Positions 1 to 51,355 of a stretch of DNA of 51,355 nt are shown in pieces. Location: the IMG/VR virus record IMGVR_UViG_3300043540_000524, positions 1-51,355 of that record; one strand, written 5' to 3'. The position numbers and the translations under genes are program-made. The DNA comes from a virus. Within the stretch, counting starts at the first letter, position 1. Each line of letters begins with the position of its first letter. The notes beneath the pieces were generated by a model. That model did not search any database, was not told the origin of the DNA, and saw nothing but the letters and a program-made list of their open reading frames with translations.

Positions 1-225
1 AGGCATTATAACCAAGAGCCATGGAATTGGTCAGGTTATTAACAGAGGCATCTGCGGACGTACCTAGGAATGTCATCTGGTTATACAAAACCTGAGCGCT
101 TCCTGCGGCCCAACCCATGATGGTATTTTGAGAGCCCGTGGTGGAAAGGACCCCCGTGTAAGATCCCAGCGATGCGTTATATGCTCCCGAGGTTAGGGCA
201 GCTAGTGATTTTCTTCCTAGAGCGA
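1..225. repeat. Terminal overlap, left copy (same as 51131-51355)
   Basis: Bases 1-225 match 51131-51355 except at one position (98 is g, 51228 is a). The tail-fibre frame is kept across the join: 1777 nt here plus 413 nt at the right end make 730 codons. This shows a circular map rather than two gene copies. A true terminal repeat of the virion would split this gene, so an assembly overlap is the simpler reading. Confidence 0.9.
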
Positions 226-1777
226 CGTTGTCGTGCCCTGTGGTAGCGGCAACTAAAGCCTGAGATCCTATTGCGGTATCAACGATAACTTCCCCAAAGG
301 AATTCGTTGTGCTAGGGACGGCAAGGTTTGCTGCTCTGTACCCAAAAGCCGTGTTGTTGGATTGGGTAGTGAGACTTCCTAAAGCACTTCGTCCCACCGC
401 TATGTTTTGAATACCCGTAGTTAGACCAAAAAGAGCAGATACAGCCATGGCCGTATTATCAGTGCCGTTAGTAGCGGTAAACAAGGCCCCCTCTCCGACA
501 GCAGTATTATTAGATCCGGTATTAATAGCTTGTCCGGCTAGTGTTCCTACGAGGGTATTGTTTATTCCGGAACTAACAGCGTACCCTGCCCTATTTCCAA
601 CGCCCACGTTGTTATTAGCGTTGTTGGTGAACAATGCCTGGTTTCCGAGGGCGGTGCTATTTAGTCCAGTGGTGTTGGTTCTTAAACTTTCCGCCCCGAA
701 GGAGGTGTTCCCAGATCCGGTAGTGGTGTGTTGCTGGGAGTTCCAGCCCACAGCGGTGTTATCGAAAGGGGTTGTCATTGACGAGAGGGCGTTTGTACCT
801 ATTCCTACTGCGCTGCCTCCCGTGTTCGTAAAATTACCTGCGTTATTGCCTAAATAAATAGCGTTGATACCAAAGGAATGCAGTATTGCCACCCCATCTT
901 GTACTAATTGTCCAACAGTACTAGTGGTAGTTGGGATGTTAATAACGCCTGTAGTGGAGATAGTCCCTTGGACGTCTAAGGAAACCGCAGGGGAGCTAGT
1001 GCCTACGCCTAATCTAAAGTTAGTGTCGTCCCAAAATAATTTGGCATTGTCTTGTGTTAGTCCCGTACCATTACCGAAAGGTATTGAGCCTGCGGTGAAA
1101 GCCTCTGACCCTGTAGTGATAGAGTGCTCTACTCCAGCAGAGTCTTGGTATACTAATAAATCGCCCGCTTTAAAATACAGGTAGTCGTTACCCGAGGGAG
1201 GGGGAGGGGTGGGTTTTGCTATTTGTGCAAACTGTATTGCCGCATTGGAAAGGGCTAATATTCCGGAGTTGGGTTGTAGGGTGAACTGTCCGTCCCCTAC
1301 GATTAGCAGGTCGTCGTTGGATTCTATTTTAAAACCCGTGCCACCTAAATAAAATAAGTTTAAATTGTTTCCGCTTCCGTCATTCAGGGAAAGTTCTGAG
1401 GCGTTTACAAGAGAGTGCTGGTTTAAATCGACGTCTTTATCAGCCCCACTAAAAGGAACAAAGGTGTCGCTATTTACTAGAATGGTAGCAGCGGCTACAT
1501 CAGCGGCAGTTTGTCCGCCTACTAGATTTACAGTGGTGGGAACAGATCCAGGACCTGTTGCAGTTACATCTCCAATGAGGGCATCAATAGCAATTGCGGC
1601 CCCGGGAGTAGCAATTGGAACCCATGAATGTGACGTTGTATTGTATGCGTATAGGGTATCGGTATCAAGTGCTATAGCTAGATCGCCACTATTTCCTACG
1701 AGAGGAAAATTGGCAGCCGTAGGGTATTTAGTGATAGAGTTTTCATTAGGATAGGACGAGTAAATTGGTGCAGACAT
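1..1777 (-). CDS. Tail fibre with YadA-head-like repeats (5' part, runs off the left edge)
   Basis: This is the N-terminal 592 codons of a tail-fibre protein. It starts at the ATG at 1777, just downstream of the 1782-2156 gene, and is open to base 1. Because 1-225 repeats 51131-51355, the gene continues at 51130 and stops at 50718, giving about 729 residues in one frame. The N-terminal third has the fibre motif [14 protein letters not shown], shared with the fibres at 48.5-50.7 kb. The rest is a run of degenerate repeats of about 14-20 residues of the type NNTAVGxxAL. Such repeats resemble the left-handed beta-roll heads of trimeric autotransporter adhesins. It probably forms a trimeric receptor-binding fibre. 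Receptor unknown. Confidence 0.85.
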   Translation of the reverse strand, partial: MSAPIYSSYPNENSITKYPTAANFPLVGNSGDLAIALDTDTLYAYNTTSHSWVPIATPGAAIAIDALIGDVTATGPGSVPTTVNLVGGQTAADVAAATILVNSDTFVPFSGADKDVDLNQHSLVNASELSLNDGSGNNLNLFYLGGTGFKIESNDDLLIVGDGQFTLQPNSGILALSNAAIQFAQIAKPTPPPPSGNDYLYFKAGDLLVYQDSAGVEHSITTGSEAFTAGSIPFGNGTGLTQDNAKLFWDDTNFRLGVGTSSPAVSLDVQGTISTTGVINIPTTTSTVGQLVQDGVAILHSFGINAIYLGNNAGNFTNTGGSAVGIGTNALSSMTTPFDNTAVGWNSQQHTTTGSGNTSFGAESLRTNTTGLNSTALGNQALFTNNANNNVGVGNRAGYAVSSGINNTLVGTLAGQAINTGSNNTAVGEGALFTATNGTDNTAMAVSALFGLTTGIQNIAVGRSALGSLTTQSNNTAFGYRAANLAVPSTTNSFGEVIVDTAIGSQALVAATTGHDNVALGRKSLAALTSGAYNASLGSYTGVLSTTGSQNTIMGWAAGSAQVLYNQMTFLGTSADASVNNLTNSMALGYNA

Positions 1778-1781
1778 GGTA

Positions 1782-2156
1782 TTAGATCACCTTTCCAGCA
1801 ACAGATACATTTAAAGTTCCTGAACCTGAGGTGAATACGTAGTGGAGTCGGATGAAAGCCGCTCCTGTACCGCGCACATCAAGCATCCCCATTCCAGCGC
1901 TTCCAGTGGCAGCAACGACATTAGTTAACACTAGAGGAACCCAGCTGCCCGTATTGTGCACATAAGAACCATCGGCATTATATTGGGCATCGTTACAAAC
2001 TTCGACGTTGAAAGTGCCTACGGGAACTCCGGTCCAATTTAAGTTGTAAGAGAGGAAGCTAACACCAGTTAAAATGGTGGGGGGGGAAATGACATCTGCC
2101 GTCATTGGGGCGTTTACGACTAGAGGGTGGTTTTTAATTAAAGGTCTTGACGACAT
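1782..2156 (-). CDS. Small virion protein upstream of the tail fibre (hypothetical)
   Basis: The product has 124 residues, is rich in Val, Thr, Gly and Ser, and has no cysteine-rich or membrane segment apart from one Cys. It looks like a small all-beta domain. It lies between the last internal virion gene and the fibre gene. The start at 2156 follows an AAGGAG ribosome site about 8 nt upstream. A 41-bp element repeated elsewhere lies 50-90 bp upstream and may carry its promoter. Its place between ejection proteins and fibre suggests a tail or fibre-attachment component. No family is recognised. Confidence 0.7.
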   Translation of the reverse strand: MSSRPLIKNHPLVVNAPMTADVISPPTILTGVSFLSYNLNWTGVPVGTFNVEVCNDAQYNADGSYVHNTGSWVPLVLTNVVAATGSAGMGMLDVRGTGAAFIRLHYVFTSGSGTLNVSVAGKVI

Positions 2157-2207
2157 GTGGGGTGCTCCTTGTGGGTTAGCCGGGATCTCCGGGTAGCCTT
2201 AGTTATC

Positions 2208-2248
2208 TATAAAAGGGTGTTTTTGCAAGTTAGTTAATAATTATAATA
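2208..2248 (-). promoter_or_regulatory. 41-bp repeated element, copy 1 (candidate promoter)
   Basis: This 41-bp sequence is identical to 28313-28353. In both places it lies directly upstream of a minus-strand gene. Read on the minus strand it is AT-rich, with TTGCAAAAA followed 8 nt later by TTTTATA. The spacing does not fit a standard sigma-70 promoter well. Perfect conservation between two otherwise unrelated intergenic sites suggests a phage-specific late promoter or another protein-binding site. Confidence 0.5.
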
Positions 2249-2250
2249 AC

Positions 2251-5094
2251 TTATCTAAGTCCTGAGGTGAGTTTTTGTCCTCTGGTTAGATAAGACTCTG
2301 AAATTGAAAGTTTTGTTAAAGAACCCTTATGTCCACCCTTCCCAATACTTTGTGGGGAAGGAGGGGGTTGTGGTATTGAATAAACTGATTGAATTTGCTG
2401 AATATTAAGTCCTTTGTTTGTCAAAGGAATTCCTAAGAACTTGCTAATAGTTACCTTGTTCTCGTAGGGCATGGATTGTAGTTTATCAGCCTTATTTGTT
2501 ATGTGTGTGGCAAGAGATTGCTGCATTTCTTTTAAGAGATCCGGATGAACTGCTTGAATTGCCTGCAACTTACTTTGATTGAGGATTCCTACTCTTAGAT
2601 CTTTAAGTATGGAGACAGGGCTTACAATGCCTTGGTAGGAATTTACAACGCGTGCTATTTCTTGAGGGTTTGGTTTGTATTCGGTGTCTAGGAGGCCTTT
2701 GGACTTACTGGGGATAACTGACGTCATGTACTGGTTTGCGTTGGCGATGGTTTGTTGCATGGCTTGTGTCACTTGAGGCATATGGGGATGCAACGCGGCG
2801 GTACTTCTATCCAGGTGCCCATAGAGCCCATCTGGACCGTCCTGCACCTTTTGTACATTGCCCACTATTTTATCATACTGATCTTGCATGTCATTTGAGG
2901 CAACTACTGAAGAAGCGACGGCATCAGAAAAGGGAACTGCGGAAGATACGAGGGCTTTTGTTCCGGCAGAAATAGCCCTGGCCGATTTGAGAGCCAGTGT
3001 TTCAACCTGCATGAGGGCACTGACTGTTCTAGTTTCAGTACCGCCAATGGCTTTCTGTACTGCCTTAAGCCCTGCCCAATCAGTGGCGTTTTGCAAAGCC
3101 CCTTTTACAGGATGTCTTATTAGATTAATTCCAGAAAGAACTGAAGAAGCAGGTTCTACTCGGTACCCGCCCTTACCAAAAGCATCTAGGTATGTTTTTG
3201 CTGCATTTAGCGTTTTAATATCTCCATCTGAAAACATTAAGTTTTTTACTTCTGGAGAGAACTTATTAATCTCTTTTAGTACTTTAGAGGGATCTATTCT
3301 TCCATCAAAAATAGCTTTCTCAACAATCTTTGATTTCTGATTGTCGAGCATTGAATTGAGAGCATCAGGGAATTGTTCTTGCATGAAGTTTAAAAACTCT
3401 GGGTCTTTCTTAGTGAAAAGACGGTTTGCAAGTTTGGTAGGAGTTAGATCGTTAATAAAATTTAGGAAGTCTTGGGGTCCATAGATGCGTTTCTTACCGG
3501 CAGCTTCCCCTACTTCACCAAACTTGTTCATGAGCTCTGAGTACTTTTGATTTACTAGAACACGTTGTGCTGGGAAGTTTTTTAAGTCTTGCAATAATTC
3601 TGGGGGGAAGTCAGGATCTGAGGAAAGGGCATCATGTAAACCATCAATTGTGGACTCTTCTAATTTAGCAACTGCATCGTTGATAACGTTAGCTGCATGT
3701 CGTAGATTAGGTTGTCCTAGAACTGCCTGATTAACACCAGTTCTAATAGCTCTAACTTGTGATAGGGTAGTTGCGTCTGCCAAACTCGAAGCGGCATTTT
3801 TTACAATCTGTGATGCAGGAGAGTTCTGAAGAGCGTGTATTTCTTCGTTACTAAGAAGGTCATTGACAGTGCTTTTAACATTTTCTGGATTAAGAGAAAT
3901 TGCTTTTCCGCTCGTCTCTAGTTCATTGAATAAGGGCTTTAGGGGTTCGTACTCGGATTGGAATTTGTCGGTCAAATCTTTTTGTAGCTTTTGTCCAAGT
4001 TCGTGGTCCGTTAAAGGGGCTTCTTTAGGAGTTACAATTTCCCCTACTTTATTCTCAACTGAGTCTAAGGATTGGTCAACGGCCCTAGCTCTAGACATAC
4101 CAATAGTCGTGGGTGAAGCTCTAAGATCTCTACCAAAGCTTTGGATACCAGGATCGGCAGCTAGTTGTTCTTCAAACGCAGGAACTCCTAATTGGGCCGC
4201 CGCGTCTTTAATCTCCGGAGCGTTGTCCTTCAGAGACGCCATCTTTTCTATATATGAGGATTTTTGTGAAGGAGGTAGAGCAGATTGTGCTATGACATCT
4301 ACCATAGAGGAAGGTTCTTTTCCAACTATTCCGTCCATGGTATTTTTGAGATCTCCGACGAGAGATCCCACTTCATTTTTGTATGGGTTTGGGAGGATTG
4401 AACCAAGGGCTGCACCAAAGAGAGCCGACTGTCCTATTTGTGAAAGAGCGTGCTGGGCAACGAGGTGTGGGTCCCCAAGGGCTGCTTCACTAACTTGATT
4501 TGCCCCGCCATAGAGAGCGCCCTCCAGAGCACTACCTGCTACTTTAGGGGCAACACCAGAGAGGATGCGGCTCGCAAGCCCTGCTTCCGGAGACGCAGCA
4601 ACAGCACCACGAACGGCACTGGAGGCTAGATTACCGGCTTTTGAAATAGCAGAAGGGGCTCCAACCCCAGAAAGAATACCTGCACCAATAGAACCCAACT
4701 CTCCGACACCACTGGCAATAGGGTTATACTCTTTTAATTTTGCAAGAGTTTCTTTATCAACTCCGAGATGTGGGAGGATAAGATCTGAGGTTCCAAAAGT
4801 TAATCCCCTAAGGGCTCCAGCACTTGTAGCGGCAGCAACATTTTGTGCCCCTTCCCCATATTGAATCTTCTCATTATGTGTGGTGATGTCTTTTGAAGTT
4901 GGGAAAGAAAACCCTTTTCCAATAACATTTGGAATTTGATCAGAAGGAACACTTACTAAATCCCCATCCTCATTTTTTAAAGGAAGGGAAGCATCTTTTG
5001 GTAGAGTGTGAGTTCCTGCTTGAAAGGTAGAGGGTAATTGATCGTAATCAATATTCTCTTGCTTCCCTGTCTGATTATTTATTAAATTAGGCAT
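2251..5094 (-). CDS. Large internal virion (ejection-type) protein
   Basis: This 947-residue protein is the third of three adjacent genes downstream of the tail nozzle, where podoviruses encode proteins ejected into the host. It is mostly helical. Residues of about 90-240 are rich in Gly and Ala (segments such as GVGELGSIGAGILSG) and could insert in or cross a membrane. Long charged helical stretches follow. No lytic transglycosylase motif is visible. It starts 3 nt after the upstream gene, so the three are translated as one unit. The virion role is inferred from position and composition. Confidence 0.7.
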   Translation of the reverse strand: MPNLINNQTGKQENIDYDQLPSTFQAGTHTLPKDASLPLKNEDGDLVSVPSDQIPNVIGKGFSFPTSKDITTHNEKIQYGEGAQNVAAATSAGALRGLTFGTSDLILPHLGVDKETLAKLKEYNPIASGVGELGSIGAGILSGVGAPSAISKAGNLASSAVRGAVAASPEAGLASRILSGVAPKVAGSALEGALYGGANQVSEAALGDPHLVAQHALSQIGQSALFGAALGSILPNPYKNEVGSLVGDLKNTMDGIVGKEPSSMVDVIAQSALPPSQKSSYIEKMASLKDNAPEIKDAAAQLGVPAFEEQLAADPGIQSFGRDLRASPTTIGMSRARAVDQSLDSVENKVGEIVTPKEAPLTDHELGQKLQKDLTDKFQSEYEPLKPLFNELETSGKAISLNPENVKSTVNDLLSNEEIHALQNSPASQIVKNAASSLADATTLSQVRAIRTGVNQAVLGQPNLRHAANVINDAVAKLEESTIDGLHDALSSDPDFPPELLQDLKNFPAQRVLVNQKYSELMNKFGEVGEAAGKKRIYGPQDFLNFINDLTPTKLANRLFTKKDPEFLNFMQEQFPDALNSMLDNQKSKIVEKAIFDGRIDPSKVLKEINKFSPEVKNLMFSDGDIKTLNAAKTYLDAFGKGGYRVEPASSVLSGINLIRHPVKGALQNATDWAGLKAVQKAIGGTETRTVSALMQVETLALKSARAISAGTKALVSSAVPFSDAVASSVVASNDMQDQYDKIVGNVQKVQDGPDGLYGHLDRSTAALHPHMPQVTQAMQQTIANANQYMTSVIPSKSKGLLDTEYKPNPQEIARVVNSYQGIVSPVSILKDLRVGILNQSKLQAIQAVHPDLLKEMQQSLATHITNKADKLQSMPYENKVTISKFLGIPLTNKGLNIQQIQSVYSIPQPPPSPQSIGKGGHKGSLTKLSISESYLTRGQKLTSGLR

Positions 5095-5097
5095 ATT

Positions 5098-6789
5098 TTA
5101 TTTTATGGGTGTAGTTATTTGTGGGAAATTGTATTTGGGAGCTGGACGATTATTTACCCATTGGTCTATTAAAGGGGTAGGCACTGATTGTGTTTGTATA
5201 TAATTTATAAGACCTTGCGTTTTCTTTTTAGCCGTCTCTGCATTATCTTTTAAACTTATTTCATAAGGTTGTATTTCAGCCTTAGCGCTATATTCTGTTA
5301 ATCTCTTGGATGGATTTAATTCCATAACTAAGGGATAAAGGCGAGCATTCAAGGCATCAATTTGTTCTTTAGATTGAATAGGGTTCAGCACTCTATTACT
5401 AACAGTTTGCAATTTATTAACTTGATCTTGAATATCTTGGGCCGCTTGAAGTGCATTCTGTTTTGTTTTGTAAGCAACATATTGCTTTTCTGCTTGTTCA
5501 GCAACAGGAGCTTGTCCCACTTGCCTTAATTGATTAATGCGCTGCTGAACGGCATCTTCTTGCCCGCCTTGTGCGCCCTTACCATTAATAAGATCCTGAC
5601 TAATACCATACATTGCTTGTTGCTGGGCAATACCTGCTTGTTGGGCTTTTAGCTGGCCATTCAAATTAATAGCATTCTGTTTAGAAATATCTGAATTCGC
5701 ATTAGCTGCCGCTTGTTGTATTTGTGACTGGGCCTGGGACAAGGACATCATTTTAGATAAGTTCATAGCCGTATCTAAATTACCTGTCTGTTTGTAAATG
5801 TTACTAAGGAGACTTTCTTTTCTACCAAGTTCTAGCTTTTGTCGTTGCAGGTCGTCATCAATTGCCTTATTAATTAATTGTAAGCCCATGTTTTGCGCGT
5901 CGTGATTGCCCCCGGCCATTTGCAAGCCCTGCCCAATAGCCCCGAGCCCAATAGTCAAAGCACCAGCAATTTTATTAGCCGTGGTTTGTTTAGACCAATA
6001 TGGCTCTATTTTATAGTTAGCAAGGTCTTGGGTGTATTGATCGGCAGCGTTAACTAGATGCGCATGCTGAGTTTGATATGAATCTTGTAGTTGTTTTTCG
6101 TTTTGAGCAAGATTTCCTAGAATCTGGGCCGTTTGTTTATTTTGAGTGGCTTGCGCTTGTCCTACAGCGGTATTAGCTCCGGCTCGTTCTGCAAAACTTT
6201 GGGCAAATAAATCTGAAGGATTCCCCATAGCTGTATTAGAGTTGAAGGGATTTTGAGACGCACTGGATTGATCTGCTTGTTCGGGAGCTTTGAAGGCTGC
6301 CCCTGGTTCTGCGCTTTCTTGCTCCGGAGCTCCTATACCAGGAAACATACCAGAACTCTGATCGGGCACAGAGGGCTGTGACAACTGGTCGGCGGGAACT
6401 TCTGTTTCTGGCAAACCGCCGTTGGGTTGTGATAAATTAACTCCATCGTCAGTACCAACAACTGCTCCTTTACCAACACCAACTTCAGGAACTACTTCCG
6501 CTTCTCCACCATCAGCAAATGCTTGTGACTTTGGTTTTTTGGGAAGTCCGAAGGAATTATTGAAACTATCTTGAACTTGCTTAGCTTTATTGGGATCAAT
6601 TGGTAATTGGGGGTCTTGTGGAGCTGTTGCTTCTCCCCCATCTGCCAGTTTAGGAATGGAGCGAATCTTTTTAAAGATCTCCTCACTCACGTGAGCTTTT
6701 GCAATATTGAGAGGTTTTCCCGTAGATTCATCATGGAGTTCAAAATGAGTTGGGTGTTCTTTAATTAATTTAAAAGATTTAATGTTCAT
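5098..6789 (-). CDS. Internal virion protein with ADGGE motifs
   Basis: The product has 563 residues. The first 50 form a small basic domain. A low-complexity region follows (about 50-185; Gln, Pro, Ala, Ser, Glu), with the motifs KLADGGEA and AFADGGEAE. Residues of about 200-470 are rich in Gln and Ala and look like a long coiled coil. A hydrophobic patch near 270-290 (GALTIGLGAIGQGLQMAGG) may be a membrane-active segment. Genes just before and after, and 47522-48445, share the AxGG motifs. It is probably an ejected or internal capsid protein; the exact role is unknown. Confidence 0.65.
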   Translation of the reverse strand: MNIKSFKLIKEHPTHFELHDESTGKPLNIAKAHVSEEIFKKIRSIPKLADGGEATAPQDPQLPIDPNKAKQVQDSFNNSFGLPKKPKSQAFADGGEAEVVPEVGVGKGAVVGTDDGVNLSQPNGGLPETEVPADQLSQPSVPDQSSGMFPGIGAPEQESAEPGAAFKAPEQADQSSASQNPFNSNTAMGNPSDLFAQSFAERAGANTAVGQAQATQNKQTAQILGNLAQNEKQLQDSYQTQHAHLVNAADQYTQDLANYKIEPYWSKQTTANKIAGALTIGLGAIGQGLQMAGGNHDAQNMGLQLINKAIDDDLQRQKLELGRKESLLSNIYKQTGNLDTAMNLSKMMSLSQAQSQIQQAAANANSDISKQNAINLNGQLKAQQAGIAQQQAMYGISQDLINGKGAQGGQEDAVQQRINQLRQVGQAPVAEQAEKQYVAYKTKQNALQAAQDIQDQVNKLQTVSNRVLNPIQSKEQIDALNARLYPLVMELNPSKRLTEYSAKAEIQPYEISLKDNAETAKKKTQGLINYIQTQSVPTPLIDQWVNNRPAPKYNFPQITTPIK

Positions 6790-6791
6790 GA

Positions 6792-7841
6792 TTATTTACT
6801 CATTTTTCTTTTTGCAGCAACCACTTTGCCAAAAGAACCCTTGGAGTTTAAAATAGCCTCTACGAATTTCTTGGCTTTATCTGGAGCATCAGAAGACATA
6901 GTAACACTTCTAGGAAGGACAATTTCTTTAGGAGATAGGACTGCAGGAATGGTGTCGTTCTTGTAAGAATCTCCTTTTACTTTAGCTTCTCCAGGGACGT
7001 GGCCTCCAGATTTCATATCTACTCGGCCGCCCTTGGCTAGAAGTGCTAGTAAGGGGAGGAGGCTGGCAAGTCCCCCGCCCGCCATGTGCGCTTCCCCGCC
7101 TTCTGCAAAAGCGGAAGCAAGACTCGATACTCCACTGTCGGACATATCGGCTATTCCTCCCTCCGCACTGCTATCACCGCCAACACCAATCATGCCTGCG
7201 CCGGCGTTTGAAAAGGGCGTGAGGGCATTAAAAATAGATCCTAGTACTTGGTTCCTTGAGGAGACGTTCGCTTTTTGGGCAGCTAGATTTTGGGAGTTTT
7301 GTCCACTAAGAGCATTTTGCAATAATCCTTGTTGTTGTAGATTTTGACCACCAACTAAGTTCTGCTGATTTTGTGTTTGCCTAATCTGGGAGTTATATAA
7401 ATTCCCAAGAGCATTCTGTGCTGCTAATTGCTGCTGAGCTCCTAAAGTACCTGCTTGTCCTGCTGCTTGTTGTTGAATTTGAGCTCCTTGCTGTGCCGCA
7501 AGTCTGCCAGCAAGTCCCGGATTAATACCCTTACTACCAGCAATTTGTGCTGCAGTATTTGCAACGTTTTGCCCAGTTGCCTGGTTGAGTTGGTTTAGTG
7601 CCGGGTTTGGTCCTCCGCCGGCCGCTTGTTGTTGCAAGTTACCAGAAAGAGTGTTTAACCCCTGTGTGGCCCCCTGTGCATTTTGAGTCAGGGCATCTAG
7701 AAAAGATTGCTGTTGCCCTGTAATACCTTGCTGGGTATTGTAGGCATTCTGTGCCTCTGAACCAAGTTGTGCTTGCCCTTGGTATGGGATGGTGCCTTGG
7801 ATTGTATTATTGCCTATGATGGCATCTGCTAAAAATCCCAT
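6792..7841 (-). CDS. Internal virion protein, Gln/Ala-rich with GG motifs
   Basis: The product has 349 residues. Residues 20-200 are very rich in Gln, Asn, Ala and Gly and look like a flexible helical rod. The C-terminal third holds several AEGG, MAGGG and AKGGRV motifs, then a compact segment with the signature GHVPGEAKVKGDSYKND followed by an LSPKEIVLPRSV stretch. That segment recurs in virion proteins of many short-tailed phages. It lies between the GNAT-like gene and the ADGGE protein and has gaps of only 1-2 nt. A structural role is inferred. Confidence 0.65.
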   Translation of the reverse strand: MGFLADAIIGNNTIQGTIPYQGQAQLGSEAQNAYNTQQGITGQQQSFLDALTQNAQGATQGLNTLSGNLQQQAAGGGPNPALNQLNQATGQNVANTAAQIAGSKGINPGLAGRLAAQQGAQIQQQAAGQAGTLGAQQQLAAQNALGNLYNSQIRQTQNQQNLVGGQNLQQQGLLQNALSGQNSQNLAAQKANVSSRNQVLGSIFNALTPFSNAGAGMIGVGGDSSAEGGIADMSDSGVSSLASAFAEGGEAHMAGGGLASLLPLLALLAKGGRVDMKSGGHVPGEAKVKGDSYKNDTIPAVLSPKEIVLPRSVTMSSDAPDKAKKFVEAILNSKGSFGKVVAAKRKMSK

Positions 7842-7842
7842 A

Positions 7843-8229
7843 TTAAGATCTCCTATTAATTTCTTTCATGAATGTTGAGTAAGAGAGAAGGGTGAAATCT
7901 TCCCCATTTAAAAATTGCTTAACACTGTTATGTTGCGTAAGTGCCAGTAATTTTGTATACTGGGCGTTCTTTGCAAATTCTATAATCTTTGCGTATAGCA
8001 TGTCTATTGCTACATCCCTCTCTAACGGTGAGGCATCCTTATTCGAAATGAGTCCTTCAATGATCGCAAATGAAGAATCTGTTTGATAAAGAAAAACAGC
8101 AGCAACATCTTCAACGATAAAACCAATTTCTGGGTAGTCGTAAGGTTCTGGGGATCTAATTCCTCGATCTTCATACCACTTCTCCACTTCAAAGATATCG
8201 TCTGGTCTGATTTTTCTAGCGTCTCGCAT
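7843..8229 (-). CDS. GNAT acetyltransferase-like protein
   Basis: I place the start at the ATG at 8229, which follows AAAAGGA with 5 nt spacing; this gives 128 residues. A longer reading from 8295 would overlap the nozzle gene. The sequence begins with the pattern IRPDDIFEVEKWYEDRG and continues through a beta-rich core (GFIVEDVAAVFLYQTDSS), as in small phage proteins of the GNAT fold. The acetyl-CoA loop (Q/RxxGxG) is not obvious, so enzymatic activity is uncertain. Proteins like this often lie among tail and internal virion genes. Confidence 0.6.
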   Translation of the reverse strand: MRDARKIRPDDIFEVEKWYEDRGIRSPEPYDYPEIGFIVEDVAAVFLYQTDSSFAIIEGLISNKDASPLERDVAIDMLYAKIIEFAKNAQYTKLLALTQHNSVKQFLNGEDFTLLSYSTFMKEINRRS

Positions 8230-8239
8230 CTTAATCCTT

Positions 8240-11200
8240 TTAAGAAATAATTTGACTCGGTCCCACTTTGTTGAGACCTTGTTTAACACCGGCAATAACC
8301 GTAATTCCAGAAAGACTTAATCCTTCACCATAAGGGGCACTTTGAGAATCTTGTATTGTTAATTGAATTGCTTGGCACTTCTGTTGTATGAGATCCAGTC
8401 TCCATTGTTCAGTAGGAGCAGGGCCTCCGTAAAGTCCGTTGTTGCCATAAACATTACCTTGTCCGTAGATGTTTCCACCACCAAATAGGGCGGTTGCATT
8501 TGCGCTAACTTGCTGGGTAACTCCTGGATTAAAGTCATAGGCTACTGATACTACTAGGTTATGTGGGGACTTATACGTACCCAGGATATAGATCTTATAG
8601 CAGCGCTGATATCCTTGCAGTCCAGCTAGTTGAAGCCACGAGGTAGTTACCTTAAGTGGGATAAATTGCCCATTATCTGTGAATTGTCCAGGTGTTTCCT
8701 GGTACACAGTCCCATTAGGATTAAAGTAAGTAAAAAGATCTTGGAAAATAACTGCGTCTGATGCATGCTGATTAGTGAAAGTACTCCACTGCTTGTAGTA
8801 GTAGTCATACATCAACGTAGTGCCAGACTCTAGGGTAAACCTAACCTGGTTCGTATTGGGAATCAGAATAGAAGACGTAATCGTCTGGGTATTAAATGGC
8901 TCTACCTCAGCTCCGATATATGACGTACTAAGGCCGCGATCCAGAAGATAAATACCCTTGGAACTCTGAAACATTAGTCCTATGGGCATAGTGGCTATCG
9001 AGTTCTGGTTCTGGCAGCCGGCATCTGTTGTAATCAAGAATGGGGTAGAGAAGTCGTTGTTGTTTCCCGTTGAATTTGGTCCCTGCCCCGCAAAATAGAA
9101 GATAGAATTGGTTTTGAATACAATGAATTTATCATCCAGAGTGAAAATTGAGGTAATGAAACCCTCTCTTGGATCAATAAAGTTTGTAAGAGAATCATTA
9201 AACTGAACAGGACTTCCAGGAACTACCTGCTGAGAGTACCAGATAGTGTTTAAATCTTCTGCAGATACTAACATAACACGATTATTGTAGGTTGTCAAGA
9301 GATTTGTTGCAGGAGCACAAATATTTTCTAGTACTCCGCCCGTAGTATAGAGCAATTCGTTACCAATGAGAGCTAAATCGGGCACGTTATCTACGATTGT
9401 CACTGTATCAACAGTAGTGTCGTTATAAGTAGGGGTTTGTACTGGGTTTACTCGATAAAAAATGGTTCCATTGGCCGTGGTTCGGTAAAGTACTATATTA
9501 ACTGGGGTTCTTGGGGCTACTTTTTGGGTAATTCTAAGGGTGTCTATAACTACAGAATTAGAGTTAGTGTCTGTGGTTGAAATAGAGCTTAGGGCATTTG
9601 AGCTCATGGTGAGGGAGTTGGTGGAGAGAGTTGCTATCGTTGCACCGGGTTGAATTCCCGGCCCGTAAAGCATCATGCCCACATATAAATCACTAGTATT
9701 AGCAATATTAGTGAGGGAATTGGACCCTGAGGTTATTGTGGCAGTGAAAGTAATACTAGGAGTCTGCGTTAGGACAGTAACAGTATTGGGGGTAGATATT
9801 GCAGGTAGACTTAAGGTAACTGTACTGCCAGAAATAGCGGTAATAGAGGTCAGGGGTTGCAAATCAAGACCTGACAGGACCTGCCCAATAAATAGCCCTG
9901 CTGTTGAGGATACGGCAGTGAGCACCTTCGATCCAGGGGTAGAAGTTGCTGTAAACACTACCGGAGTTCCTTGTGCAAAGTTCACTGTTAAAGGAACACT
10001 AGGAGCACTTCTATGTATATTTCCTTGTTGATCAGTCCATTCGTACGTGGCACTATATTGCCATTGCGGCTGCTCTACTAAGGAACCCCACCCAATTCCT
10101 CCACCACTAGATGTGACAGTGTTGGTAGGGGTTTCGGGGTATAAGAAAAACCCGTGTTCAATCACCGAGACCCCATCATACATAGAGAGGATTCCCCCTG
10201 AGATATGTAAGTTGGAACCAAGAGTGACCGAACTAAAATTAGAATTAGAAGAGAAATCAATACTTGCTTGATTTACTCCTGTTTGTGTGTAGATATTTCC
10301 GCTTTGTGCCTCAAGAAGATCTTTTACTAGATAGGCAACTTCAAACTTTGTTGCAGAAACACTGTTTACTTGTGGTAGGAGAGACTTTGCAGTTAATCCT
10401 CCTGCGTTTTGGTAGGCAATTTTTGTAATTACCCGCCCTAAACTATTCACAATGAAATATACGGGTTGTAGCTGTGAACTATAAGTAACTCCCAAGTATA
10501 TTATCCCATTGTATTGAAAACACTTTGCCCATAGACCAACAGATCTAAGAAACACTGAAGGAGTTCCCACAGTTCCCGTAGAGGTCCCAGTGTTCATTCT
10601 CACTATAGTGTTATAAGATATGGTATTTGAAACTTCATAGAAGATAGTGCCAGTAGTACCTATTACTGTGCCCGTAATATTTCTAACATTTGAAAGAGTT
10701 TCCAACGTAGTCCAAGAACCAAGCGGAGGAGTTCCTTGCAGACTAATGTTTTGTACTGTATATGCTATTGTCGTTCCATCGTAGGCAGCAATCCAAACAT
10801 ACTGTGCCATTGGATCACTAAAAATATTTATTGCAATAGATGCACTGTGCCCTGGAACTACTAAGGTGGAGGACTCAGAAAGAAATGCATTGATATAGCA
10901 AGTAGAGACACTACCACTAGCATTATTCCAAGCAAAGAATACGTTTCCATTTTTGGGATTAAGAACTGCGGCATCATAGACCGGATTACCAGCATTTAGT
11001 GTGGTGGTTATATCAACAGGGGCTTGAGGGCTCATGGGAGTTGCCACAGGAATTGCAATTCTTCTAAGCCTATTTAAACTTGTATCTACATAGGAGATTA
11101 GAAAGTATAGGCCGACGGCGTTTACCTTAGGGCTTTTAGCAACTGATCCTAAAGAAACAGAAGATACTATGATTTGATCGGTATTAGAATCAATGATAGA

Positions 11201-11632
11201 GTACTGGGACGTCCCATCACCGTTTTCCCACACATAGCAGTAGTAACCTGATTGGTGGTAGGCAGAGTCTTGGGAGGTTTGTTGCACGGTATTTCTAACT
11301 ACCGGAATTACGGAAAGGGCTGCGGAAATTGCGGGGCCTTTTAGAGTCCAGCTCAATCCTGTTTGATTATAGGAATAGATGCTTGTTCCATCAAACTCTA
11401 GAAGCTCGTTTTGGAACGTTGCTCCGCCTAAAGAATTAGTAATGCTCGAAATAGTTCCGGCTATAGCAGTAGAGAAAGCATTATAGCCATATCGTTTGTG
11501 GATACTCATGCCTTCTGTAAAGATTGCGTTTTGTAGGACCTCTACTTTAGGGGGTCGGACTTGGTAGGGATCTGTCTTTAGATCCAGTCCAGCAGCAAAA
11601 GGGAGAGCTATGTTTTGTCTATTTAGTGCCAT
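8240..11632 (-). CDS. Tail nozzle / tail stabilisation-like protein
   Basis: At 1130 residues this is the largest complete gene in the window. The N-terminus (ALPFAAGLDLKTDPYQV) and the C-terminal third, with many short beta repeats and aromatic residues, resemble the beta-propeller nozzle proteins of short tails (P22 gp10 or T7 gp12 type). Residues of about 540-680 contain two tandem Thr/Ser-rich beta domains (FTATSTPGS and FTATITSGS starts). A similar domain is inserted in the major capsid protein. The gene lies downstream of the adaptor and fibre-like genes and upstream of the internal virion genes. Confidence 0.65.
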   Translation of the reverse strand: MALNRQNIALPFAAGLDLKTDPYQVRPPKVEVLQNAIFTEGMSIHKRYGYNAFSTAIAGTISSITNSLGGATFQNELLEFDGTSIYSYNQTGLSWTLKGPAISAALSVIPVVRNTVQQTSQDSAYHQSGYYCYVWENGDGTSQYSIIDSNTDQIIVSSVSLGSVAKSPKVNAVGLYFLISYVDTSLNRLRRIAIPVATPMSPQAPVDITTTLNAGNPVYDAAVLNPKNGNVFFAWNNASGSVSTCYINAFLSESSTLVVPGHSASIAINIFSDPMAQYVWIAAYDGTTIAYTVQNISLQGTPPLGSWTTLETLSNVRNITGTVIGTTGTIFYEVSNTISYNTIVRMNTGTSTGTVGTPSVFLRSVGLWAKCFQYNGIIYLGVTYSSQLQPVYFIVNSLGRVITKIAYQNAGGLTAKSLLPQVNSVSATKFEVAYLVKDLLEAQSGNIYTQTGVNQASIDFSSNSNFSSVTLGSNLHISGGILSMYDGVSVIEHGFFLYPETPTNTVTSSGGGIGWGSLVEQPQWQYSATYEWTDQQGNIHRSAPSVPLTVNFAQGTPVVFTATSTPGSKVLTAVSSTAGLFIGQVLSGLDLQPLTSITAISGSTVTLSLPAISTPNTVTVLTQTPSITFTATITSGSNSLTNIANTSDLYVGMMLYGPGIQPGATIATLSTNSLTMSSNALSSISTTDTNSNSVVIDTLRITQKVAPRTPVNIVLYRTTANGTIFYRVNPVQTPTYNDTTVDTVTIVDNVPDLALIGNELLYTTGGVLENICAPATNLLTTYNNRVMLVSAEDLNTIWYSQQVVPGSPVQFNDSLTNFIDPREGFITSIFTLDDKFIVFKTNSIFYFAGQGPNSTGNNNDFSTPFLITTDAGCQNQNSIATMPIGLMFQSSKGIYLLDRGLSTSYIGAEVEPFNTQTITSSILIPNTNQVRFTLESGTTLMYDYYYKQWSTFTNQHASDAVIFQDLFTYFNPNGTVYQETPGQFTDNGQFIPLKVTTSWLQLAGLQGYQRCYKIYILGTYKSPHNLVVSVAYDFNPGVTQQVSANATALFGGGNIYGQGNVYGNNGLYGGPAPTEQWRLDLIQQKCQAIQLTIQDSQSAPYGEGLSLSGITVIAGVKQGLNKVGPSQIIS

Positions 11633-11635
11633 TAA

Positions 11636-12868
11636 TTAAATCTCGTTCACTAATATTCTGACGCCATTAACAGAAGCAACCCCTGTCAAAAAAGGGAGCC
11701 CAAAAGGAACTTGTAGCGTCATATTAATATTTATTGTGTGTGCTCCAGCAGATAAAGAAACGATTCCAGAAACTGCGCTGGGAGATAGTTGGTAGTATGT
11801 TTGAAAGATTGAGGGGGTCAACTTTGAGAATAAACCCGGGGAGGTTAGTATAAGTACTTCGTTTGAAGATACACCGTCAATAAAGATCTCAAACTCAACT
11901 TGCAGTCTATATAGTATAGGATCAAATGTAGTTTGTGTTGTGGTGAGCTGTATGGAGCTCGGTCCAAATCCAGCCCCAGGTATTAAAGAAATCTCTACTA
12001 GTTTATTGCCACTTGCTGTGAAAGATACTGGTGTTGCAAGTAAGGTTACCGGAGATCCTGGTGTGGAAGTACTATAATTTATAACCGATGATGTGACATA
12101 GTTAGTTGGGGCTAGTTTTGTATTTGGTATGTTGGCCGAGTTTGAAATTTGGTTAGTTGTTATTGTGTTTGGTGCTAGATAAGTTGCATTTATGCTTAAA
12201 GGAACAACTTGCAGATTATTAGATGCAACTTGAACGGTGGAATTATTTACGTCATACACATCCCCAATAACCCCGCTGGCATCCAGAGACATTATCTTAG
12301 TGGCCGCCGGTAGGGCAGTAGGGAAAGTGATTGTGTAGCTATTTGCCGGAGGTATTAGCTCTACTGTCACGTTCGTCGGGTTTGTTAAGAAAAGGTTTGC
12401 AATTTGTGAATTAGAAAACGCCCCAGAACTATTGGTATAGTAAAATAGATTGGAGGTGTTGTTGAAATATGCAACTGCAAACTGGGTTATGTAGTCTCCT
12501 TGAAACCCACCAGTACCAGCAATGTTAACCCCGCTACCAGAAGTTATTTGTACGTGTTGGGAAGAAGAAAAATTATACCAAAAGTCTCCGCTTTTTACAT
12601 ATACGCACCGAAGATCTGATGCAGTAGAGAGAACTGCCCCTTCGTTTACAAACCTAAAACTGCGAGTGGAAACGGAATTAAAGCTGCTGAAAGAAAGATC
12701 CGCATTGATATTAATTGCTGCAGTAGGGATTTGTACCCCATTACCTAGGGTATGGTTGTGGGCATCTAGTAAGGATAAATCATCTAGTAACTCTTGCGAC
12801 CACACGGGGTCTTGAGTTACGTGAAGGGTCGGGAGTTCTAATCCCATATTTGAGGTTGTTATTGGCAC
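11636..12868 (-). CDS. Tail fibre-like protein, paralogue B
   Basis: The product has 410 residues and is a paralogue of the adjacent 12873-14072 gene. Both share the N-terminal pattern LELP...DPxWSQE, then LDxHNHTxGxGVQIPTA, the motif YFNNTSNLFYYTNSSG and a threonine-rich repeat ending NTITTNQISNSA. The HNHTxG segment is typical of phage fibre and neck-associated proteins. The C-terminal 130 residues form a different beta-rich domain in the two copies, consistent with a conserved anchor and a diverged tip. It is separated by 4 nt from its paralogue. Confidence 0.7.
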   Translation of the reverse strand: MPITTSNMGLELPTLHVTQDPVWSQELLDDLSLLDAHNHTLGNGVQIPTAAININADLSFSSFNSVSTRSFRFVNEGAVLSTASDLRCVYVKSGDFWYNFSSSQHVQITSGSGVNIAGTGGFQGDYITQFAVAYFNNTSNLFYYTNSSGAFSNSQIANLFLTNPTNVTVELIPPANSYTITFPTALPAATKIMSLDASGVIGDVYDVNNSTVQVASNNLQVVPLSINATYLAPNTITTNQISNSANIPNTKLAPTNYVTSSVINYSTSTPGSPVTLLATPVSFTASGNKLVEISLIPGAGFGPSSIQLTTTQTTFDPILYRLQVEFEIFIDGVSSNEVLILTSPGLFSKLTPSIFQTYYQLSPSAVSGIVSLSAGAHTININMTLQVPFGLPFLTGVASVNGVRILVNEI

Positions 12869-12872
12869 TTAT

Positions 12873-14072
12873 TTAGATCTCGTACACAAAAAGTTTTACT
12901 CCATTTGCCGCTATACTGCTTGCAGAAGCGGCTCCTGGTTGCGCATTGTTCATTGTCATTGATATGTTAAAAGTATGTGCCCCTGCAGATGTAGCTATAA
13001 TTCCAAAGGCAGAGTCTACTGGAAAATCACAATATTCGCTTGCAGCTAAATAGCCTGAAGTAATTAAAATAGATTCATTCGTATCAATCCCATCAACAAG
13101 AATATGATAGTTGGCCCGAACATTTCCACCGCTCCCGTTAGCTGTTAGACGCAGACCGCTGGGCCCAAACCCCGCTCCAGGAAGTAGCTGAACCACCACT
13201 AACCTATTACCACTACAAGTGAGAGTAATATCCGCTACTAATATATTTACTGGGGTATTAAAAGTAGAGGTTGAGACAGTTACCGCACTAGAGATTGCGT
13301 AGTTGGTTGCAGCTAGCTGAACGTTTGTAATTCCGGCAGAATTTGAAATCTGATTAGTTGTGATGGTATTATTTGCTATTTGGGCAGCCGTAATCCCTAA
13401 GGGCTTTACTTGCAATAGGTTTGCTGCAATCTGCAGAGTGGAATTGTCAGCATCATAATACCCAAGGGACCCTGTACTACTGATATTTAATATCTTTGGC
13501 GATGCTGGTAGAGATGATGGTAGGGTTATTGTGTAGTTGGAGGCAGACGCGGGGTTTGCCGAGAGGGCAACGATATTGGAAGTTCCGTTAGTTAGAAGGA
13601 GCTGCCCTACTTGGGAGTTTGAATAAACACCACTAGAGTTTGTATAGTAAAATAAGTTAGAGGTATTATTAAAATATGCAACTGCATTAGAAGTTACATA
13701 GTCCCCTTTGAATCCGCCGGTACCAGAAACGTTAACCCCAGTTCCCGAAGTTATTTGAACTTGCTGCCCTGAAGAACTATTATACCAGAGATCTCCGCCA
13801 TTAACATATAAGCATCCGATGTCTGTTAAAAGAGATAGGGGGGCACTTTGGTTATTAAAGCGCGCACTTCGCAGTAGAGTTGCATTATAACTATTAAATG
13901 GGAAGTCGGCGTTGATTGCAATACCGGCTGTAGGAATTTGCACCCCAAGACCGGGAGTGTGATTATGGACGTCTAGAATATTAAAGTTGTCAAGAAATTC
14001 TTGTGACCATGTGGGATCTGGAGTTGTACCAATAACTGGTAATTCCAAGTTCATATTTGGGGTAAGGGCCAT
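12873..14072 (-). CDS. Tail fibre-like protein, paralogue A
   Basis: The product has 399 residues and is the upstream member of a tandem gene duplication (see 11636-12868). The anchor region (about residues 1-150) is close to its paralogue, and the middle repeat region is also shared. Its C-terminal domain ends in SIAANGVKLFVYEI, compared with SVNGVRILVNEI in the other copy. The gene follows the short tail protein at 14074-14394 with 1 nt between them. A mixed fibre made of both proteins or a variable pair is possible. Confidence 0.7.
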   Translation of the reverse strand: MALTPNMNLELPVIGTTPDPTWSQEFLDNFNILDVHNHTPGLGVQIPTAGIAINADFPFNSYNATLLRSARFNNQSAPLSLLTDIGCLYVNGGDLWYNSSSGQQVQITSGTGVNVSGTGGFKGDYVTSNAVAYFNNTSNLFYYTNSSGVYSNSQVGQLLLTNGTSNIVALSANPASASNYTITLPSSLPASPKILNISSTGSLGYYDADNSTLQIAANLLQVKPLGITAAQIANNTITTNQISNSAGITNVQLAATNYAISSAVTVSTSTFNTPVNILVADITLTCSGNRLVVVQLLPGAGFGPSGLRLTANGSGGNVRANYHILVDGIDTNESILITSGYLAASEYCDFPVDSAFGIIATSAGAHTFNISMTMNNAQPGAASASSIAANGVKLFVYEI

Positions 14073-14073
14073 A

Positions 14074-14394
14074 TTAAAAAACCTCTATATCAATTACAAC
14101 GTTCACAGAACTATTTAAAATTAATGTCTTTGTGGGATTGGGATTAGAATCCTGACTATCATAAATCTGAGAAAATGTATCCCGCATACGAGTTATCTTC
14201 CAACCCTGTAGGTTGCGTCCCAACTTGTGGTTGATGACATTAGTCCCAGAACTCAAACTCACACTCTTTAATACTTGCGTATTTAAAGTGGGAGACGTTA
14301 CAAGAGGGTTCAAAGAAATGGCAATATTGTCTTGCAATCTCTGTAGAACTGGATCTCCTGTTTGGAGCTTCGGGAAAATTGGGATCAGGGCCAT
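14074..14394 (-). CDS. Short tail protein (fibre or tail attachment)
   Basis: The product has 106 residues and an all-beta look, with the pattern VINHKLGRNLQGWKI near residue 55, then an aromatic-acidic stretch, and ends VNVVIDIEVF. This NHxLGRxxxGW pattern followed by a short beta-sandwich end recurs in small tail proteins of short-tailed phages encoded next to head-tail adaptors. Translational spacing to the adaptor is 2 nt. The exact role is inferred from position. Confidence 0.6.
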   Translation of the reverse strand: MALIPIFPKLQTGDPVLQRLQDNIAISLNPLVTSPTLNTQVLKSVSLSSGTNVINHKLGRNLQGWKITRMRDTFSQIYDSQDSNPNPTKTLILNSSVNVVIDIEVF

Positions 14395-14396
14395 TT

Positions 14397-15134
14397 TTAC
14401 ATCCCGCCGTTCGGACCATCACTACCGTAAGAACCGTAGGCCCTATTCATTTTTTGGGTATCACTAACGGTATCTGGGAACCCTGCATCTCTGTTAACTG
14501 CCGACCCGTTAATACGCTTAATGAGCTCCGACTTTTGTTGAGCAAGGACTGTTACGTCCGACTCTTCTTTTTGCATAGCCCTAATCGCCGCATCCGTAAC
14601 AATGTACTCATTCCACTGCCCAGGAGTTGCCGGTACATCCGTACCAACAACTAAAGGTTGTGGGAAAGGAACATACCATAACCTCCAGGATTGGGAACCT
14701 GCAGGAAGGGGGATAAATCTAATACTATTATCAAGGATGCGGTATCTTAAATTAAGTACTCCCAAATAAGTAAGTGGTGTGTTACCGTATACGTACTTAT
14801 TCCGGTCGGAGAAATTATACTTACTTAAGGTAAGCCACGCGTCCGTAGGTCCTCCGACCTGCGCTGCTAACGAAAGGTCTACTCCTAGTACCTTATAGCA
14901 ATCGTTTGGCAGGGGGTATGTGTCAGTAAGTCCTGTGAAGTTATAAGTAGGGGGTGGAAGGACTGCGAAATAGTCTTCGTAGCACGTTACTAAAAGATCA
15001 TACAGCTCTAGGTATGAGGCGTTAACGTAGTACGTCCACTCTTCGGTAGTGATAAAATTTGAATTAACTAGGTCAGATCTCTGCTTTGCTTGCAGGATGA
15101 GTTGGTCTAGTGTTAAGGAATTTGGGTCGGCCAT
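14397..15134 (-). CDS. Head-to-tail adaptor-like protein
   Basis: The product has 245 residues. The N-terminus LTLDQLILQAKQRSDL...ITTEEWTYYVNASYLELYDLL is helical and matches the pattern of adaptor proteins that sit below the portal in short-tailed phages. The middle has an aromatic beta domain with TYPLPNDCYKVLGVD. The last 45 residues are a flexible tail rich in Gly and Ser. The gene follows the capsid and decoration genes, the usual place for an adaptor. The start at 15134 is preceded by AAAGGAA at a short distance. Confidence 0.65.
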   Translation of the reverse strand: MADPNSLTLDQLILQAKQRSDLVNSNFITTEEWTYYVNASYLELYDLLVTCYEDYFAVLPPPTYNFTGLTDTYPLPNDCYKVLGVDLSLAAQVGGPTDAWLTLSKYNFSDRNKYVYGNTPLTYLGVLNLRYRILDNSIRFIPLPAGSQSWRLWYVPFPQPLVVGTDVPATPGQWNEYIVTDAAIRAMQKEESDVTVLAQQKSELIKRINGSAVNRDAGFPDTVSDTQKMNRAYGSYGSDGPNGGM

Positions 15135-15288
15135 AGGGTTCCTTTAAGAAAAAGAATTGATGGAAGGAAGGAAAACGTTTTAAGTCTTCCCTCCCTCCCA
15201 CGCCTGCTTTGTATCGAAGCTAAGCGAATTGTGCTTCGCGCACCACCCAGTGCGATGTATAGTCGCGGGGGTGACACACTATTTGTGA
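15135..15288 (-). terminator. Structured leader between decoration and adaptor genes, with a possible attenuator
   Basis: This 154-nt gap has no gene. On the minus strand it contains CGCAC/GTGCG and GCGAA/TTCGC hairpins. An 8-bp GGAGGGAA/TTCCTTCC stem (15166-15173 with 15187-15194) follows, then TTCTTTTTC. The last stem could act as a partial terminator that reduces expression of tail genes relative to capsid genes. Confidence 0.4.
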
Positions 15289-15873
15289 CTACTCGTTACC
15301 GGCTTTAGCGGTAGAGTTCTTAAGGAACATGTCGAATCCTAGGACGGATCCGGCTGCGGGGTCCGTAGGGGCTCCCGAGGCATCCAGGCACTGCATGACT
15401 AAGGAGGGCAGGGCCGGATTGATGATGGTTGTATTTGCATCTCCCACTAATTCCACAGTCATGATTCCTGAGCTGGAAGGAACGCCTACTTGGGCACTTC
15501 CGCCGATCAGGGCTGACGATGTGGGGACAAACGTAACTCCAACCGCTGGGGTGACGCTAGCAGGAAGTCCTACTGCTTGGAACTGGGCCGGTGTGGCTGT
15601 CCCTAACGAAGCAATAACTTGCACTGCACCCGAGGTTGTCGAGGTAGAGAGGGAGGTGATCGGGCTAACAAACCCGGCTTGTCCGGCCAAATAGCGCGGA
15701 TATACTTGGTTCAGGACGATTTGGTACATACCTGCGCTGAGCCTATTAACAGCCTTAATGCCTGCACCTTTAACGGTGCCTACTTCCCCTGAGGGACCAA
15801 TAACAACGTTACCTTCAAGGTACGTGAGCATGGGTTGTGCACTATAGAGAAATTGATATTTAAGTCTTGCCAT
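15289..15873 (-). CDS. Capsid decoration / head structural protein (putative)
   Basis: The product has 194 residues. The N-terminal 70 include PMLTYLEGNVVIGPSGEVG and a compact beta pattern. The rest is rich in Thr, Ser, Val and Gly and could be an immunoglobulin-like domain. It is the first gene after the capsid protein and its terminator, so it is probably made in large amounts as a capsid-binding protein. A TTGCTT-16-TATAAT promoter-like sequence ends 3 nt before the ATG, which would be unusually close. Confidence 0.55.
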   Translation of the reverse strand: MARLKYQFLYSAQPMLTYLEGNVVIGPSGEVGTVKGAGIKAVNRLSAGMYQIVLNQVYPRYLAGQAGFVSPITSLSTSTTSGAVQVIASLGTATPAQFQAVGLPASVTPAVGVTFVPTSSALIGGSAQVGVPSSSGIMTVELVGDANTTIINPALPSLVMQCLDASGAPTDPAAGSVLGFDMFLKNSTAKAGNE

Positions 15874-16029
15874 ATGATTATATTTTCTTCCAGTTCCGAA
15901 GCAACTGAAACTCTTCTATTAGTATCGCCCGAAGAGTTTAGGGGAGAGGGTGTCGTTCAGTTCTTACGAACCGAGCAGACGGTTTATCCATGTAAACATT
16001 ACATGAAACTTTTCAAATCTTTGTAAATA

Positions 16030-16061
16030 GGGACCCAAGTAAAATTATCTACTTAGGTCCC
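16030..16061 (-). terminator. Strong hairpin after the major capsid gene
   Basis: A 12-bp inverted repeat, GGGACCTAAGTA with TACTTGGGTCCC (one T-G pair), with an 8-nt loop, starts about 10 nt downstream of the capsid stop codon. It is followed on the minus strand by a short T-containing stretch. It is probably a terminator or an RNA-stabilising end for the capsid transcript. Confidence 0.7.
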
Positions 16062-16071
16062 CATAATTTAA

Positions 16072-18009
16072 TTACGCACTAAGAGCGATGATGCAATTCC
16101 ACCCTGGGGCACTACATATTAAGTTCGCATAATAGCCAATTCTGAATTCCAACGCATCGGCATTACCAACGCGAAGTCCTTCAAGACCTTCCATACCGTA
16201 CGTGAGGATATGGGGCGCCTTTCCAAGCGACCGCAACTTCCACACAGACATATCTAACAAATAGGCAGTCTGTTGTTGGCAGTTTCTATCCGGCACAACC
16301 GTGATGGGGCCGTATGGAGCATGAACCGTGATGCCTTTGAAAGCGATATCGCCTTCTCCACCACGCACGTCAACATACTGAACCTTACTTCCCAACTCTT
16401 TTTCAAGAGCTGCATAGGAAGCGAAGTTCATAAAGCACATGTCGGGCTGTCCGCCTTCTCGTGCCGTTATGCTAGCGCCGTCAATAAGCGCTTCTTCGAT
16501 CGATTCGCCTGAACCATCGAACCGTACCCCTGCGAGACGGGTAACGTCTTGAGAGCGATCAACGCCCCAGAAGTTATCACCAGGAGCTGGAGCAACGGGA
16601 GGGAGCCAAGCAGCAAGTCCGCTAATCTTTAAGAATTGCGAAGTGTTTGCCGCGCCTGAAGCCCCGATGTCACCCTGTACGACCAGGAAGCTACCAACTG
16701 CGAATTGAGCAGAAGGAGTACCACTGGACGATTGGAGGATGAGCTGCGCGCTCGAACGGTTAATGTTCGTAACCACTGCAGTAGTAGTCGAAGGAACGCC
16801 ACCATCAGTAGACGTAGCAACTAAAGTCATTCCAACTTCGAATTGCACGATGTCTTGCTGATCGGAAAGAACGATCGTCATGGTCGTTCCAACTAAGGAG
16901 TAGCTTCCGATTTGACCGCGAGTACCAGTTCCACTTCGGAACAAGGCGGAAGCCAAGTCGTTCGAGATGGATCGGAACGCTGCGTCAACTTGCAACTTAC
17001 CTTGGTCTAAGAACGCACCAGCATTGTCACCAGTAGCAGCTTCCAAGAGCTCGTTACTGATAGAGGCAATGACATAGTTCGTTGTTCTGTAGACAAAGAA
17101 CGATTGCATTTGGGTAGCCGTTTGGTTGTTCTGTGCGTTCGAAAACGTAGCAGAACGTCCTTGCGGATCGCCATAGATAAGAGGCACGGGTATCAGTCTG
17201 TTATCGTAAGAGTTTTTTATCTCTTACTTCTTAAACTTTCGTAAGTATTTAATAGCCATTTCAAGTCTTTCTATAGAATCATCAAAGTATCCAAGTCCTG
17301 GATTACATTTGGTACATAGAAGGGCTCTTACCTGGCCTGTGCTATGGTCATGGTCTACGTGAAGCCCTCTTCGGAATTCAGTAGCGTTCCTACCACAGCA
17401 AGCACAACATCCTTTTTGCTCATCAAACATCTTGTAGTAATCTTCTACAGAGATGTTGTAGTTCTTCTTAAGATCTGATTTAAAATCAAGTCTCTTAATA
17501 ATCTCTGGGTTATCTTTTCTATGCTGTGTTCGCCATGCTTTTTTGCAGGGTTTGCACCAGCTCGATACTCCGGAGGATGTCGTGCCATCTTTCCCAAATT
17601 CAGACTCTTGCTTCTCTGACTTACATCTGGGACATACTTTTCGTTTAAGCTCAGCGTACATTATTAACCCACTAAAGGTTATTGGTCACTCTTGGTACTA
17701 TTATATTCCGTTGTTACATCGGGTTCAAGTACTACGCGTTACAGTGGCAGGAGGGTTTTGGTCTCCTGCTTACCACGGGGTTGGCATTTCAGCTTCCACC
17801 GTTTTTGACCAATTTGCTACGATAGGTTGCCCTACCGAGGTACATTATAGTTTATACTTACCAGCCGCTCCTTCTTTACTTTCATCTTTTGGGATGATTG
17901 CAAGAAGAGGATTTCGTTTGTACACGAGGTCATTCATGTACTCTGTAGGATTGTCGTACAACTCTTTGAGCGACGCAATCTGGTTTGTAGCTGTATTAAA
18001 AATAGACAT
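16072..18009 (-). CDS. Major capsid protein, split by a group I intron (join of 17854-18009 and 16072-17193)
   Basis: Exon 1 (156 nt) starts at the ATG at 18009, with GGAG five to six nt upstream, and ends ...AAGKY. Exon 2 (1122 nt) begins IPVPLIYGDPQGRSATF. Joining them gives one 425-residue protein in frame, with both exon ends on codon boundaries. The order scaffold, this gene, decoration, adaptor identifies it as the capsid protein. Exon 2 carries a beta-rich insertion (about residues 150-235 of the joined protein) and a conserved region (WLPPVAP...FWGVDRSQDVTRLAGVRF). The protein at 38278-38967 shares this region. Unspliced, exon 1 would end two codons into the intron (KYKL then stop), giving a peptide of about 54 residues. 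Confidence 0.85.
17194..17853 (-). ncRNA. Group I intron in the capsid gene
   Basis: The limits come from restoring the protein frame: the 5' exon ends in T (17854) and the intron ends in G (17194), as group I introns do. Visible elements (minus strand): P1, exon GTAT with intron GTAC at 17840-17843, has the expected U-G pair at the splice site and a 10-nt loop. P3 is GGTCAA (17805-17810) with TTGAACC (17722-17728). P6 is GCAGGAG/CTCCTGC (17763-17769 and 17747-17753). P7 is GTACT/AGTAC (17728-17732 and 17695-17699). A TAACC/GGTTA hairpin precedes the endonuclease gene, and a GTAAGAG/CTCTTAC hairpin lies near the 3' end. Confidence 0.75.
17224..17661 (-). CDS. Intron-encoded endonuclease VII-type homing endonuclease
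   Basis: The product has 145 residues and matches the recombination endonuclease VII family (beta-beta-alpha-metal fold). It has an N-terminal zinc site (CPRCKSEK, then WCKPCKK), a CCACCGR cysteine pair, the catalytic segment HVDHDHSTGQVRALLC and the trailing TKCNPGLGYFDD. The gene lies wholly inside the capsid-gene intron, in the 3' part of the RNA. It probably promotes intron homing into intron-free capsid genes of co-infecting phages. The ribosome site (GTGGG, about 9 nt upstream) is weak and within a hairpin, consistent with low expression. Confidence 0.85.
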   Translation of the reverse strand: MYAELKRKVCPRCKSEKQESEFGKDGTTSSGVSSWCKPCKKAWRTQHRKDNPEIIKRLDFKSDLKKNYNISVEDYYKMFDEQKGCCACCGRNATEFRRGLHVDHDHSTGQVRALLCTKCNPGLGYFDDSIERLEMAIKYLRKFKK

Positions 18010-18077
18010 TGTTTCTCCGCTTCGCTTCGCCACACACCGTAGTGCTAGGAAAAGAAAAGTCTTATATTGTTACTATC

Positions 18078-19109
18078 TTACTTGGGCATTCCATACTTCT
18101 GTAACAACATAGCTTTACGTTGCTCATAAGTAAGTTTTTCTTTCCCAGTTCGCACTGGGGCGCCTTCAGTAGATAATTGATGTGTTAGGGTACTGGGTAC
18201 CCACTTCGGTTTAGTTTTAACTTCTTGACTAGACTGTCCACTCGCAGTAGTATTATCAGTACTGGGCGAGCCACTAGCCGGGGTAGATTTAGGTGCAGAT
18301 CCTAACTTTGCCTGCAGTTTCGCTACTTTGAATAGATCGAGCGCTTGTTCTTCGAAGTACTCTTCGACTAACTTGCAGGCTTCCTCGATATTCATAATGC
18401 GACCCGTATTGTTGTAATGCTGATTCATTACCTCAAAGACGGTCTCACTCGCTTCATTCTTTTGGATAAGTGCGAAGTCATCTGGACGCGCACTAACAAA
18501 ATCTGTAATTTCTAACTTAACTTGGTTGGCCGCCTCAGCGTACTGACGTTGCGACTGCTCTTGCATCTGGAGCTGCTGAGTCTTGAAAGCTTCATCCCTT
18601 GCCTTCTGCTCTGCTTCCAGTCTATTCTTAATGGAAGTAATCTCTTGTTGTAATCTAGTCTCTACCAATTCAGGAGTGGGTCTATTATCGTTTAAAACGA
18701 ACTGTGTGAGCTGCTCATAGGTCAACCCTAGCTCTTTCATGGCTTCAAGGGGATTCGCCAAAGCACGAGCCTTTAAATCGTTTATAGTGGACGTCTTTAC
18801 CTGCTCTACTGGTGGGACACCTTTGAGTTGTTCTTCAAGTGCTGCAATACGTTTTGTGTACTCTTGGTTCTGCTTTGAGATCTGTTGAGCCTTTTGACTT
18901 AAGGATCTTTCTTTGGCAACCAGAGCATTAAAGCGTTTGTCTAGATCTGCTTTGTCTGCATCTACTACTTGGGGAACTGCTACTGGGGAAGGGGGAGTTG
19001 TTTGTTGGGGTTGGGCGGGGATGGGGACAGAACCACTCTTAGCTGGGTTAGCTGTGGGAGTAGTAGGAGTTACTTTGAAGTTATCACCAAGGACTGCTTG
19101 GTTAGACAT
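18078..19109 (-). CDS. Capsid scaffolding protein
   Basis: The product has 343 residues. The N-terminus is Pro/Thr-rich and disordered (residues 1-50). A long coiled coil spans about 55-200, with heptads rich in Gln, Glu, Lys and Ala. A helical region follows, then a Ser/Thr linker. The C-terminal 35 residues are basic (KLTYEQRKAMLLQKYG) and would bind the inside of the capsid shell. The position directly before the capsid gene, the high charge and the predicted helicity fit a scaffold. The start follows AAAAGGAA 7-8 nt upstream. No protease domain is visible. Confidence 0.75.
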   Translation of the reverse strand: MSNQAVLGDNFKVTPTTPTANPAKSGSVPIPAQPQQTTPPSPVAVPQVVDADKADLDKRFNALVAKERSLSQKAQQISKQNQEYTKRIAALEEQLKGVPPVEQVKTSTINDLKARALANPLEAMKELGLTYEQLTQFVLNDNRPTPELVETRLQQEITSIKNRLEAEQKARDEAFKTQQLQMQEQSQRQYAEAANQVKLEITDFVSARPDDFALIQKNEASETVFEVMNQHYNNTGRIMNIEEACKLVEEYFEEQALDLFKVAKLQAKLGSAPKSTPASGSPSTDNTTASGQSSQEVKTKPKWVPSTLTHQLSTEGAPVRTGKEKLTYEQRKAMLLQKYGMPK

Positions 19110-19224
19110 TTATTTATTCCTTTTTGTTATTTGAGTTGTCTATTATTGGGAGATTATTAGATAAGATTTATTATATTAAGTAGTTATCTTTGTTATTGTT
19201 ATAAGAGAGCAGAGTATGGCCTAC

Positions 19225-19629
19225 TTATATCATGTACTTGAACCTAGTGAACCCTGATGTACCGCCTATGGAGCGTGTGCTCGGAGGGGGAAGTGCAGGG
19301 CTCACTTGCAAGGGAGACTTGCTTCTAAAACATGATATAACAAACTTAAACAGTGCACCATCGGTATCTTAATCAACTATCCTTAGGGAGGTACCAACAA
19401 CGTCTATTCTCATCGAGGAAGATCGTTGATGGCATAGTAATCCCTTAGAAGATGTCTAATTCTTAATTCTTTTTCGAATTAAAAACAAACATCCCCCGTT
19501 TTACATTAGGATACCGGCAATACTTCTGCCTATGGACACATCTTAATCTCAGTGATGTGGAACCGGGTACAGCGTCTAGTTCAGTTATCACCATCACGGT
19601 CTGAACGGGGTAGGATTCCCCTTTTTATT
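19225..19629 (+). ncRNA. Candidate large structured RNA, first part, ending in a terminator-like hairpin
   Basis: There is no convincing gene here, but long exact inverted repeats are dense. An 11-bp stem (19225-19235 with 19330-19340) encloses two arms, forming a three-way junction. One arm is 10 bp (19247-19256 with 19296-19305) and contains GAGC/GCTC. The other is GCAAG/CTTGC (19308-19312 with 19318-19322). Next come CTTAGGGA/TCCCTTAG (19382-19389 with 19441-19448, one mismatch) around CAACG/CGTTG, then CACATC/GATGTG (19537-19542, 19554-19559) and GTTCAG/CTGAAC (19579-19584, 19601-19606). GGGG/CCCC followed by TTTTT (19607-19626) looks like an intrinsic terminator on the plus strand, which sets the strand. 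Confidence 0.5.
19601..19629 (+). terminator. Terminator-like GGGG/CCCC hairpin with T-run
   Basis: GGGG at 19607-19610 pairs with CCCC at 19618-19621, with a 7-nt loop, and TTTTTATT follows at once. A 6-bp stem directly precedes it. The G-C stem is short, so termination may be partial. Confidence 0.5.
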
Positions 19630-19789
19630 ATCTCTCGACTCTGTATCGTCCAGGGCGCCTTGTTAGTGATACGACTATTACGCGCTGGAAGCACTCCCCT
19701 CTTCTTTTTTTCCTTCTTAAGGGGCTTGTAATAGGGAGTATGTACTATTTCTGCTATAAATACAACACAACTTTGCAAAAATAGTGGTT

Positions 19790-19819
19790 TTGATAATGAT
19801 AATCATTCTCATCTTTATA
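19790..19819 (+). promoter_or_regulatory. Fur-box operator overlapping a candidate promoter
   Basis: Bases 19792-19810 match 18 of 19 positions of the Fur consensus GATAATGATAATCATTATC (C for A at position 17). This level of match is not expected by chance in 51 kb. It overlaps a possible plus-strand promoter, TTGATA (19790-19795), 18 nt, TTTATA (19814-19819). Fur with iron would block this promoter; low iron would free it. The transcript would start in the second half of the structured non-coding region. Confidence 0.6.
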
Positions 19820-20240
19820 TGTACAGTAGTAAAATATTAAACACACATAAGTCCTTATTATTATAGTTCTTATAGCAATTATGTAAAAGAATCTATTTAG
19901 AATAATTCTAAACGTTTCATTCAGACTAGTAATTACAACTAGTTATAAGGGATTGTAAAAAAGTCATACGAATTGTTTCTCTTATACAATCTACCAAGAG
20001 CAGCCCTGCCTACAAGGAACGGCACCGAGATTGCAATAGTATCTTTACATCCTTAATTATTAACAATTAAATTCGGCATTCTAAATTTAACCGAAGGGAG
20101 ACATTATTGCAACAGATAAGGAATGTACGCTTTTAACCGTTCAACGGGGTCTCAATCCGCGAATCGGTTTGGTACCAATTGGGTAGGACTGTCGCAAGTA
20201 CTATTTTTAAACCCGCGCAAAGAGCACCATAGGTGCGAAG
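19820..20240 (+). ncRNA. Candidate structured RNA, second part
   Basis: About 420 nt have no supported gene. They contain a 17-nt palindrome (19896-19912), GATTGTA/TACAATC (19951-19957 with 19985-19991), and an 8-bp stem TTGCAATA/TATTGCAA (20031-20038 with 20105-20112). The 8-bp stem encloses two hairpins (20053-20070 and 20072-20095), forming a second three-way junction. Then follow CCGT/ACGG and a TTGGTACCAA palindrome, and a GCACC/GGTGC hairpin lies near 20224. This looks like a folded RNA rather than a plain promoter region. The strand is inferred from the candidate promoter at 19790. Confidence 0.4.
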
Positions 20241-20260
20241 CGCAGTGAGTGGAGTGAACG

Positions 20261-20398
20261 ATGATACTTTACAAAAACATAGAAATTAGGCAGAATCTAT
20301 ATGATGGTTCTTTCTATTACTTTAAAGGAAAGAATATTGTTAAGACACAAACCTTAGCAGAAATGAAAAGGATTATCGATGCAGAACTTAAAACGTAA
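20261..20398 (+). CDS. Small protein with a YYFKG core (45 residues)
   Basis: The start ATG at 20261 follows GGAG with 6 nt spacing. The product contains DGSFYYFKGKNIVKTQTLAEM and ends in a helix with RIIDAELKT. A short beta hairpin followed by a helix is likely. A diverged relative lies at 45750-45881 (MYFFKG...VVDNE). In both places it is next to a DKDW-type gene. Function unknown. It is the first gene of the 20-26 kb plus-strand block. Confidence 0.6.
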   Translation: MILYKNIEIRQNLYDGSFYYFKGKNIVKTQTLAEMKRIIDAELKT

Positions 20399-20567
20399 GG
20401 ATTGGGGTCGAATAGAGGGTCTAATGGAGGGTTGGGTGCGGGGCACGACATGGTGTGCCCCCGTTCTGTCTGAAATGAGGTATCATCCACTGGATCAAGT
20501 GAGGACTCAAGTGTGGATTCAAGTGTGGATTCAAGTGTGGTCTCAAATTTACAGGAGTAGGAAATGA
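20379..20567 (+). CDS. Small DKDW-family protein with xQVW tetrapeptide repeats
   Basis: The product has 62 residues and starts within the previous gene. It opens MQNLKRKDWGRIEGL, a variant of the family start MNLRDKDWxxI. The C-terminal part repeats a four-residue unit (DQVRTQVWIQVWIQVWSQI), encoded by a 12-bp tandem DNA repeat. Its stop codon overlaps the ATG of the next family member (ATGA). The function of this family is unknown. The period-four pattern of Val and Trp may form a small amphipathic or beta-solenoid structure. Confidence 0.55.
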   Translation: MQNLKRKDWGRIEGLMEGWVRGTTWCAPVLSEMRYHPLDQVRTQVWIQVWIQVWSQIYRSRK

Positions 20568-20650
20568 ATCTAAGAGATAAGGATTGGAGTAGAGCATTCA
20601 AGTATGGTACGCATGGACTAAGCCGGATAAATTCGACGCTTGCTCGGTGA
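20564..20650 (+). CDS. Short DKDW-family protein (28 residues)
   Basis: It begins MNLRDKDWSRAFKYG and stops after 28 codons without the WxQV repeat part. The DNA around its start (about 45 bp, including the CAGGAGTA ribosome site) is nearly identical to that at 28720, so it is a truncated copy of the same gene. It is probably a remnant or a minimal form of the family. Confidence 0.5.
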   Translation: MNLRDKDWSRAFKYGTHGLSRINSTLAR

Positions 20651-20666
20651 GCCTGTTACGGGCGAT

Positions 20667-20688
20667 CCAGAGCAGATGTCTGGTTTTT
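20667..20688 (+). terminator. Short hairpin with T6 tail
   Basis: CCAGA pairs with TCTGG around a 7-nt loop and is followed by TTTTTT. The stem is short and only moderately G-C rich, so a weak terminator after the DKDW genes is likely. Confidence 0.45.
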
Positions 20689-20710
20689 TACCTTCGGATA
20701 GACAGGAATA

Positions 20711-20836
20711 ATGAGAGCATTTATTAATAACGGCATCTTATTCATTATAGGACCGGATTCAAGGATCTTATTAAGCATACCTTGGGCTAAGGCGAAAGCT
20801 TACCTAGAGACGCGGCCCAATTGCACAGTAAGCTAG
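20711..20836 (+). CDS. Small hypothetical protein (41 residues)
   Basis: The ATG at 20711 follows ACAGGA with 5 nt spacing. The product reads FINNGILFIIGPDSRILLS and then a short helix (WAKAKAYLETR). A beta hairpin plus helix is possible. No family is recognised, and at this length it could be fortuitous. Confidence 0.4.
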   Translation: MRAFINNGILFIIGPDSRILLSIPWAKAKAYLETRPNCTVS

Positions 20837-20881
20837 ATCAAGAGCGGAACCGAATAAGAAAATAAAAACATAATTTATTTG

Positions 20882-20910
20882 TTGAATGAAAAATATAAAG
20901 CAACTATTCT
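20882..20910 (+). promoter_or_regulatory. Sigma-70-like promoter before the DUF6745-like gene
   Basis: TTGAAT (20882-20887), a 17-nt spacer and TATTCT (20905-20910) lie 23 nt before the ATG at 20933. A GAGGGAG ribosome site is between them. It would drive the plus-strand 20.9-26 kb block by host RNA polymerase. Confidence 0.6.
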
Positions 20911-20932
20911 TAACTAAAGAGGGAGAACAAAA

Positions 20933-21814
20933 ATGAAATTAAAGGATATTAAGCGGTTAACAAAAGAACAAGAAATACAACTATCTGTATATGGTAAAAA
21001 GTGGTCAGAAATTAATAACTCCACTAAAGAATTAGATAAAAAAAAAGTTGAACAGTGCTTTAAAGATATGTATAAGTTTCATGGACTTGCAGAACCCAAG
21101 CACTTTGTGTATTTCGGCTCCCCCTTAGCGGGCGCGCAGGCAACAGGAAACACCACCAACATCCTATATGGGGCGCAAGACGCCGCTTGGCTCTGTTACC
21201 ATGACTTCTTTCGAGAAGAATTAAGCATCAAAGAGGAAACGGAAGCCTCCACTTTCCTTATCCGCCTTGCAAACCTTGCAGGCTGGTGTTGGGTTTCCGA
21301 CGACACAGTAGTAATCACCCCCAATCCAAAAGAGATCCACCTAATTGGGCCAGAGGATAACAAAATCTTGCACAATACTAAGGGCCCTGCAATTCTCTAT
21401 CCGGACGGATTCGCCCTGTACTTCCTAAACAACATTCAAATGACCGAAGAGCAGGTTATGACTCCAGCCGAACACATGACGGTTGAAAGTGTTATGAAAG
21501 AGCCTAACGTGGATGTGCGGCGTGAGCTCCTCAGAAAGATTGGGCTTGAAAAGTTTGTCCGAGATACTAAAGGAAAGGTATTGGACACCTATATGGCCAA
21601 ATACAACAATAAGGAGATTGAATATCAACTTATTGAAATTACCCTAAATATCTCAGAAGATGAGGTTACTACCGCCCGCGTCCTTAAAATGGACAACCCC
21701 TCCATCAATGCCCAGCACATCGAGGGAGTCGAAGACACTTGCAATACGGTTAAGGAAGCGCTAGCATGGAGACTAGGATTGGATGAGTATGTAGAGCCGG
21801 TCCAATTAACATAA
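20933..21814 (+). CDS. DUF6745-like protein
   Basis: The product has 293 residues. The second half carries the pattern of DUF6745 proteins: HNTKGPAILYPDGFALYFLNN, then MTPAEHMTVESVMKEPNVDV and RRELLRKIGLEKF. The first half is helical with a Gly/Ala segment (FGSPLAGAQATGN). These proteins occur in phages and bacteria without a known role. The start has a good ribosome site (AGAGGGAG) and its own promoter. The gene two downstream encodes a protein often of the same phage type with an HEEH motif. Codon use has more C-ending codons than its neighbours, a possible sign of separate origin. Confidence 0.7.
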   Translation: MKLKDIKRLTKEQEIQLSVYGKKWSEINNSTKELDKKKVEQCFKDMYKFHGLAEPKHFVYFGSPLAGAQATGNTTNILYGAQDAAWLCYHDFFREELSIKEETEASTFLIRLANLAGWCWVSDDTVVITPNPKEIHLIGPEDNKILHNTKGPAILYPDGFALYFLNNIQMTEEQVMTPAEHMTVESVMKEPNVDVRRELLRKIGLEKFVRDTKGKVLDTYMAKYNNKEIEYQLIEITLNISEDEVTTARVLKMDNPSINAQHIEGVEDTCNTVKEALAWRLGLDEYVEPVQLT

Positions 21815-21833
21815 GTATCCAAAAGAAGTTATT

Positions 21834-22019
21834 TTGGAATTAACAATAAAATTTCTTGAGGGGTGGTTGTCGGAGGCGGAAAAGCTCGTAGGGATTTACA
21901 CAACCCTCTTATCAGAACTTAAAAAAACCGATACTGATTTAACAAAAACAAAGGCTAGTCAGAAGTTTTTATCACTTGTGGCGGGTGGCCAAATTAAGGA
22001 GAAAAAGGAAGATGAATAA
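21834..22019 (+). CDS. Small hypothetical protein with TTG start
   Basis: The product has 61 residues, starting from TTG at 21834. It is helical and charged, with ELTIKFLEGWLSEAEKLVG and a Lys/Thr-rich middle, and may be a short coiled coil. It overlaps the next gene by 8 nt, and the ribosome site of that gene (AAGGAAG) lies inside it. This tight coupling supports a real gene, but the non-ATG start makes the N-terminus uncertain. Confidence 0.5.
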   Translation: MELTIKFLEGWLSEAEKLVGIYTTLLSELKKTDTDLTKTKASQKFLSLVAGGQIKEKKEDE

Positions 22020-22335
22020 GCTAATTGTAATTGAACAAGGGGACGTGGTTCTCATTCGAAGGGATGGGGCTACGCGGGGCGGGATTCCTAAAGCAAACCG
22101 CACTAACGTAGTACAAGACGGGGAACACACAGGGCACGCGCACCGCTTCACTACCGGCGAAGCCACTATCTATGAAACCAATGGTCTTGTAACCTCCCTA
22201 AAAGTCACTAGCCCTAAAGCCTTCTTAACCCACGAAGAGCATCTTCCAGTTGAGATTGAAGAGGGTGAATATGAGGTCCGCATTGTGCGACAAAAAGATC
22301 CGTTTACGAAAATGATTTCTAGAGTTGTCGATTAA
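22012..22335 (+). CDS. Small beta protein with a GHAHR/HEEH pattern
   Basis: The start ATG at 22012 follows AAGGAAG at 2 nt, with AAGGAG a little further up; the product has 107 residues. The pattern is EQGDVVLIRRDG, then DGEHTGHAHRF, then FLTHEEHLPVEIEEGEYEV, and it ends in an RxVxD segment. The conserved His and Glu residues (GHAH, HEEH) could bind a metal, like a small cupin-type barrel; this is inference. It follows the DUF6745-like gene, and the two may work together. Confidence 0.6.
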   Translation: MNKLIVIEQGDVVLIRRDGATRGGIPKANRTNVVQDGEHTGHAHRFTTGEATIYETNGLVTSLKVTSPKAFLTHEEHLPVEIEEGEYEVRIVRQKDPFTKMISRVVD

Positions 22336-22390
22336 CTCATTGCGTTCGAGGCTCTAAGCAACATACTGTTGCATCGCTCGGAAAGAGGGA

Positions 22391-22554
22391 ATGATGGATA
22401 AAATATCTGGGAGAACGAGAAAAATAGCAACTGTACGTAATGGTTTTGTAATCGTGTCGTGCGCGGAATCTCTAAAACTCCTGGGTATTTTTTCCATACC
22501 CCAGAGGCCGAAAAGATTCTGAAGAGGAGAATTAAATGCCAAAGAAAAGACTGA
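22391..22554 (+). pseudogene. Frameshifted small gene (two overlapping frames)
   Basis: Frame 1 starts at the ATG at 22391 (after GAGGGA) and reads DKISGRTRKIATVRNGFVIVS before turning into unlikely sequence and a stop at 22520. The frame shifted by -1 reads TPGYFFHTPEAEKILKRRIK from about 22460 to a stop at 22552. Together they make a plausible protein of about 50 residues ending in the common HTPEEAEKxL pattern. A 2-nt insertion, a 1-nt deletion, a sequencing error or programmed frameshifting near 22440-22465 would explain it. No classic slippery site is present. Confidence 0.4.
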
Positions 22555-22835
22555 TTGGACTTGTTGTCAGTGATAACGAACAAATTGTTACAGAAGACGG
22601 GGATCTCTATACTTGTGCGGATAATTTAGAATATTCTGGAGATATTGTAACTAATAGTGTTGTCTCCTTCGAACCTGCAGGGATCTTTTTGGCTATTAAT
22701 CTCAAGACTGAAATTTCTGAATTCGATAAATGCATTACAATGGATTGCCTTAATAAAGTTGAGGACACTACCGGAGATGACTTTTGCATGGAATGCTCCA
22801 TGAAGAATGACGACGATTACCAAGGAGATTATTAA
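22536..22835 (+). CDS. Hypothetical acidic protein with C-terminal cysteines
   Basis: The product has 99 residues; the start follows GAGGAG. The body is beta-rich and acidic. The C-terminus has KCITMDCLNK and DFCMECSMK, a possible four-cysteine zinc site. No family is recognised. It is one of many small cysteine-pair proteins in this block. Confidence 0.6.
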   Translation: MPKKRLIGLVVSDNEQIVTEDGDLYTCADNLEYSGDIVTNSVVSFEPAGIFLAINLKTEISEFDKCITMDCLNKVEDTTGDDFCMECSMKNDDDYQGDY

Positions 22836-22836
22836 A

Positions 22837-23205
22837 ATGAAACCTACAGATCAATTAATAACAGAATTAATTCGTATATTAACAAATACAAAAAATTTCG
22901 TGCTTGAGCAAGCACCAGATCTTACCAAAGAATTGGTACAAAAAGAAATCATAATGTCTAGTATTTATACAATTAGTTCCTTACTAGTTATAACAAGCAC
23001 CATTGTGATAACAAGAGTCATTTTTCTCCGCACTAAGGATGATAGTTTTGTTGATAGAGACTTTAAGCGAGTACGCGCATCCGCGATCGGCTTGACGATA
23101 GGAGTGATCGCCCTATCAGCTCTTTTTCGCTCATCAGAAGCCCTAATCACATGTATTTACGCACCTAAAGTATTTATACTGGAGTATCTTAATCATTTGA
23201 GGTAA
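22837..23205 (+). CDS. Small membrane protein with two transmembrane segments
   Basis: I choose the ATG at 22837, 9 nt after AAGGAG; an earlier in-frame ATG lies inside the previous gene. The product has 122 residues. A helical N-terminus (about 40 residues) is followed by two hydrophobic segments (about 45-65 and 85-105) separated by a charged loop. The N-terminal EQAPDLTKELVQKEI pattern recurs in phage membrane proteins of unknown role. A holin-like function is possible, but a better holin lies at 47117-47515. Confidence 0.55.
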   Translation: MKPTDQLITELIRILTNTKNFVLEQAPDLTKELVQKEIIMSSIYTISSLLVITSTIVITRVIFLRTKDDSFVDRDFKRVRASAIGLTIGVIALSALFRSSEALITCIYAPKVFILEYLNHLR

Positions 23206-23207
23206 AT

Positions 23208-23384
23208 ATGAAATATGTATTCTTAATTCTATCCCTATTCGGTGTTATTCTGATGCAGGGTTGGACTCTTTATTATAGTTCTCAAATCAGATCGGATCTC
23301 TTTGTTCGTCCGGCAGTGTGCGATTCGTCCATAGGGCAATTTGAATTGTGCTTAAATAAACATAATAGAAAGATTGCTCGTTAG
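23208..23384 (+). CDS. Small secreted or membrane-anchored protein (58 residues)
   Basis: The start ATG at 23208 follows GAGGT with 5 nt spacing. Residues 4-20 are hydrophobic (VFLILSLFGVILMQGW) and look like a signal anchor. The remainder has two cysteines (VCDSS and ELCLN) that could form a disulphide outside the cytoplasm. Role unknown. Confidence 0.5.
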   Translation: MKYVFLILSLFGVILMQGWTLYYSSQIRSDLFVRPAVCDSSIGQFELCLNKHNRKIAR

Positions 23385-23429
23385 TAAATTAGAAATATAA
23401 TTAGACTTAGAGGGATAGACTTTGTTTGC

Positions 23430-23546
23430 GTGGACTGCCTTAATTGTGGATTAACAGCACACGGTATGAATATTCCCTTTGGGACCGAAGTCCATAATAC
23501 GGATTGTCCAAACTGCGAGCGAGTGAGGGGATTGGAGGAAGAATGA
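23430..23546 (+). CDS. Mini zinc-ribbon protein, GTG start
   Basis: The product has 38 residues with DCLNCG near the start and DCPNCERV near the end, which is a clear four-cysteine zinc site. GTG at 23430 is the only reasonable start, but the AGAGGG ribosome site is about 15 nt away, so the true start may differ. Its stop overlaps the next ATG (ATGA), which supports expression. Confidence 0.5.
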   Translation: MDCLNCGLTAHGMNIPFGTEVHNTDCPNCERVRGLEEE

Positions 23547-23788
23547 AGCTCGGTGATTTAGAATTTAGGGCAGAGGATTTTACCGCAGCGGCAACATTGG
23601 CCGAAGATTACGGCGAACAGGCAGGCACCGATTTTCTTAATCGCCTCCTCCACGAACGGTTGGAAAAGGCGCTGATTGTGTATGGTCGCTTAGAACCCAT
23701 AGATGGTTTATATACAGCGTGGGACAATATGAAAATGAGTAAAGATACCCATACCGCCCGCCTCGTTTGCGTGGAGGAAATAGAATGA
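23543..23788 (+). CDS. Hypothetical helical protein (81 residues)
   Basis: The ATG at 23543 follows GGAGGAAGA. The product is helical and acidic (FRAEDFTAAATLAEDYGEQAG, then NRLLHERLEKAL). No family is recognised. It is linked by a 4-nt overlap to both neighbours, so it belongs to a translationally coupled run. Confidence 0.55.
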   Translation: MKLGDLEFRAEDFTAAATLAEDYGEQAGTDFLNRLLHERLEKALIVYGRLEPIDGLYTAWDNMKMSKDTHTARLVCVEEIE

Positions 23789-24189
23789 AAGGTTTTTTTC
23801 TATTCATAGGGATCTTTACAGGAATATGTCTGCCTCTTACTGTACTCGCAGTTTACGCTTTCGGGCCATACGGGTTCATCGTGGAACCAGTATTGATCCT
23901 TATTTGTTTATGCATTTCTGTAGTGGCCGCCGCAGATATTCTGCCCTCGAAGCCTACGAAGTTATCTGTAGGCGATAGGGTTAAAGTTTATGGGTTGTTC
24001 AGTCCCTCCGAGGGCGGCAGCACAATAATGCTTAATGGAAGGAAAGGGACTGTTATCAATACTATTATCGATACCGAGCTAGAAATAGATTTAGATAAAC
24101 CTTTTAAAGAACCCTACATTAGGTACCCGCATCGCATTGATTGTGTGCACCCTAAGCAGTGCCGTAGATTAGCTAGGAGAACTAAATGA
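23785..24189 (+). CDS. Membrane protein with cytoplasmic SH3-like domain
   Basis: The start at 23785 overlaps the previous stop (ATGA). The product has 134 residues. Two hydrophobic segments (about 5-27 and 33-52) are followed by a small beta domain with KLSVGDRVKVYGLF and GRKGTVINTI, the pattern of KOW/SH3-like barrels. The C-terminus is basic (CRRLARRTK). Function unknown. Confidence 0.55.
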   Translation: MKGFFLFIGIFTGICLPLTVLAVYAFGPYGFIVEPVLILICLCISVVAAADILPSKPTKLSVGDRVKVYGLFSPSEGGSTIMLNGRKGTVINTIIDTELEIDLDKPFKEPYIRYPHRIDCVHPKQCRRLARRTK

Positions 24190-24470
24190 GCTGCACCACC
24201 CATCACCATGCGTGCGATTGTCGGGAAGCTCAGTTTCAAAAAGATATTGAGCATTGGAAAATGATTGCTGAGAAATTTCAACAGCACCACATTCGGGTTT
24301 TGCGACAACGTGATCAGGCGCGCGAACAACTCGCCGAGAGTGCTGAAGCATGGTCGCAATTGAAAAAACAATTGCTTGAGGCGAAAGACATTTTAGAACG
24401 GCTGCAGAGTTTGGGTGTGACAGTGAGGGATATGCATACCCGTTTGCCGAAGAGGCCCGAGACCTTTTGA
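24186..24470 (+). CDS. Coiled-coil protein with His/Cys-rich N-terminus
   Basis: The product has 94 residues. The first 15 (SCTTHHHACDCREAQ) could bind a metal. The rest is a continuous charged helix rich in Gln, Glu and Leu, probably a coiled coil. Its start overlaps the preceding stop by 4 nt. No function can be assigned. Confidence 0.55.
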   Translation: MSCTTHHHACDCREAQFQKDIEHWKMIAEKFQQHHIRVLRQRDQAREQLAESAEAWSQLKKQLLEAKDILERLQSLGVTVRDMHTRLPKRPETF

Positions 24471-24493
24471 AGAAATGGGTGAGGTAATGACCA

Positions 24494-24580
24494 ATGGTTC
24501 ATTTAAGAGTGTCCTCAAAAGAGTTACGGCAGCTTATGAAGCTGGTTGAAAAGAAAGAGAAGAAGTTTGGTAGCGCTTAG
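24494..24580 (+). CDS. Very small basic protein (28 residues)
   Basis: The ATG at 24494 follows GAGGT with about 9 nt spacing. The product reads VHLRVSSKELRQLMKLVEKK and then a short basic tail. A single helix is likely. It is short enough to be fortuitous. Confidence 0.35.
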   Translation: MVHLRVSSKELRQLMKLVEKKEKKFGSA

Positions 24581-24622
24581 TCCAGATGTGTGCATATTTG
24601 TCTCTAATAAAGGGAGGAAGAA

Positions 24623-24829
24623 ATGAAAGCTCTATTAACTATAATTGCTGCTTCTTTACTGGTGTTTGCTTCTGCGGGAGTAGTGGTGTCCACAGCCCAA
24701 ATTCAGAAGCTCCATAAAGACCTTACGGACCAATCCGACCGCATGGTGGCCTTAGAGAATGAGGCTCTTTACGAGCATGGGCTACTCACCTCGTTTATTG
24801 AGCTATTAAAAGAAAGAGGTCATAGATGA
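24623..24829 (+). CDS. Small membrane-anchored coiled-coil protein, paralogue of 25847-26050
   Basis: The product has 68 residues; the start follows GGGAGGAAG. Residues 4-25 are hydrophobic (a signal or anchor). The rest is a charged helix ending ALYEHGLLTSFIELLKE. This end is closely related to SLYEHDLLTAFLSLLQD in the product of 25847-26050. The pair may form a hetero-oligomer in the inner membrane. An inner-membrane spanin-like role is possible but not shown. Confidence 0.55.
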   Translation: MKALLTIIAASLLVFASAGVVVSTAQIQKLHKDLTDQSDRMVALENEALYEHGLLTSFIELLKERGHR

Positions 24830-25104
24830 AGAACATTGAATTTAAGTATGCTCACGAGGGTGTAGTTTGTCTCTGTTGTGGCCGTGTACTCATCTCGTAC
24901 TTTACACACGATTACAAAACATGCCCCTGTGATCAGCAAACCATGGTTGACGGTGGGCAATTGGGTTACGTCCGTTATGGCGGTAAAGATCTGTCCCTAA
25001 TCCGACACGTTCTCATAGTTCCCGTCGTTAGAACCAAGAGCGGGAAAACCTCTAAGAGAAGAATTAAGACCTACCGAGAAGTGTACGCGAACAAACGACG
25101 CTAG
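24826..25104 (+). CDS. Zinc-ribbon protein of the DUF7695 type
   Basis: The product has 92 residues with CLCCGRVLISYFTHDYKTC, then CDQQTMVDGGQ and VRYGGKDLSLI. This pattern (two Cys pairs, HD between them, then VDGG and RYGG) is that of small phage proteins in the DUF7695 group. The C-terminus is very basic. Role unknown. It overlaps the upstream stop by 4 nt. Confidence 0.65.
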   Translation: MKNIEFKYAHEGVVCLCCGRVLISYFTHDYKTCPCDQQTMVDGGQLGYVRYGGKDLSLIRHVLIVPVVRTKSGKTSKRRIKTYREVYANKRR

Positions 25105-25179
25105 GACAGGAACAAAGCCCGTTCCGCTTCCCGACGCCTTAAATGAAAACATTGTTAAAATAAAAGCACAATTGCAGGC

Positions 25180-25208
25180 TTCCCTATTAAAGCAACCCGC
25201 CCTATAAT
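25180..25208 (+). promoter_or_regulatory. Candidate promoter upstream of 25233 gene
   Basis: A perfect -10 TATAAT (25203-25208) has a poor -35 TTCCCT (25180-25185) 17 nt upstream. It lies in the only large gap (128 nt) within this block, 25 nt before the next ATG, with GAGGGAG between. A GGAAC/GTTCC hairpin lies at the start of the gap. Confidence 0.45.
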
Positions 25209-25232
25209 TAAAGAATAGAGGGAGAAAGCACA

Positions 25233-25628
25233 ATGAAAAAACTTCTGTTAGTACTAATAATTCTTTTCTTACTTATACTTAGCAATCAAACAACAAAAGA
25301 AGACACAAACGATTGGGACCACATGGGAACCTCGTTTGCAGTGCAAACACTAGTATATGGTATCTCTAGCAAGTTCTTAGGAATTGGCACGCATCAAAAG
25401 TGTGAGTATAGCCAATATTACAACACTTGTTTTTATACTGGATATGGGAAAGTGTTTAACCGGACTGAAGCAGTTATTTTTAGTAGCCTAATTACTTTTT
25501 TAGGAACCACCACCTATTCCTACCTAAAAGCCCAGCAATCCCATACAAATGTATCTGGTAGAGAGATTCTGATGAATGGTATTGGGCAGGCGGCAGCAAT
25601 CGGGACAATTTACACGTTTAAATTTTAA
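25233..25628 (+). CDS. Membrane protein, DUF2279-like
   Basis: The product has 131 residues. The N-terminal 20 are a strongly hydrophobic signal or anchor. Then come DWDHMGTSFAVQTLVYG and a second hydrophobic region (EAVIFSSLITFLGTTTYSYL), ending with GREILMNGIGQAAAIGT. The DxxxHxxxxF beginning and the final Gly/Ala helix resemble small periplasmic or membrane proteins of the DUF2279 type. Two cysteines in the loop suggest an extracytoplasmic location. Function unknown. Confidence 0.5.
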   Translation: MKKLLLVLIILFLLILSNQTTKEDTNDWDHMGTSFAVQTLVYGISSKFLGIGTHQKCEYSQYYNTCFYTGYGKVFNRTEAVIFSSLITFLGTTTYSYLKAQQSHTNVSGREILMNGIGQAAAIGTIYTFKF

Positions 25629-25643
25629 CAAAAGGAAGATAAA

Positions 25644-25850
25644 ATGAATACGTATTCTTGTAACTTCTGTGGTTTAGATATAGATACCGAAATCACTAAA
25701 ATCATCACTAATAATAATAATGTGAATATTTGCATTCACTGTTTACTAGTGGCAAATAAACACCTGGACAAACCTCGTAATGCAGCGTATGTTGAAAAGG
25801 CAGCAAATAAATCTTTTAATGAAGAAATGAAGAAAGGAAGAACAGCATGA
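25644..25850 (+). CDS. Small zinc-finger protein (ClpX-finger-like)
   Basis: The product has 68 residues with SCNFCGLDIDTEITKII and then ICIHCLLVAN. The two CxxC pairs, separated by about 25 residues, are like the C4 finger at the N-terminus of ClpX. It may be a stand-alone adaptor that competes for a ClpX partner; this is speculation. The ribosome site is AAAGGAAG. Confidence 0.55.
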   Translation: MNTYSCNFCGLDIDTEITKIITNNNNVNICIHCLLVANKHLDKPRNAAYVEKAANKSFNEEMKKGRTA

Positions 25851-26050
25851 AACATTATTTAGTAGACACAGCGTTTATTGTGGCCATAGTGTTTGTTATT
25901 ATTTCAGGAAGGGAGTTAAACAAAGCTCTTGAAACACACAGTGATAGACTAGATAAGCTCGAGGCTTCAAATATAGAACTAGTTAAGCAGTCTCTTTATG
26001 AGCATGACTTACTCACTGCTTTCTTGAGCTTGTTACAGGACAAAAAATGA
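25847..26050 (+). CDS. Small membrane-anchored coiled-coil protein, paralogue of 24623-24829
   Basis: The product has 67 residues. A hydrophobic anchor (about 6-22) is followed by a charged helix that ends SLYEHDLLTAFLSLLQDKK. It is the last gene of the plus-strand block, convergent with the portal gene. See 24623-24829. Confidence 0.55.
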   Translation: MKHYLVDTAFIVAIVFVIISGRELNKALETHSDRLDKLEASNIELVKQSLYEHDLLTAFLSLLQDKK

Positions 26051-26148
26051 AAAACCCTCTAGCGGACTAACTTTACTGCCTGCGGGTCTTTATCAAAGTA
26101 CACAAACAGGAGCGCCCTGTGATTTCACTCTAACGAATGGATGTATTA
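26051..26148. terminator. Convergent gap with weak hairpins
   Basis: The 98-nt gap between the plus block and the portal gene must end transcription from both sides. It holds an ACAGG/CCTGT hairpin (about 26107-26121). On the minus strand an ACCC...GGGTTTTT pairing lies near 26055-26090. Neither is a textbook terminator. Confidence 0.35.
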
Positions 26149-28050
26149 TTAGCCCTGAGGGACATTAGGCAGGAGTTGTGAAGTCGGCCCTTGTTCAGGT
26201 TGCGCTTGCGGTTGAGGAGCTACCGGCTGTTGTGGAGGTATAGCTGCTTGTTGTAAGTCAGTTACATCGTGTATATACTGCCTTATGAGTTCCAATTTAC
26301 TCTCTTCTGCGTTGTCTCGTTTAGCACGTGCGTAGTACCATATGGCAAATTGAAGAGCTTGGGAGAGATCGTCGTAAGGTTCTGGAGGAGTGTAGATCCC
26401 TTCTTCAATCATCTTATCCAAACTCTCCTCAATGTAGTCAAGAGGGGCGTTTGAAATATCTTCGTAGAAGTCTAAATCAGGAAAATGTAAAAGCTGCTTA
26501 CCGATTTTGGGACTAATCATCCCAGCCTGCATAAGTTTCTGCACTTCATCCAACCTACCGGCCGGTTCTTTTGGCAATGAACTTTCAGGAAAGCATTGAA
26601 TGATGAAATCATCTTTTTCTAAGTTAAAATCTGGAAAGTCAATCTTCTTAACTGCGTTCTTTCCGGGGGCAACCGTAGAATAAGAACCTTCTTCTTTATA
26701 AATCTGCTGCGCCTTATCTATAATTTGATATGCAAGATCAATGAACATTTTCTCATAGTTCTGGGCCGTGATGGCAAACCTATCCGAAGAGATATTATCG
26801 TAGGCTTTGATAGCCTCGCCTGAATCAAGACCTGCGGGTTTCATAGCCGAAGCCTGCATCTCACTAATACCTGAAATACGATAGGAATATTGGACTAGGC
26901 GATCTCGTTCTTGATAAATCTCGGCAGGAACGCAAGGGGCCACTTCATAAATAGGCTTAGTGCCTTGGTATTTAACAATCGCCCCAATTTGATTATTGAT
27001 GTGGGCACTCACAACCTTAGACCCATCCTCAACGAATACGCGTGGCACCCCAATGAGATTTATGGACTGCTGGATAACGTAGCAAAGCTTATTAATCTCG
27101 TTTTGAAGTCCCATCAACTGCTCTGCCAAGCCCTGCGCCCAAAAGCCCAGAGTACGGGGAGCGTAATTAAAGAACACAAAAGGAAAACAGCTCTTTTCAT
27201 ACTTTTCTTCTAGAAGAACCCCATTATTGATTGAGATTACGTGCTTACCATCTTTGGAATCTTCACTACTACGAAGATGCCAAGATTCGACGACCATTAT
27301 CTGATCTGCAATACTGCGAGAGGCCTCCCCACTAGCGTCGAACTGCCCTGCCTCTGCCGCCATGATCATAACCTTATGGTCCGGAAACATACCACAAAGT
27401 TGACTTCGATCTATTAGTTTTAACTGATGTAACTGACGAGGATTGCCATATAGACTCTCGACTTCGTCTACAAATAACTCAGTGCATAGAGTGCGTTCAA
27501 TTGCAACCTTTTTATCTTTTTCAAAAATCTTAACAATACCTGTTCCTAGAATAAAGCTATCCATACAGACTTGTTGTAAGATCTCATTTGCCTTAAGACG
27601 GTATAACTCACCATCACAGAACTTATTTAATTCTTTAGATAGTTTTCTTTTCTTGTAGTCTCCTCCGGAGGTGAGGAATACAGGGCGGGGTTTGGATTGG
27701 GCAATTTTGGCTTTCAGCGTATCACAACACGATTGAATTACATTTAAAGTAACTCTGTCTGATGGGAACTTGTACTGGGCATTGATCTTATTGAGATTAA
27801 CCCCCAACCACGAGTATAAGGGCATGTTGCCGTATAGGCGGGCGAAGAGGGCTGCCTGTTGCTGCCGCCACGTTTGATTAGTTTTTAGATAGGAGACAAC
27901 AGAGAATATGGTTCCAACCATATCCCTTTCTTTCTTTAGATCCCACCACTTGCCCTGGAAAGCATAGTTATCTTTAATTTCAGGCTTTGAGCTCTGCCCT
28001 TTATTAGCGGCCTTAATTGGATCGTGCTTTGTAATTCTATCATTTGCCAT
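26149..28050 (-). CDS. Portal protein
   Basis: The product has 633 residues, the size of portals in short-tailed phages. The sequence has the portal pattern: an N-terminal helical part with NQTWRQQQAALFARLYG, a beta-rich stem with CTELFVDEVES, the segment PRTLGFWAQGLAEQLMGLQ, and a clip/crown region with SGISEMQASAMKPAGLDSG. The C-terminal 40 residues are a Pro/Gln-rich tail. It is two genes downstream of the terminase large subunit. About 7 kb of plus-strand and non-coding DNA separate it from the scaffold gene, which normally follows directly. Confidence 0.85.
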   Translation of the reverse strand: MANDRITKHDPIKAANKGQSSKPEIKDNYAFQGKWWDLKKERDMVGTIFSVVSYLKTNQTWRQQQAALFARLYGNMPLYSWLGVNLNKINAQYKFPSDRVTLNVIQSCCDTLKAKIAQSKPRPVFLTSGGDYKKRKLSKELNKFCDGELYRLKANEILQQVCMDSFILGTGIVKIFEKDKKVAIERTLCTELFVDEVESLYGNPRQLHQLKLIDRSQLCGMFPDHKVMIMAAEAGQFDASGEASRSIADQIMVVESWHLRSSEDSKDGKHVISINNGVLLEEKYEKSCFPFVFFNYAPRTLGFWAQGLAEQLMGLQNEINKLCYVIQQSINLIGVPRVFVEDGSKVVSAHINNQIGAIVKYQGTKPIYEVAPCVPAEIYQERDRLVQYSYRISGISEMQASAMKPAGLDSGEAIKAYDNISSDRFAITAQNYEKMFIDLAYQIIDKAQQIYKEEGSYSTVAPGKNAVKKIDFPDFNLEKDDFIIQCFPESSLPKEPAGRLDEVQKLMQAGMISPKIGKQLLHFPDLDFYEDISNAPLDYIEESLDKMIEEGIYTPPEPYDDLSQALQFAIWYYARAKRDNAEESKLELIRQYIHDVTDLQQAAIPPQQPVAPQPQAQPEQGPTSQLLPNVPQG

Positions 28051-28052
28051 AA

Positions 28053-28310
28053 TTAGTTATTTTCTTCTATTTGAAAAGTGGACCAATTGAGAAAGTCAAT
28101 AGCCTCATCCGTTTTTATAGGAGGGTCTTTCTTTAGTGGGGTTTCCGCTGGGGAGGTCTTTCGGTTTCTGGTGGGTTTTGGGGCTATAGGCTCTAATTCC
28201 AGCTCAATAATTCCACAGTACGATTCTGCACTATTTTCGCTTAATTTGACCTTATTTACACCTAAAACACGTAAAAAAGACACTAATTGTTTTAATTTTT
28301 TCTTTTCCAT
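28053..28310 (-). CDS. Small hypothetical protein before the portal
   Basis: The product has 85 residues. The first 45 form a small domain with KQLVSFLRVLGVNKVKL and CGIIELELEP. The rest is a Lys/Pro/Thr-rich linker and an acidic end. It is 2 nt from the portal gene. A copy of the 41-bp repeated element ends 2 bp upstream of its ATG. A head-assembly role is inferred from position only. Confidence 0.55.
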   Translation of the reverse strand: MEKKKLKQLVSFLRVLGVNKVKLSENSAESYCGIIELELEPIAPKPTRNRKTSPAETPLKKDPPIKTDEAIDFLNWSTFQIEENN

Positions 28311-28312
28311 TA

Positions 28313-28353
28313 TATAAAAGGGTGTTTTTGCAAGTTAGTTAATAATTATAATA
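28313..28353 (-). promoter_or_regulatory. 41-bp repeated element, copy 2 (candidate promoter)
   Basis: This is identical to 2208-2248. Here the element ends only 2 nt before the start codon at 28310, which extends it to TATATAATG. If it is a promoter, the transcript would be leaderless or start inside the gene. A repressor-binding or RNA-level site is also possible. Confidence 0.5.
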
Positions 28354-28398
28354 GGTTATGTAATAAAGATTGCTTTATTAGTAAAAAAGAGTTTATAA

Positions 28399-28545
28399 TT
28401 GGGAAATGGATTAAGATTTGGGGTCGGGCTAGGGGAAAAAATATGGTGGGAAATTTATTGGGCTCAAATGCAAGAGCAAATGCCGAGTAGAGTGCGGAAT
28501 CGAATATGTCAAATATGGAATCAAATACAGAAAGAAAAGAAATGA
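28399..28545 (+). CDS. DKDW-family relative with WxQ repeats, TTG start
   Basis: The product has 48 residues from TTG at 28399, directly after an in-frame stop. It lacks the DKDW start but carries the repeat type IWWEIYWAQMQEQM, then RVRNRICQIWNQIQKEKK. Its stop overlaps the ATG of the next family gene (ATGA). The start codon and expression are uncertain; it may be the remnant of a longer copy. Confidence 0.4.
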   Translation: MGNGLRFGVGLGEKIWWEIYWAQMQEQMPSRVRNRICQIWNQIQKEKK

Positions 28546-28736
28546 ACATACGAGATAAGGATTGGAGTTCAATATGGTATAGGGTGCGGTATGAAGTGCG
28601 GAGTCCATTGCGGTATGAAGTGTGTGGTCCAGTCCGGTCTGAAGCGTGGTCTCAAATGCAGGGGTTAGCTGGGGTCCGATCCGGAGTGAAGTGTGGTTTC
28701 AAATTCACAGGAGTACGAAATGAATCTAAGAGATAA
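28542..28736 (+). CDS. DKDW-family protein, probably frameshifted
   Basis: It starts MNIRDKDWSSIWYRVRYEV and continues with four-residue repeats to about residue 40 (SEAWSQMQ). The frame then leaves the repeat pattern. The -1 frame continues it (SWGPIRSEVWFQIHRSTK, stop at 28721), which matches the end of the 20379 gene. A single indel near 28665 has probably broken the gene. The DNA around its end is nearly identical to that before 20564. Confidence 0.5.
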   Translation: MNIRDKDWSSIWYRVRYEVRSPLRYEVCGPVRSEAWSQMQGLAGVRSGVKCGFKFTGVRNESKR

Positions 28737-28908
28737 GGATTGGAATTCAATATGGTATAAGGTTGCTAATAAAGTGTGGGGTCCAATCCGGAGTGAACTG
28801 CGGAATCAGGTACTAAATCAAGTATGGGATCAAGCACGGGGGCAAGTGCAGTATAAAATATTCATTAATTTTTATAAAACTCATCCCAAAGATCTGGCAT
28901 CTGATTAG
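28720..28908 (+). CDS. DKDW-family protein, best complete copy
   Basis: The product has 62 residues: MNLRDKDWNSIWYKVANKV, then the repeat part GPIRSELRNQVLNQVWDQA and a unique C-terminus (KIFINFYKTHPKDLASD). The ribosome site CAGGAGTA lies about 8 nt upstream. Its last 44 nt overlap the 3' end of the terminase gene on the other strand. The locus lies in a plus-strand island inside the late minus-strand operon. Confidence 0.55.
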   Translation: MNLRDKDWNSIWYKVANKVWGPIRSELRNQVLNQVWDQARGQVQYKIFINFYKTHPKDLASD

Positions 28909-30298
28909 ACTCTTCTTGATATTTTTGAATTTCGTGCTCTTCCATTTTACGAGCCTCTTCTTTCCAATAATCCTCAGAGCCGTATTTGAAAGAGGGTTTT
29001 ATAGCTGTTTCTAGAAAGGCATTGGCGACTTTAAATGCATATAAGACCGCATCCGCAATATCACTATGAAACCTCTTACTCACTACCAATTTATCGGGGG
29101 TGGATTTATCATAATCATATTCCATTTTGGAAGCGTCTTGCGCGAACCTAGACGTTGTGCCCGCCTTAAATTTACCCGTTCTCAAATAGTCATTAAGAAG
29201 GGCGATATTTTCTGCTTTCCTAACTTTATCGGCAGCCTCAACAGGAATTTGAAATCTTCTTTTGAACTCCTCTTCAATCTTCTTACCAAGAGCCCCTGCA
29301 TCCATTACAATCTTATATGGATTATATCTAGAGCGCATTCTCTCAATATCTTGAGCAAGGGCGGAGATATCTTGCTTTCTTGTAATCTTCTCTTCCACAA
29401 GATAAATGTCTTTCGATCCCTGTGCATATCCTAGAATTGCGAGGGCGTCCGCATCCTTATACCCAATATCCACCCCTAGAATGTAGTGTGTGAGTTGCGG
29501 GAGCTTTTCAAACCCATTTATTATAGGATCATAGTGAATTACTAAAGAATCAGAATCTAGTACCCATTCTCCAAAGTATTCTCTTCTAATAGATGGGTGG
29601 TCTCTAGTAACCCCTCTCTTTTTTAGTTCCGCTTGCAAGAGAGCTTCATGGGTTTTACCTGAAAGGGACTCAATAAACTTATTATCAAAATAGGTCCAGT
29701 GGTGGCGTGACCACTCCTGCTGTGGGTTTGTGCAGGCGTCGTAAAAGAATCCCGCCGGTATAGGGCCGGGGGTTCCTGTTATAATGAGAGAGCCATCTAG
29801 ATCCAAGAGAGCGGGAGAAATTACATCGTTGATAAGAGATGTGATGTAGTCGGGGAAGGCCTGTAGTTCGTCAATGAAGGCTTTCTTAAGGCGCATTATA
29901 CCCCTGAACTTCTCAATCTCAGTCTTATCGTGGGCGCCTGATATGTAGATCTTACTGTCGTTAGGAAAAGTAAAGCTCAATTCTGTTTCGTTTGTTTTAC
30001 CGCCAAGTTGGAATTCCCTATTATATTGTCTAAGAACAGGCCACAATATCATCTTGGCATGGGCACGAGAGGTTGTTATATAGAGTTGATTGCAGTTTGG
30101 GAATTGGGAGGCTGTTATAAGGAGTTCCAAACCTTCCGCGACTGACTTCCCCGATCTACGAGAACAGATGGCCAATTTATATTTACTTGTGTCCTCGATG
30201 AATGCTTTTTGTTTGGGAAAGCAAAGCACATCTAAATCAATTCGTTTAGTTGATCGTTTAGAGAGCTCTGTAATTACTTTTTTAAGTTTTTTTGACAC
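28865..30298 (-). CDS. Terminase large subunit
   Basis: The product has 477 residues and starts at GTG. The ATPase motifs are Walker A CSRRSGKS (45-52), Walker B KKAFIDE (138-144) and the coupling motif IITGTPG (about 172-178). The RNase H-like nuclease has acidic residues in GVDIGYKDADA (D277), VMDAGALG (D333) and HSDIADAV (D413). It packages DNA through the portal encoded downstream. The first 16 nt overlap the 3' end of the upstream gene. The 3' end overlaps a small plus-strand gene. Confidence 0.95.
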   Translation of the reverse strand: MSKKLKKVITELSKRSTKRIDLDVLCFPKQKAFIEDTSKYKLAICSRRSGKSVAEGLELLITASQFPNCNQLYITTSRAHAKMILWPVLRQYNREFQLGGKTNETELSFTFPNDSKIYISGAHDKTEIEKFRGIMRLKKAFIDELQAFPDYITSLINDVISPALLDLDGSLIITGTPGPIPAGFFYDACTNPQQEWSRHHWTYFDNKFIESLSGKTHEALLQAELKKRGVTRDHPSIRREYFGEWVLDSDSLVIHYDPIINGFEKLPQLTHYILGVDIGYKDADALAILGYAQGSKDIYLVEEKITRKQDISALAQDIERMRSRYNPYKIVMDAGALGKKIEEEFKRRFQIPVEAADKVRKAENIALLNDYLRTGKFKAGTTSRFAQDASKMEYDYDKSTPDKLVVSKRFHSDIADAVLYAFKVANAFLETAIKPSFKYGSEDYWKEEARKMEEHEIQKYQEESNQMPDLWDEFYKN

Positions 30299-30707
30299 TG
30301 ATTGGCCACACTGGAATTATGTTTACATTTCTAGAATATTTCTTTATTTCGTATTTAGACTTTGCACTCTTAAGGGGGACTTCGAATCCTATTTTCCACC
30401 CCCCTGCAAATTTACCATAATTCTCCCAGCACATCTCAGGGAGGAACTTGGCCTCAATATCCTTCTTAAATCTCCTATCTTTCTTAGAAAGACGCGTTCT
30501 CTTTTCTATCTGATACTCTTTAATCCTCCGAATGCGCATTAGTATCTGGTGGAGGGCGGATCTTATCTCTTTGTGATAGGGATTACTTTTCCTTTGCTTA
30601 CTGTAATAGGCACGCATCTTGTAGCGTATCAAAGGTAGGATTCTCTCTTGGCGAATCTTCTCCCATACAGTGTCATTGTGCCCTGGTTTACGGCTTATCT
30701 TTGCCAC
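30282..30707 (-). CDS. Basic protein directly upstream of the terminase
   Basis: The product has 141 residues and is very basic, with helices rich in Arg and Lys (EKIRQERILPLIRYKMRAYY). A Trp-rich segment follows (CWENYGKFAGGWKIGFEVP). Its overlap with the terminase gene and its basic nature would fit a DNA-binding terminase partner. No helix-turn-helix is clear, so it remains hypothetical. Confidence 0.55.
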   Translation of the reverse strand: MAKISRKPGHNDTVWEKIRQERILPLIRYKMRAYYSKQRKSNPYHKEIRSALHQILMRIRRIKEYQIEKRTRLSKKDRRFKKDIEAKFLPEMCWENYGKFAGGWKIGFEVPLKSAKSKYEIKKYSRNVNIIPVWPISVKKT

Positions 30708-30903
30708 TAGCTACAACCATAGCCTTGATGTTTCCGTTTGGAATAATTACTTCCCCGTCTCCACACAAAACAGTTAAGTGCCCATCTTCGTAAAACATCT
30801 CAATGTCGTTACGTCTGTGCACATTTAATTGTGTTTCTGCCGCAATGTAAGGAGGGGCTTGGACCGCATTAATAAAGGACACAACTACGATTTTCTTTTT
30901 CAA
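30688..30903 (-). CDS. Small hypothetical protein (71 residues)
   Basis: It is a small all-beta protein (IVVVSFINAVQAPPY, then IEMFYEDGHLTVLCGDGEVII). It overlaps both neighbouring genes by 4-20 nt, so it is translationally coupled. The pattern resembles small phage proteins with one SH3-like barrel. No function is known. Confidence 0.5.
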   Translation of the reverse strand: MKKKIVVVSFINAVQAPPYIAAETQLNVHRRNDIEMFYEDGHLTVLCGDGEVIIPNGNIKAMVVASGKDKP

Positions 30904-31121
30904 TTTTTACTTCCTTCTGTAATTGTTTTAGCCGCATCTGACTCGGAAACCATCTCCCAAGCCTGTTCTGCAGCCCTAAATAAGGCCAAACGGGAATTAG
31001 CAAGACTAACCTCAATCTCTCTTGTAAAAGAAGAGGTATCGTGCCATTTCTTAAGGAGTCTTTCGGTGGTTACAGACGCCTGTACCAATTTCAAAACTAT
31101 ATCTAATTGCTCTTGTGTCAT
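30900..31121 (-). CDS. Small helical hypothetical protein (73 residues)
   Basis: It is predicted all-helical (EQLDIVLKLVQASVTTERLLKK, then LANSRLALFRAAEQAWEMV). No family is recognised. It overlaps the next gene by 4 nt. Confidence 0.5.
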   Translation of the reverse strand: MTQEQLDIVLKLVQASVTTERLLKKWHDTSSFTREIEVSLANSRLALFRAAEQAWEMVSESDAAKTITEGSKN

Positions 31122-31123
31122 AG

Positions 31124-31573
31124 TTATCCTATAAAGTAAGGGTTATACTGCAGCCCTTTGATTTTATAAAGGAGTCGAACCCCTAGTTTTGTTAAATGAG
31201 AACAATAAAGCTCTTTATCCCCAGTATCCCCTAAAAAAGAAACCAGGAGGCGACCCACGCCTTTTTTACGGTAGGCGGGCTTAACATACAGATAATGAAT
31301 GACACTAACCGTAGGTCCTCCCTCGTGAGATAGGAAGCCCAGGATTACATCCGGCTTATCTTCGAATACCGCAACATAGGAGGAGCGGCAAGCCCTGCCC
31401 AGAAGGCGTTTTAAAAGCAAATGGTGATACTTAAAGTAGATGGAATTACTGACGTGCTTTGTGAAATCTGCACTGCCGTGGTAATAGTTATTAAGCCAAG
31501 AGGAGATAACAAAGTTATGATCTATATCGTGATCATAAGGTCGAACAATAACTACTTTATCCCCTAACTGCAT
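31124..31573 (-). CDS. GNAT-family acetyltransferase
   Basis: The product has 149 residues with a GNAT fold. The central beta strand is FLSHEGGPTVSVIHYLYVKPAY, followed by RKKGVGRLLVSF, a good acetyl-CoA loop (RxxGxG). Proteins of this type are often encoded next to terminase genes. The substrate is unknown. A second, more degenerate GNAT-like gene lies at 7843-8229. Confidence 0.75.
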   Translation of the reverse strand: MQLGDKVVIVRPYDHDIDHNFVISSWLNNYYHGSADFTKHVSNSIYFKYHHLLLKRLLGRACRSSYVAVFEDKPDVILGFLSHEGGPTVSVIHYLYVKPAYRKKGVGRLLVSFLGDTGDKELYCSHLTKLGVRLLYKIKGLQYNPYFIG

Positions 31574-31990
31574 TTACCTACTAGCCCCATTTTTATTGAC
31601 TTCGTGAATCCAATTTTTAAACTCTTTTTTAAGTCTTGTCAAAATACTGTTAACCCGACTAACTCTTTGCTTCAGAGAAGCCCTTATCATAGGATCTAGA
31701 ACAATATCGATTGTATATAGACCTTCTGAGTGTAATTCCCATATTCTTTTATCCAATTCATTCTGGAATTTGTATTCATGAAGAAATATTCCAGCACTAC
31801 GATAGTATTCATAGGTATCTTGGTGGAGTTGGACAGAGTAATTAAATGCTATGTCTTTTGTTGGGTGCAGGGCTTTCGGTTGCATTAATCCGTTTTTCAT
31901 GTGTTCTAGATCGTTAAAGCCGGATCTCTTTAACTCCGAGTACCAAAACTTCTGTAGCTCTTTAAAACTAGGTTGTTTCTTTTTCCCCAT
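31574..31990 (-). CDS. Conserved-type phage protein, terminase small subunit candidate
   Basis: The product has 138 residues. It begins SFKELQKFWYSELKRSGFNDLE, a start seen in many phage proteins. It has a hydrophobic aromatic middle and ends with a helical pair (ASLKQRVSRVNSILTRLKKEFKNWI) that could be a helix-turn-helix. Its position three to four genes upstream of the terminase is compatible with a small-terminase or regulatory role, but this is not proven. Confidence 0.5.
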   Translation of the reverse strand: MGKKKQPSFKELQKFWYSELKRSGFNDLEHMKNGLMQPKALHPTKDIAFNYSVQLHQDTYEYYRSAGIFLHEYKFQNELDKRIWELHSEGLYTIDIVLDPMIRASLKQRVSRVNSILTRLKKEFKNWIHEVNKNGASR

Positions 31991-32318
31991 TAATAGGGAC
32001 CACGTTATTCTCTGTAACTTCAGGTTTAGTTTCTTCTGCAGCTTTCTTTGCTGCCTCTTCTTCTTTTCGCTCTTTTTTAGCTTTTTGAATCACTGCGAAG
32101 AGGTGTTGGTTAAAAATCAGGCGGCGTATTGCCGCTCCCAATCGCTCCGGGTCAAATGAGTCGGCGTCCGCTTGTTCGTGCTGAAGCATTCCAGCTGCTA
32201 GTTCACGCATGGAGGCATTTACTTCCAACTTTTGCGAAACTAGAAAGTCATCAATTTGTTTAGCTACTGATTCAGCAGTTTGAGCGACCTTAGTTCTTTT
32301 AGAAGAAAAGAAAATCAT
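31968..32318 (-). CDS. Hypothetical helical protein (116 residues)
   Basis: The N-terminal 85 residues are helical (VAQTAESVAKQIDDFLVSQ, then PERLGAAIRRLIFNQHLFAV). The C-terminus is a Lys/Glu/Ala-rich charged tail. No family is recognised. It overlaps the upstream small membrane-protein gene by 4 nt. Confidence 0.5.
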   Translation of the reverse strand: MIFFSSKRTKVAQTAESVAKQIDDFLVSQKLEVNASMRELAAGMLQHEQADADSFDPERLGAAIRRLIFNQHLFAVIQKAKKERKEEEAAKKAAEETKPEVTENNVVPINGEKETT

Positions 32319-32425
32319 TTTTTTACAAACCTCAGGTTAATAATTAATAGTAGTACTGCGACAGGAAATATAAATAGTGCAGACAACACTAATATTAGTT
32401 TACTGCCTTTGTACATAAAACCCAT
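32315..32425 (-). CDS. Small single-pass membrane protein (36 residues)
   Basis: The ATG at 32425 follows AGGAGG with 10 nt spacing. A positively charged start (YKGSK) precedes one hydrophobic segment (LILVLSALFIFPVAVLLLII), and the end is basic. Its stop overlaps the next ATG (ATGA). It could be an accessory lysis or host-membrane protein. Confidence 0.55.
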   Translation of the reverse strand: MGFMYKGSKLILVLSALFIFPVAVLLLIINLRFVKK

Positions 32426-32439
32426 TATTTAGATGCCTC

Positions 32440-32634
32440 CTAGGCAAATAGTTTTTCTAACAAGTTCAGCAGTTGTTTAATGGAAGTAGCTACGTAGCTT
32501 TTTCCCGCGACAAAAATAGAAACACTAGTAGGAGTATTAACGATATAGCTATTAACGTTATTGTACCAATTGATAGGCTTAATATTTCCCGCCGTAGCTA
32601 AGTCAATCAATCCGTTTGCAGGTTTATCACTCAT
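32440..32634 (-). CDS. Small hypothetical protein (64 residues)
   Basis: A beta-rich middle (SIFVAGKSYVATS) is followed by a short amphipathic helix (IKQLLNLLEKLFA). Its start overlaps the stop of the upstream gene by 4 nt. No family is recognised. Confidence 0.45.
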   Translation of the reverse strand: MSDKPANGLIDLATAGNIKPINWYNNVNSYIVNTPTSVSIFVAGKSYVATSIKQLLNLLEKLFA

Positions 32635-32894
32635 GCTTTTGGTTCCTCTGCAGCGGGGGCGGGTGCCTCTGCTGCTGCGGCTTCTTTACCTTGTTTTGCA
32701 AGGTCTGTAAGCTGAGCAAAGAGGGTTTCAATGTCTTGTCCGAGGAGGCGAGATCGCAAGATCGCATCCCCCAATTGTGCACATTTTTGACCATATTGTT
32801 GTTTAAGTTCGTCTTGAGTCATTGTATTTACCTTTCGTAATTGTCCACTTGCTTCCGCAAGTCGGAGCCGTTTAGTATTAGAATATTTTGACAT
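32631..32894 (-). CDS. Hypothetical helical protein with Ala/Glu tail
   Basis: The product has 87 residues. A basic N-terminus is followed by a helical segment (QDELKQQYGQKCAQLGDAIL, then LAQLTDL-like heptads). The tail is Ala/Glu/Pro-rich and disordered. The QDELKQQYxxxCxxLG pattern recurs in small phage proteins without assigned function. Confidence 0.5.
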   Translation of the reverse strand: MSKYSNTKRLRLAEASGQLRKVNTMTQDELKQQYGQKCAQLGDAILRSRLLGQDIETLFAQLTDLAKQGKEAAAAEAPAPAAEEPKA

Positions 32895-33349
32895 TAAAAC
32901 TTCACTCCTAGCATAATACCCACTTGAGGAGAGGTGGTTGCCTGCACCCCGATGGTAATGGGACCTAAGAATTGACGATTGATGTAACCACCGTAGCTAT
33001 AATTACCACTATGAAAATCGTATACAGCAAGAGCACCGACGCTGAGATAATTTTTATCGTAGTCTGTTTCTCGGCTCGAGCTTTCATCTTTTTCTGTTTT
33101 CTCTTGTGTGCTAGAGATACTATTTTCGACATTGTTATCCTTAATTAAAGTAATGGTTGTTCCGTCTGGCTTTTTAGTGATAATAGTAACGGTATTGTCT
33201 TTCTTTTTAACCGACGTATTGGTAACTACCTGAGTAACCGTCTTAATCTCAGTCTTTGTTATAATCTTAGCAGGAAGAGAGTAATAACCTATTGCTATCC
33301 CCACAACCAAAGAAACGACGATACTAATTATTGTGTTTTTAATACTCAT
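32894..33349 (-). CDS. Membrane-anchored protein with C-terminal beta domain
   Basis: The product has 151 residues. One transmembrane anchor spans about 5-25 (TIISIVVSLVVGIAIGYYS). A Thr/Lys-rich coiled stalk spans about 30-90. The C-terminal 50 residues have aromatic beta strands (LSVGALAVYDF, then GVQATTSPQVGIMLGVKF), like the end of a small barrel. It would face the periplasm in a Gram-negative cell. Superinfection exclusion or spanin-like roles are possible guesses only. Confidence 0.55.
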   Translation of the reverse strand: MSIKNTIISIVVSLVVGIAIGYYSLPAKIITKTEIKTVTQVVTNTSVKKKDNTVTIITKKPDGTTITLIKDNNVENSISSTQEKTEKDESSSRETDYDKNYLSVGALAVYDFHSGNYSYGGYINRQFLGPITIGVQATTSPQVGIMLGVKF

Positions 33350-33591
33350 TTTTGTGATATGAGCTTCTTAGCTTCTGCTTCCAATTCTTCTTTACTCATT
33401 TTGTTAAGCTTCTCTGCCTCTTCATCTGGTTGTGATTCTAATTCTTTTAAAGCCTTGATGTACGCTACTAGGTCTCTTGCTGGACCTGGATCTAACTTAC
33501 CCCTGGCAACTAGGACGAAGATGTGTTTTAAATCTCTTCGGAGGGACTCAGTAGCCGACTCCATAAGTGTATTTAGTAAATCTTTATCCAT
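33346..33591 (-). CDS. Small helical protein, first gene of the minus-strand operon
   Basis: I place the start at the ATG at 33591, because the promoter -10 box (33604-33599) lies just upstream. This gives 81 residues and a leaderless message. Longer readings would begin upstream of the promoter. The sequence is helical (MESATESLRRDLKHIFVLVA, then GKLDPGPARDLVAYIKALKEL) with an acidic tail. The GKLDPGxARDLVxYIK pattern occurs in small phage proteins near terminase genes. Role unknown. Confidence 0.55.
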   Translation of the reverse strand: MDKDLLNTLMESATESLRRDLKHIFVLVARGKLDPGPARDLVAYIKALKELESQPDEEAEKLNKMSKEELEAEAKKLISQK

Positions 33592-33598
33592 ATACTGC

Positions 33599-33627
33599 AT
33601 ACTAGCAACTGCCTGTACTGTTGTCAA
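33599..33627 (-). promoter_or_regulatory. Strong sigma-70 promoter of the minus-strand operon
   Basis: Consensus TTGACA (33627-33622), a 17-nt spacer and TAGTAT (33604-33599). Transcription would start near 33592, at the ATG at 33591, so the first message would have almost no leader. It should drive the 33.6-28.9 kb genes. Confidence 0.7.
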
Positions 33628-33675
33628 GTGGTATTTTAATAAACTTGTGTAGCATAGTAGTTGCGGGAATAGCAC

Positions 33676-34074
33676 ACCAATAGAGGCGGTACTATATACC
33701 TGCCTCAGCGTGTGTGGGGCTTGTGGGGCGATCGTTTATTACCATCTGTACCCTCTTGTTTGTACCGTTTTTAATACAGACAGTAATAAAGCTGTTCTTC
33801 CCTTTTCTCTTGTCCCCTAAAACAATCTCTTTTTTGGTAGGGTGTGCTAGCCTACCGGGCGGCCAGAGGTGTCTCAGGTGGCATGTGCCTCGCCCGCGCA
33901 TCTTATGTATTTAATGCGGGGCCAACTTTCGCTAAACCGAGGATTTCGATTTACTTTCAGTCTTTATAATAAAGCGGGGAAGACTGCTTAGAAGAAACCC
34001 GCTAGGTACATCTTAACAGAAGGGGGCGAATAAAACAAGGTAGTTTTTTGTAAAAGGTGTGCTAAGATATGAGG
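33676..34074. other. Divergent control region with hairpins, 400 nt
   Basis: This lies between the minus-strand and plus-strand operons and has no well-supported gene. Inverted repeats are GGTAGG/CCTACC (33836-33841, 33851-33856) and CGGGCG/CGCCCG (33856-33861, 33891-33896). AGTCTT/AAGACT (33959-33964, 33980-33985) has a loop containing GCGGG, which can pair with CCCGC at 33998-34002 and so form a pseudoknot. A TATAAT box (33965-33970) lies inside that loop and may be the plus-strand promoter, with a weak -35. Confidence 0.4.
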
Positions 34075-34176
34075 ATGTCCAGTTATAAAATGAATAAGAG
34101 CGATTGGTACGACATATATAACCTAATAGCAATTGCAATTATATTGGCAATAGTGTATGCCTTGAGGTATCTATGA
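34075..34176 (+). CDS. Small membrane protein (33 residues)
   Basis: The ATG at 34075 follows GAGG very closely; a second ATG lies at 34090. The product is polar at first (KSDWYDIYN), then has one hydrophobic segment (LIAIAIILAIVYAL). It is the first gene of the plus-strand replication block. Function unknown. Confidence 0.45.
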   Translation: MSSYKMNKSDWYDIYNLIAIAIILAIVYALRYL

Positions 34177-34189
34177 CGTTCCTTTCGTA

Positions 34190-34213
34190 CCTTGTAAACG
34201 AAACAATACAAGG
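34190..34213 (+). promoter_or_regulatory. Hairpin that hides a ribosome-binding site
   Basis: CCTTGTA (34190-34196) pairs with TACAAGG (34207-34213) around a 10-nt loop. The 3' strand contains part of the AAGGAG ribosome site (34210-34214) for the 34224 gene. Folding would block translation of that gene. What opens the hairpin is unknown. Confidence 0.5.
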
Positions 34214-34223
34214 AGTTAGGTAT

Positions 34224-34334
34224 ATGACCCGCTACCTAGCCCTGCTACTCGCCTTGTCAATCAGAAACATAGCCAGAAACTGGGAACTATTATTATATAT
34301 TGTAATTGGGATTATAATAGGGTATTATTTATAG
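34224..34334 (+). CDS. Small membrane protein (36 residues)
   Basis: The ATG at 34224 follows AAGGAG by about 9 nt. The N-terminal half is hydrophobic and basic (RYLALLLALSIRNIARN). A second hydrophobic segment follows (LLLYIVIGIIIGYYL). With two membrane segments in 36 residues it would span the membrane tightly or lie in it as an amphipathic peptide. Possible toxin-like or lysis-regulating peptide. Confidence 0.45.
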   Translation: MTRYLALLLALSIRNIARNWELLLYIVIGIIIGYYL

Positions 34335-34335
34335 T

Positions 34336-34542
34336 ATGTTTTTCTTTAAATGTCCTAGACAAAACTGTGATTTACTCTTTCCCACTCTGGATGAAGCTAC
34401 TAATCATTCTGAGACAGAGCAGCATTGTGCCATCTGCAATCTTTCGTACAGAAAACCAGTTACCCCCGTCAATATAAACAAAGTTTGTGATGAGTGTAGA
34501 TCTGACCTAAATAGAAATGATAGGAGGACAACTACAAAATGA
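34336..34542 (+). CDS. Small zinc-finger protein (68 residues)
   Basis: FKCPRQNCDLLF, then HSETEQHCAICNLSYRK and KVCDECRSDL give two or three Cys pairs plus His residues. A single zinc ribbon, possibly with a C2H2-like part, is likely. Its start follows the upstream stop by 1 nt, without a clear ribosome site, so translation is probably coupled. Confidence 0.55.
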   Translation: MFFFKCPRQNCDLLFPTLDEATNHSETEQHCAICNLSYRKPVTPVNINKVCDECRSDLNRNDRRTTTK

Positions 34543-34829
34543 GTTCAATGGAAGAAAAATCAAAGAAGCTAGACTATTCCCTTTTGCCTCCTGAGCCTAT
34601 CGAGTCCGTGGTCAGGGTGCTTATGGCAGGGGCTAAAAAGCATTCGGATAACGATTGGAAAAACTATCCAGACCCTAAAGTATACTTGAATGCTTTGGAA
34701 AGACATTTAGCAGAGGTTAAAAAGGGGAATATAATTGATCCAGAGTTTGGGGAAAGCCATTACTCGCACATGCTCTGCTGTCTAATATTCTTGGAGTGGT
34801 TTAGGATAAAAGAAAGGAGCAACAAGTGA
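34539..34829 (+). CDS. MazG-like dATP/dGTP pyrophosphohydrolase (DUF5664 type)
   Basis: The product has 96 residues, all helical. The pattern LDYSLLPPEPIESVVRVLMAG, then GAKKHSDNDWKNY, then ALERHLAEVKKGNIID and GESHYSHMLCCLIFLEW is that of all-alpha NTP pyrophosphohydrolases. The ERH and ESHYSH residues would bind metal. It would remove dATP, dGTP or damaged nucleotides during replication. In some phages a relative (MazZ) serves 2-aminoadenine DNA, but no PurZ gene is present here. Confidence 0.75.
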   Translation: MSSMEEKSKKLDYSLLPPEPIESVVRVLMAGAKKHSDNDWKNYPDPKVYLNALERHLAEVKKGNIIDPEFGESHYSHMLCCLIFLEWFRIKERSNK

Positions 34830-34981
34830 GGTACCTACTCATTGTATCAAATATTGCCTGTTTTGTTTATAATGTAAAAACCTGCAGCAGGCTAACAGGA
34901 CAAAAGCAATTTATTATGGCCATGATCCATGGGGTTGTAGGGCTTATTAACCTAGCCGTTGCCTTAATTTTGATTGGATGA
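34826..34981 (+). CDS. Small two-pass membrane protein (51 residues), GTG start
   Basis: The GTG at 34826 overlaps the previous stop (GTGA) and follows AAAGGAG with good spacing. Two hydrophobic segments (residues 3-15 and 33-50) flank a polar loop (KTCSRLTGQK). No function is known. Confidence 0.5.
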   Translation: MRYLLIVSNIACFVYNVKTCSRLTGQKQFIMAMIHGVVGLINLAVALILIG

Positions 34982-34990
34982 GGATGAACT

Positions 34991-35572
34991 ATGAACACAA
35001 GTAACCATAGAGAAGTAGAGAAGAAATTTACAATCGTCGGTCTCTTACTAGACGATGTGTATGAGATCATTATGAACTATTTGCCGGCGTCCTTAATTAA
35101 GGGTTATATCAATCCTTGCGAGACCACAGATTTCTACTGGAAAGCCCCAGAGAACAGCGAGATACAGTTTGTGAGGTTGCGGGATTCTTGGGGCATTGGG
35201 AGCGATGGATTTAGTCGCCAGCTACAAGAAATTACGGTGAAGGCCAAGGATAACAATAATAATGTGGACCGATTAGAGCTTAACCTTGGTATTAAAGAGC
35301 CGAAAGAAGCAAAGATGATCCTTAATCTTTTATTCGGACCTTCCTATTCCATCAAGAAAGAAGAGATTGTCCTTTTTATCCGGGAAGTTGGGGCCTCTTC
35401 AGAAGTGGTGATTAGCTTGGCACAAGTGAATAATAAGGCCCCTATTTATCTTGAGATTGAAGCAAAGAACGAAGAAATAATTGATTTATATGTTGCAAAA
35501 TTAGAGAAAAAGTTTAAATTTAAGCAAGAGATGAAATCAATGTATGAAATTTACATAGAGAGTAAGTTGTAA
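34991..35572 (+). CDS. CYTH / triphosphate tunnel metalloenzyme-like protein
   Basis: The product has 193 residues. It has the family signature ExExK at the N-terminus (REVEKKF, E8-E10-K12) and other conserved strands of the tunnel fold: FVRLRDSWG, EITVKAKD, LELNLGI, EEIVLFIR and YLEIEAK with its alternating acids. CYTH enzymes cut triphosphates (thiamine triphosphate, tripolyphosphate, RNA 5' ends) or cyclise ATP. Here it lies between a pyrophosphohydrolase and a nuclease, so it may act on nucleotides or RNA 5' ends. The substrate cannot be read from the sequence. Confidence 0.75.
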   Translation: MNTSNHREVEKKFTIVGLLLDDVYEIIMNYLPASLIKGYINPCETTDFYWKAPENSEIQFVRLRDSWGIGSDGFSRQLQEITVKAKDNNNNVDRLELNLGIKEPKEAKMILNLLFGPSYSIKKEEIVLFIREVGASSEVVISLAQVNNKAPIYLEIEAKNEEIIDLYVAKLEKKFKFKQEMKSMYEIYIESKL

Positions 35573-35573
35573 A

Positions 35574-36509
35574 ATGGATATTATAGGAGCAATTAAGAGA
35601 TATTTTGAGGAGTTTAAATCCCCACGTTTTCGTGAAAGAAGGGAGCACTATGCCTCTTCTATCATGAGCGACCTTAGGGACCAATACTGGACCATGATCG
35701 GGGAACCAGAGACAAACCCCTCCGACACTGTCGGTAGGATGAAAATGTTTCTTGGAAATGCAATAGAAAAAGGGCTTAAGGATGAAATTTTTAATAACCT
35801 GCATTTCTTTGGCCTCCATTTACTTGGTGCTCAGATCCCTGCTGGACTGGACAATCCGAGTTTTAATATGTATTTCGATTTGGCGATTCGAGAAAGAGAA
35901 GGAAGTAAATGGGGGAAAAAATACGTAGTGGAGGTTAAGACCAAGAGCGGTATCGGTGCCGACATGTTCATGAAGAGCTTTGATCCAGGCGACGCCTACA
36001 TGGCCCAAATGGCCCTCTACCTCCATACAGCGCACTTGAAAGGGTTTACTGATGAGGGAGTTTTTATTTTTGTTCCTCTTAGTAATGATAGTATTGGGGA
36101 CCTTGTTGCTATTTACTGTAAATATGATGAGACCACTAGAAGCATTACTGCCTATCGGGCCTCTACCCTCAACGGTAAAAACAAAGAAATAAACTATAGC
36201 TTTTGTGTTGACGTTGCTATAAATCGTGCTAAACTCATTGATAGGGCGGTTCTTGAAAAAGTGGTCCCAAGAACAGAATTTACTTACAAATTCCCCGTTA
36301 CCGAGGAAGCACTTGAAAAAGTGTCTGATAAGCAGCTAGAAAGAGCCGCAAATGGGGAAATTGTCCTAGGGGACTGGCAGCCAAAATATTCTAGATATAA
36401 AGATAAAGCTTTGAAAGAGGACGGCATTGATCCTGGATACTCTGAGAAAGAATTGCAGCTTTTAAAAGAAATGTATAAACGAAGACACCCAAAAAGTAAG
36501 AAATTTTAA
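35574..36509 (+). CDS. PD-(D/E)XK exonuclease (Cas4/RecB-like)
   Basis: The product has 311 residues. The nuclease signature is present in order: E65 in GNAIEKG, D102 in YFDLAI, E120-V-K122 in YVVEVKTKSG, and Q145 in YMAQMALYL. No iron-sulphur cysteine set is visible, so it is closer to RecB or lambda-type nucleases than to Cas4 with its cluster. It lies directly before the SSB-like gene and probably acts in recombination or end processing during replication. Confidence 0.8.
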   Translation: MDIIGAIKRYFEEFKSPRFRERREHYASSIMSDLRDQYWTMIGEPETNPSDTVGRMKMFLGNAIEKGLKDEIFNNLHFFGLHLLGAQIPAGLDNPSFNMYFDLAIREREGSKWGKKYVVEVKTKSGIGADMFMKSFDPGDAYMAQMALYLHTAHLKGFTDEGVFIFVPLSNDSIGDLVAIYCKYDETTRSITAYRASTLNGKNKEINYSFCVDVAINRAKLIDRAVLEKVVPRTEFTYKFPVTEEALEKVSDKQLERAANGEIVLGDWQPKYSRYKDKALKEDGIDPGYSEKELQLLKEMYKRRHPKSKKF

Positions 36510-36525
36510 CAAAAGGAGAGAAAAA

Positions 36526-37002
36526 ATGAATAAGAGAGCAACAGCAAGTAAACTAGACGGATATGAAATGGTAGGCAAGCCTGCAAATACAGGAAAACGG
36601 GAGAAAAAACCCATTATTGCCTATTATCAAACCAATGAAAATAAGTCTAACCACCCTAAAGTGCGTGTTTTAAAACCAGGGGATGAGATAGTGGGTACTT
36701 ATGTCCACACTTTTGTTGACAAAGGAGAAGATGGGGAAAAGGATAAGTTAAATTATCTCATTGAAACCTCTAAAGGCAATGTCACGGTTAAAGGGTATAC
36801 GGTCCTCAATGACCGCATGATGCTTGTTACGCGCAACACCCCGGTTCGCATTGTATATGTCGGAGTCGGTGAGTCTTCTAAAAAAGGACGTAAACCTCCA
36901 TTTCTATTTGAAGTGTATCGTCAAAAGGCCTCCGATCTTCAGGATACCTCGGATTTAGATACTGAAAGTGATGATTCTGAAGATGAGAATGATCCCTTTT
37001 AA
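36526..37002 (+). CDS. Single-stranded DNA-binding protein (SSB-like)
   Basis: The product has 158 residues. The core (about 45-135) is beta-rich with KVRVLKPGDEIVGTYVHTF and VTVKGYTVLNDRMMLV, consistent with an OB fold. The last 25 residues are strongly acidic and end ENDPF, like the acidic tip of bacterial SSB that recruits partner proteins. A very good ribosome site (AAAGGAGAG) and a terminator after the gene suggest high expression. The neighbours are a nuclease and a helicase-like ATPase. Confidence 0.7.
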   Translation: MNKRATASKLDGYEMVGKPANTGKREKKPIIAYYQTNENKSNHPKVRVLKPGDEIVGTYVHTFVDKGEDGEKDKLNYLIETSKGNVTVKGYTVLNDRMMLVTRNTPVRIVYVGVGESSKKGRKPPFLFEVYRQKASDLQDTSDLDTESDDSEDENDPF

Positions 37003-37049
37003 AAAGCTCCTCCTGGTCCCTTGGTCCCTCAGCTAGGGGATCCCTTGGC

Positions 37050-37082
37050 GCCACAGCAAGGATTAATCTGTGGCATCTTTTT
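37050..37082 (+). terminator. Intrinsic terminator after the SSB-like gene
   Basis: GCCACAG (37050-37056) pairs with CTGTGGC (37068-37074) around an 11-nt loop, then ATCTTTTT. Other G-C-rich repeats (GGTCCC) lie just upstream. Partial termination here would keep SSB abundant relative to the downstream replication genes. Confidence 0.7.
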
Positions 37083-37110
37083 AATTTATAGAAAGGAGGA
37101 GAAACTCTCT

Positions 37111-37449
37111 ATGAATGCTTCTAGAGAACTTGTTAACTATTTTTGTTCCAATTGGAAAAAGAAATATAGCCTTCCTTACGTTCCAAATCTACACAGAGAT
37201 CCTCAAATATTTGATGACCTATTGCAAGAGTTCTCTTCTGATTCTATAAAGAGGATGATTTCTTTCTATCTTTTTCATTTAGAAAGTATGTTTGCAGAAG
37301 AAGGGGGGCATACGCTGGGTATTTTTAGAGCTATGCTTCCCACTGTGATTGCACAGATGAAAAAAGCAGAGAAATTAGAAGAAGAAGCAAAAGCAGCAAA
37401 TAAAACCGACTACCTAAGACTTATTCAGAAGAGAAAAGAAACCAAATGA
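37111..37449 (+). CDS. Replication-associated helical protein, possible helicase loader
   Basis: The start ATG at 37111 follows AAAGGAGG; longer readings run into the terminator. The product has 112 residues, all helical: ELVNYFCSNWKKKYS, then DIx-type segments (PQIFDDLLQEFSSDSIKRMI) and GGHTLGIFRAMLPTVI. A short helical protein directly before the helicase gene, overlapping it by 4 nt, would fit a loader or partner of the helicase. This is inference from position. Confidence 0.5.
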   Translation: MNASRELVNYFCSNWKKKYSLPYVPNLHRDPQIFDDLLQEFSSDSIKRMISFYLFHLESMFAEEGGHTLGIFRAMLPTVIAQMKKAEKLEEEAKAANKTDYLRLIQKRKETK

Positions 37450-38276
37450 AAACTTTAGAAGAAGCCTCTATTAAGAATAACTGGGATTATTTCATTAACT
37501 ACCTGGATAGGAGGGTTAATGGGGTTCTCACTGGTATTGAAGAACTCGACGCCTATCTTCTAGGACTGGGGAATGTCACGGTGTTCCAGGGCGATACGGG
37601 GACGAATAAATCCACCCTCATGCTCCAAATTGCCCTCCATCAATTGGAACAAGGGCACCCCGTACTTATGCTGGATAAAGAGAATGGGCAAGGTAGAATT
37701 AGAAGCCGCCTAACATGCCAAATGAACGCTATTTCTGAAAATGACCTTTTGGTGGCCGATCGAGCCCAAAGACTTAAATGGGTAAAGCCTGTTATGGAGC
37801 TACCTTTTTTCGTCTATACAGAAAGTGTGAAGGACTTTGAGGTTATTGAGAAAAGGATAGAGGAGATGTCCCGCGCCTTCCCTACTAAGCCCCTCATGTT
37901 CATGGTAGACTCCCTACAAGCCCTGACCCCCGTAACTGAGGACCAGAGAGTTAGCCTTGAAAAATGGCTTTATTGGGCGGATAGCATGAAGATACAGTAT
38001 GACGGCCGCCTTACTATTCTAATGACTTCTGAAGTAAGAAGAGCTGCCTACGAAGCGCAAGAAGCTGTTGGTAGGGCTAAGGGTACCAATGCGGTTGAGT
38101 ACAAAGCTGAGGTTCTTTTAAACTTAAAAGAAATGAAGGATACTGGACAAATCAAAGTTGAAATAGCTAAGAATCGTGATAATATCAAAGGAGGGGTTAT
38201 TAAACTAGAAAAGATGTTCTCTGATCCTTCTAACAATAGATCATTCATGTTTAAGCTTAAAGGGAGTTTGCGATAA
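37446..38276 (+). CDS. RecA/DnaB-like ATPase (replicative helicase or recombinase)
   Basis: The product has 276 residues. Walker A is GDTGTNKST (49-57) and Walker B is LMFMVDS (150-156, D155). TSEVRR near residue 200 and AKGTNAVEYKAE fit the DnaB/RadA-like core. A DnaB N-terminal domain is absent, so it resembles a stand-alone helicase domain. It lies between the presumed loader, the SSB-like gene and the polymerase, so a helicase role in phage replication is likely. Confidence 0.75.
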   Translation: MKTLEEASIKNNWDYFINYLDRRVNGVLTGIEELDAYLLGLGNVTVFQGDTGTNKSTLMLQIALHQLEQGHPVLMLDKENGQGRIRSRLTCQMNAISENDLLVADRAQRLKWVKPVMELPFFVYTESVKDFEVIEKRIEEMSRAFPTKPLMFMVDSLQALTPVTEDQRVSLEKWLYWADSMKIQYDGRLTILMTSEVRRAAYEAQEAVGRAKGTNAVEYKAEVLLNLKEMKDTGQIKVEIAKNRDNIKGGVIKLEKMFSDPSNNRSFMFKLKGSLR

Positions 38277-38277
38277 T

Positions 38278-38967
38278 ATGATTTGCCAAACTTGTAAATC
38301 AGATTGCATCAGGAACGAGGCTCTAGGGAAAGAGTTTTACTATTGCCGCTCTTGCAAGAAAGAACCAGAAATAGAAACTCCCGCCCATAGTACCACTCTT
38401 TCTGGGCACGACTTTTATTCTAGAGTGCAAACTACAGATCGTTCTTCTAGTTTAGTAGGAACCCATATAGTAATTCCTGTTATGCTGTGTAGCACTCAAG
38501 GAACAGGCGGTTTTCCTTTAGTACCGCCCATTTCGACTACCGCTTGGTATATACCCATTCCCAAAAGTAGAACTATAAAACCATATCTTCGTACTTGGAT
38601 TCCGGCTTTGGATCCTAATTCTAAGGACAGTCATTTTGGTGTTAATAGAAGTTCTGATATAGTACGGCTTTCTGGAACTAGGTATATTGTTGGCGCTTCT
38701 TTGGAAGGGACTCTGGTCGAGGCGTGTAATAATATTGGAAGAGCAGGGGGGGCAGTCGATTCCATTTACATTAACCCTTTTGATAAAAAACACTTTCTCT
38801 TTTTAAATGAGATACCCCATTCCTATGGAAGAGCTATCGTTTATGAGGATCTTTCCTGCCCACAAGGATTAGTATATTGTTGCCAGCAAGATACTTGGTC
38901 ATATGATAATCATCTAAACATTTTATTGTGTTCTGGTCCTTCGGCAAACGGGGTTATTATTTTATGA
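38278..38967 (+). CDS. Zinc-ribbon protein fused to a capsid-protein-like domain
   Basis: The product has 229 residues. The first 30 form a zinc ribbon (CQTCKSDC...YYCRSCKK; C3, C6, C23, C26). From about residue 104 the sequence resembles the C-terminal part of this phage's own capsid protein. WIPALDP compares with WLPPVAP, FGVNRSSDIVRLSGTRY with WGVDRSQDVTRLAGVRF, AGGAVDSIYIN with GGQPDMCFMN, and NILLCSGPSANGVIIL at the end with NLICSAPGWNCIIAL. It is between the helicase and polymerase genes, coupled by 1-4 nt on both sides, so it is expressed early. A capsid-derived decoy or regulator is one idea; the function is unknown. Confidence 0.7.
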   Translation: MICQTCKSDCIRNEALGKEFYYCRSCKKEPEIETPAHSTTLSGHDFYSRVQTTDRSSSLVGTHIVIPVMLCSTQGTGGFPLVPPISTTAWYIPIPKSRTIKPYLRTWIPALDPNSKDSHFGVNRSSDIVRLSGTRYIVGASLEGTLVEACNNIGRAGGAVDSIYINPFDKKHFLFLNEIPHSYGRAIVYEDLSCPQGLVYCCQQDTWSYDNHLNILLCSGPSANGVIIL

Positions 38968-39182
38968 AAAAGCCAAAATGCAAAGAATGTGGGTCGACAA
39001 AGAGAATTAAAAAGCTGCATGCAATCATTTGTGGAAAATGTCGTATTGTTCTCCCTAATGATGAGTACGCTGAAGAAATACGTTCGGTTGTACAAGAAAT
39101 TGTAACTTTGTTAAAGATTAATAGTTATTTAAACGATCGTGGATATAGCATTATTATTGCTCCCATTGAGAAAAAAGGGTAA
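38964..39182 (+). CDS. Small zinc-ribbon protein (72 residues)
   Basis: The ATG at 38964 overlaps the previous stop (ATGA); an upstream start would lie inside that gene. PKCKECGSTKRIKKLHA and then IICGKCRIV give a four-cysteine ribbon. A helical C-terminus follows (EEIRSVVQEIVTLLKI). It may bind DNA or RNA in the replication complex. No family is assigned. Confidence 0.55.
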   Translation: MKKPKCKECGSTKRIKKLHAIICGKCRIVLPNDEYAEEIRSVVQEIVTLLKINSYLNDRGYSIIIAPIEKKG

Positions 39183-39185
39183 GCA

Positions 39186-39212
39186 ATGAAAAACTTGAAA
39201 GTACACTTCTAA
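39186..39212 (+). CDS. Eight-residue leader peptide before the polymerase
   Basis: ATG at 39186 has a good ribosome site (AAGGGT, 6 nt upstream) and encodes MKNLKVHF before a TAA at 39210. The polymerase ATG at 39219 has no ribosome site of its own and is 6 nt after this stop. Translation of the polymerase may depend on re-initiation after this peptide. Confidence 0.4.
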   Translation: MKNLKVHF

Positions 39213-39218
39213 TCCAAA

Positions 39219-41279
39219 ATGAGACCTACTAATCCAAAATATATGTGTGTGGATGTCGAGACTACAGGTCTTGATTGGACGCGGGACACTTTGCACGGTT
39301 TCGCGGTTGCTTACGAAGAAGAGGAGGCTTTCTACGTTCCTTCTTGGAATATCCCTTCGTTTGTGAAAGAGGACCTGGAAAACCCTTCAATTAAAAAGAT
39401 TGGTCACAATTTCCACGGGTTCGATGCCAAATTCATCTTTAAGAGCGGGATTAAGATACAGGGAACTTTTATTGAGAATATGGGGATATGGCAGCTAGTG
39501 GATGATACCACGCCGTTGGGCTTGAAGTGGCTATCAGAACAGCACATAGGGGCTAGCTCCTTAGATAAGAAAAGACTTTTGGATCAGGCCATAGAAAGAT
39601 CCGGAGCTAAGAATATTGCAGGGCTCTGTTTCAAAGACCTGCACGACCCTTCCCACCCATACCTAAAGGTAATTGGGGATTACTGCGAAGAGGACGCGAA
39701 TAATACCCTGTCTTTGTCTCTTCTTGGCATGCAAAAACTTAAAGAGCTAGACCAGCAACTACGAAGTAACTACAGGGTTTCTAAAACCCCGTTGGATTAC
39801 TTCAAGGAAGAGTTCACCCCATTGGAGTACGTTCTCTTTAAAATGGAGACTAAAGGGTTCCGCGTGAATATTAAAGTAATTGAAGAGCTTAAAAAAGAGG
39901 CGGAGAAGAAGAAAGAAGAAATTACCGAACGGCTTAACAGAGGCTTTAAAAAAGAGATAGAGATCATTGAAAAACAGATCTGGGAAGAGGCGGTTTCTAG
40001 AGTTGTGACCCCTAAGGCAAAAGCATCCCGTGTTCAAGGGCAAGGGAAGCTGGCTTTTAGCTGGGAAAATAATAACCACGCCGCTAAGGTATTTTTTGAA
40101 CAAGGCAACATACCAGAGGATCTGGTCACCAGGACTGAAAAAGGGTCCTATGCAACAGACAAAACCACCCTGCAAAAACTCCTGCAAGAGTTACCTAAGG
40201 AACACAAAGTAAGAAGGGCTCTCCCTCTCTATGCCGAATACAAACTTAACCAAAAGACCCTCACCACTTACACTGGGGATACTAAAAAAGGTATATATTC
40301 TAAAATAAGACAGGGAGAGGATGGAAACCATTATATTTATCCTACTTTCAGACAAACAACAAACACTGGAAGACTCGCTTGTAAATCACCTAATATGCAG
40401 AACATTCCCAGAGGAAGTAAGATTAAAGAACTCTTCATTCCCACTAATGACAACAATGTATTTGACCACTTCGATTATTCTCAAATTGAACTAAGACTTG
40501 CTGGACATCTCTCTAAAGATCCCGCTATTATTAGTTCCTATCTAAATAAAGAGGATTTGCATAAGCAGACCGCAGCAACCATTTTTGATCTTCCGCTACG
40601 GGATATAAACGACATACAGCGCCAGGGCGGAAAAACTACAAATTTCCTAACAATTTACAAAGGATCCGCTTTTAGACTTCAAGAAAGCTTGAGAGAAGGG
40701 GTAAAATTAGATTTTAGTCTGGACGAATGCAAGGAATTTATATCTCGGTTTTTTGATAAATATAGAGACTTGGATCAGTATTTGAAAAACGTCCTTTCTT
40801 TCGTTGTTAAGAACGGGTTCGTTATTTCAGAAGCAGGGAGAATGCGTCGGTTGCCTGATATCTTCTACGGAGAAGAAGGTAATTTAGACTTTAGATTAAG
40901 GCAGTTTAATGGTTCCCAAGAACAGAGACAAAAACTTATATCTATCTTGAGAGATCAGCAAATTTATAATCCCTCTGAGCAAGACATTTTCTGGCTAGCT
41001 TATAAAAAATATAACCACGCTAGTAAGCAAGCCTTCAATTTCCCAGATCAATCTTTAGCGGCTTCCTTAGCTAAGAGGGCCATGATTCAACTTGATAAAG
41101 AAGGGTTCGATATTAGAAATCAAGTACACGACGCTCTTGATATTGAACGGGCTTTGTGCGATAATGAGGCTACTTCTAAAGTTAGAAACATCATGGAAAA
41201 TGTATTTCCAGAGTGCTTAGTTCCCTTAACTACTGATTATAAGACACTTAGGAGTTTTTCTGAAGAAGATAAAGCGTAA
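39219..41279 (+). CDS. DNA polymerase, family A with 3'-5' exonuclease
   Basis: The product has 686 residues, like phage Pol I. Exonuclease motifs: DVETTG (12-17), GHNFHGFDAKF (62-72) and YCEEDANN (155-162). Polymerase motif A is FDYSQIELRLAG (418-429, D419). In motif B, R468, K472, F476 and Y480 keep the RxxxKxxxFxxxY spacing, but Y is followed by K (YKG) rather than G. Motif C is QVHDALDIE, so the usual HDE reads HDA, with D638 kept and the second acid replaced by A639. The 5'-3' exonuclease domain is absent. It replicates the phage genome with the SSB-like protein and helicase. Confidence 0.9.
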   Translation: MRPTNPKYMCVDVETTGLDWTRDTLHGFAVAYEEEEAFYVPSWNIPSFVKEDLENPSIKKIGHNFHGFDAKFIFKSGIKIQGTFIENMGIWQLVDDTTPLGLKWLSEQHIGASSLDKKRLLDQAIERSGAKNIAGLCFKDLHDPSHPYLKVIGDYCEEDANNTLSLSLLGMQKLKELDQQLRSNYRVSKTPLDYFKEEFTPLEYVLFKMETKGFRVNIKVIEELKKEAEKKKEEITERLNRGFKKEIEIIEKQIWEEAVSRVVTPKAKASRVQGQGKLAFSWENNNHAAKVFFEQGNIPEDLVTRTEKGSYATDKTTLQKLLQELPKEHKVRRALPLYAEYKLNQKTLTTYTGDTKKGIYSKIRQGEDGNHYIYPTFRQTTNTGRLACKSPNMQNIPRGSKIKELFIPTNDNNVFDHFDYSQIELRLAGHLSKDPAIISSYLNKEDLHKQTAATIFDLPLRDINDIQRQGGKTTNFLTIYKGSAFRLQESLREGVKLDFSLDECKEFISRFFDKYRDLDQYLKNVLSFVVKNGFVISEAGRMRRLPDIFYGEEGNLDFRLRQFNGSQEQRQKLISILRDQQIYNPSEQDIFWLAYKKYNHASKQAFNFPDQSLAASLAKRAMIQLDKEGFDIRNQVHDALDIERALCDNEATSKVRNIMENVFPECLVPLTTDYKTLRSFSEEDKA

Positions 41280-41607
41280 AAAGTCTAGGAAGGCTAGCAA
41301 GTATCCTTGGTTCTATAAGTTCCTGTTTGCGGCCGCTCGTAGGACGTTTAGATGGTCTCCAGAAAGAAGGGCTGTTAAGGCTAGGGCGAAAGATAGGTGC
41401 GAGAAATGCCACAAAAAGGTAGCAGATATTGTGGTAGATCATATTGAACCTGTCATTAGTCCTTCTGCAGGATTTATATCTTGGGATACTTACTATTTGC
41501 GCTTGTTTGTGAATCAGGATCAAATGCAGGGTTTGTGTAAAAAGTGTCATTCTGAAAAAACACGGGCAGAAAATGCAGAAAGAAGGCTGAATGCAAAAAA
41601 AGAATAA
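41260..41607 (+). CDS. HNH endonuclease with CTG start, overlapping the polymerase end
   Basis: This frame has no ATG or GTG near its start. The best start is CTG at 41260, five nt after TAGGAG inside the last polymerase codons; this gives 115 residues. The protein is clear: a basic N-terminus, then RCEKCHKK, DIVVDHIEPV and MQGLCKKCHSEKTRAE, the HNH fold with its zinc cysteines. It overlaps the polymerase by 20 nt and the next gene by 17 nt. It is a free-standing homing-type nuclease placed next to the polymerase, a common target. Confidence 0.75.
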   Translation: MKKIKRKKSRKASKYPWFYKFLFAAARRTFRWSPERRAVKARAKDRCEKCHKKVADIVVDHIEPVISPSAGFISWDTYYLRLFVNQDQMQGLCKKCHSEKTRAENAERRLNAKKE

Positions 41608-42325
41608 GATTTTACTCTATGACATTGAAACCTCACCACTTATAACGTACAACTGGGCTCTGTATGACGAAAGACCAATTGCAATGGAACAGGATTGGCA
41701 ACTTCTAACCTTTTCGTATAAGTTTTTGGGTGAAAAAGAGGTTTTTGGCCATACCCGACTAGAGTTTAAAGATAAGACAGATAAATCATTAACAAAAAAG
41801 CTGTGGAGAGTATTAAATTCTGCCGATGTTCTCGTTGGCCATAATTCAATATCCTTCGACTCTAAGAAGAGTAATGCTAAGTTCGCAGAGTACGATCTCC
41901 CACCAATCAAATGTATGCAGATTGATACAAAAAAAATTGCAAAGTCCCTTTGCAATTTCACATCCAATTCTTTAGATGCTCTAGGGAAGTTATTAGGTTG
42001 CGGAGAGAAGAAGAAGCACAGCGGGTTTGACATGTGGAAGAAATGTATGCGAGGGGATAAGAAAGCATTTGCAGAAATGCTCTCCTACAACAAAATGGAT
42101 GTTATACTTCTGGAAAAGATCTACATGAAGTTGCGCCGCTATGGAAGAGCCCTCCCCAATGCAAGTTTGCTAGAAACGGGTAAAATGGGTTGTGCTGCTT
42201 GTGGTAATTCAAAGATAGTTTCTAAGGGCGTTTGGGTAACAGAAAAAACCATACAGGAAAAGTACTCTTGCTCTAAGAAAAATTGCGGATATATTTTCGT
42301 AGGTAGACGGGGGTTAGTGGGATGA
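41591..42325 (+). CDS. DnaQ/RNase H-like 3'-5' exonuclease with C-terminal zinc ribbon
   Basis: The product has 244 residues. The nuclease motifs are YDIETSP (D11, E13), VGHNSISFDSKKSNAKF and YNKMDVILLEKIY. The last 50 residues carry CAACG and CSKKNCGY, a zinc ribbon. It resembles the YprB-type exonuclease group. The start lies inside the HNH gene. It may act in DNA or RNA trimming with the polymerase, whose own exonuclease is also intact. Confidence 0.75.
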   Translation: MQKKNKILLYDIETSPLITYNWALYDERPIAMEQDWQLLTFSYKFLGEKEVFGHTRLEFKDKTDKSLTKKLWRVLNSADVLVGHNSISFDSKKSNAKFAEYDLPPIKCMQIDTKKIAKSLCNFTSNSLDALGKLLGCGEKKKHSGFDMWKKCMRGDKKAFAEMLSYNKMDVILLEKIYMKLRRYGRALPNASLLETGKMGCAACGNSKIVSKGVWVTEKTIQEKYSCSKKNCGYIFVGRRGLVG

Positions 42326-42813
42326 AACTAGTTCCTCTCACACAAGGCAAGTTTGCCAAGGTGGATAACGAGGATTGGATTAGGGTTTCCCAATATAATT
42401 GGCATTTCAACGCCAAGTATGCTAAAAGAAAAGTGCTGAGGGAAGAAACGGGCGGTTTAGTAAAAAGACAAGGGATGCATCGGTTTATAATGGGTATTGA
42501 TGATCCCTCAGTACTAGTGGATCATATAAATAATGATACTTTGGATAATAGAAAACAAAATTTGAGATTGTGTGGACATACTCAAAACTGTTTCAATAGA
42601 AAACCACGTAGTAAAATAGGTTTAAAAGGGGTTAATTTGGATGGTAGTAGGTACAGGGCTCGCATACAAGGTACTTCTCTAGGAAACTTTAGGACTGCCA
42701 AAGAGGCTGCTATGGCTTATAATAAAGCGGCTTTGAAATTATATGGAAGATTTGCTTGGTTAAATTATATTGCGGAGGATCATTATGAAAAACCCAAGAA
42801 GAAAAAAACCTAA
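42322..42813 (+). CDS. HNH homing endonuclease with AP2 DNA-binding domain
   Basis: The product has 163 residues. The HNH part includes MHRFIMG, VDHINNDTLDNRKQNLR and TQNCFNR. The AP2-like part follows (GLKGVNLDGSRYRARI, then LGNFRTAKEAAMAYNKAAL and LYGRFAWLNY). This two-domain form is typical of free-standing phage homing endonucleases. It overlaps the exonuclease gene by 4 nt; no intron is evident around it. Confidence 0.85.
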   Translation: MKLVPLTQGKFAKVDNEDWIRVSQYNWHFNAKYAKRKVLREETGGLVKRQGMHRFIMGIDDPSVLVDHINNDTLDNRKQNLRLCGHTQNCFNRKPRSKIGLKGVNLDGSRYRARIQGTSLGNFRTAKEAAMAYNKAALKLYGRFAWLNYIAEDHYEKPKKKKT

Positions 42814-43039
42814 AATAGGAGATATTCTTCATATTATTTTAGTAGATCACGCCTCCACTGGTGGGGAGACCGAGCGCGGCGGTATTGAATTTGAAGTATT
42901 TGGAAGGTTGCTCTATGAAGATAAGCATTCCTATGAGCTGGCTTATTGGACTAAACCCCAGCCTCATCAGATAGAGCAGGATACTGAAATGATCGCGGTC
43001 GTTAAGAAGGCTATTATTTACTTAAAAATCCTATCTTAA
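42785..43039 (+). CDS. Hypothetical protein (84 residues)
   Basis: The ATG at 42785 follows GGAGG with 6 nt spacing, inside the end of the HNH-AP2 gene. A basic start (KNPRRKKPKIG) leads to a beta-rich body (DILHIILVDHAST, then GIEFEVFGRLLYEDKHSYELAYW). No family is recognised. Its last 9 nt overlap a convergent minus-strand gene. Confidence 0.55.
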   Translation: MKNPRRKKPKIGDILHIILVDHASTGGETERGGIEFEVFGRLLYEDKHSYELAYWTKPQPHQIEQDTEMIAVVKKAIIYLKILS

Positions 43040-43207
43040 AGGGGGTTTTCTAATCCCCTCAACAATCTTTAAATCATCCCGAGTGAGCTTACGAGGTTTG
43101 GTGTACTTAATATCACCAAAGCTAACAGGCTCATTTTTGTCATTTACTGTAAATAAAAAAACTAAATTTAAAAGGAAAAGTATTAGGAAGGGAAGAAAGA
43201 AGAGCAT
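43031..43207 (-). CDS. Small membrane protein on the opposite strand
   Basis: The ATG at 43207 follows AGGG with 7 nt spacing; the product has 58 residues. An N-terminal hydrophobic segment (LFFLPFLILFLLNLVFLF) is followed by a basic, polar tail (KYTKPRKLTRDDLKIVEGI). It is the only minus-strand gene inside this plus-strand block. It could be a small lysis or exclusion protein, but evidence is limited to membrane topology and the ribosome site. Confidence 0.4.
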   Translation of the reverse strand: MLFFLPFLILFLLNLVFLFTVNDKNEPVSFGDIKYTKPRKLTRDDLKIVEGIRKPPLR

Positions 43208-43366
43208 TTGAGAGCCCTGCAAGGGGAAGACAGGCTATTTCGTCAGCGACGTCCCGCCTTCCCCCCTAATTTTGTATATACCTATAATAGGGAGTTTCTA
43301 GTATTTTGTCAAGTAAAATAAATAGTTATGTTTTACACAATAATTACAAACAGTTATTAATTATAG
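43208..43366. terminator. Gap with a G-rich/C-rich hairpin before clpP
   Basis: GGGGAAG near 43226 pairs with CTTCCCC near 43258, with a long loop, followed by TAATTTTG. It may end plus-strand transcription from the polymerase operon. The rest of the gap is AT-rich and leads into the clpP promoter. Confidence 0.35.
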
Positions 43367-43394
43367 TTGACATACTACAATAAATTAGTAATAC
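43367..43394 (+). promoter_or_regulatory. Strong sigma-70 promoter of clpP
   Basis: TTGACA (43367-43372), a 16-nt spacer and TAATAC (43389-43394). The ATG is at 43402, only 7 nt after the -10 box, and there is no ribosome site, so the message is probably leaderless. The promoter at 33627-33599 has the same arrangement. Confidence 0.7.
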
Positions 43395-43401
43395 TCTAAA
43401 A

Positions 43402-43929
43402 ATGAGTGTATTAACATTTGAACGAACAGTCACATTTTGTGGGCCTATAAATGACGAAACCACAGGGCTTCTAATCCACGCCCTGTCTTCACTAAACGCA
43501 TATGAAGATGAAAAACCCCTGCTCATCCTCAACTCACCAGGAGGCAACTTAGACGATGGTATTGCCTTATATGACTACATAAGAACCCTGCCCTACAAAC
43601 TCACCTGCCATATCTTTGGGCAAGCAAGCTCGGCCGCATCTGTTATGCTTCAAGCCTGCGATAAAAGACTCATTGCAGAAAACGGGGCGGTAATGATCCA
43701 TAGGGGTGAGCTAAGCATTCCTCCTACACATCCCGACGACGCAGAACGAATGTTGCAAGCTCAAAATAGACTACAAGAAATAATGTTGCAAATATACTTA
43801 AAACACTGTAAACTTTCTGAAAAGGACTTAAAAAAAGCTCTTTTATTTTCCTCCTACTTTCTCGGAGAAGAGGCGGTTAAAGCAGGGCTAGTTGATGGGG
43901 TACTGGCAAATGGAACAATTAAAGTTTAA
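43402..43929 (+). CDS. clpP: ClpP-like serine protease
   Basis: The product has 175 residues with the ClpP fold: a beta start FCGPINDETTGLLI, NSPGGNLDDGIALYDYI, the nucleophile in GQASSAASVML (S77), the base in MIHRGE (H100) and the end FLGEEAVKAGLVDGVL. At the place of the usual catalytic Asp before FLxxEEA the sequence reads SSY, so the acid may be missing or placed elsewhere. Many phages use such a protease for capsid maturation, but this gene lies far from the head genes and has its own promoter, so an early role is possible. Confidence 0.85.
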   Translation: MSVLTFERTVTFCGPINDETTGLLIHALSSLNAYEDEKPLLILNSPGGNLDDGIALYDYIRTLPYKLTCHIFGQASSAASVMLQACDKRLIAENGAVMIHRGELSIPPTHPDDAERMLQAQNRLQEIMLQIYLKHCKLSEKDLKKALLFSSYFLGEEAVKAGLVDGVLANGTIKV

Positions 43930-44350
43930 AAGAATTACAATTGGTGCTTCCCTTCCTAATAAACAAAAGACAGGAGATGCGGGGTTCGACTTAACAGTTA
44001 CGTCCCGTACCATAAGTATGCACTTTGTGGAATATTGGTTTGGGGTGGCTGTTGAAATACCTGAAGGTTACGTTGGCCTTCTCATACCAAGAAGCTCCAT
44101 AACTGATACCAATCTTTTTATGGGAAACTCTATTGGTGTTATTGATAGTAATTTTAGGGGTGAGCTACGGGCTCGGTTTAAGCGGGATGGGGGAGGGGGA
44201 AAAATGCCGTCCGTTGGCGATCGTATAGCCCAATTGGTAGTGGTACCTCTCCTCACTTTTGAGCCGGTATGGGAAAAAACCCTTTCTAAAACGGAAAGAG
44301 ATTCATTGGCCTTTGGTAGTAGTGGAGGAATTAATGATGAAGAAAAATAA
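43910..44350 (+). CDS. dut: dUTP diphosphatase
   Basis: I choose the ATG at 43910 (MEQLKFKRI), the usual start of this family; it overlaps the end of clpP. The product has 146 residues. All five motifs are present: DAGFDLTV, PRSSI, GVIDSNFRGEL, RIAQLVV and the C-terminal P-loop-like RDSLAFGSSG. It lowers dUTP so that the polymerase does not insert uracil, and provides dUMP. It is functionally linked to the MazG-like enzyme at 34539. Confidence 0.9.
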   Translation: MEQLKFKRITIGASLPNKQKTGDAGFDLTVTSRTISMHFVEYWFGVAVEIPEGYVGLLIPRSSITDTNLFMGNSIGVIDSNFRGELRARFKRDGGGGKMPSVGDRIAQLVVVPLLTFEPVWEKTLSKTERDSLAFGSSGGINDEEK

Positions 44351-44690
44351 GTTCCCGATAATTTTTAAAGGAGTAGAGGTTTTGTCTTGTGGAGGAACTT
44401 CTTTTGTGAGACCAACAGGGTTTCCCAAAGAAGTGGTCTGTTTTCTATCCAAAAAAGAAATAAAACAAAAAGAGCGAATAGTTATATCTAAAACAACATC
44501 CGTCTCAGGTATTTTTCTAGAAGAAAAAAGATCCTACCCCATAATTCATGCAAACATCTCAATGGGGGATTTGCGCCGCCTATTAAAACAAGCAGAAAAA
44601 AAAGACAAAAAGTTTAAACATGGATTCTTTCTTAACCCAAGCCCTGACCTCAGCCTATTTATCTTCCCCCAACAAAGGAACAAAAAATGA
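44337..44690 (+). CDS. Hypothetical protein (about 117 residues)
   Basis: Two adjacent ATGs (44334 and 44337) follow GGAGG. The body is beta-rich and basic (FPIIFKGVEVLSCGGTSFV, then RIVISKTTSVSGIF) with a helical segment (SMGDLRRLLKQAEKK). No family is recognised. It overlaps dUTPase by 14-17 nt and the next gene by 4 nt. Confidence 0.5.
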   Translation: MKKNKFPIIFKGVEVLSCGGTSFVRPTGFPKEVVCFLSKKEIKQKERIVISKTTSVSGIFLEEKRSYPIIHANISMGDLRRLLKQAEKKDKKFKHGFFLNPSPDLSLFIFPQQRNKK

Positions 44691-44881
44691 AATTTATAGT
44701 CTTTTATACCGAGGGATGTTCTCCTAGGGTAAAGAGCTTTACCTCTCTTGAAAAAGCAAAACTATTTTCATCCAAGTTTTTAGAAAAACATAAAGAAAAT
44801 ACTCTTGATAACTGGATAGATGTTATCATTGAAGGTAGAATAGTCTCCACCTATGAGGGATGGTATGGCCCAAAGAAATAA
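44687..44881 (+). CDS. Small hypothetical protein (64 residues)
   Basis: A beta-alpha-beta pattern (MKFIVFYTEGCSPRVKSF, then SLEKAKLFSSKFLEK and WIDVIIEGRIVSTYEGW). The final TYEGW fits small phage proteins of unknown role. It overlaps both neighbours, which supports translation. Confidence 0.5.
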   Translation: MKFIVFYTEGCSPRVKSFTSLEKAKLFSSKFLEKHKENTLDNWIDVIIEGRIVSTYEGWYGPKK

Positions 44882-45401
44882 ACTACCTATTGATCAGATA
44901 CAAAAAAATGAAAGAAAACGAGCAGCAGAAACAATTGTTAGGTTTTTGCTCAAGTACCGATCCACTCGCTCATATCCAGGATATAAAGATCTGGCCTCTC
45001 TTGCAAATAGAATTAAAAAAGTAGGTATCGGCGGGAGTTGGGGAAATGGTTTTCCATATTTTGAAGACGTAGATATGGCCGCTTACGAAATAGGAAACTT
45101 TTGCAGAAAATGGGGGCGGATATCAGTTTCCTCTACCAAGGAAAAATACGGCTCTGCCCGTGTGTACTGTAGTTTTGGGTGTCAAGACCTACACTCTTTA
45201 GTCTACCCAGGACATATTCACGTACGAGGATGGTATGCACTCACAACGTTTCCGTTTTTCCGTCCACTACAGTTTATTATTGTTCCTTGGCAACTGTTCA
45301 TTTATAGATGGGGCTATAAGCGAGCGTTAAGTAAATACCCATACATAAGAAACGAAATCCTTTGTTGTGCAGATTACCCTGAATATTTGAAAGGGTTGTA
45401 G
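44865..45401 (+). CDS. Hypothetical protein with KEKYG motif (178 residues)
   Basis: The ATG at 44865 follows AGGGA. The N-terminal helical region is followed by FCRKWGRISVSSTKEKYGSA and RVYCSFG, a WGR...TKEKYGxxRVY pattern seen in other phage proteins. A hydrophobic segment (FFRPLQFIIVPWQLFIYRW) near residues 125-145 may contact the membrane. The C-terminus has NEILCCADYPEY. No function can be assigned. Confidence 0.5.
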   Translation: MAQRNKLPIDQIQKNERKRAAETIVRFLLKYRSTRSYPGYKDLASLANRIKKVGIGGSWGNGFPYFEDVDMAAYEIGNFCRKWGRISVSSTKEKYGSARVYCSFGCQDLHSLVYPGHIHVRGWYALTTFPFFRPLQFIIVPWQLFIYRWGYKRALSKYPYIRNEILCCADYPEYLKGL

Positions 45402-45402
45402 A

Positions 45403-45633
45403 ATGAAGAAGATAGTCTGCCAATACCCGCACGAGAAAAAAGGATGTTCCTTTTGTGGGGGATTTAGAGTAATCTTAGAGCGTGTGAAGTGCGGTAAGAA
45501 GGGCTGCAAGCGTTCAGGGTGGGTACGCCCCGGCCCTTACAGTGTTTATGAAGGGAAAAGTATATTTACTGTGGATGGACTACAGCTTATTTATCATACA
45601 AAAAGAATTAACTGTATTTATTGTGAGAAATAA
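45403..45633 (+). CDS. Zinc-ribbon protein (76 residues)
   Basis: Cysteines are arranged as GCSFCGGF, then VKCGKKGCKRSG and finally INCIYCEK, enough for two zinc sites. The middle contains WVRPGPYSVYEGK. The pattern is of small phage zinc proteins of unknown role. It is followed without a gap by a DKDW-family gene. Confidence 0.55.
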   Translation: MKKIVCQYPHEKKGCSFCGGFRVILERVKCGKKGCKRSGWVRPGPYSVYEGKSIFTVDGLQLIYHTKRINCIYCEK

Positions 45634-45717
45634 ATGAACTTAAAAGATAAAGATTGGAACCGAGTACTAGATCTAGTGAAGTATGTAGTGTATAACTCAC
45701 AAGGGCCTCGAATATAG
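45634..45717 (+). CDS. DKDW-family protein with early in-frame TAG
   Basis: It starts MNLKDKDWNRVLDLVKYVV and stops at TAG (45715). The same frame stays open for 21 more codons to TAA at 45781 and includes IELQDQVWKGM, the family's QVW type repeat. The gene is therefore probably a longer copy interrupted by a nonsense mutation, unless the TAG is read through. Other genes here clearly use TAG as stop (for example 24826-25104), so a recoded TAG is unlikely. Confidence 0.45.
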   Translation: MNLKDKDWNRVLDLVKYVVYNSQGPRI

Positions 45718-45749
45718 TTCCCAGAGCCTATAGAGTTACAGGACCAGGT

Positions 45750-45881
45750 ATGGAAAGGGATGAGGATTGGTCTTTCAACGTAAATGATAAGATGTACTTT
45801 TTTAAAGGCTATACTAGCTTTACCTGGGTTAAAATTTTAAGGAAGGTTGTAGATAATGAAACGAAAAGAAGCAATAGTTGA
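45750..45881 (+). CDS. Small protein with YFFKG core, relative of 20261-20398
   Basis: The product has 43 residues; it begins MERDEDWSFNVNDKMYFFKG and ends with a helix (VKILRKVVDNE). The pattern (acidic, aromatic FKG hairpin, helix with V/I-D-x-E) matches the 20261 product. Again it lies next to a DKDW gene. The start lies after AGGACCAGG. It overlaps the next gene start. Confidence 0.4.
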   Translation: MERDEDWSFNVNDKMYFFKGYTSFTWVKILRKVVDNETKRSNS

Positions 45882-46020
45882 AACTCTTTTAGCTCTATTA
45901 CTAATGTTTGTTTTAATTCTAGCGTTGAGTGGGCTGCAGGGATGTGGGCAACAGACTTCTTTCATGGAAGTTTGCACTGTTAAGTACAACCAGAATCCTC
46001 CAGTGTGTACTTATCCATGA
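45856..46020 (+). CDS. Small lipoprotein candidate (o-spanin-like)
   Basis: The product has 54 residues. A basic start (KRKEA), a hydrophobic stretch (LLALLLMFVLILALSG) and LQGC form a signal with a possible lipobox; Cys would be lipidated. The mature part has two more cysteines. Its position beside the lysis genes fits an outer-membrane spanin. After the TGA at 46018 the frame continues (VVVEQALEEIEKLMS...) to a TAA at 46108, so a longer product would need readthrough. Confidence 0.45.
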   Translation: MKRKEAIVETLLALLLMFVLILALSGLQGCGQQTSFMEVCTVKYNQNPPVCTYP

Positions 46021-46099
46021 CTAGTAGTAGTAGAGCAAGCTCTTGAAGAGATCGAAAAATTAATGTCTAAAGAGGATTGGGATGAATTATATGAGAAAA

Positions 46100-46531
46100 C
46101 TAAGGTTTAAAAAACCTATTGACAATTACGCTGTGGGTATCCACGTGGATCCAATTCCCCGTACCATTATCTTCCATCCTAATACCAAACTCTGCTAGTT
46201 TTGGAAGTAGGAGGGCTTTTGCCTCTGCGCAAGGGACAGAGCTGACTGTGAAATCGGCCGCCATTCCCATGGTGTGAACGTCTGTAGAGAAGCCCCCGAC
46301 CATAGGGCTGTACTTAGGAGGGCGGTACCCAGAATTGATGTTAATAGTCCTGTCTTGAAAGAAATCTCTAATAAGTTCCAATTTAAGGCACAAACTGGCT
46401 AGATTTGTTTTTATGGTGTCATTAAGACCATCCGCCTCGGTTGCCATACGGCCCCATAAATTGCAATAGAGCATCTCTTTAACAGTAAAATTAGGGCTCA
46501 CGCGAGCGTTTGGATCTGTCCAATCAATCAT
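46100..46531 (-). CDS. Endolysin, peptidase M15 family
   Basis: The product has 143 residues. The M15 signature is present: NSGYRPPKYS, DVHTMGMAADF (zinc His and Asp) and NWIHVDTH (third ligand). The usual SxH reads DxH. These enzymes cut the peptide part of peptidoglycan (D-Ala or L-Ala-D-Glu bonds). It has no signal peptide, so it needs the holin at 47117-47515. It is the last gene of the minus-strand lysis cassette and converges with the plus block. Confidence 0.85.
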   Translation of the reverse strand: MIDWTDPNARVSPNFTVKEMLYCNLWGRMATEADGLNDTIKTNLASLCLKLELIRDFFQDRTININSGYRPPKYSPMVGGFSTDVHTMGMAADFTVSSVPCAEAKALLLPKLAEFGIRMEDNGTGNWIHVDTHSVIVNRFFKP

Positions 46532-46535
46532 AATA

Positions 46536-47117
46536 TTACAAGCCCATTAAAATGTACATGAACAGCGCAACGACCATACCACCTAAATGCCCAGAATAGC
46601 CTACTCCCGTAGGAACGATCACAGACATACAGGTATTTTGATACTGTTGCAAGAAAATGAAACCAAGCATACAAGTACTAACTATCTTTATGATTAAATT
46701 TTCTCTAGTGGAGTATAGGAGGGCAAATGTCACAACCCCCATAATAGCCACGGAACTCCCAATCATGCCCTGCACCCCAAACAAAGAAGGAGTTACTGCA
46801 CTAAAAAGAGCTCCTAGTATCCCGGTGATGAAATAAATAGATAGGAATTTAAAACTCCCTATTTTATTCTCCAGGTACACACTTAGGGGGCCGCCAAAAA
46901 TAAAGTTGCCGGCTAAATGATTAAAATTAGCGTGTGCAAACATGTAGGTAAATAGCCCTAGGCAATCAAGAAGAGGTCCTCTACCAGGAACGAAGGCGAG
47001 GAAATCGGTGATTTGTGGGAAGAATAAAGTCAGTACATAAATTACTAAGTTTATTAAAAAAAGAGAGGCAAACCCGATGGGGAGTTTTTTTATTCGTTTT
47101 ATCTTAGGTTTTTTCAT
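46536..47117 (-). CDS. Rhomboid-family intramembrane serine protease
   Basis: The product has 193 residues and about six transmembrane segments. The rhomboid motifs are in order: HANFNHLAGN (H62, H67, N71), the active serine in GSSVAIMG (S122; the classical GxSx) and the base in GYSGHLGGMV (H177). All catalytic residues are kept, so it should be active. Its gene lies between holin and endolysin, overlapping or within 4 nt. It may release a membrane-held lysis protein or cut a host membrane protein. Confidence 0.85.
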   Translation of the reverse strand: MKKPKIKRIKKLPIGFASLFLINLVIYVLTLFFPQITDFLAFVPGRGPLLDCLGLFTYMFAHANFNHLAGNFIFGGPLSVYLENKIGSFKFLSIYFITGILGALFSAVTPSLFGVQGMIGSSVAIMGVVTFALLYSTRENLIIKIVSTCMLGFIFLQQYQNTCMSVIVPTGVGYSGHLGGMVVALFMYILMGL

Positions 47118-47515
47118 TAGTTACCGTCCTTATATGTACTCGATAGTTTATCAATTATCGTTTTGAGCAAGTCGCCACCAGATAGGATATTAATGTTCTC
47201 TAGGATGGATAGAAGCTCCGTAATACCTATAAAGGAACTAACAACGTTCATTACTGGTAAGAGATTGTTTGTTAAGTAGTTTTGTACGATGAAGGCTACT
47301 AGAATTGTAGTTTCGTATACAAAGAACTTAATAACGGACCTTTTCAATCCACCACTAGTGATAGGCTTTTTTTGAAATCTGGCTACAGCAACGCCAGAAA
47401 TAAGATCTATGAAGATAAGACTAAGTGCCGCTAAGCACATCGGCTCTGCTGGAGCAAATACCGAAAGAAGGGACATTCCTACCGTTATCAGTACACGAGG
47501 CATCTTGTCTATCAT
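47117..47515 (-). CDS. Holin
   Basis: The product has 132 residues with three hydrophobic segments (about 8-25, 27-45 and 65-85). The pattern LAALSLIFIDLISGVAVARF, followed by a basic KKPITSGGLKRSVIKFFVYE, is that of the phage holin family first known from toxin-secretion operons (Phage_holin_4). It is the first of the three lysis genes on the minus strand. It opens the inner membrane at the time of lysis. Confidence 0.8.
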   Translation of the reverse strand: MIDKMPRVLITVGMSLLSVFAPAEPMCLAALSLIFIDLISGVAVARFQKKPITSGGLKRSVIKFFVYETTILVAFIVQNYLTNNLLPVMNVVSSFIGITELLSILENINILSGGDLLKTIIDKLSSTYKDGN

Positions 47516-47521
47516 AAAATA

Positions 47522-48445
47522 CTACTTCTTCATTAGGTGTTTTTTAAGAGCCATCGCTCTGAGGAACTGAGCCTTCTTGTCCATTTTAGGGGATGTTTTC
47601 TGCTCCTCTTTAACATTTTCCATTTCTTCTGGAGGCATTTCTAGTTCTCCCCCATCTGCTTTATGAGCAAGTTTACTCATCTTTGCAGGGCCGTACTTCT
47701 TTCGTCCGATGAAGGCAGCGAGGGCTTTAGGGTCATGGGCGCCCTTACCTGCCAACTGGTGAGTGAGATGTTCAAATCTCTTCCCGCTACCAAGTTTTGC
47801 CATACCTCCCTTAGCAAACTCATCTTCTTCCGTATCCCCTTCTTCATCCTCTAATCTAGAAATTTCTGGGGCCATTTCGTCTTCTGAGTTAGCCATTCCT
47901 CCGTGAGCGTAACGAGGTTCCGAACCCATCTCTTCGTTGTAATTTTCTTTTAATCCTACTGTGTCGTCGTCTTCGTGTGGATTAGTGAGATCGTTGTCCA
48001 TCGTCTCAACTTTTTCGTCGTCATATTCAGAAGCTTTGTTAACAATTCCGCCTTCTGCGTAATAGCGTTTCAATACTCTATCGTGAAGGGGGCTTTTTGG
48101 ATCATTGAGAGCATCACTCTCTAATTTCTCAGTCTTTTTGTTAGACATATCCATGTGCTCCTTATTCCGCATAGCAGCCATATTTTCAGCTTGCTGCTGC
48201 GTCATATCGTCCTTGTAATCCTCATCCACTGTAGATCCGCCCTCAGCCATCATGCCGCAATGCACGCAATCGTCATGCTCAGCAGAGTCCGCCATAGATC
48301 CACCATGAGCCATGTGCTTCTCTTTGGACCTCTTGGCGTTTGAAAGGGCGGCAGCAATAGCCTGCTTCCTCGGATGACCTGATTTCATCATCTCTTTAAT
48401 GTTTGTACTTATTACTTTTTGACTGGAACCGTGTTTTAATGGCAT
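47522..48445 (-). CDS. Virion-associated acidic protein, DUF6496-like, with repeated AxGG motifs
   Basis: The product has 307 residues. The first 40 match DUF6496 (PLKHGSSQKVISTNIKEMM, then GHPRKQAIAAALSNAKR). The rest is acidic and low complexity, with six motifs of the type MAHGG, MAEGG, YAEGG, YAHGG, FAKGG and KADGG. A more ordered part (GKRFEHLTHQLAGKGAHDPKALAAFIGRKKYG) lies near residues 225-255. The two internal virion proteins at 5098-7841 share this motif. It follows AGGAGAAA. It is probably a virion component. Confidence 0.65.
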   Translation of the reverse strand: MPLKHGSSQKVISTNIKEMMKSGHPRKQAIAAALSNAKRSKEKHMAHGGSMADSAEHDDCVHCGMMAEGGSTVDEDYKDDMTQQQAENMAAMRNKEHMDMSNKKTEKLESDALNDPKSPLHDRVLKRYYAEGGIVNKASEYDDEKVETMDNDLTNPHEDDDTVGLKENYNEEMGSEPRYAHGGMANSEDEMAPEISRLEDEEGDTEEDEFAKGGMAKLGSGKRFEHLTHQLAGKGAHDPKALAAFIGRKKYGPAKMSKLAHKADGGELEMPPEEMENVKEEQKTSPKMDKKAQFLRAMALKKHLMKK

Positions 48446-48460
48446 ATTTTCTCCTAAAAA

Positions 48461-48535
48461 TTAGTTTTGGGTTGGGGCCATAGCATTTATACTGTAGTAT
48501 AGAGTTATAGTTCTTCCATACATATCGGGTTGCAT
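48461..48535 (-). CDS. Very small hypothetical protein (24 residues)
   Basis: The ATG at 48535 lies one nt after the stop of the tail-fibre gene (TAATG), so it could be translated by coupling. The product contains DMYGRTITLYYSINAMAP. It fills most of the 92-nt gap. No ribosome site is clear. Confidence 0.3.
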   Translation of the reverse strand: MQPDMYGRTITLYYSINAMAPTQN

Positions 48536-48537
48536 TA

Positions 48538-49626
48538 TTAATATCCTCCAATAATGAGATAGCCTGTTGTAGTTGCCCCGGTCATTGTCACGGCAGTAGT
48601 GGATAGTGATGTAGCTACCGCCGCCCCTACTTGGTTTGTTGTTATAACTGCGGGGGTGTTGGAAAAAGCTGTAGGGAAGGTGTAGGTGGCGGTCCCTAGT
48701 AAAGCACTACAGTAAACAATTACTTTTTTGTAACTTGATCCAGCAAAAGGCTGACTGAACACAGCACTTCCAGATGTGGAGCCTGAAACGATAGTTTGTG
48801 TTGCCGTGCTGTTAAATACAGGAGATGTGTGTTTTCCACTGGAGTCTACTTTAGCAAGTATAGTTCCAGAGCTATCTTGCCACTCCTGGAGATCGGACGT
48901 TTGTGAAGCCGCTCCACGAGCAATCATGGTTACTGTGGAAGAGTTTTCAGATACTATACCAAGCATTCCCAACTGAGTCGTTGTATTAACTAGAATAGGC
49001 CCACTACCCATAATCTGATCACTTCGACTTGGACTCACACCAATGTATGTACCATAAGCCATGTAGGGGGTCTCTAGAAAATTTACCGGGTCTACATCAA
49101 AATGGCCTATAGTAAAATCACCAATTATCAGATTTCCGGAAGCGCCAATGTGCACCCTGGCAGTTGTCTGCATTTTAAAGTACAAGCCGTGTGATGTTTG
49201 CGCGTCAATAAAAGGGTACCCGGAGCCGTCCACTCCCAAATGAAGGTAGTTAGTAGCACTGCCGGAGTAAAACCTAGCATCTCCCCCCCTTATATCCAAG
49301 GCCGTTTGGGGAGTAGAAGTACCTATTCCTAATCTAAAGTTAGTGTCGTCCCAAAATAATCGGTTGTTATCCTGGGCTGGATTGCCAGATCCGTCGGAAA
49401 ATACAATAGATCCCTGAGTAAGACCTCCAGTGCCTGTGGTATTGACTGTAATAGCTCCAGAGGTATTTGAGAGAGTTATCCCAGAACCCGGTGTTAGAGT
49501 AGACAGAGAATAAGTAGAGCTTGTGGAATTTCCGATCAGTAACTGGCCATCTGTAGGTGAGGTAGAAGTACCCGTACCACCATCTGGTATCAATAGTACG
49601 CCGGTTGTAAACATTGTGCTACTCAT
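48538..49626 (-). CDS. Tail fibre protein, paralogue 3
   Basis: The product has 362 residues and is a close paralogue of the 49633-50712 product. The shared order is an N-terminal [37 protein letters not shown], a variable middle, the segment [18 protein letters not shown], then [19 protein letters not shown] and a beta-rich C-terminus ending GYLIIGGY. Some blocks are nearly identical in DNA between the copies. It is probably part of a fibre that holds several related chains. Confidence 0.75.
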   Translation of the reverse strand: MSSTMFTTGVLLIPDGGTGTSTSPTDGQLLIGNSTSSTYSLSTLTPGSGITLSNTSGAITVNTTGTGGLTQGSIVFSDGSGNPAQDNNRLFWDDTNFRLGIGTSTPQTALDIRGGDARFYSGSATNYLHLGVDGSGYPFIDAQTSHGLYFKMQTTARVHIGASGNLIIGDFTIGHFDVDPVNFLETPYMAYGTYIGVSPSRSDQIMGSGPILVNTTTQLGMLGIVSENSSTVTMIARGAASQTSDLQEWQDSSGTILAKVDSSGKHTSPVFNSTATQTIVSGSTSGSAVFSQPFAGSSYKKVIVYCSALLGTATYTFPTAFSNTPAVITTNQVGAAVATSLSTTAVTMTGATTTGYLIIGGY

Positions 49627-49632
49627 GCTAGT

Positions 49633-50712
49633 TTAATATCCCTCTATGAGGATAAATCCTGTTGTAGTAGTTCCAGTAACTGTCATAGTGGAAGCAGATA
49701 GACTAGTGACTATAGCGCTGGCTACTTGATTGGTAGTTACAATGGCAGGAGTGTTTGCAAATGCAGTTGGGAAAGTGTAGGAGGCCGTACCCACCAGAGA
49801 TGAAAGTCTTACAATGACTTGCTTATAGCTACTACCAGCAAAGGGTTGGCTAAATATAGCATTTCCAGATGTGGAGCCTGAAACGGTAGTTTGTGTTGCC
49901 GTGCTATTTAGGACAGGGCTTGTGAGGTTTCCATTAGAGTCTATTTTAGCAAGTATAGTTCCAGAGCTGTTTTGCCACTCCTGGAGATCGGCCGTTTGTG
50001 AAGCCGCTCCACGAGCAATCATGGTTACTGTGGAAGAGTTTTCAGAAACAACACCCAGCATCCCAAGTTGTGTGGTGGTGTGGACCAGTATGGGGCCGCT
50101 GCCCATGATGCAGTCCGCTCTAGGAGCAAGTGTATTGGACCCGCAATACGTTCCATAAGCAAGATCTGGGGTTTCTAGATAATTTACTGGATCAGCCGTG
50201 GTGTTGCCTATTATAAGGCCACCGCTTAACCCAATGTGCATCCTATTCACACCTTGAGTTTTAAAAAGCAGCCCTAGGGTGGATTCAGAATCAATAGCCG
50301 GTCTTCCGGAACTGTCTACATAAAGACGTAAGTAGTTAGTGGTTTGGTTTGAATATATGAAAGTGTCACCACCACGAACCTCTAGTGCCGCCCCCGGAGT
50401 TGCGGTACCGATACCAAGCCTAAAATTAGTATCATCCCAGAATAATTTGGCGTTATCTTGAGAAATTAATCCAGAAGCATTTGCAAATAGCACTGAGCCC
50501 TGAGTAAACCCCGTTGCCAGAGTTGCGCTGAGTGTTATAGAACCTGGGGCATTGGTAATTGAAACCCCCGCCCCTGCTGTTAGCGTAGACAAAGAATAGT
50601 TAGAGCCAGCAGTACTCCCAATTAGAAGCTGGCCATTCGTGGGGAGAGTAGATAGACCAGTGCCTCCATCTGGTATTTTCAAAATTCCACTATTGAACAT
50701 TGTATTTGACAT
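49633..50712 (-). CDS. Tail fibre protein, paralogue 2
   Basis: The product has 359 residues. It follows the large YadA-like fibre gene and has the same anchor motif ([17 protein letters not shown]) and the block [19 protein letters not shown] found in 48538-49626. The middle (about residues 125-200) and the C-terminal 80 residues differ from the paralogue, as expected for receptor-binding regions that evolve by exchange. Confidence 0.75.
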
Positions 50713-50717
50713 GTCGC

Positions 50718-51355
50718 CTATGCCTTCTCAATTAACTGATAAGCTACCACAGAAGTATCAGCGCTATCCGCAGAACTTATAGTAAACCCAGTTCCAGGAG
50801 TTGTGCTTGTCACGGCAACTGCCACAGGAATAGTTATAGTTCCCAGTGACTGAACAGTTAAATAAATAAGAGTGTTTGAAGTAACTGATGTATTTGACAC
50901 AACAACAGAACCCGCGGAAAGAGTGGCTGTTCCAACTCTAGCCCCAATTTGTACCTTGGTTCCGCTGGAATTTAAGTTGTATAAATTACCGTTGGAGTCA
51001 ATAAAGAGTCTGTTGTGCCCCGATGCAGGAGTTGCTGGGGTACTAGATTGAGGTATGTCTAAAAACCCAGGTAAACCAATTCCTGTTACAGAAGTATTAC
51101 CCATTTGTATAAAATTACTTACGGATACGGAGGCATTATAACCAAGAGCCATGGAATTGGTCAGGTTATTAACAGAGGCATCTGCGGACGTACCTAGGAA
51201 TGTCATCTGGTTATACAAAACCTGAGCACTTCCTGCGGCCCAACCCATGATGGTATTTTGAGAGCCCGTGGTGGAAAGGACCCCCGTGTAAGATCCCAGC
51301 GATGCGTTATATGCTCCCGAGGTTAGGGCAGCTAGTGATTTTCTTCCTAGAGCGA
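50718..51355 (-). CDS. Tail fibre with YadA-head-like repeats (3' part, continues at 1-1777)
   Basis: This is the C-terminal part of the gene described at 1-1777. Bases 50718-51130 add 413 nt, and 51131-51355 repeat 1-225. After the last [13 protein letters not shown]-type repeats comes a short beta-rich tail with [17 protein letters not shown] and a domain of about 70 residues rich in Thr, Ser and Val, ending YQLIEKA. Full length is about 729 residues. Confidence 0.85.
51131..51355. repeat. Terminal overlap, right copy (same as 1-225)
   Basis: This is identical to 1-225 except for 51228 (a for g at 98). The substitution falls inside the tail-fibre gene. It marks closure of a circular map. 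Confidence 0.9.

Follow-up and report, generated by a model that had tools for sequence, protein, structure and literature searches.

A truncated paralog of the major capsid protein carries a zinc ribbon and lies among the replication genes of an uncultured phage

Duplicated capsid genes can take on new roles. For example, the vertex protein gp24 of phage T4 is a late structural paralog of the capsid protein with the full HK97 fold. Fragments of shell proteins can also occur as separate products. In the retrotransposon Ty1, p22 is the C-terminal half of Gag (PMC4599808), and the restriction factor p22/p18 is a truncated form of Gag (PMC4599808, PMC8458377); p22 is made from an internal transcript and is identical in sequence to Gag. 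Capsid proteins trigger bacterial immunity and are targets of interference. CapRel, the best known of the capsid sensors, chiefly contacts the N-terminal beta-sheet of the capsid P-domain and the spine helix; the evidence comes from a predicted complex, from escape mutants and from HDX (PMC9712102). A TIR-based capsid-sensing system also exists (PMC11312562), and the blocking of assembly among prophages has been described for Tab (PMC10884400). A limited literature search gave no report of phages in which a truncated HK97-type paralog of the capsid protein sits among the replication genes. In this study, we describe a gene that very probably belongs to this kind.

The gene comes from an uncultured phage (IMG/VR record IMGVR_UViG_3300043540_000524), of which the whole stretch of 51,355 nucleotides was analysed; this stretch is called the window. 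The initial annotation had placed the gene among replication genes, and had seen a zinc ribbon at its N-terminus and, from about residue 104, a resemblance to the phage's own capsid protein with the N-terminal part of the capsid protein missing, all of which was borne out. We believe that this fusion is a real and unusual gene and that its origin from the major capsid protein (MCP) is well supported. The gene, its parts and its neighbours are as follows.

37446..38276, plus strand, DnaB/KaiC-like helicase, upstream of the fusion gene
38278..38967, plus strand, fusion gene, zinc ribbon and truncated MCP paralog, 229 aa (ORF, MCP homology, ortholog in the same slot of the relative G001)
38278..38370, plus strand, N-terminal zinc ribbon, residues 1-31 (15 of 33 columns invariant in five proteins with differing C-termini; pLDDT about 84)
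38371..38586, plus strand, linker, residues 32-103 (pLDDT about 40 over 33-97; MCP match not significant)
38587..38964, plus strand, MCP-derived domain with an A-domain-like core, residues 104-229 (hhalign, Foldseek and the order of secondary-structure elements)
38964..39182, plus strand, small zinc-ribbon ORF, downstream of the fusion gene
39219..41279, plus strand, family A DNA polymerase, PolA (Pfam PF00476, E 3e-62)

The stop codon of the helicase lies 1 nt upstream of the fusion ATG (the two genes overlap by 4 nt in G001), and the stop codon of the fusion is overlapped by the ATG of the small zinc-ribbon ORF (ATGA). Because of this compact spacing, we infer that the fusion is co-expressed with the replication genes, before capsid synthesis. 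An MCP gene would be expected in the structural block, next to scaffold and portal; the fusion gene is about 21 kb distant from there and on the other strand, with helicase and PolA on either side. The MCP of the window belongs to the SU10-type family (PF17236) and is encoded in two parts.

16072..17193, minus strand, MCP exon 2 (Pfam SU10_MCP, 33.3 bits against a cut-off of 24.1; 143 MCP relatives in IMG/VR; the ORF caller puts the start at 17187)
17854..18009, minus strand, MCP exon 1 (MSIFNTATNQ...AGKY matches the uninterrupted MCP of G001; splice point approximate)

An intron-like insert (17194-17853, minus strand) breaks the MCP gene after AGKY and includes an HNH endonuclease ORF (17224-17661); the MCP block of G030 has two HNH ORFs as well. 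An Rfam search for the capsid intron gave no match.

Residues 104-207 of the fusion aligned with the MCP exon-2 ORF (16072-17187, minus strand) in BLASTP with 48.1 bits and an E-value of 4e-11, and phmmer gave an E-value of 2e-11 for the same pair. The Smith-Waterman score of the fusion against the MCP was 117, and the maximum among 2000 shuffles was 57. When the two fusion proteins were compared with 81 MCPs by hhalign (Prob 99.4%, E 5e-22, 126 columns), the alignment spanned all of residues 104-229 and reached the last MCP strand, which is the MCP C-terminus. In an all-against-all BLAST of the ORFs of the window, the fusion and the MCP were the only paralog pair bridging the replication and structural blocks. 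BLASTP, the shuffle test, the profile comparison and the ORF comparison thus indicate that the homology goes beyond chance. The fusion is about 31% identical to the MCP of its own phage (38-45 of 123-133 positions against MCPs), and the identity is densest in residues 104-137, where 18 of 34 columns agree with the MCP consensus. The fusion protein had no match of its own in Pfam. An assembly chimera or artefact was ruled out, because G001, a second contig, carries this fusion at the equivalent position. On this evidence, we consider it very probable that the MCP of this phage lineage gave rise to the gene as a truncated, domesticated paralog, placed behind a mobile zinc-ribbon module. Like T4 gp24, it would be a duplicate of the capsid gene that took on a new role; unlike gp24, it is truncated, fused to a ribbon and located among replication genes. 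The linker (residues 32-103) is probably disordered along most of its length. Its residues 36-103 showed no similarity to the MCP, and an MCP origin of the linker was unsupported, a single weak match (p about 0.05) to the MCP of G001 being discounted.

Residues 104-229 were modelled well (pLDDT about 88), with a helix (124-132) and strand (134-137), a second helix (142-155), a strand (162-165) and a short helix, followed by strands 178-181, 184-190, 198-202, 207-210, 215-218 and 225-228. These elements correspond one-to-one and in order to those of the MCP model. Foldseek placed the SU10 capsid chains 7z4a and 7z48 on top (E 3.8e-4, probability 1.0, with TM-scores of only about 0.3), followed by HK97, and the BFVD matches were viral capsid proteins. 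Because the input alignment of the model contained MCPs, this match to capsid folds does not count as independent evidence. Relative to the MCP, the N-arm, E-loop, spine helix and insertion domain are gone. The A-domain helix and loop are largely lost as well, and so are approximately 34 residues with the long P-domain strand. The retained part is roughly the axial (A) domain; we take the names of the retained and lost parts from what is known of the HK97 fold. A complete shell-building fold (N-arm, E-loop, spine helix, P-domain and A-domain) is thus not present. Without an N-arm, E-loop, spine helix, insertion domain or long P-domain strand, the fusion protein should not build shells, and a role in the shell is unlikely. 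In summary of its relation to SU10-type MCPs with their HK97 fold, the fusion is alike in the 126 homologous C-terminal residues, the C-terminal end and the predicted order of elements, and differs by the zinc ribbon, the location in the replication block and the lost assembly parts.

The fusion might instead pair with the capsid subunits of superinfecting relatives, or with those of its own phage until late in infection, and poison assembly, in the way that p22/p18 of yeast Ty1 acts on Gag. It is a C-terminal fragment of a shell protein, an architecture like that of Ty1 p22 (PMC4599808), and the blocking of assembly is a known weapon between phages (Tab, PMC10884400). The likeness to p22 is an analogy only, since the fusion is a diverged, separate gene of a dsDNA phage. 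Moreover, the parts that make contacts between subunits (E-loop, N-arm and P-domain elements) are absent, the A-loop is deleted, and the identity to the phage's own MCP is low, so that we regard such poisoning as unlikely. Another explanation, a host-sensor decoy as raised by the initial annotation, is that the fusion occupies a capsid sensor of the host without triggering it, and later capsid synthesis goes unnoticed. Bacterial sensors of this kind exist (CapRel, PMC9712102; the TIR-based system, PMC11312562), and early expression, if it takes place, would be the right timing. However, CapRel chiefly reads the N-terminal sheet of the P-domain and the spine helix, which are missing in the fusion, and only its minor contacts with an A-domain loop could be imitated; this weakens the explanation for CapRel-type sensors. 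No MCP relatives were found in GTDB genomes, therefore no host can be named, and hence no sensor. We consider a sensor decoy improbable.

The zinc ribbon of the fusion has cysteines C3, C6, C23 and C26 in a CxxC-16-CxxC pattern, and its two CxxC knuckles (C3-x2-C6 and C23-x2-C26), whose cysteines are invariant in the five proteins aligned, are consistent with a zinc ribbon. Very similar ribbons (55-67% identical) begin other short proteins in G028, L119, L123 and relatives, whose C-termini are unrelated, and weaker zinc-ribbon matches were found in G024, G008 and L273. Judging from this distribution, the zinc ribbon is a separate, mobile module. It was also considered that the other ribbon proteins are fusions to other virion proteins, but for those in G028, G024 and G008 the C-termini had no further match within the respective genome.

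The initial annotation had suggested looking for the same fusion in related phages. Among the 143 relatives of the window MCP found in the IMG/VR scan, 30 records were searched with the fusion protein, and one true ortholog was detected, in G001, which is the nearest sequenced relative (MCP 82-83% identical). This ortholog has 270 aa, and the order helicase, fusion, small zinc ribbon and PolA is the same as in the window, the ORF after the fusion being a similar small Cys-rich one. In INPHARED phages, no close relatives of the fusion, the G001 ortholog, the ribbon or the MCP were found. The known orthologs of the fusion are thus two; they are 32-33% identical overall and agree at 40 of 126 positions in the MCP-derived domain, and are about equally far from each other and from MCPs. 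Ten residues are common to both fusions and occur in none of 39 MCPs, and both fusions lack the same 34-residue MCP block (SLGK...RIGYY). Because of these private residues, the common deletion and the same slot, the two fusions most likely come from a single event. In the tree, they fall inside the MCP subgroup of the window (16 rows, 100/100), with saturated branches that do not fix the exact sister.

The position and conservation of the gene also bear on whether the domain still has anything to do with capsids. Its links with the capsid may have been lost, so that the domain is a scaffold in an accessory protein of DNA replication whose ribbon binds nucleic acid or the replisome. The tight placement between helicase and PolA, with its 1-nt spacing and ATGA overlaps, would agree with this, and of the two parts the ribbon has changed less than the MCP-derived one. 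However, the helicase is 74% and PolA 67% identical between the window and G001, against 32-33% for the fusion. In addition, an unrelated 116-aa ORF fills the slot between helicase and PolA in L186, a more distant relative (PolA 38% identical), which shows that the core machinery does not need the fusion. We believe that a replication role of this kind is somewhat unlikely. High divergence alone is no proof of conflict, because the SSB-like neighbour (36526-37002) has also changed fast and is 33-37% identical to its G001 counterpart.

The divergence could also mean that a piece of the capsid gene landed downstream of a zinc-ribbon ORF and is now evolutionary debris under drift alone. The divergence is very high, the linker and the extent vary, and the third-position GC of the two fusions is low (0.31 and 0.27), compared with 0.41-0.49 in the helicase, PolA and MCP of the window. 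Against this, the frames are open in both phages, with chances of a stop-free frame by base composition of 6e-7 (229 codons) and 2e-8 (270 codons in G001), the slot is kept and the cysteines are invariant. The identities between the window and G001 at codon positions 1, 2 and 3 were 0.74, 0.74 and 0.39 in the zinc ribbon and 0.45, 0.59 and 0.44 in the MCP part, respectively, with position-2 identity somewhat inflated by the protein-guided codon alignment. These values suggest constraint, strong in the ribbon and weaker in the MCP part. The open frames, the conservation of position 2, the kept slot and the invariant cysteines make mere debris very improbable.

Screening of all the retrieved DNA with a capsid HMM gave one more capsid fragment, a 115-aa ORF in G030 (L166:2818-3165, minus strand) that matches MCP positions 229-305 (E 2e-7). 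As in the fusion, what is retained is the A-domain core of this MCP family; unlike the fusion, the ORF has no zinc ribbon and lies in the late block, between the portal and scaffold genes, and it is a separate event. A pattern scan of IMG/VR found no further copies of this ORF. The A-domain of the MCP has thus been kept on its own at least twice, in the fusion lineage and in G030.

Taken as a whole, we tentatively favour the account in which a capsid paralog came to mimic the capsid in soluble form without assembling, with the competition proposed below much less certain than the origin. The fusion would be made with the replication proteins, ahead of the capsid, and would be unable to join shells. 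It may then act as a soluble mimic of the axial (A) domain and compete for a partner that normally binds capsid subunits, either in the assembly pathway of a rival phage or as a capsid-directed factor of the host, while the zinc ribbon would anchor it to protein or nucleic acid. The mimic part changes fast and the ribbon more slowly, which fits an interface under conflict. As a counterpoint, contacts at the capsomer centre would be made by the A-domain helix and loop, and these are reduced in the fusion. If the fusion is such a mimic, it would be a case of a phage deploying the structural protein that it conserves most as a soluble competitor. The gene raises the question of whether fragments of the capsid protein serve tailed phages to regulate or police shell assembly, as happens in retrotransposons. 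It is conceivable, though we think it rather doubtful, that phages of this group repeatedly make soluble weapons or shields out of parts of their own shell protein, here an early, ribbon-tagged A-domain competing for capsid-directed factors, with the ORF of G030 as a second case.

Some other genes of the window were also observed. The replication block includes, adjoining dUTPase and distant from the capsid genes, a ClpP-like protease (43402-43929, plus strand; Pfam CLP_protease E 4e-26; PHROG head maturation protease). A link of this head protease to the fusion was not specific, since relatives that lack the fusion have the ClpP-like gene as well. A protein like the exonuclease subunit of DNA polymerase (41591-42325, plus strand; phrog_403) is encoded by a separate gene, although PolA has its own 3'-5' exonuclease domain. 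Directly 3' of it lies an HNH endonuclease (42322-42813, plus strand; phrog_99), for which the ORF comparison gave no counterpart in G001. Tandem related proteins span the ends of the record (48538-51248 and 1-1777, minus strand), where a 66% identical pair shares a stretch with two more; these are possibly variants of the tail-fibre type.
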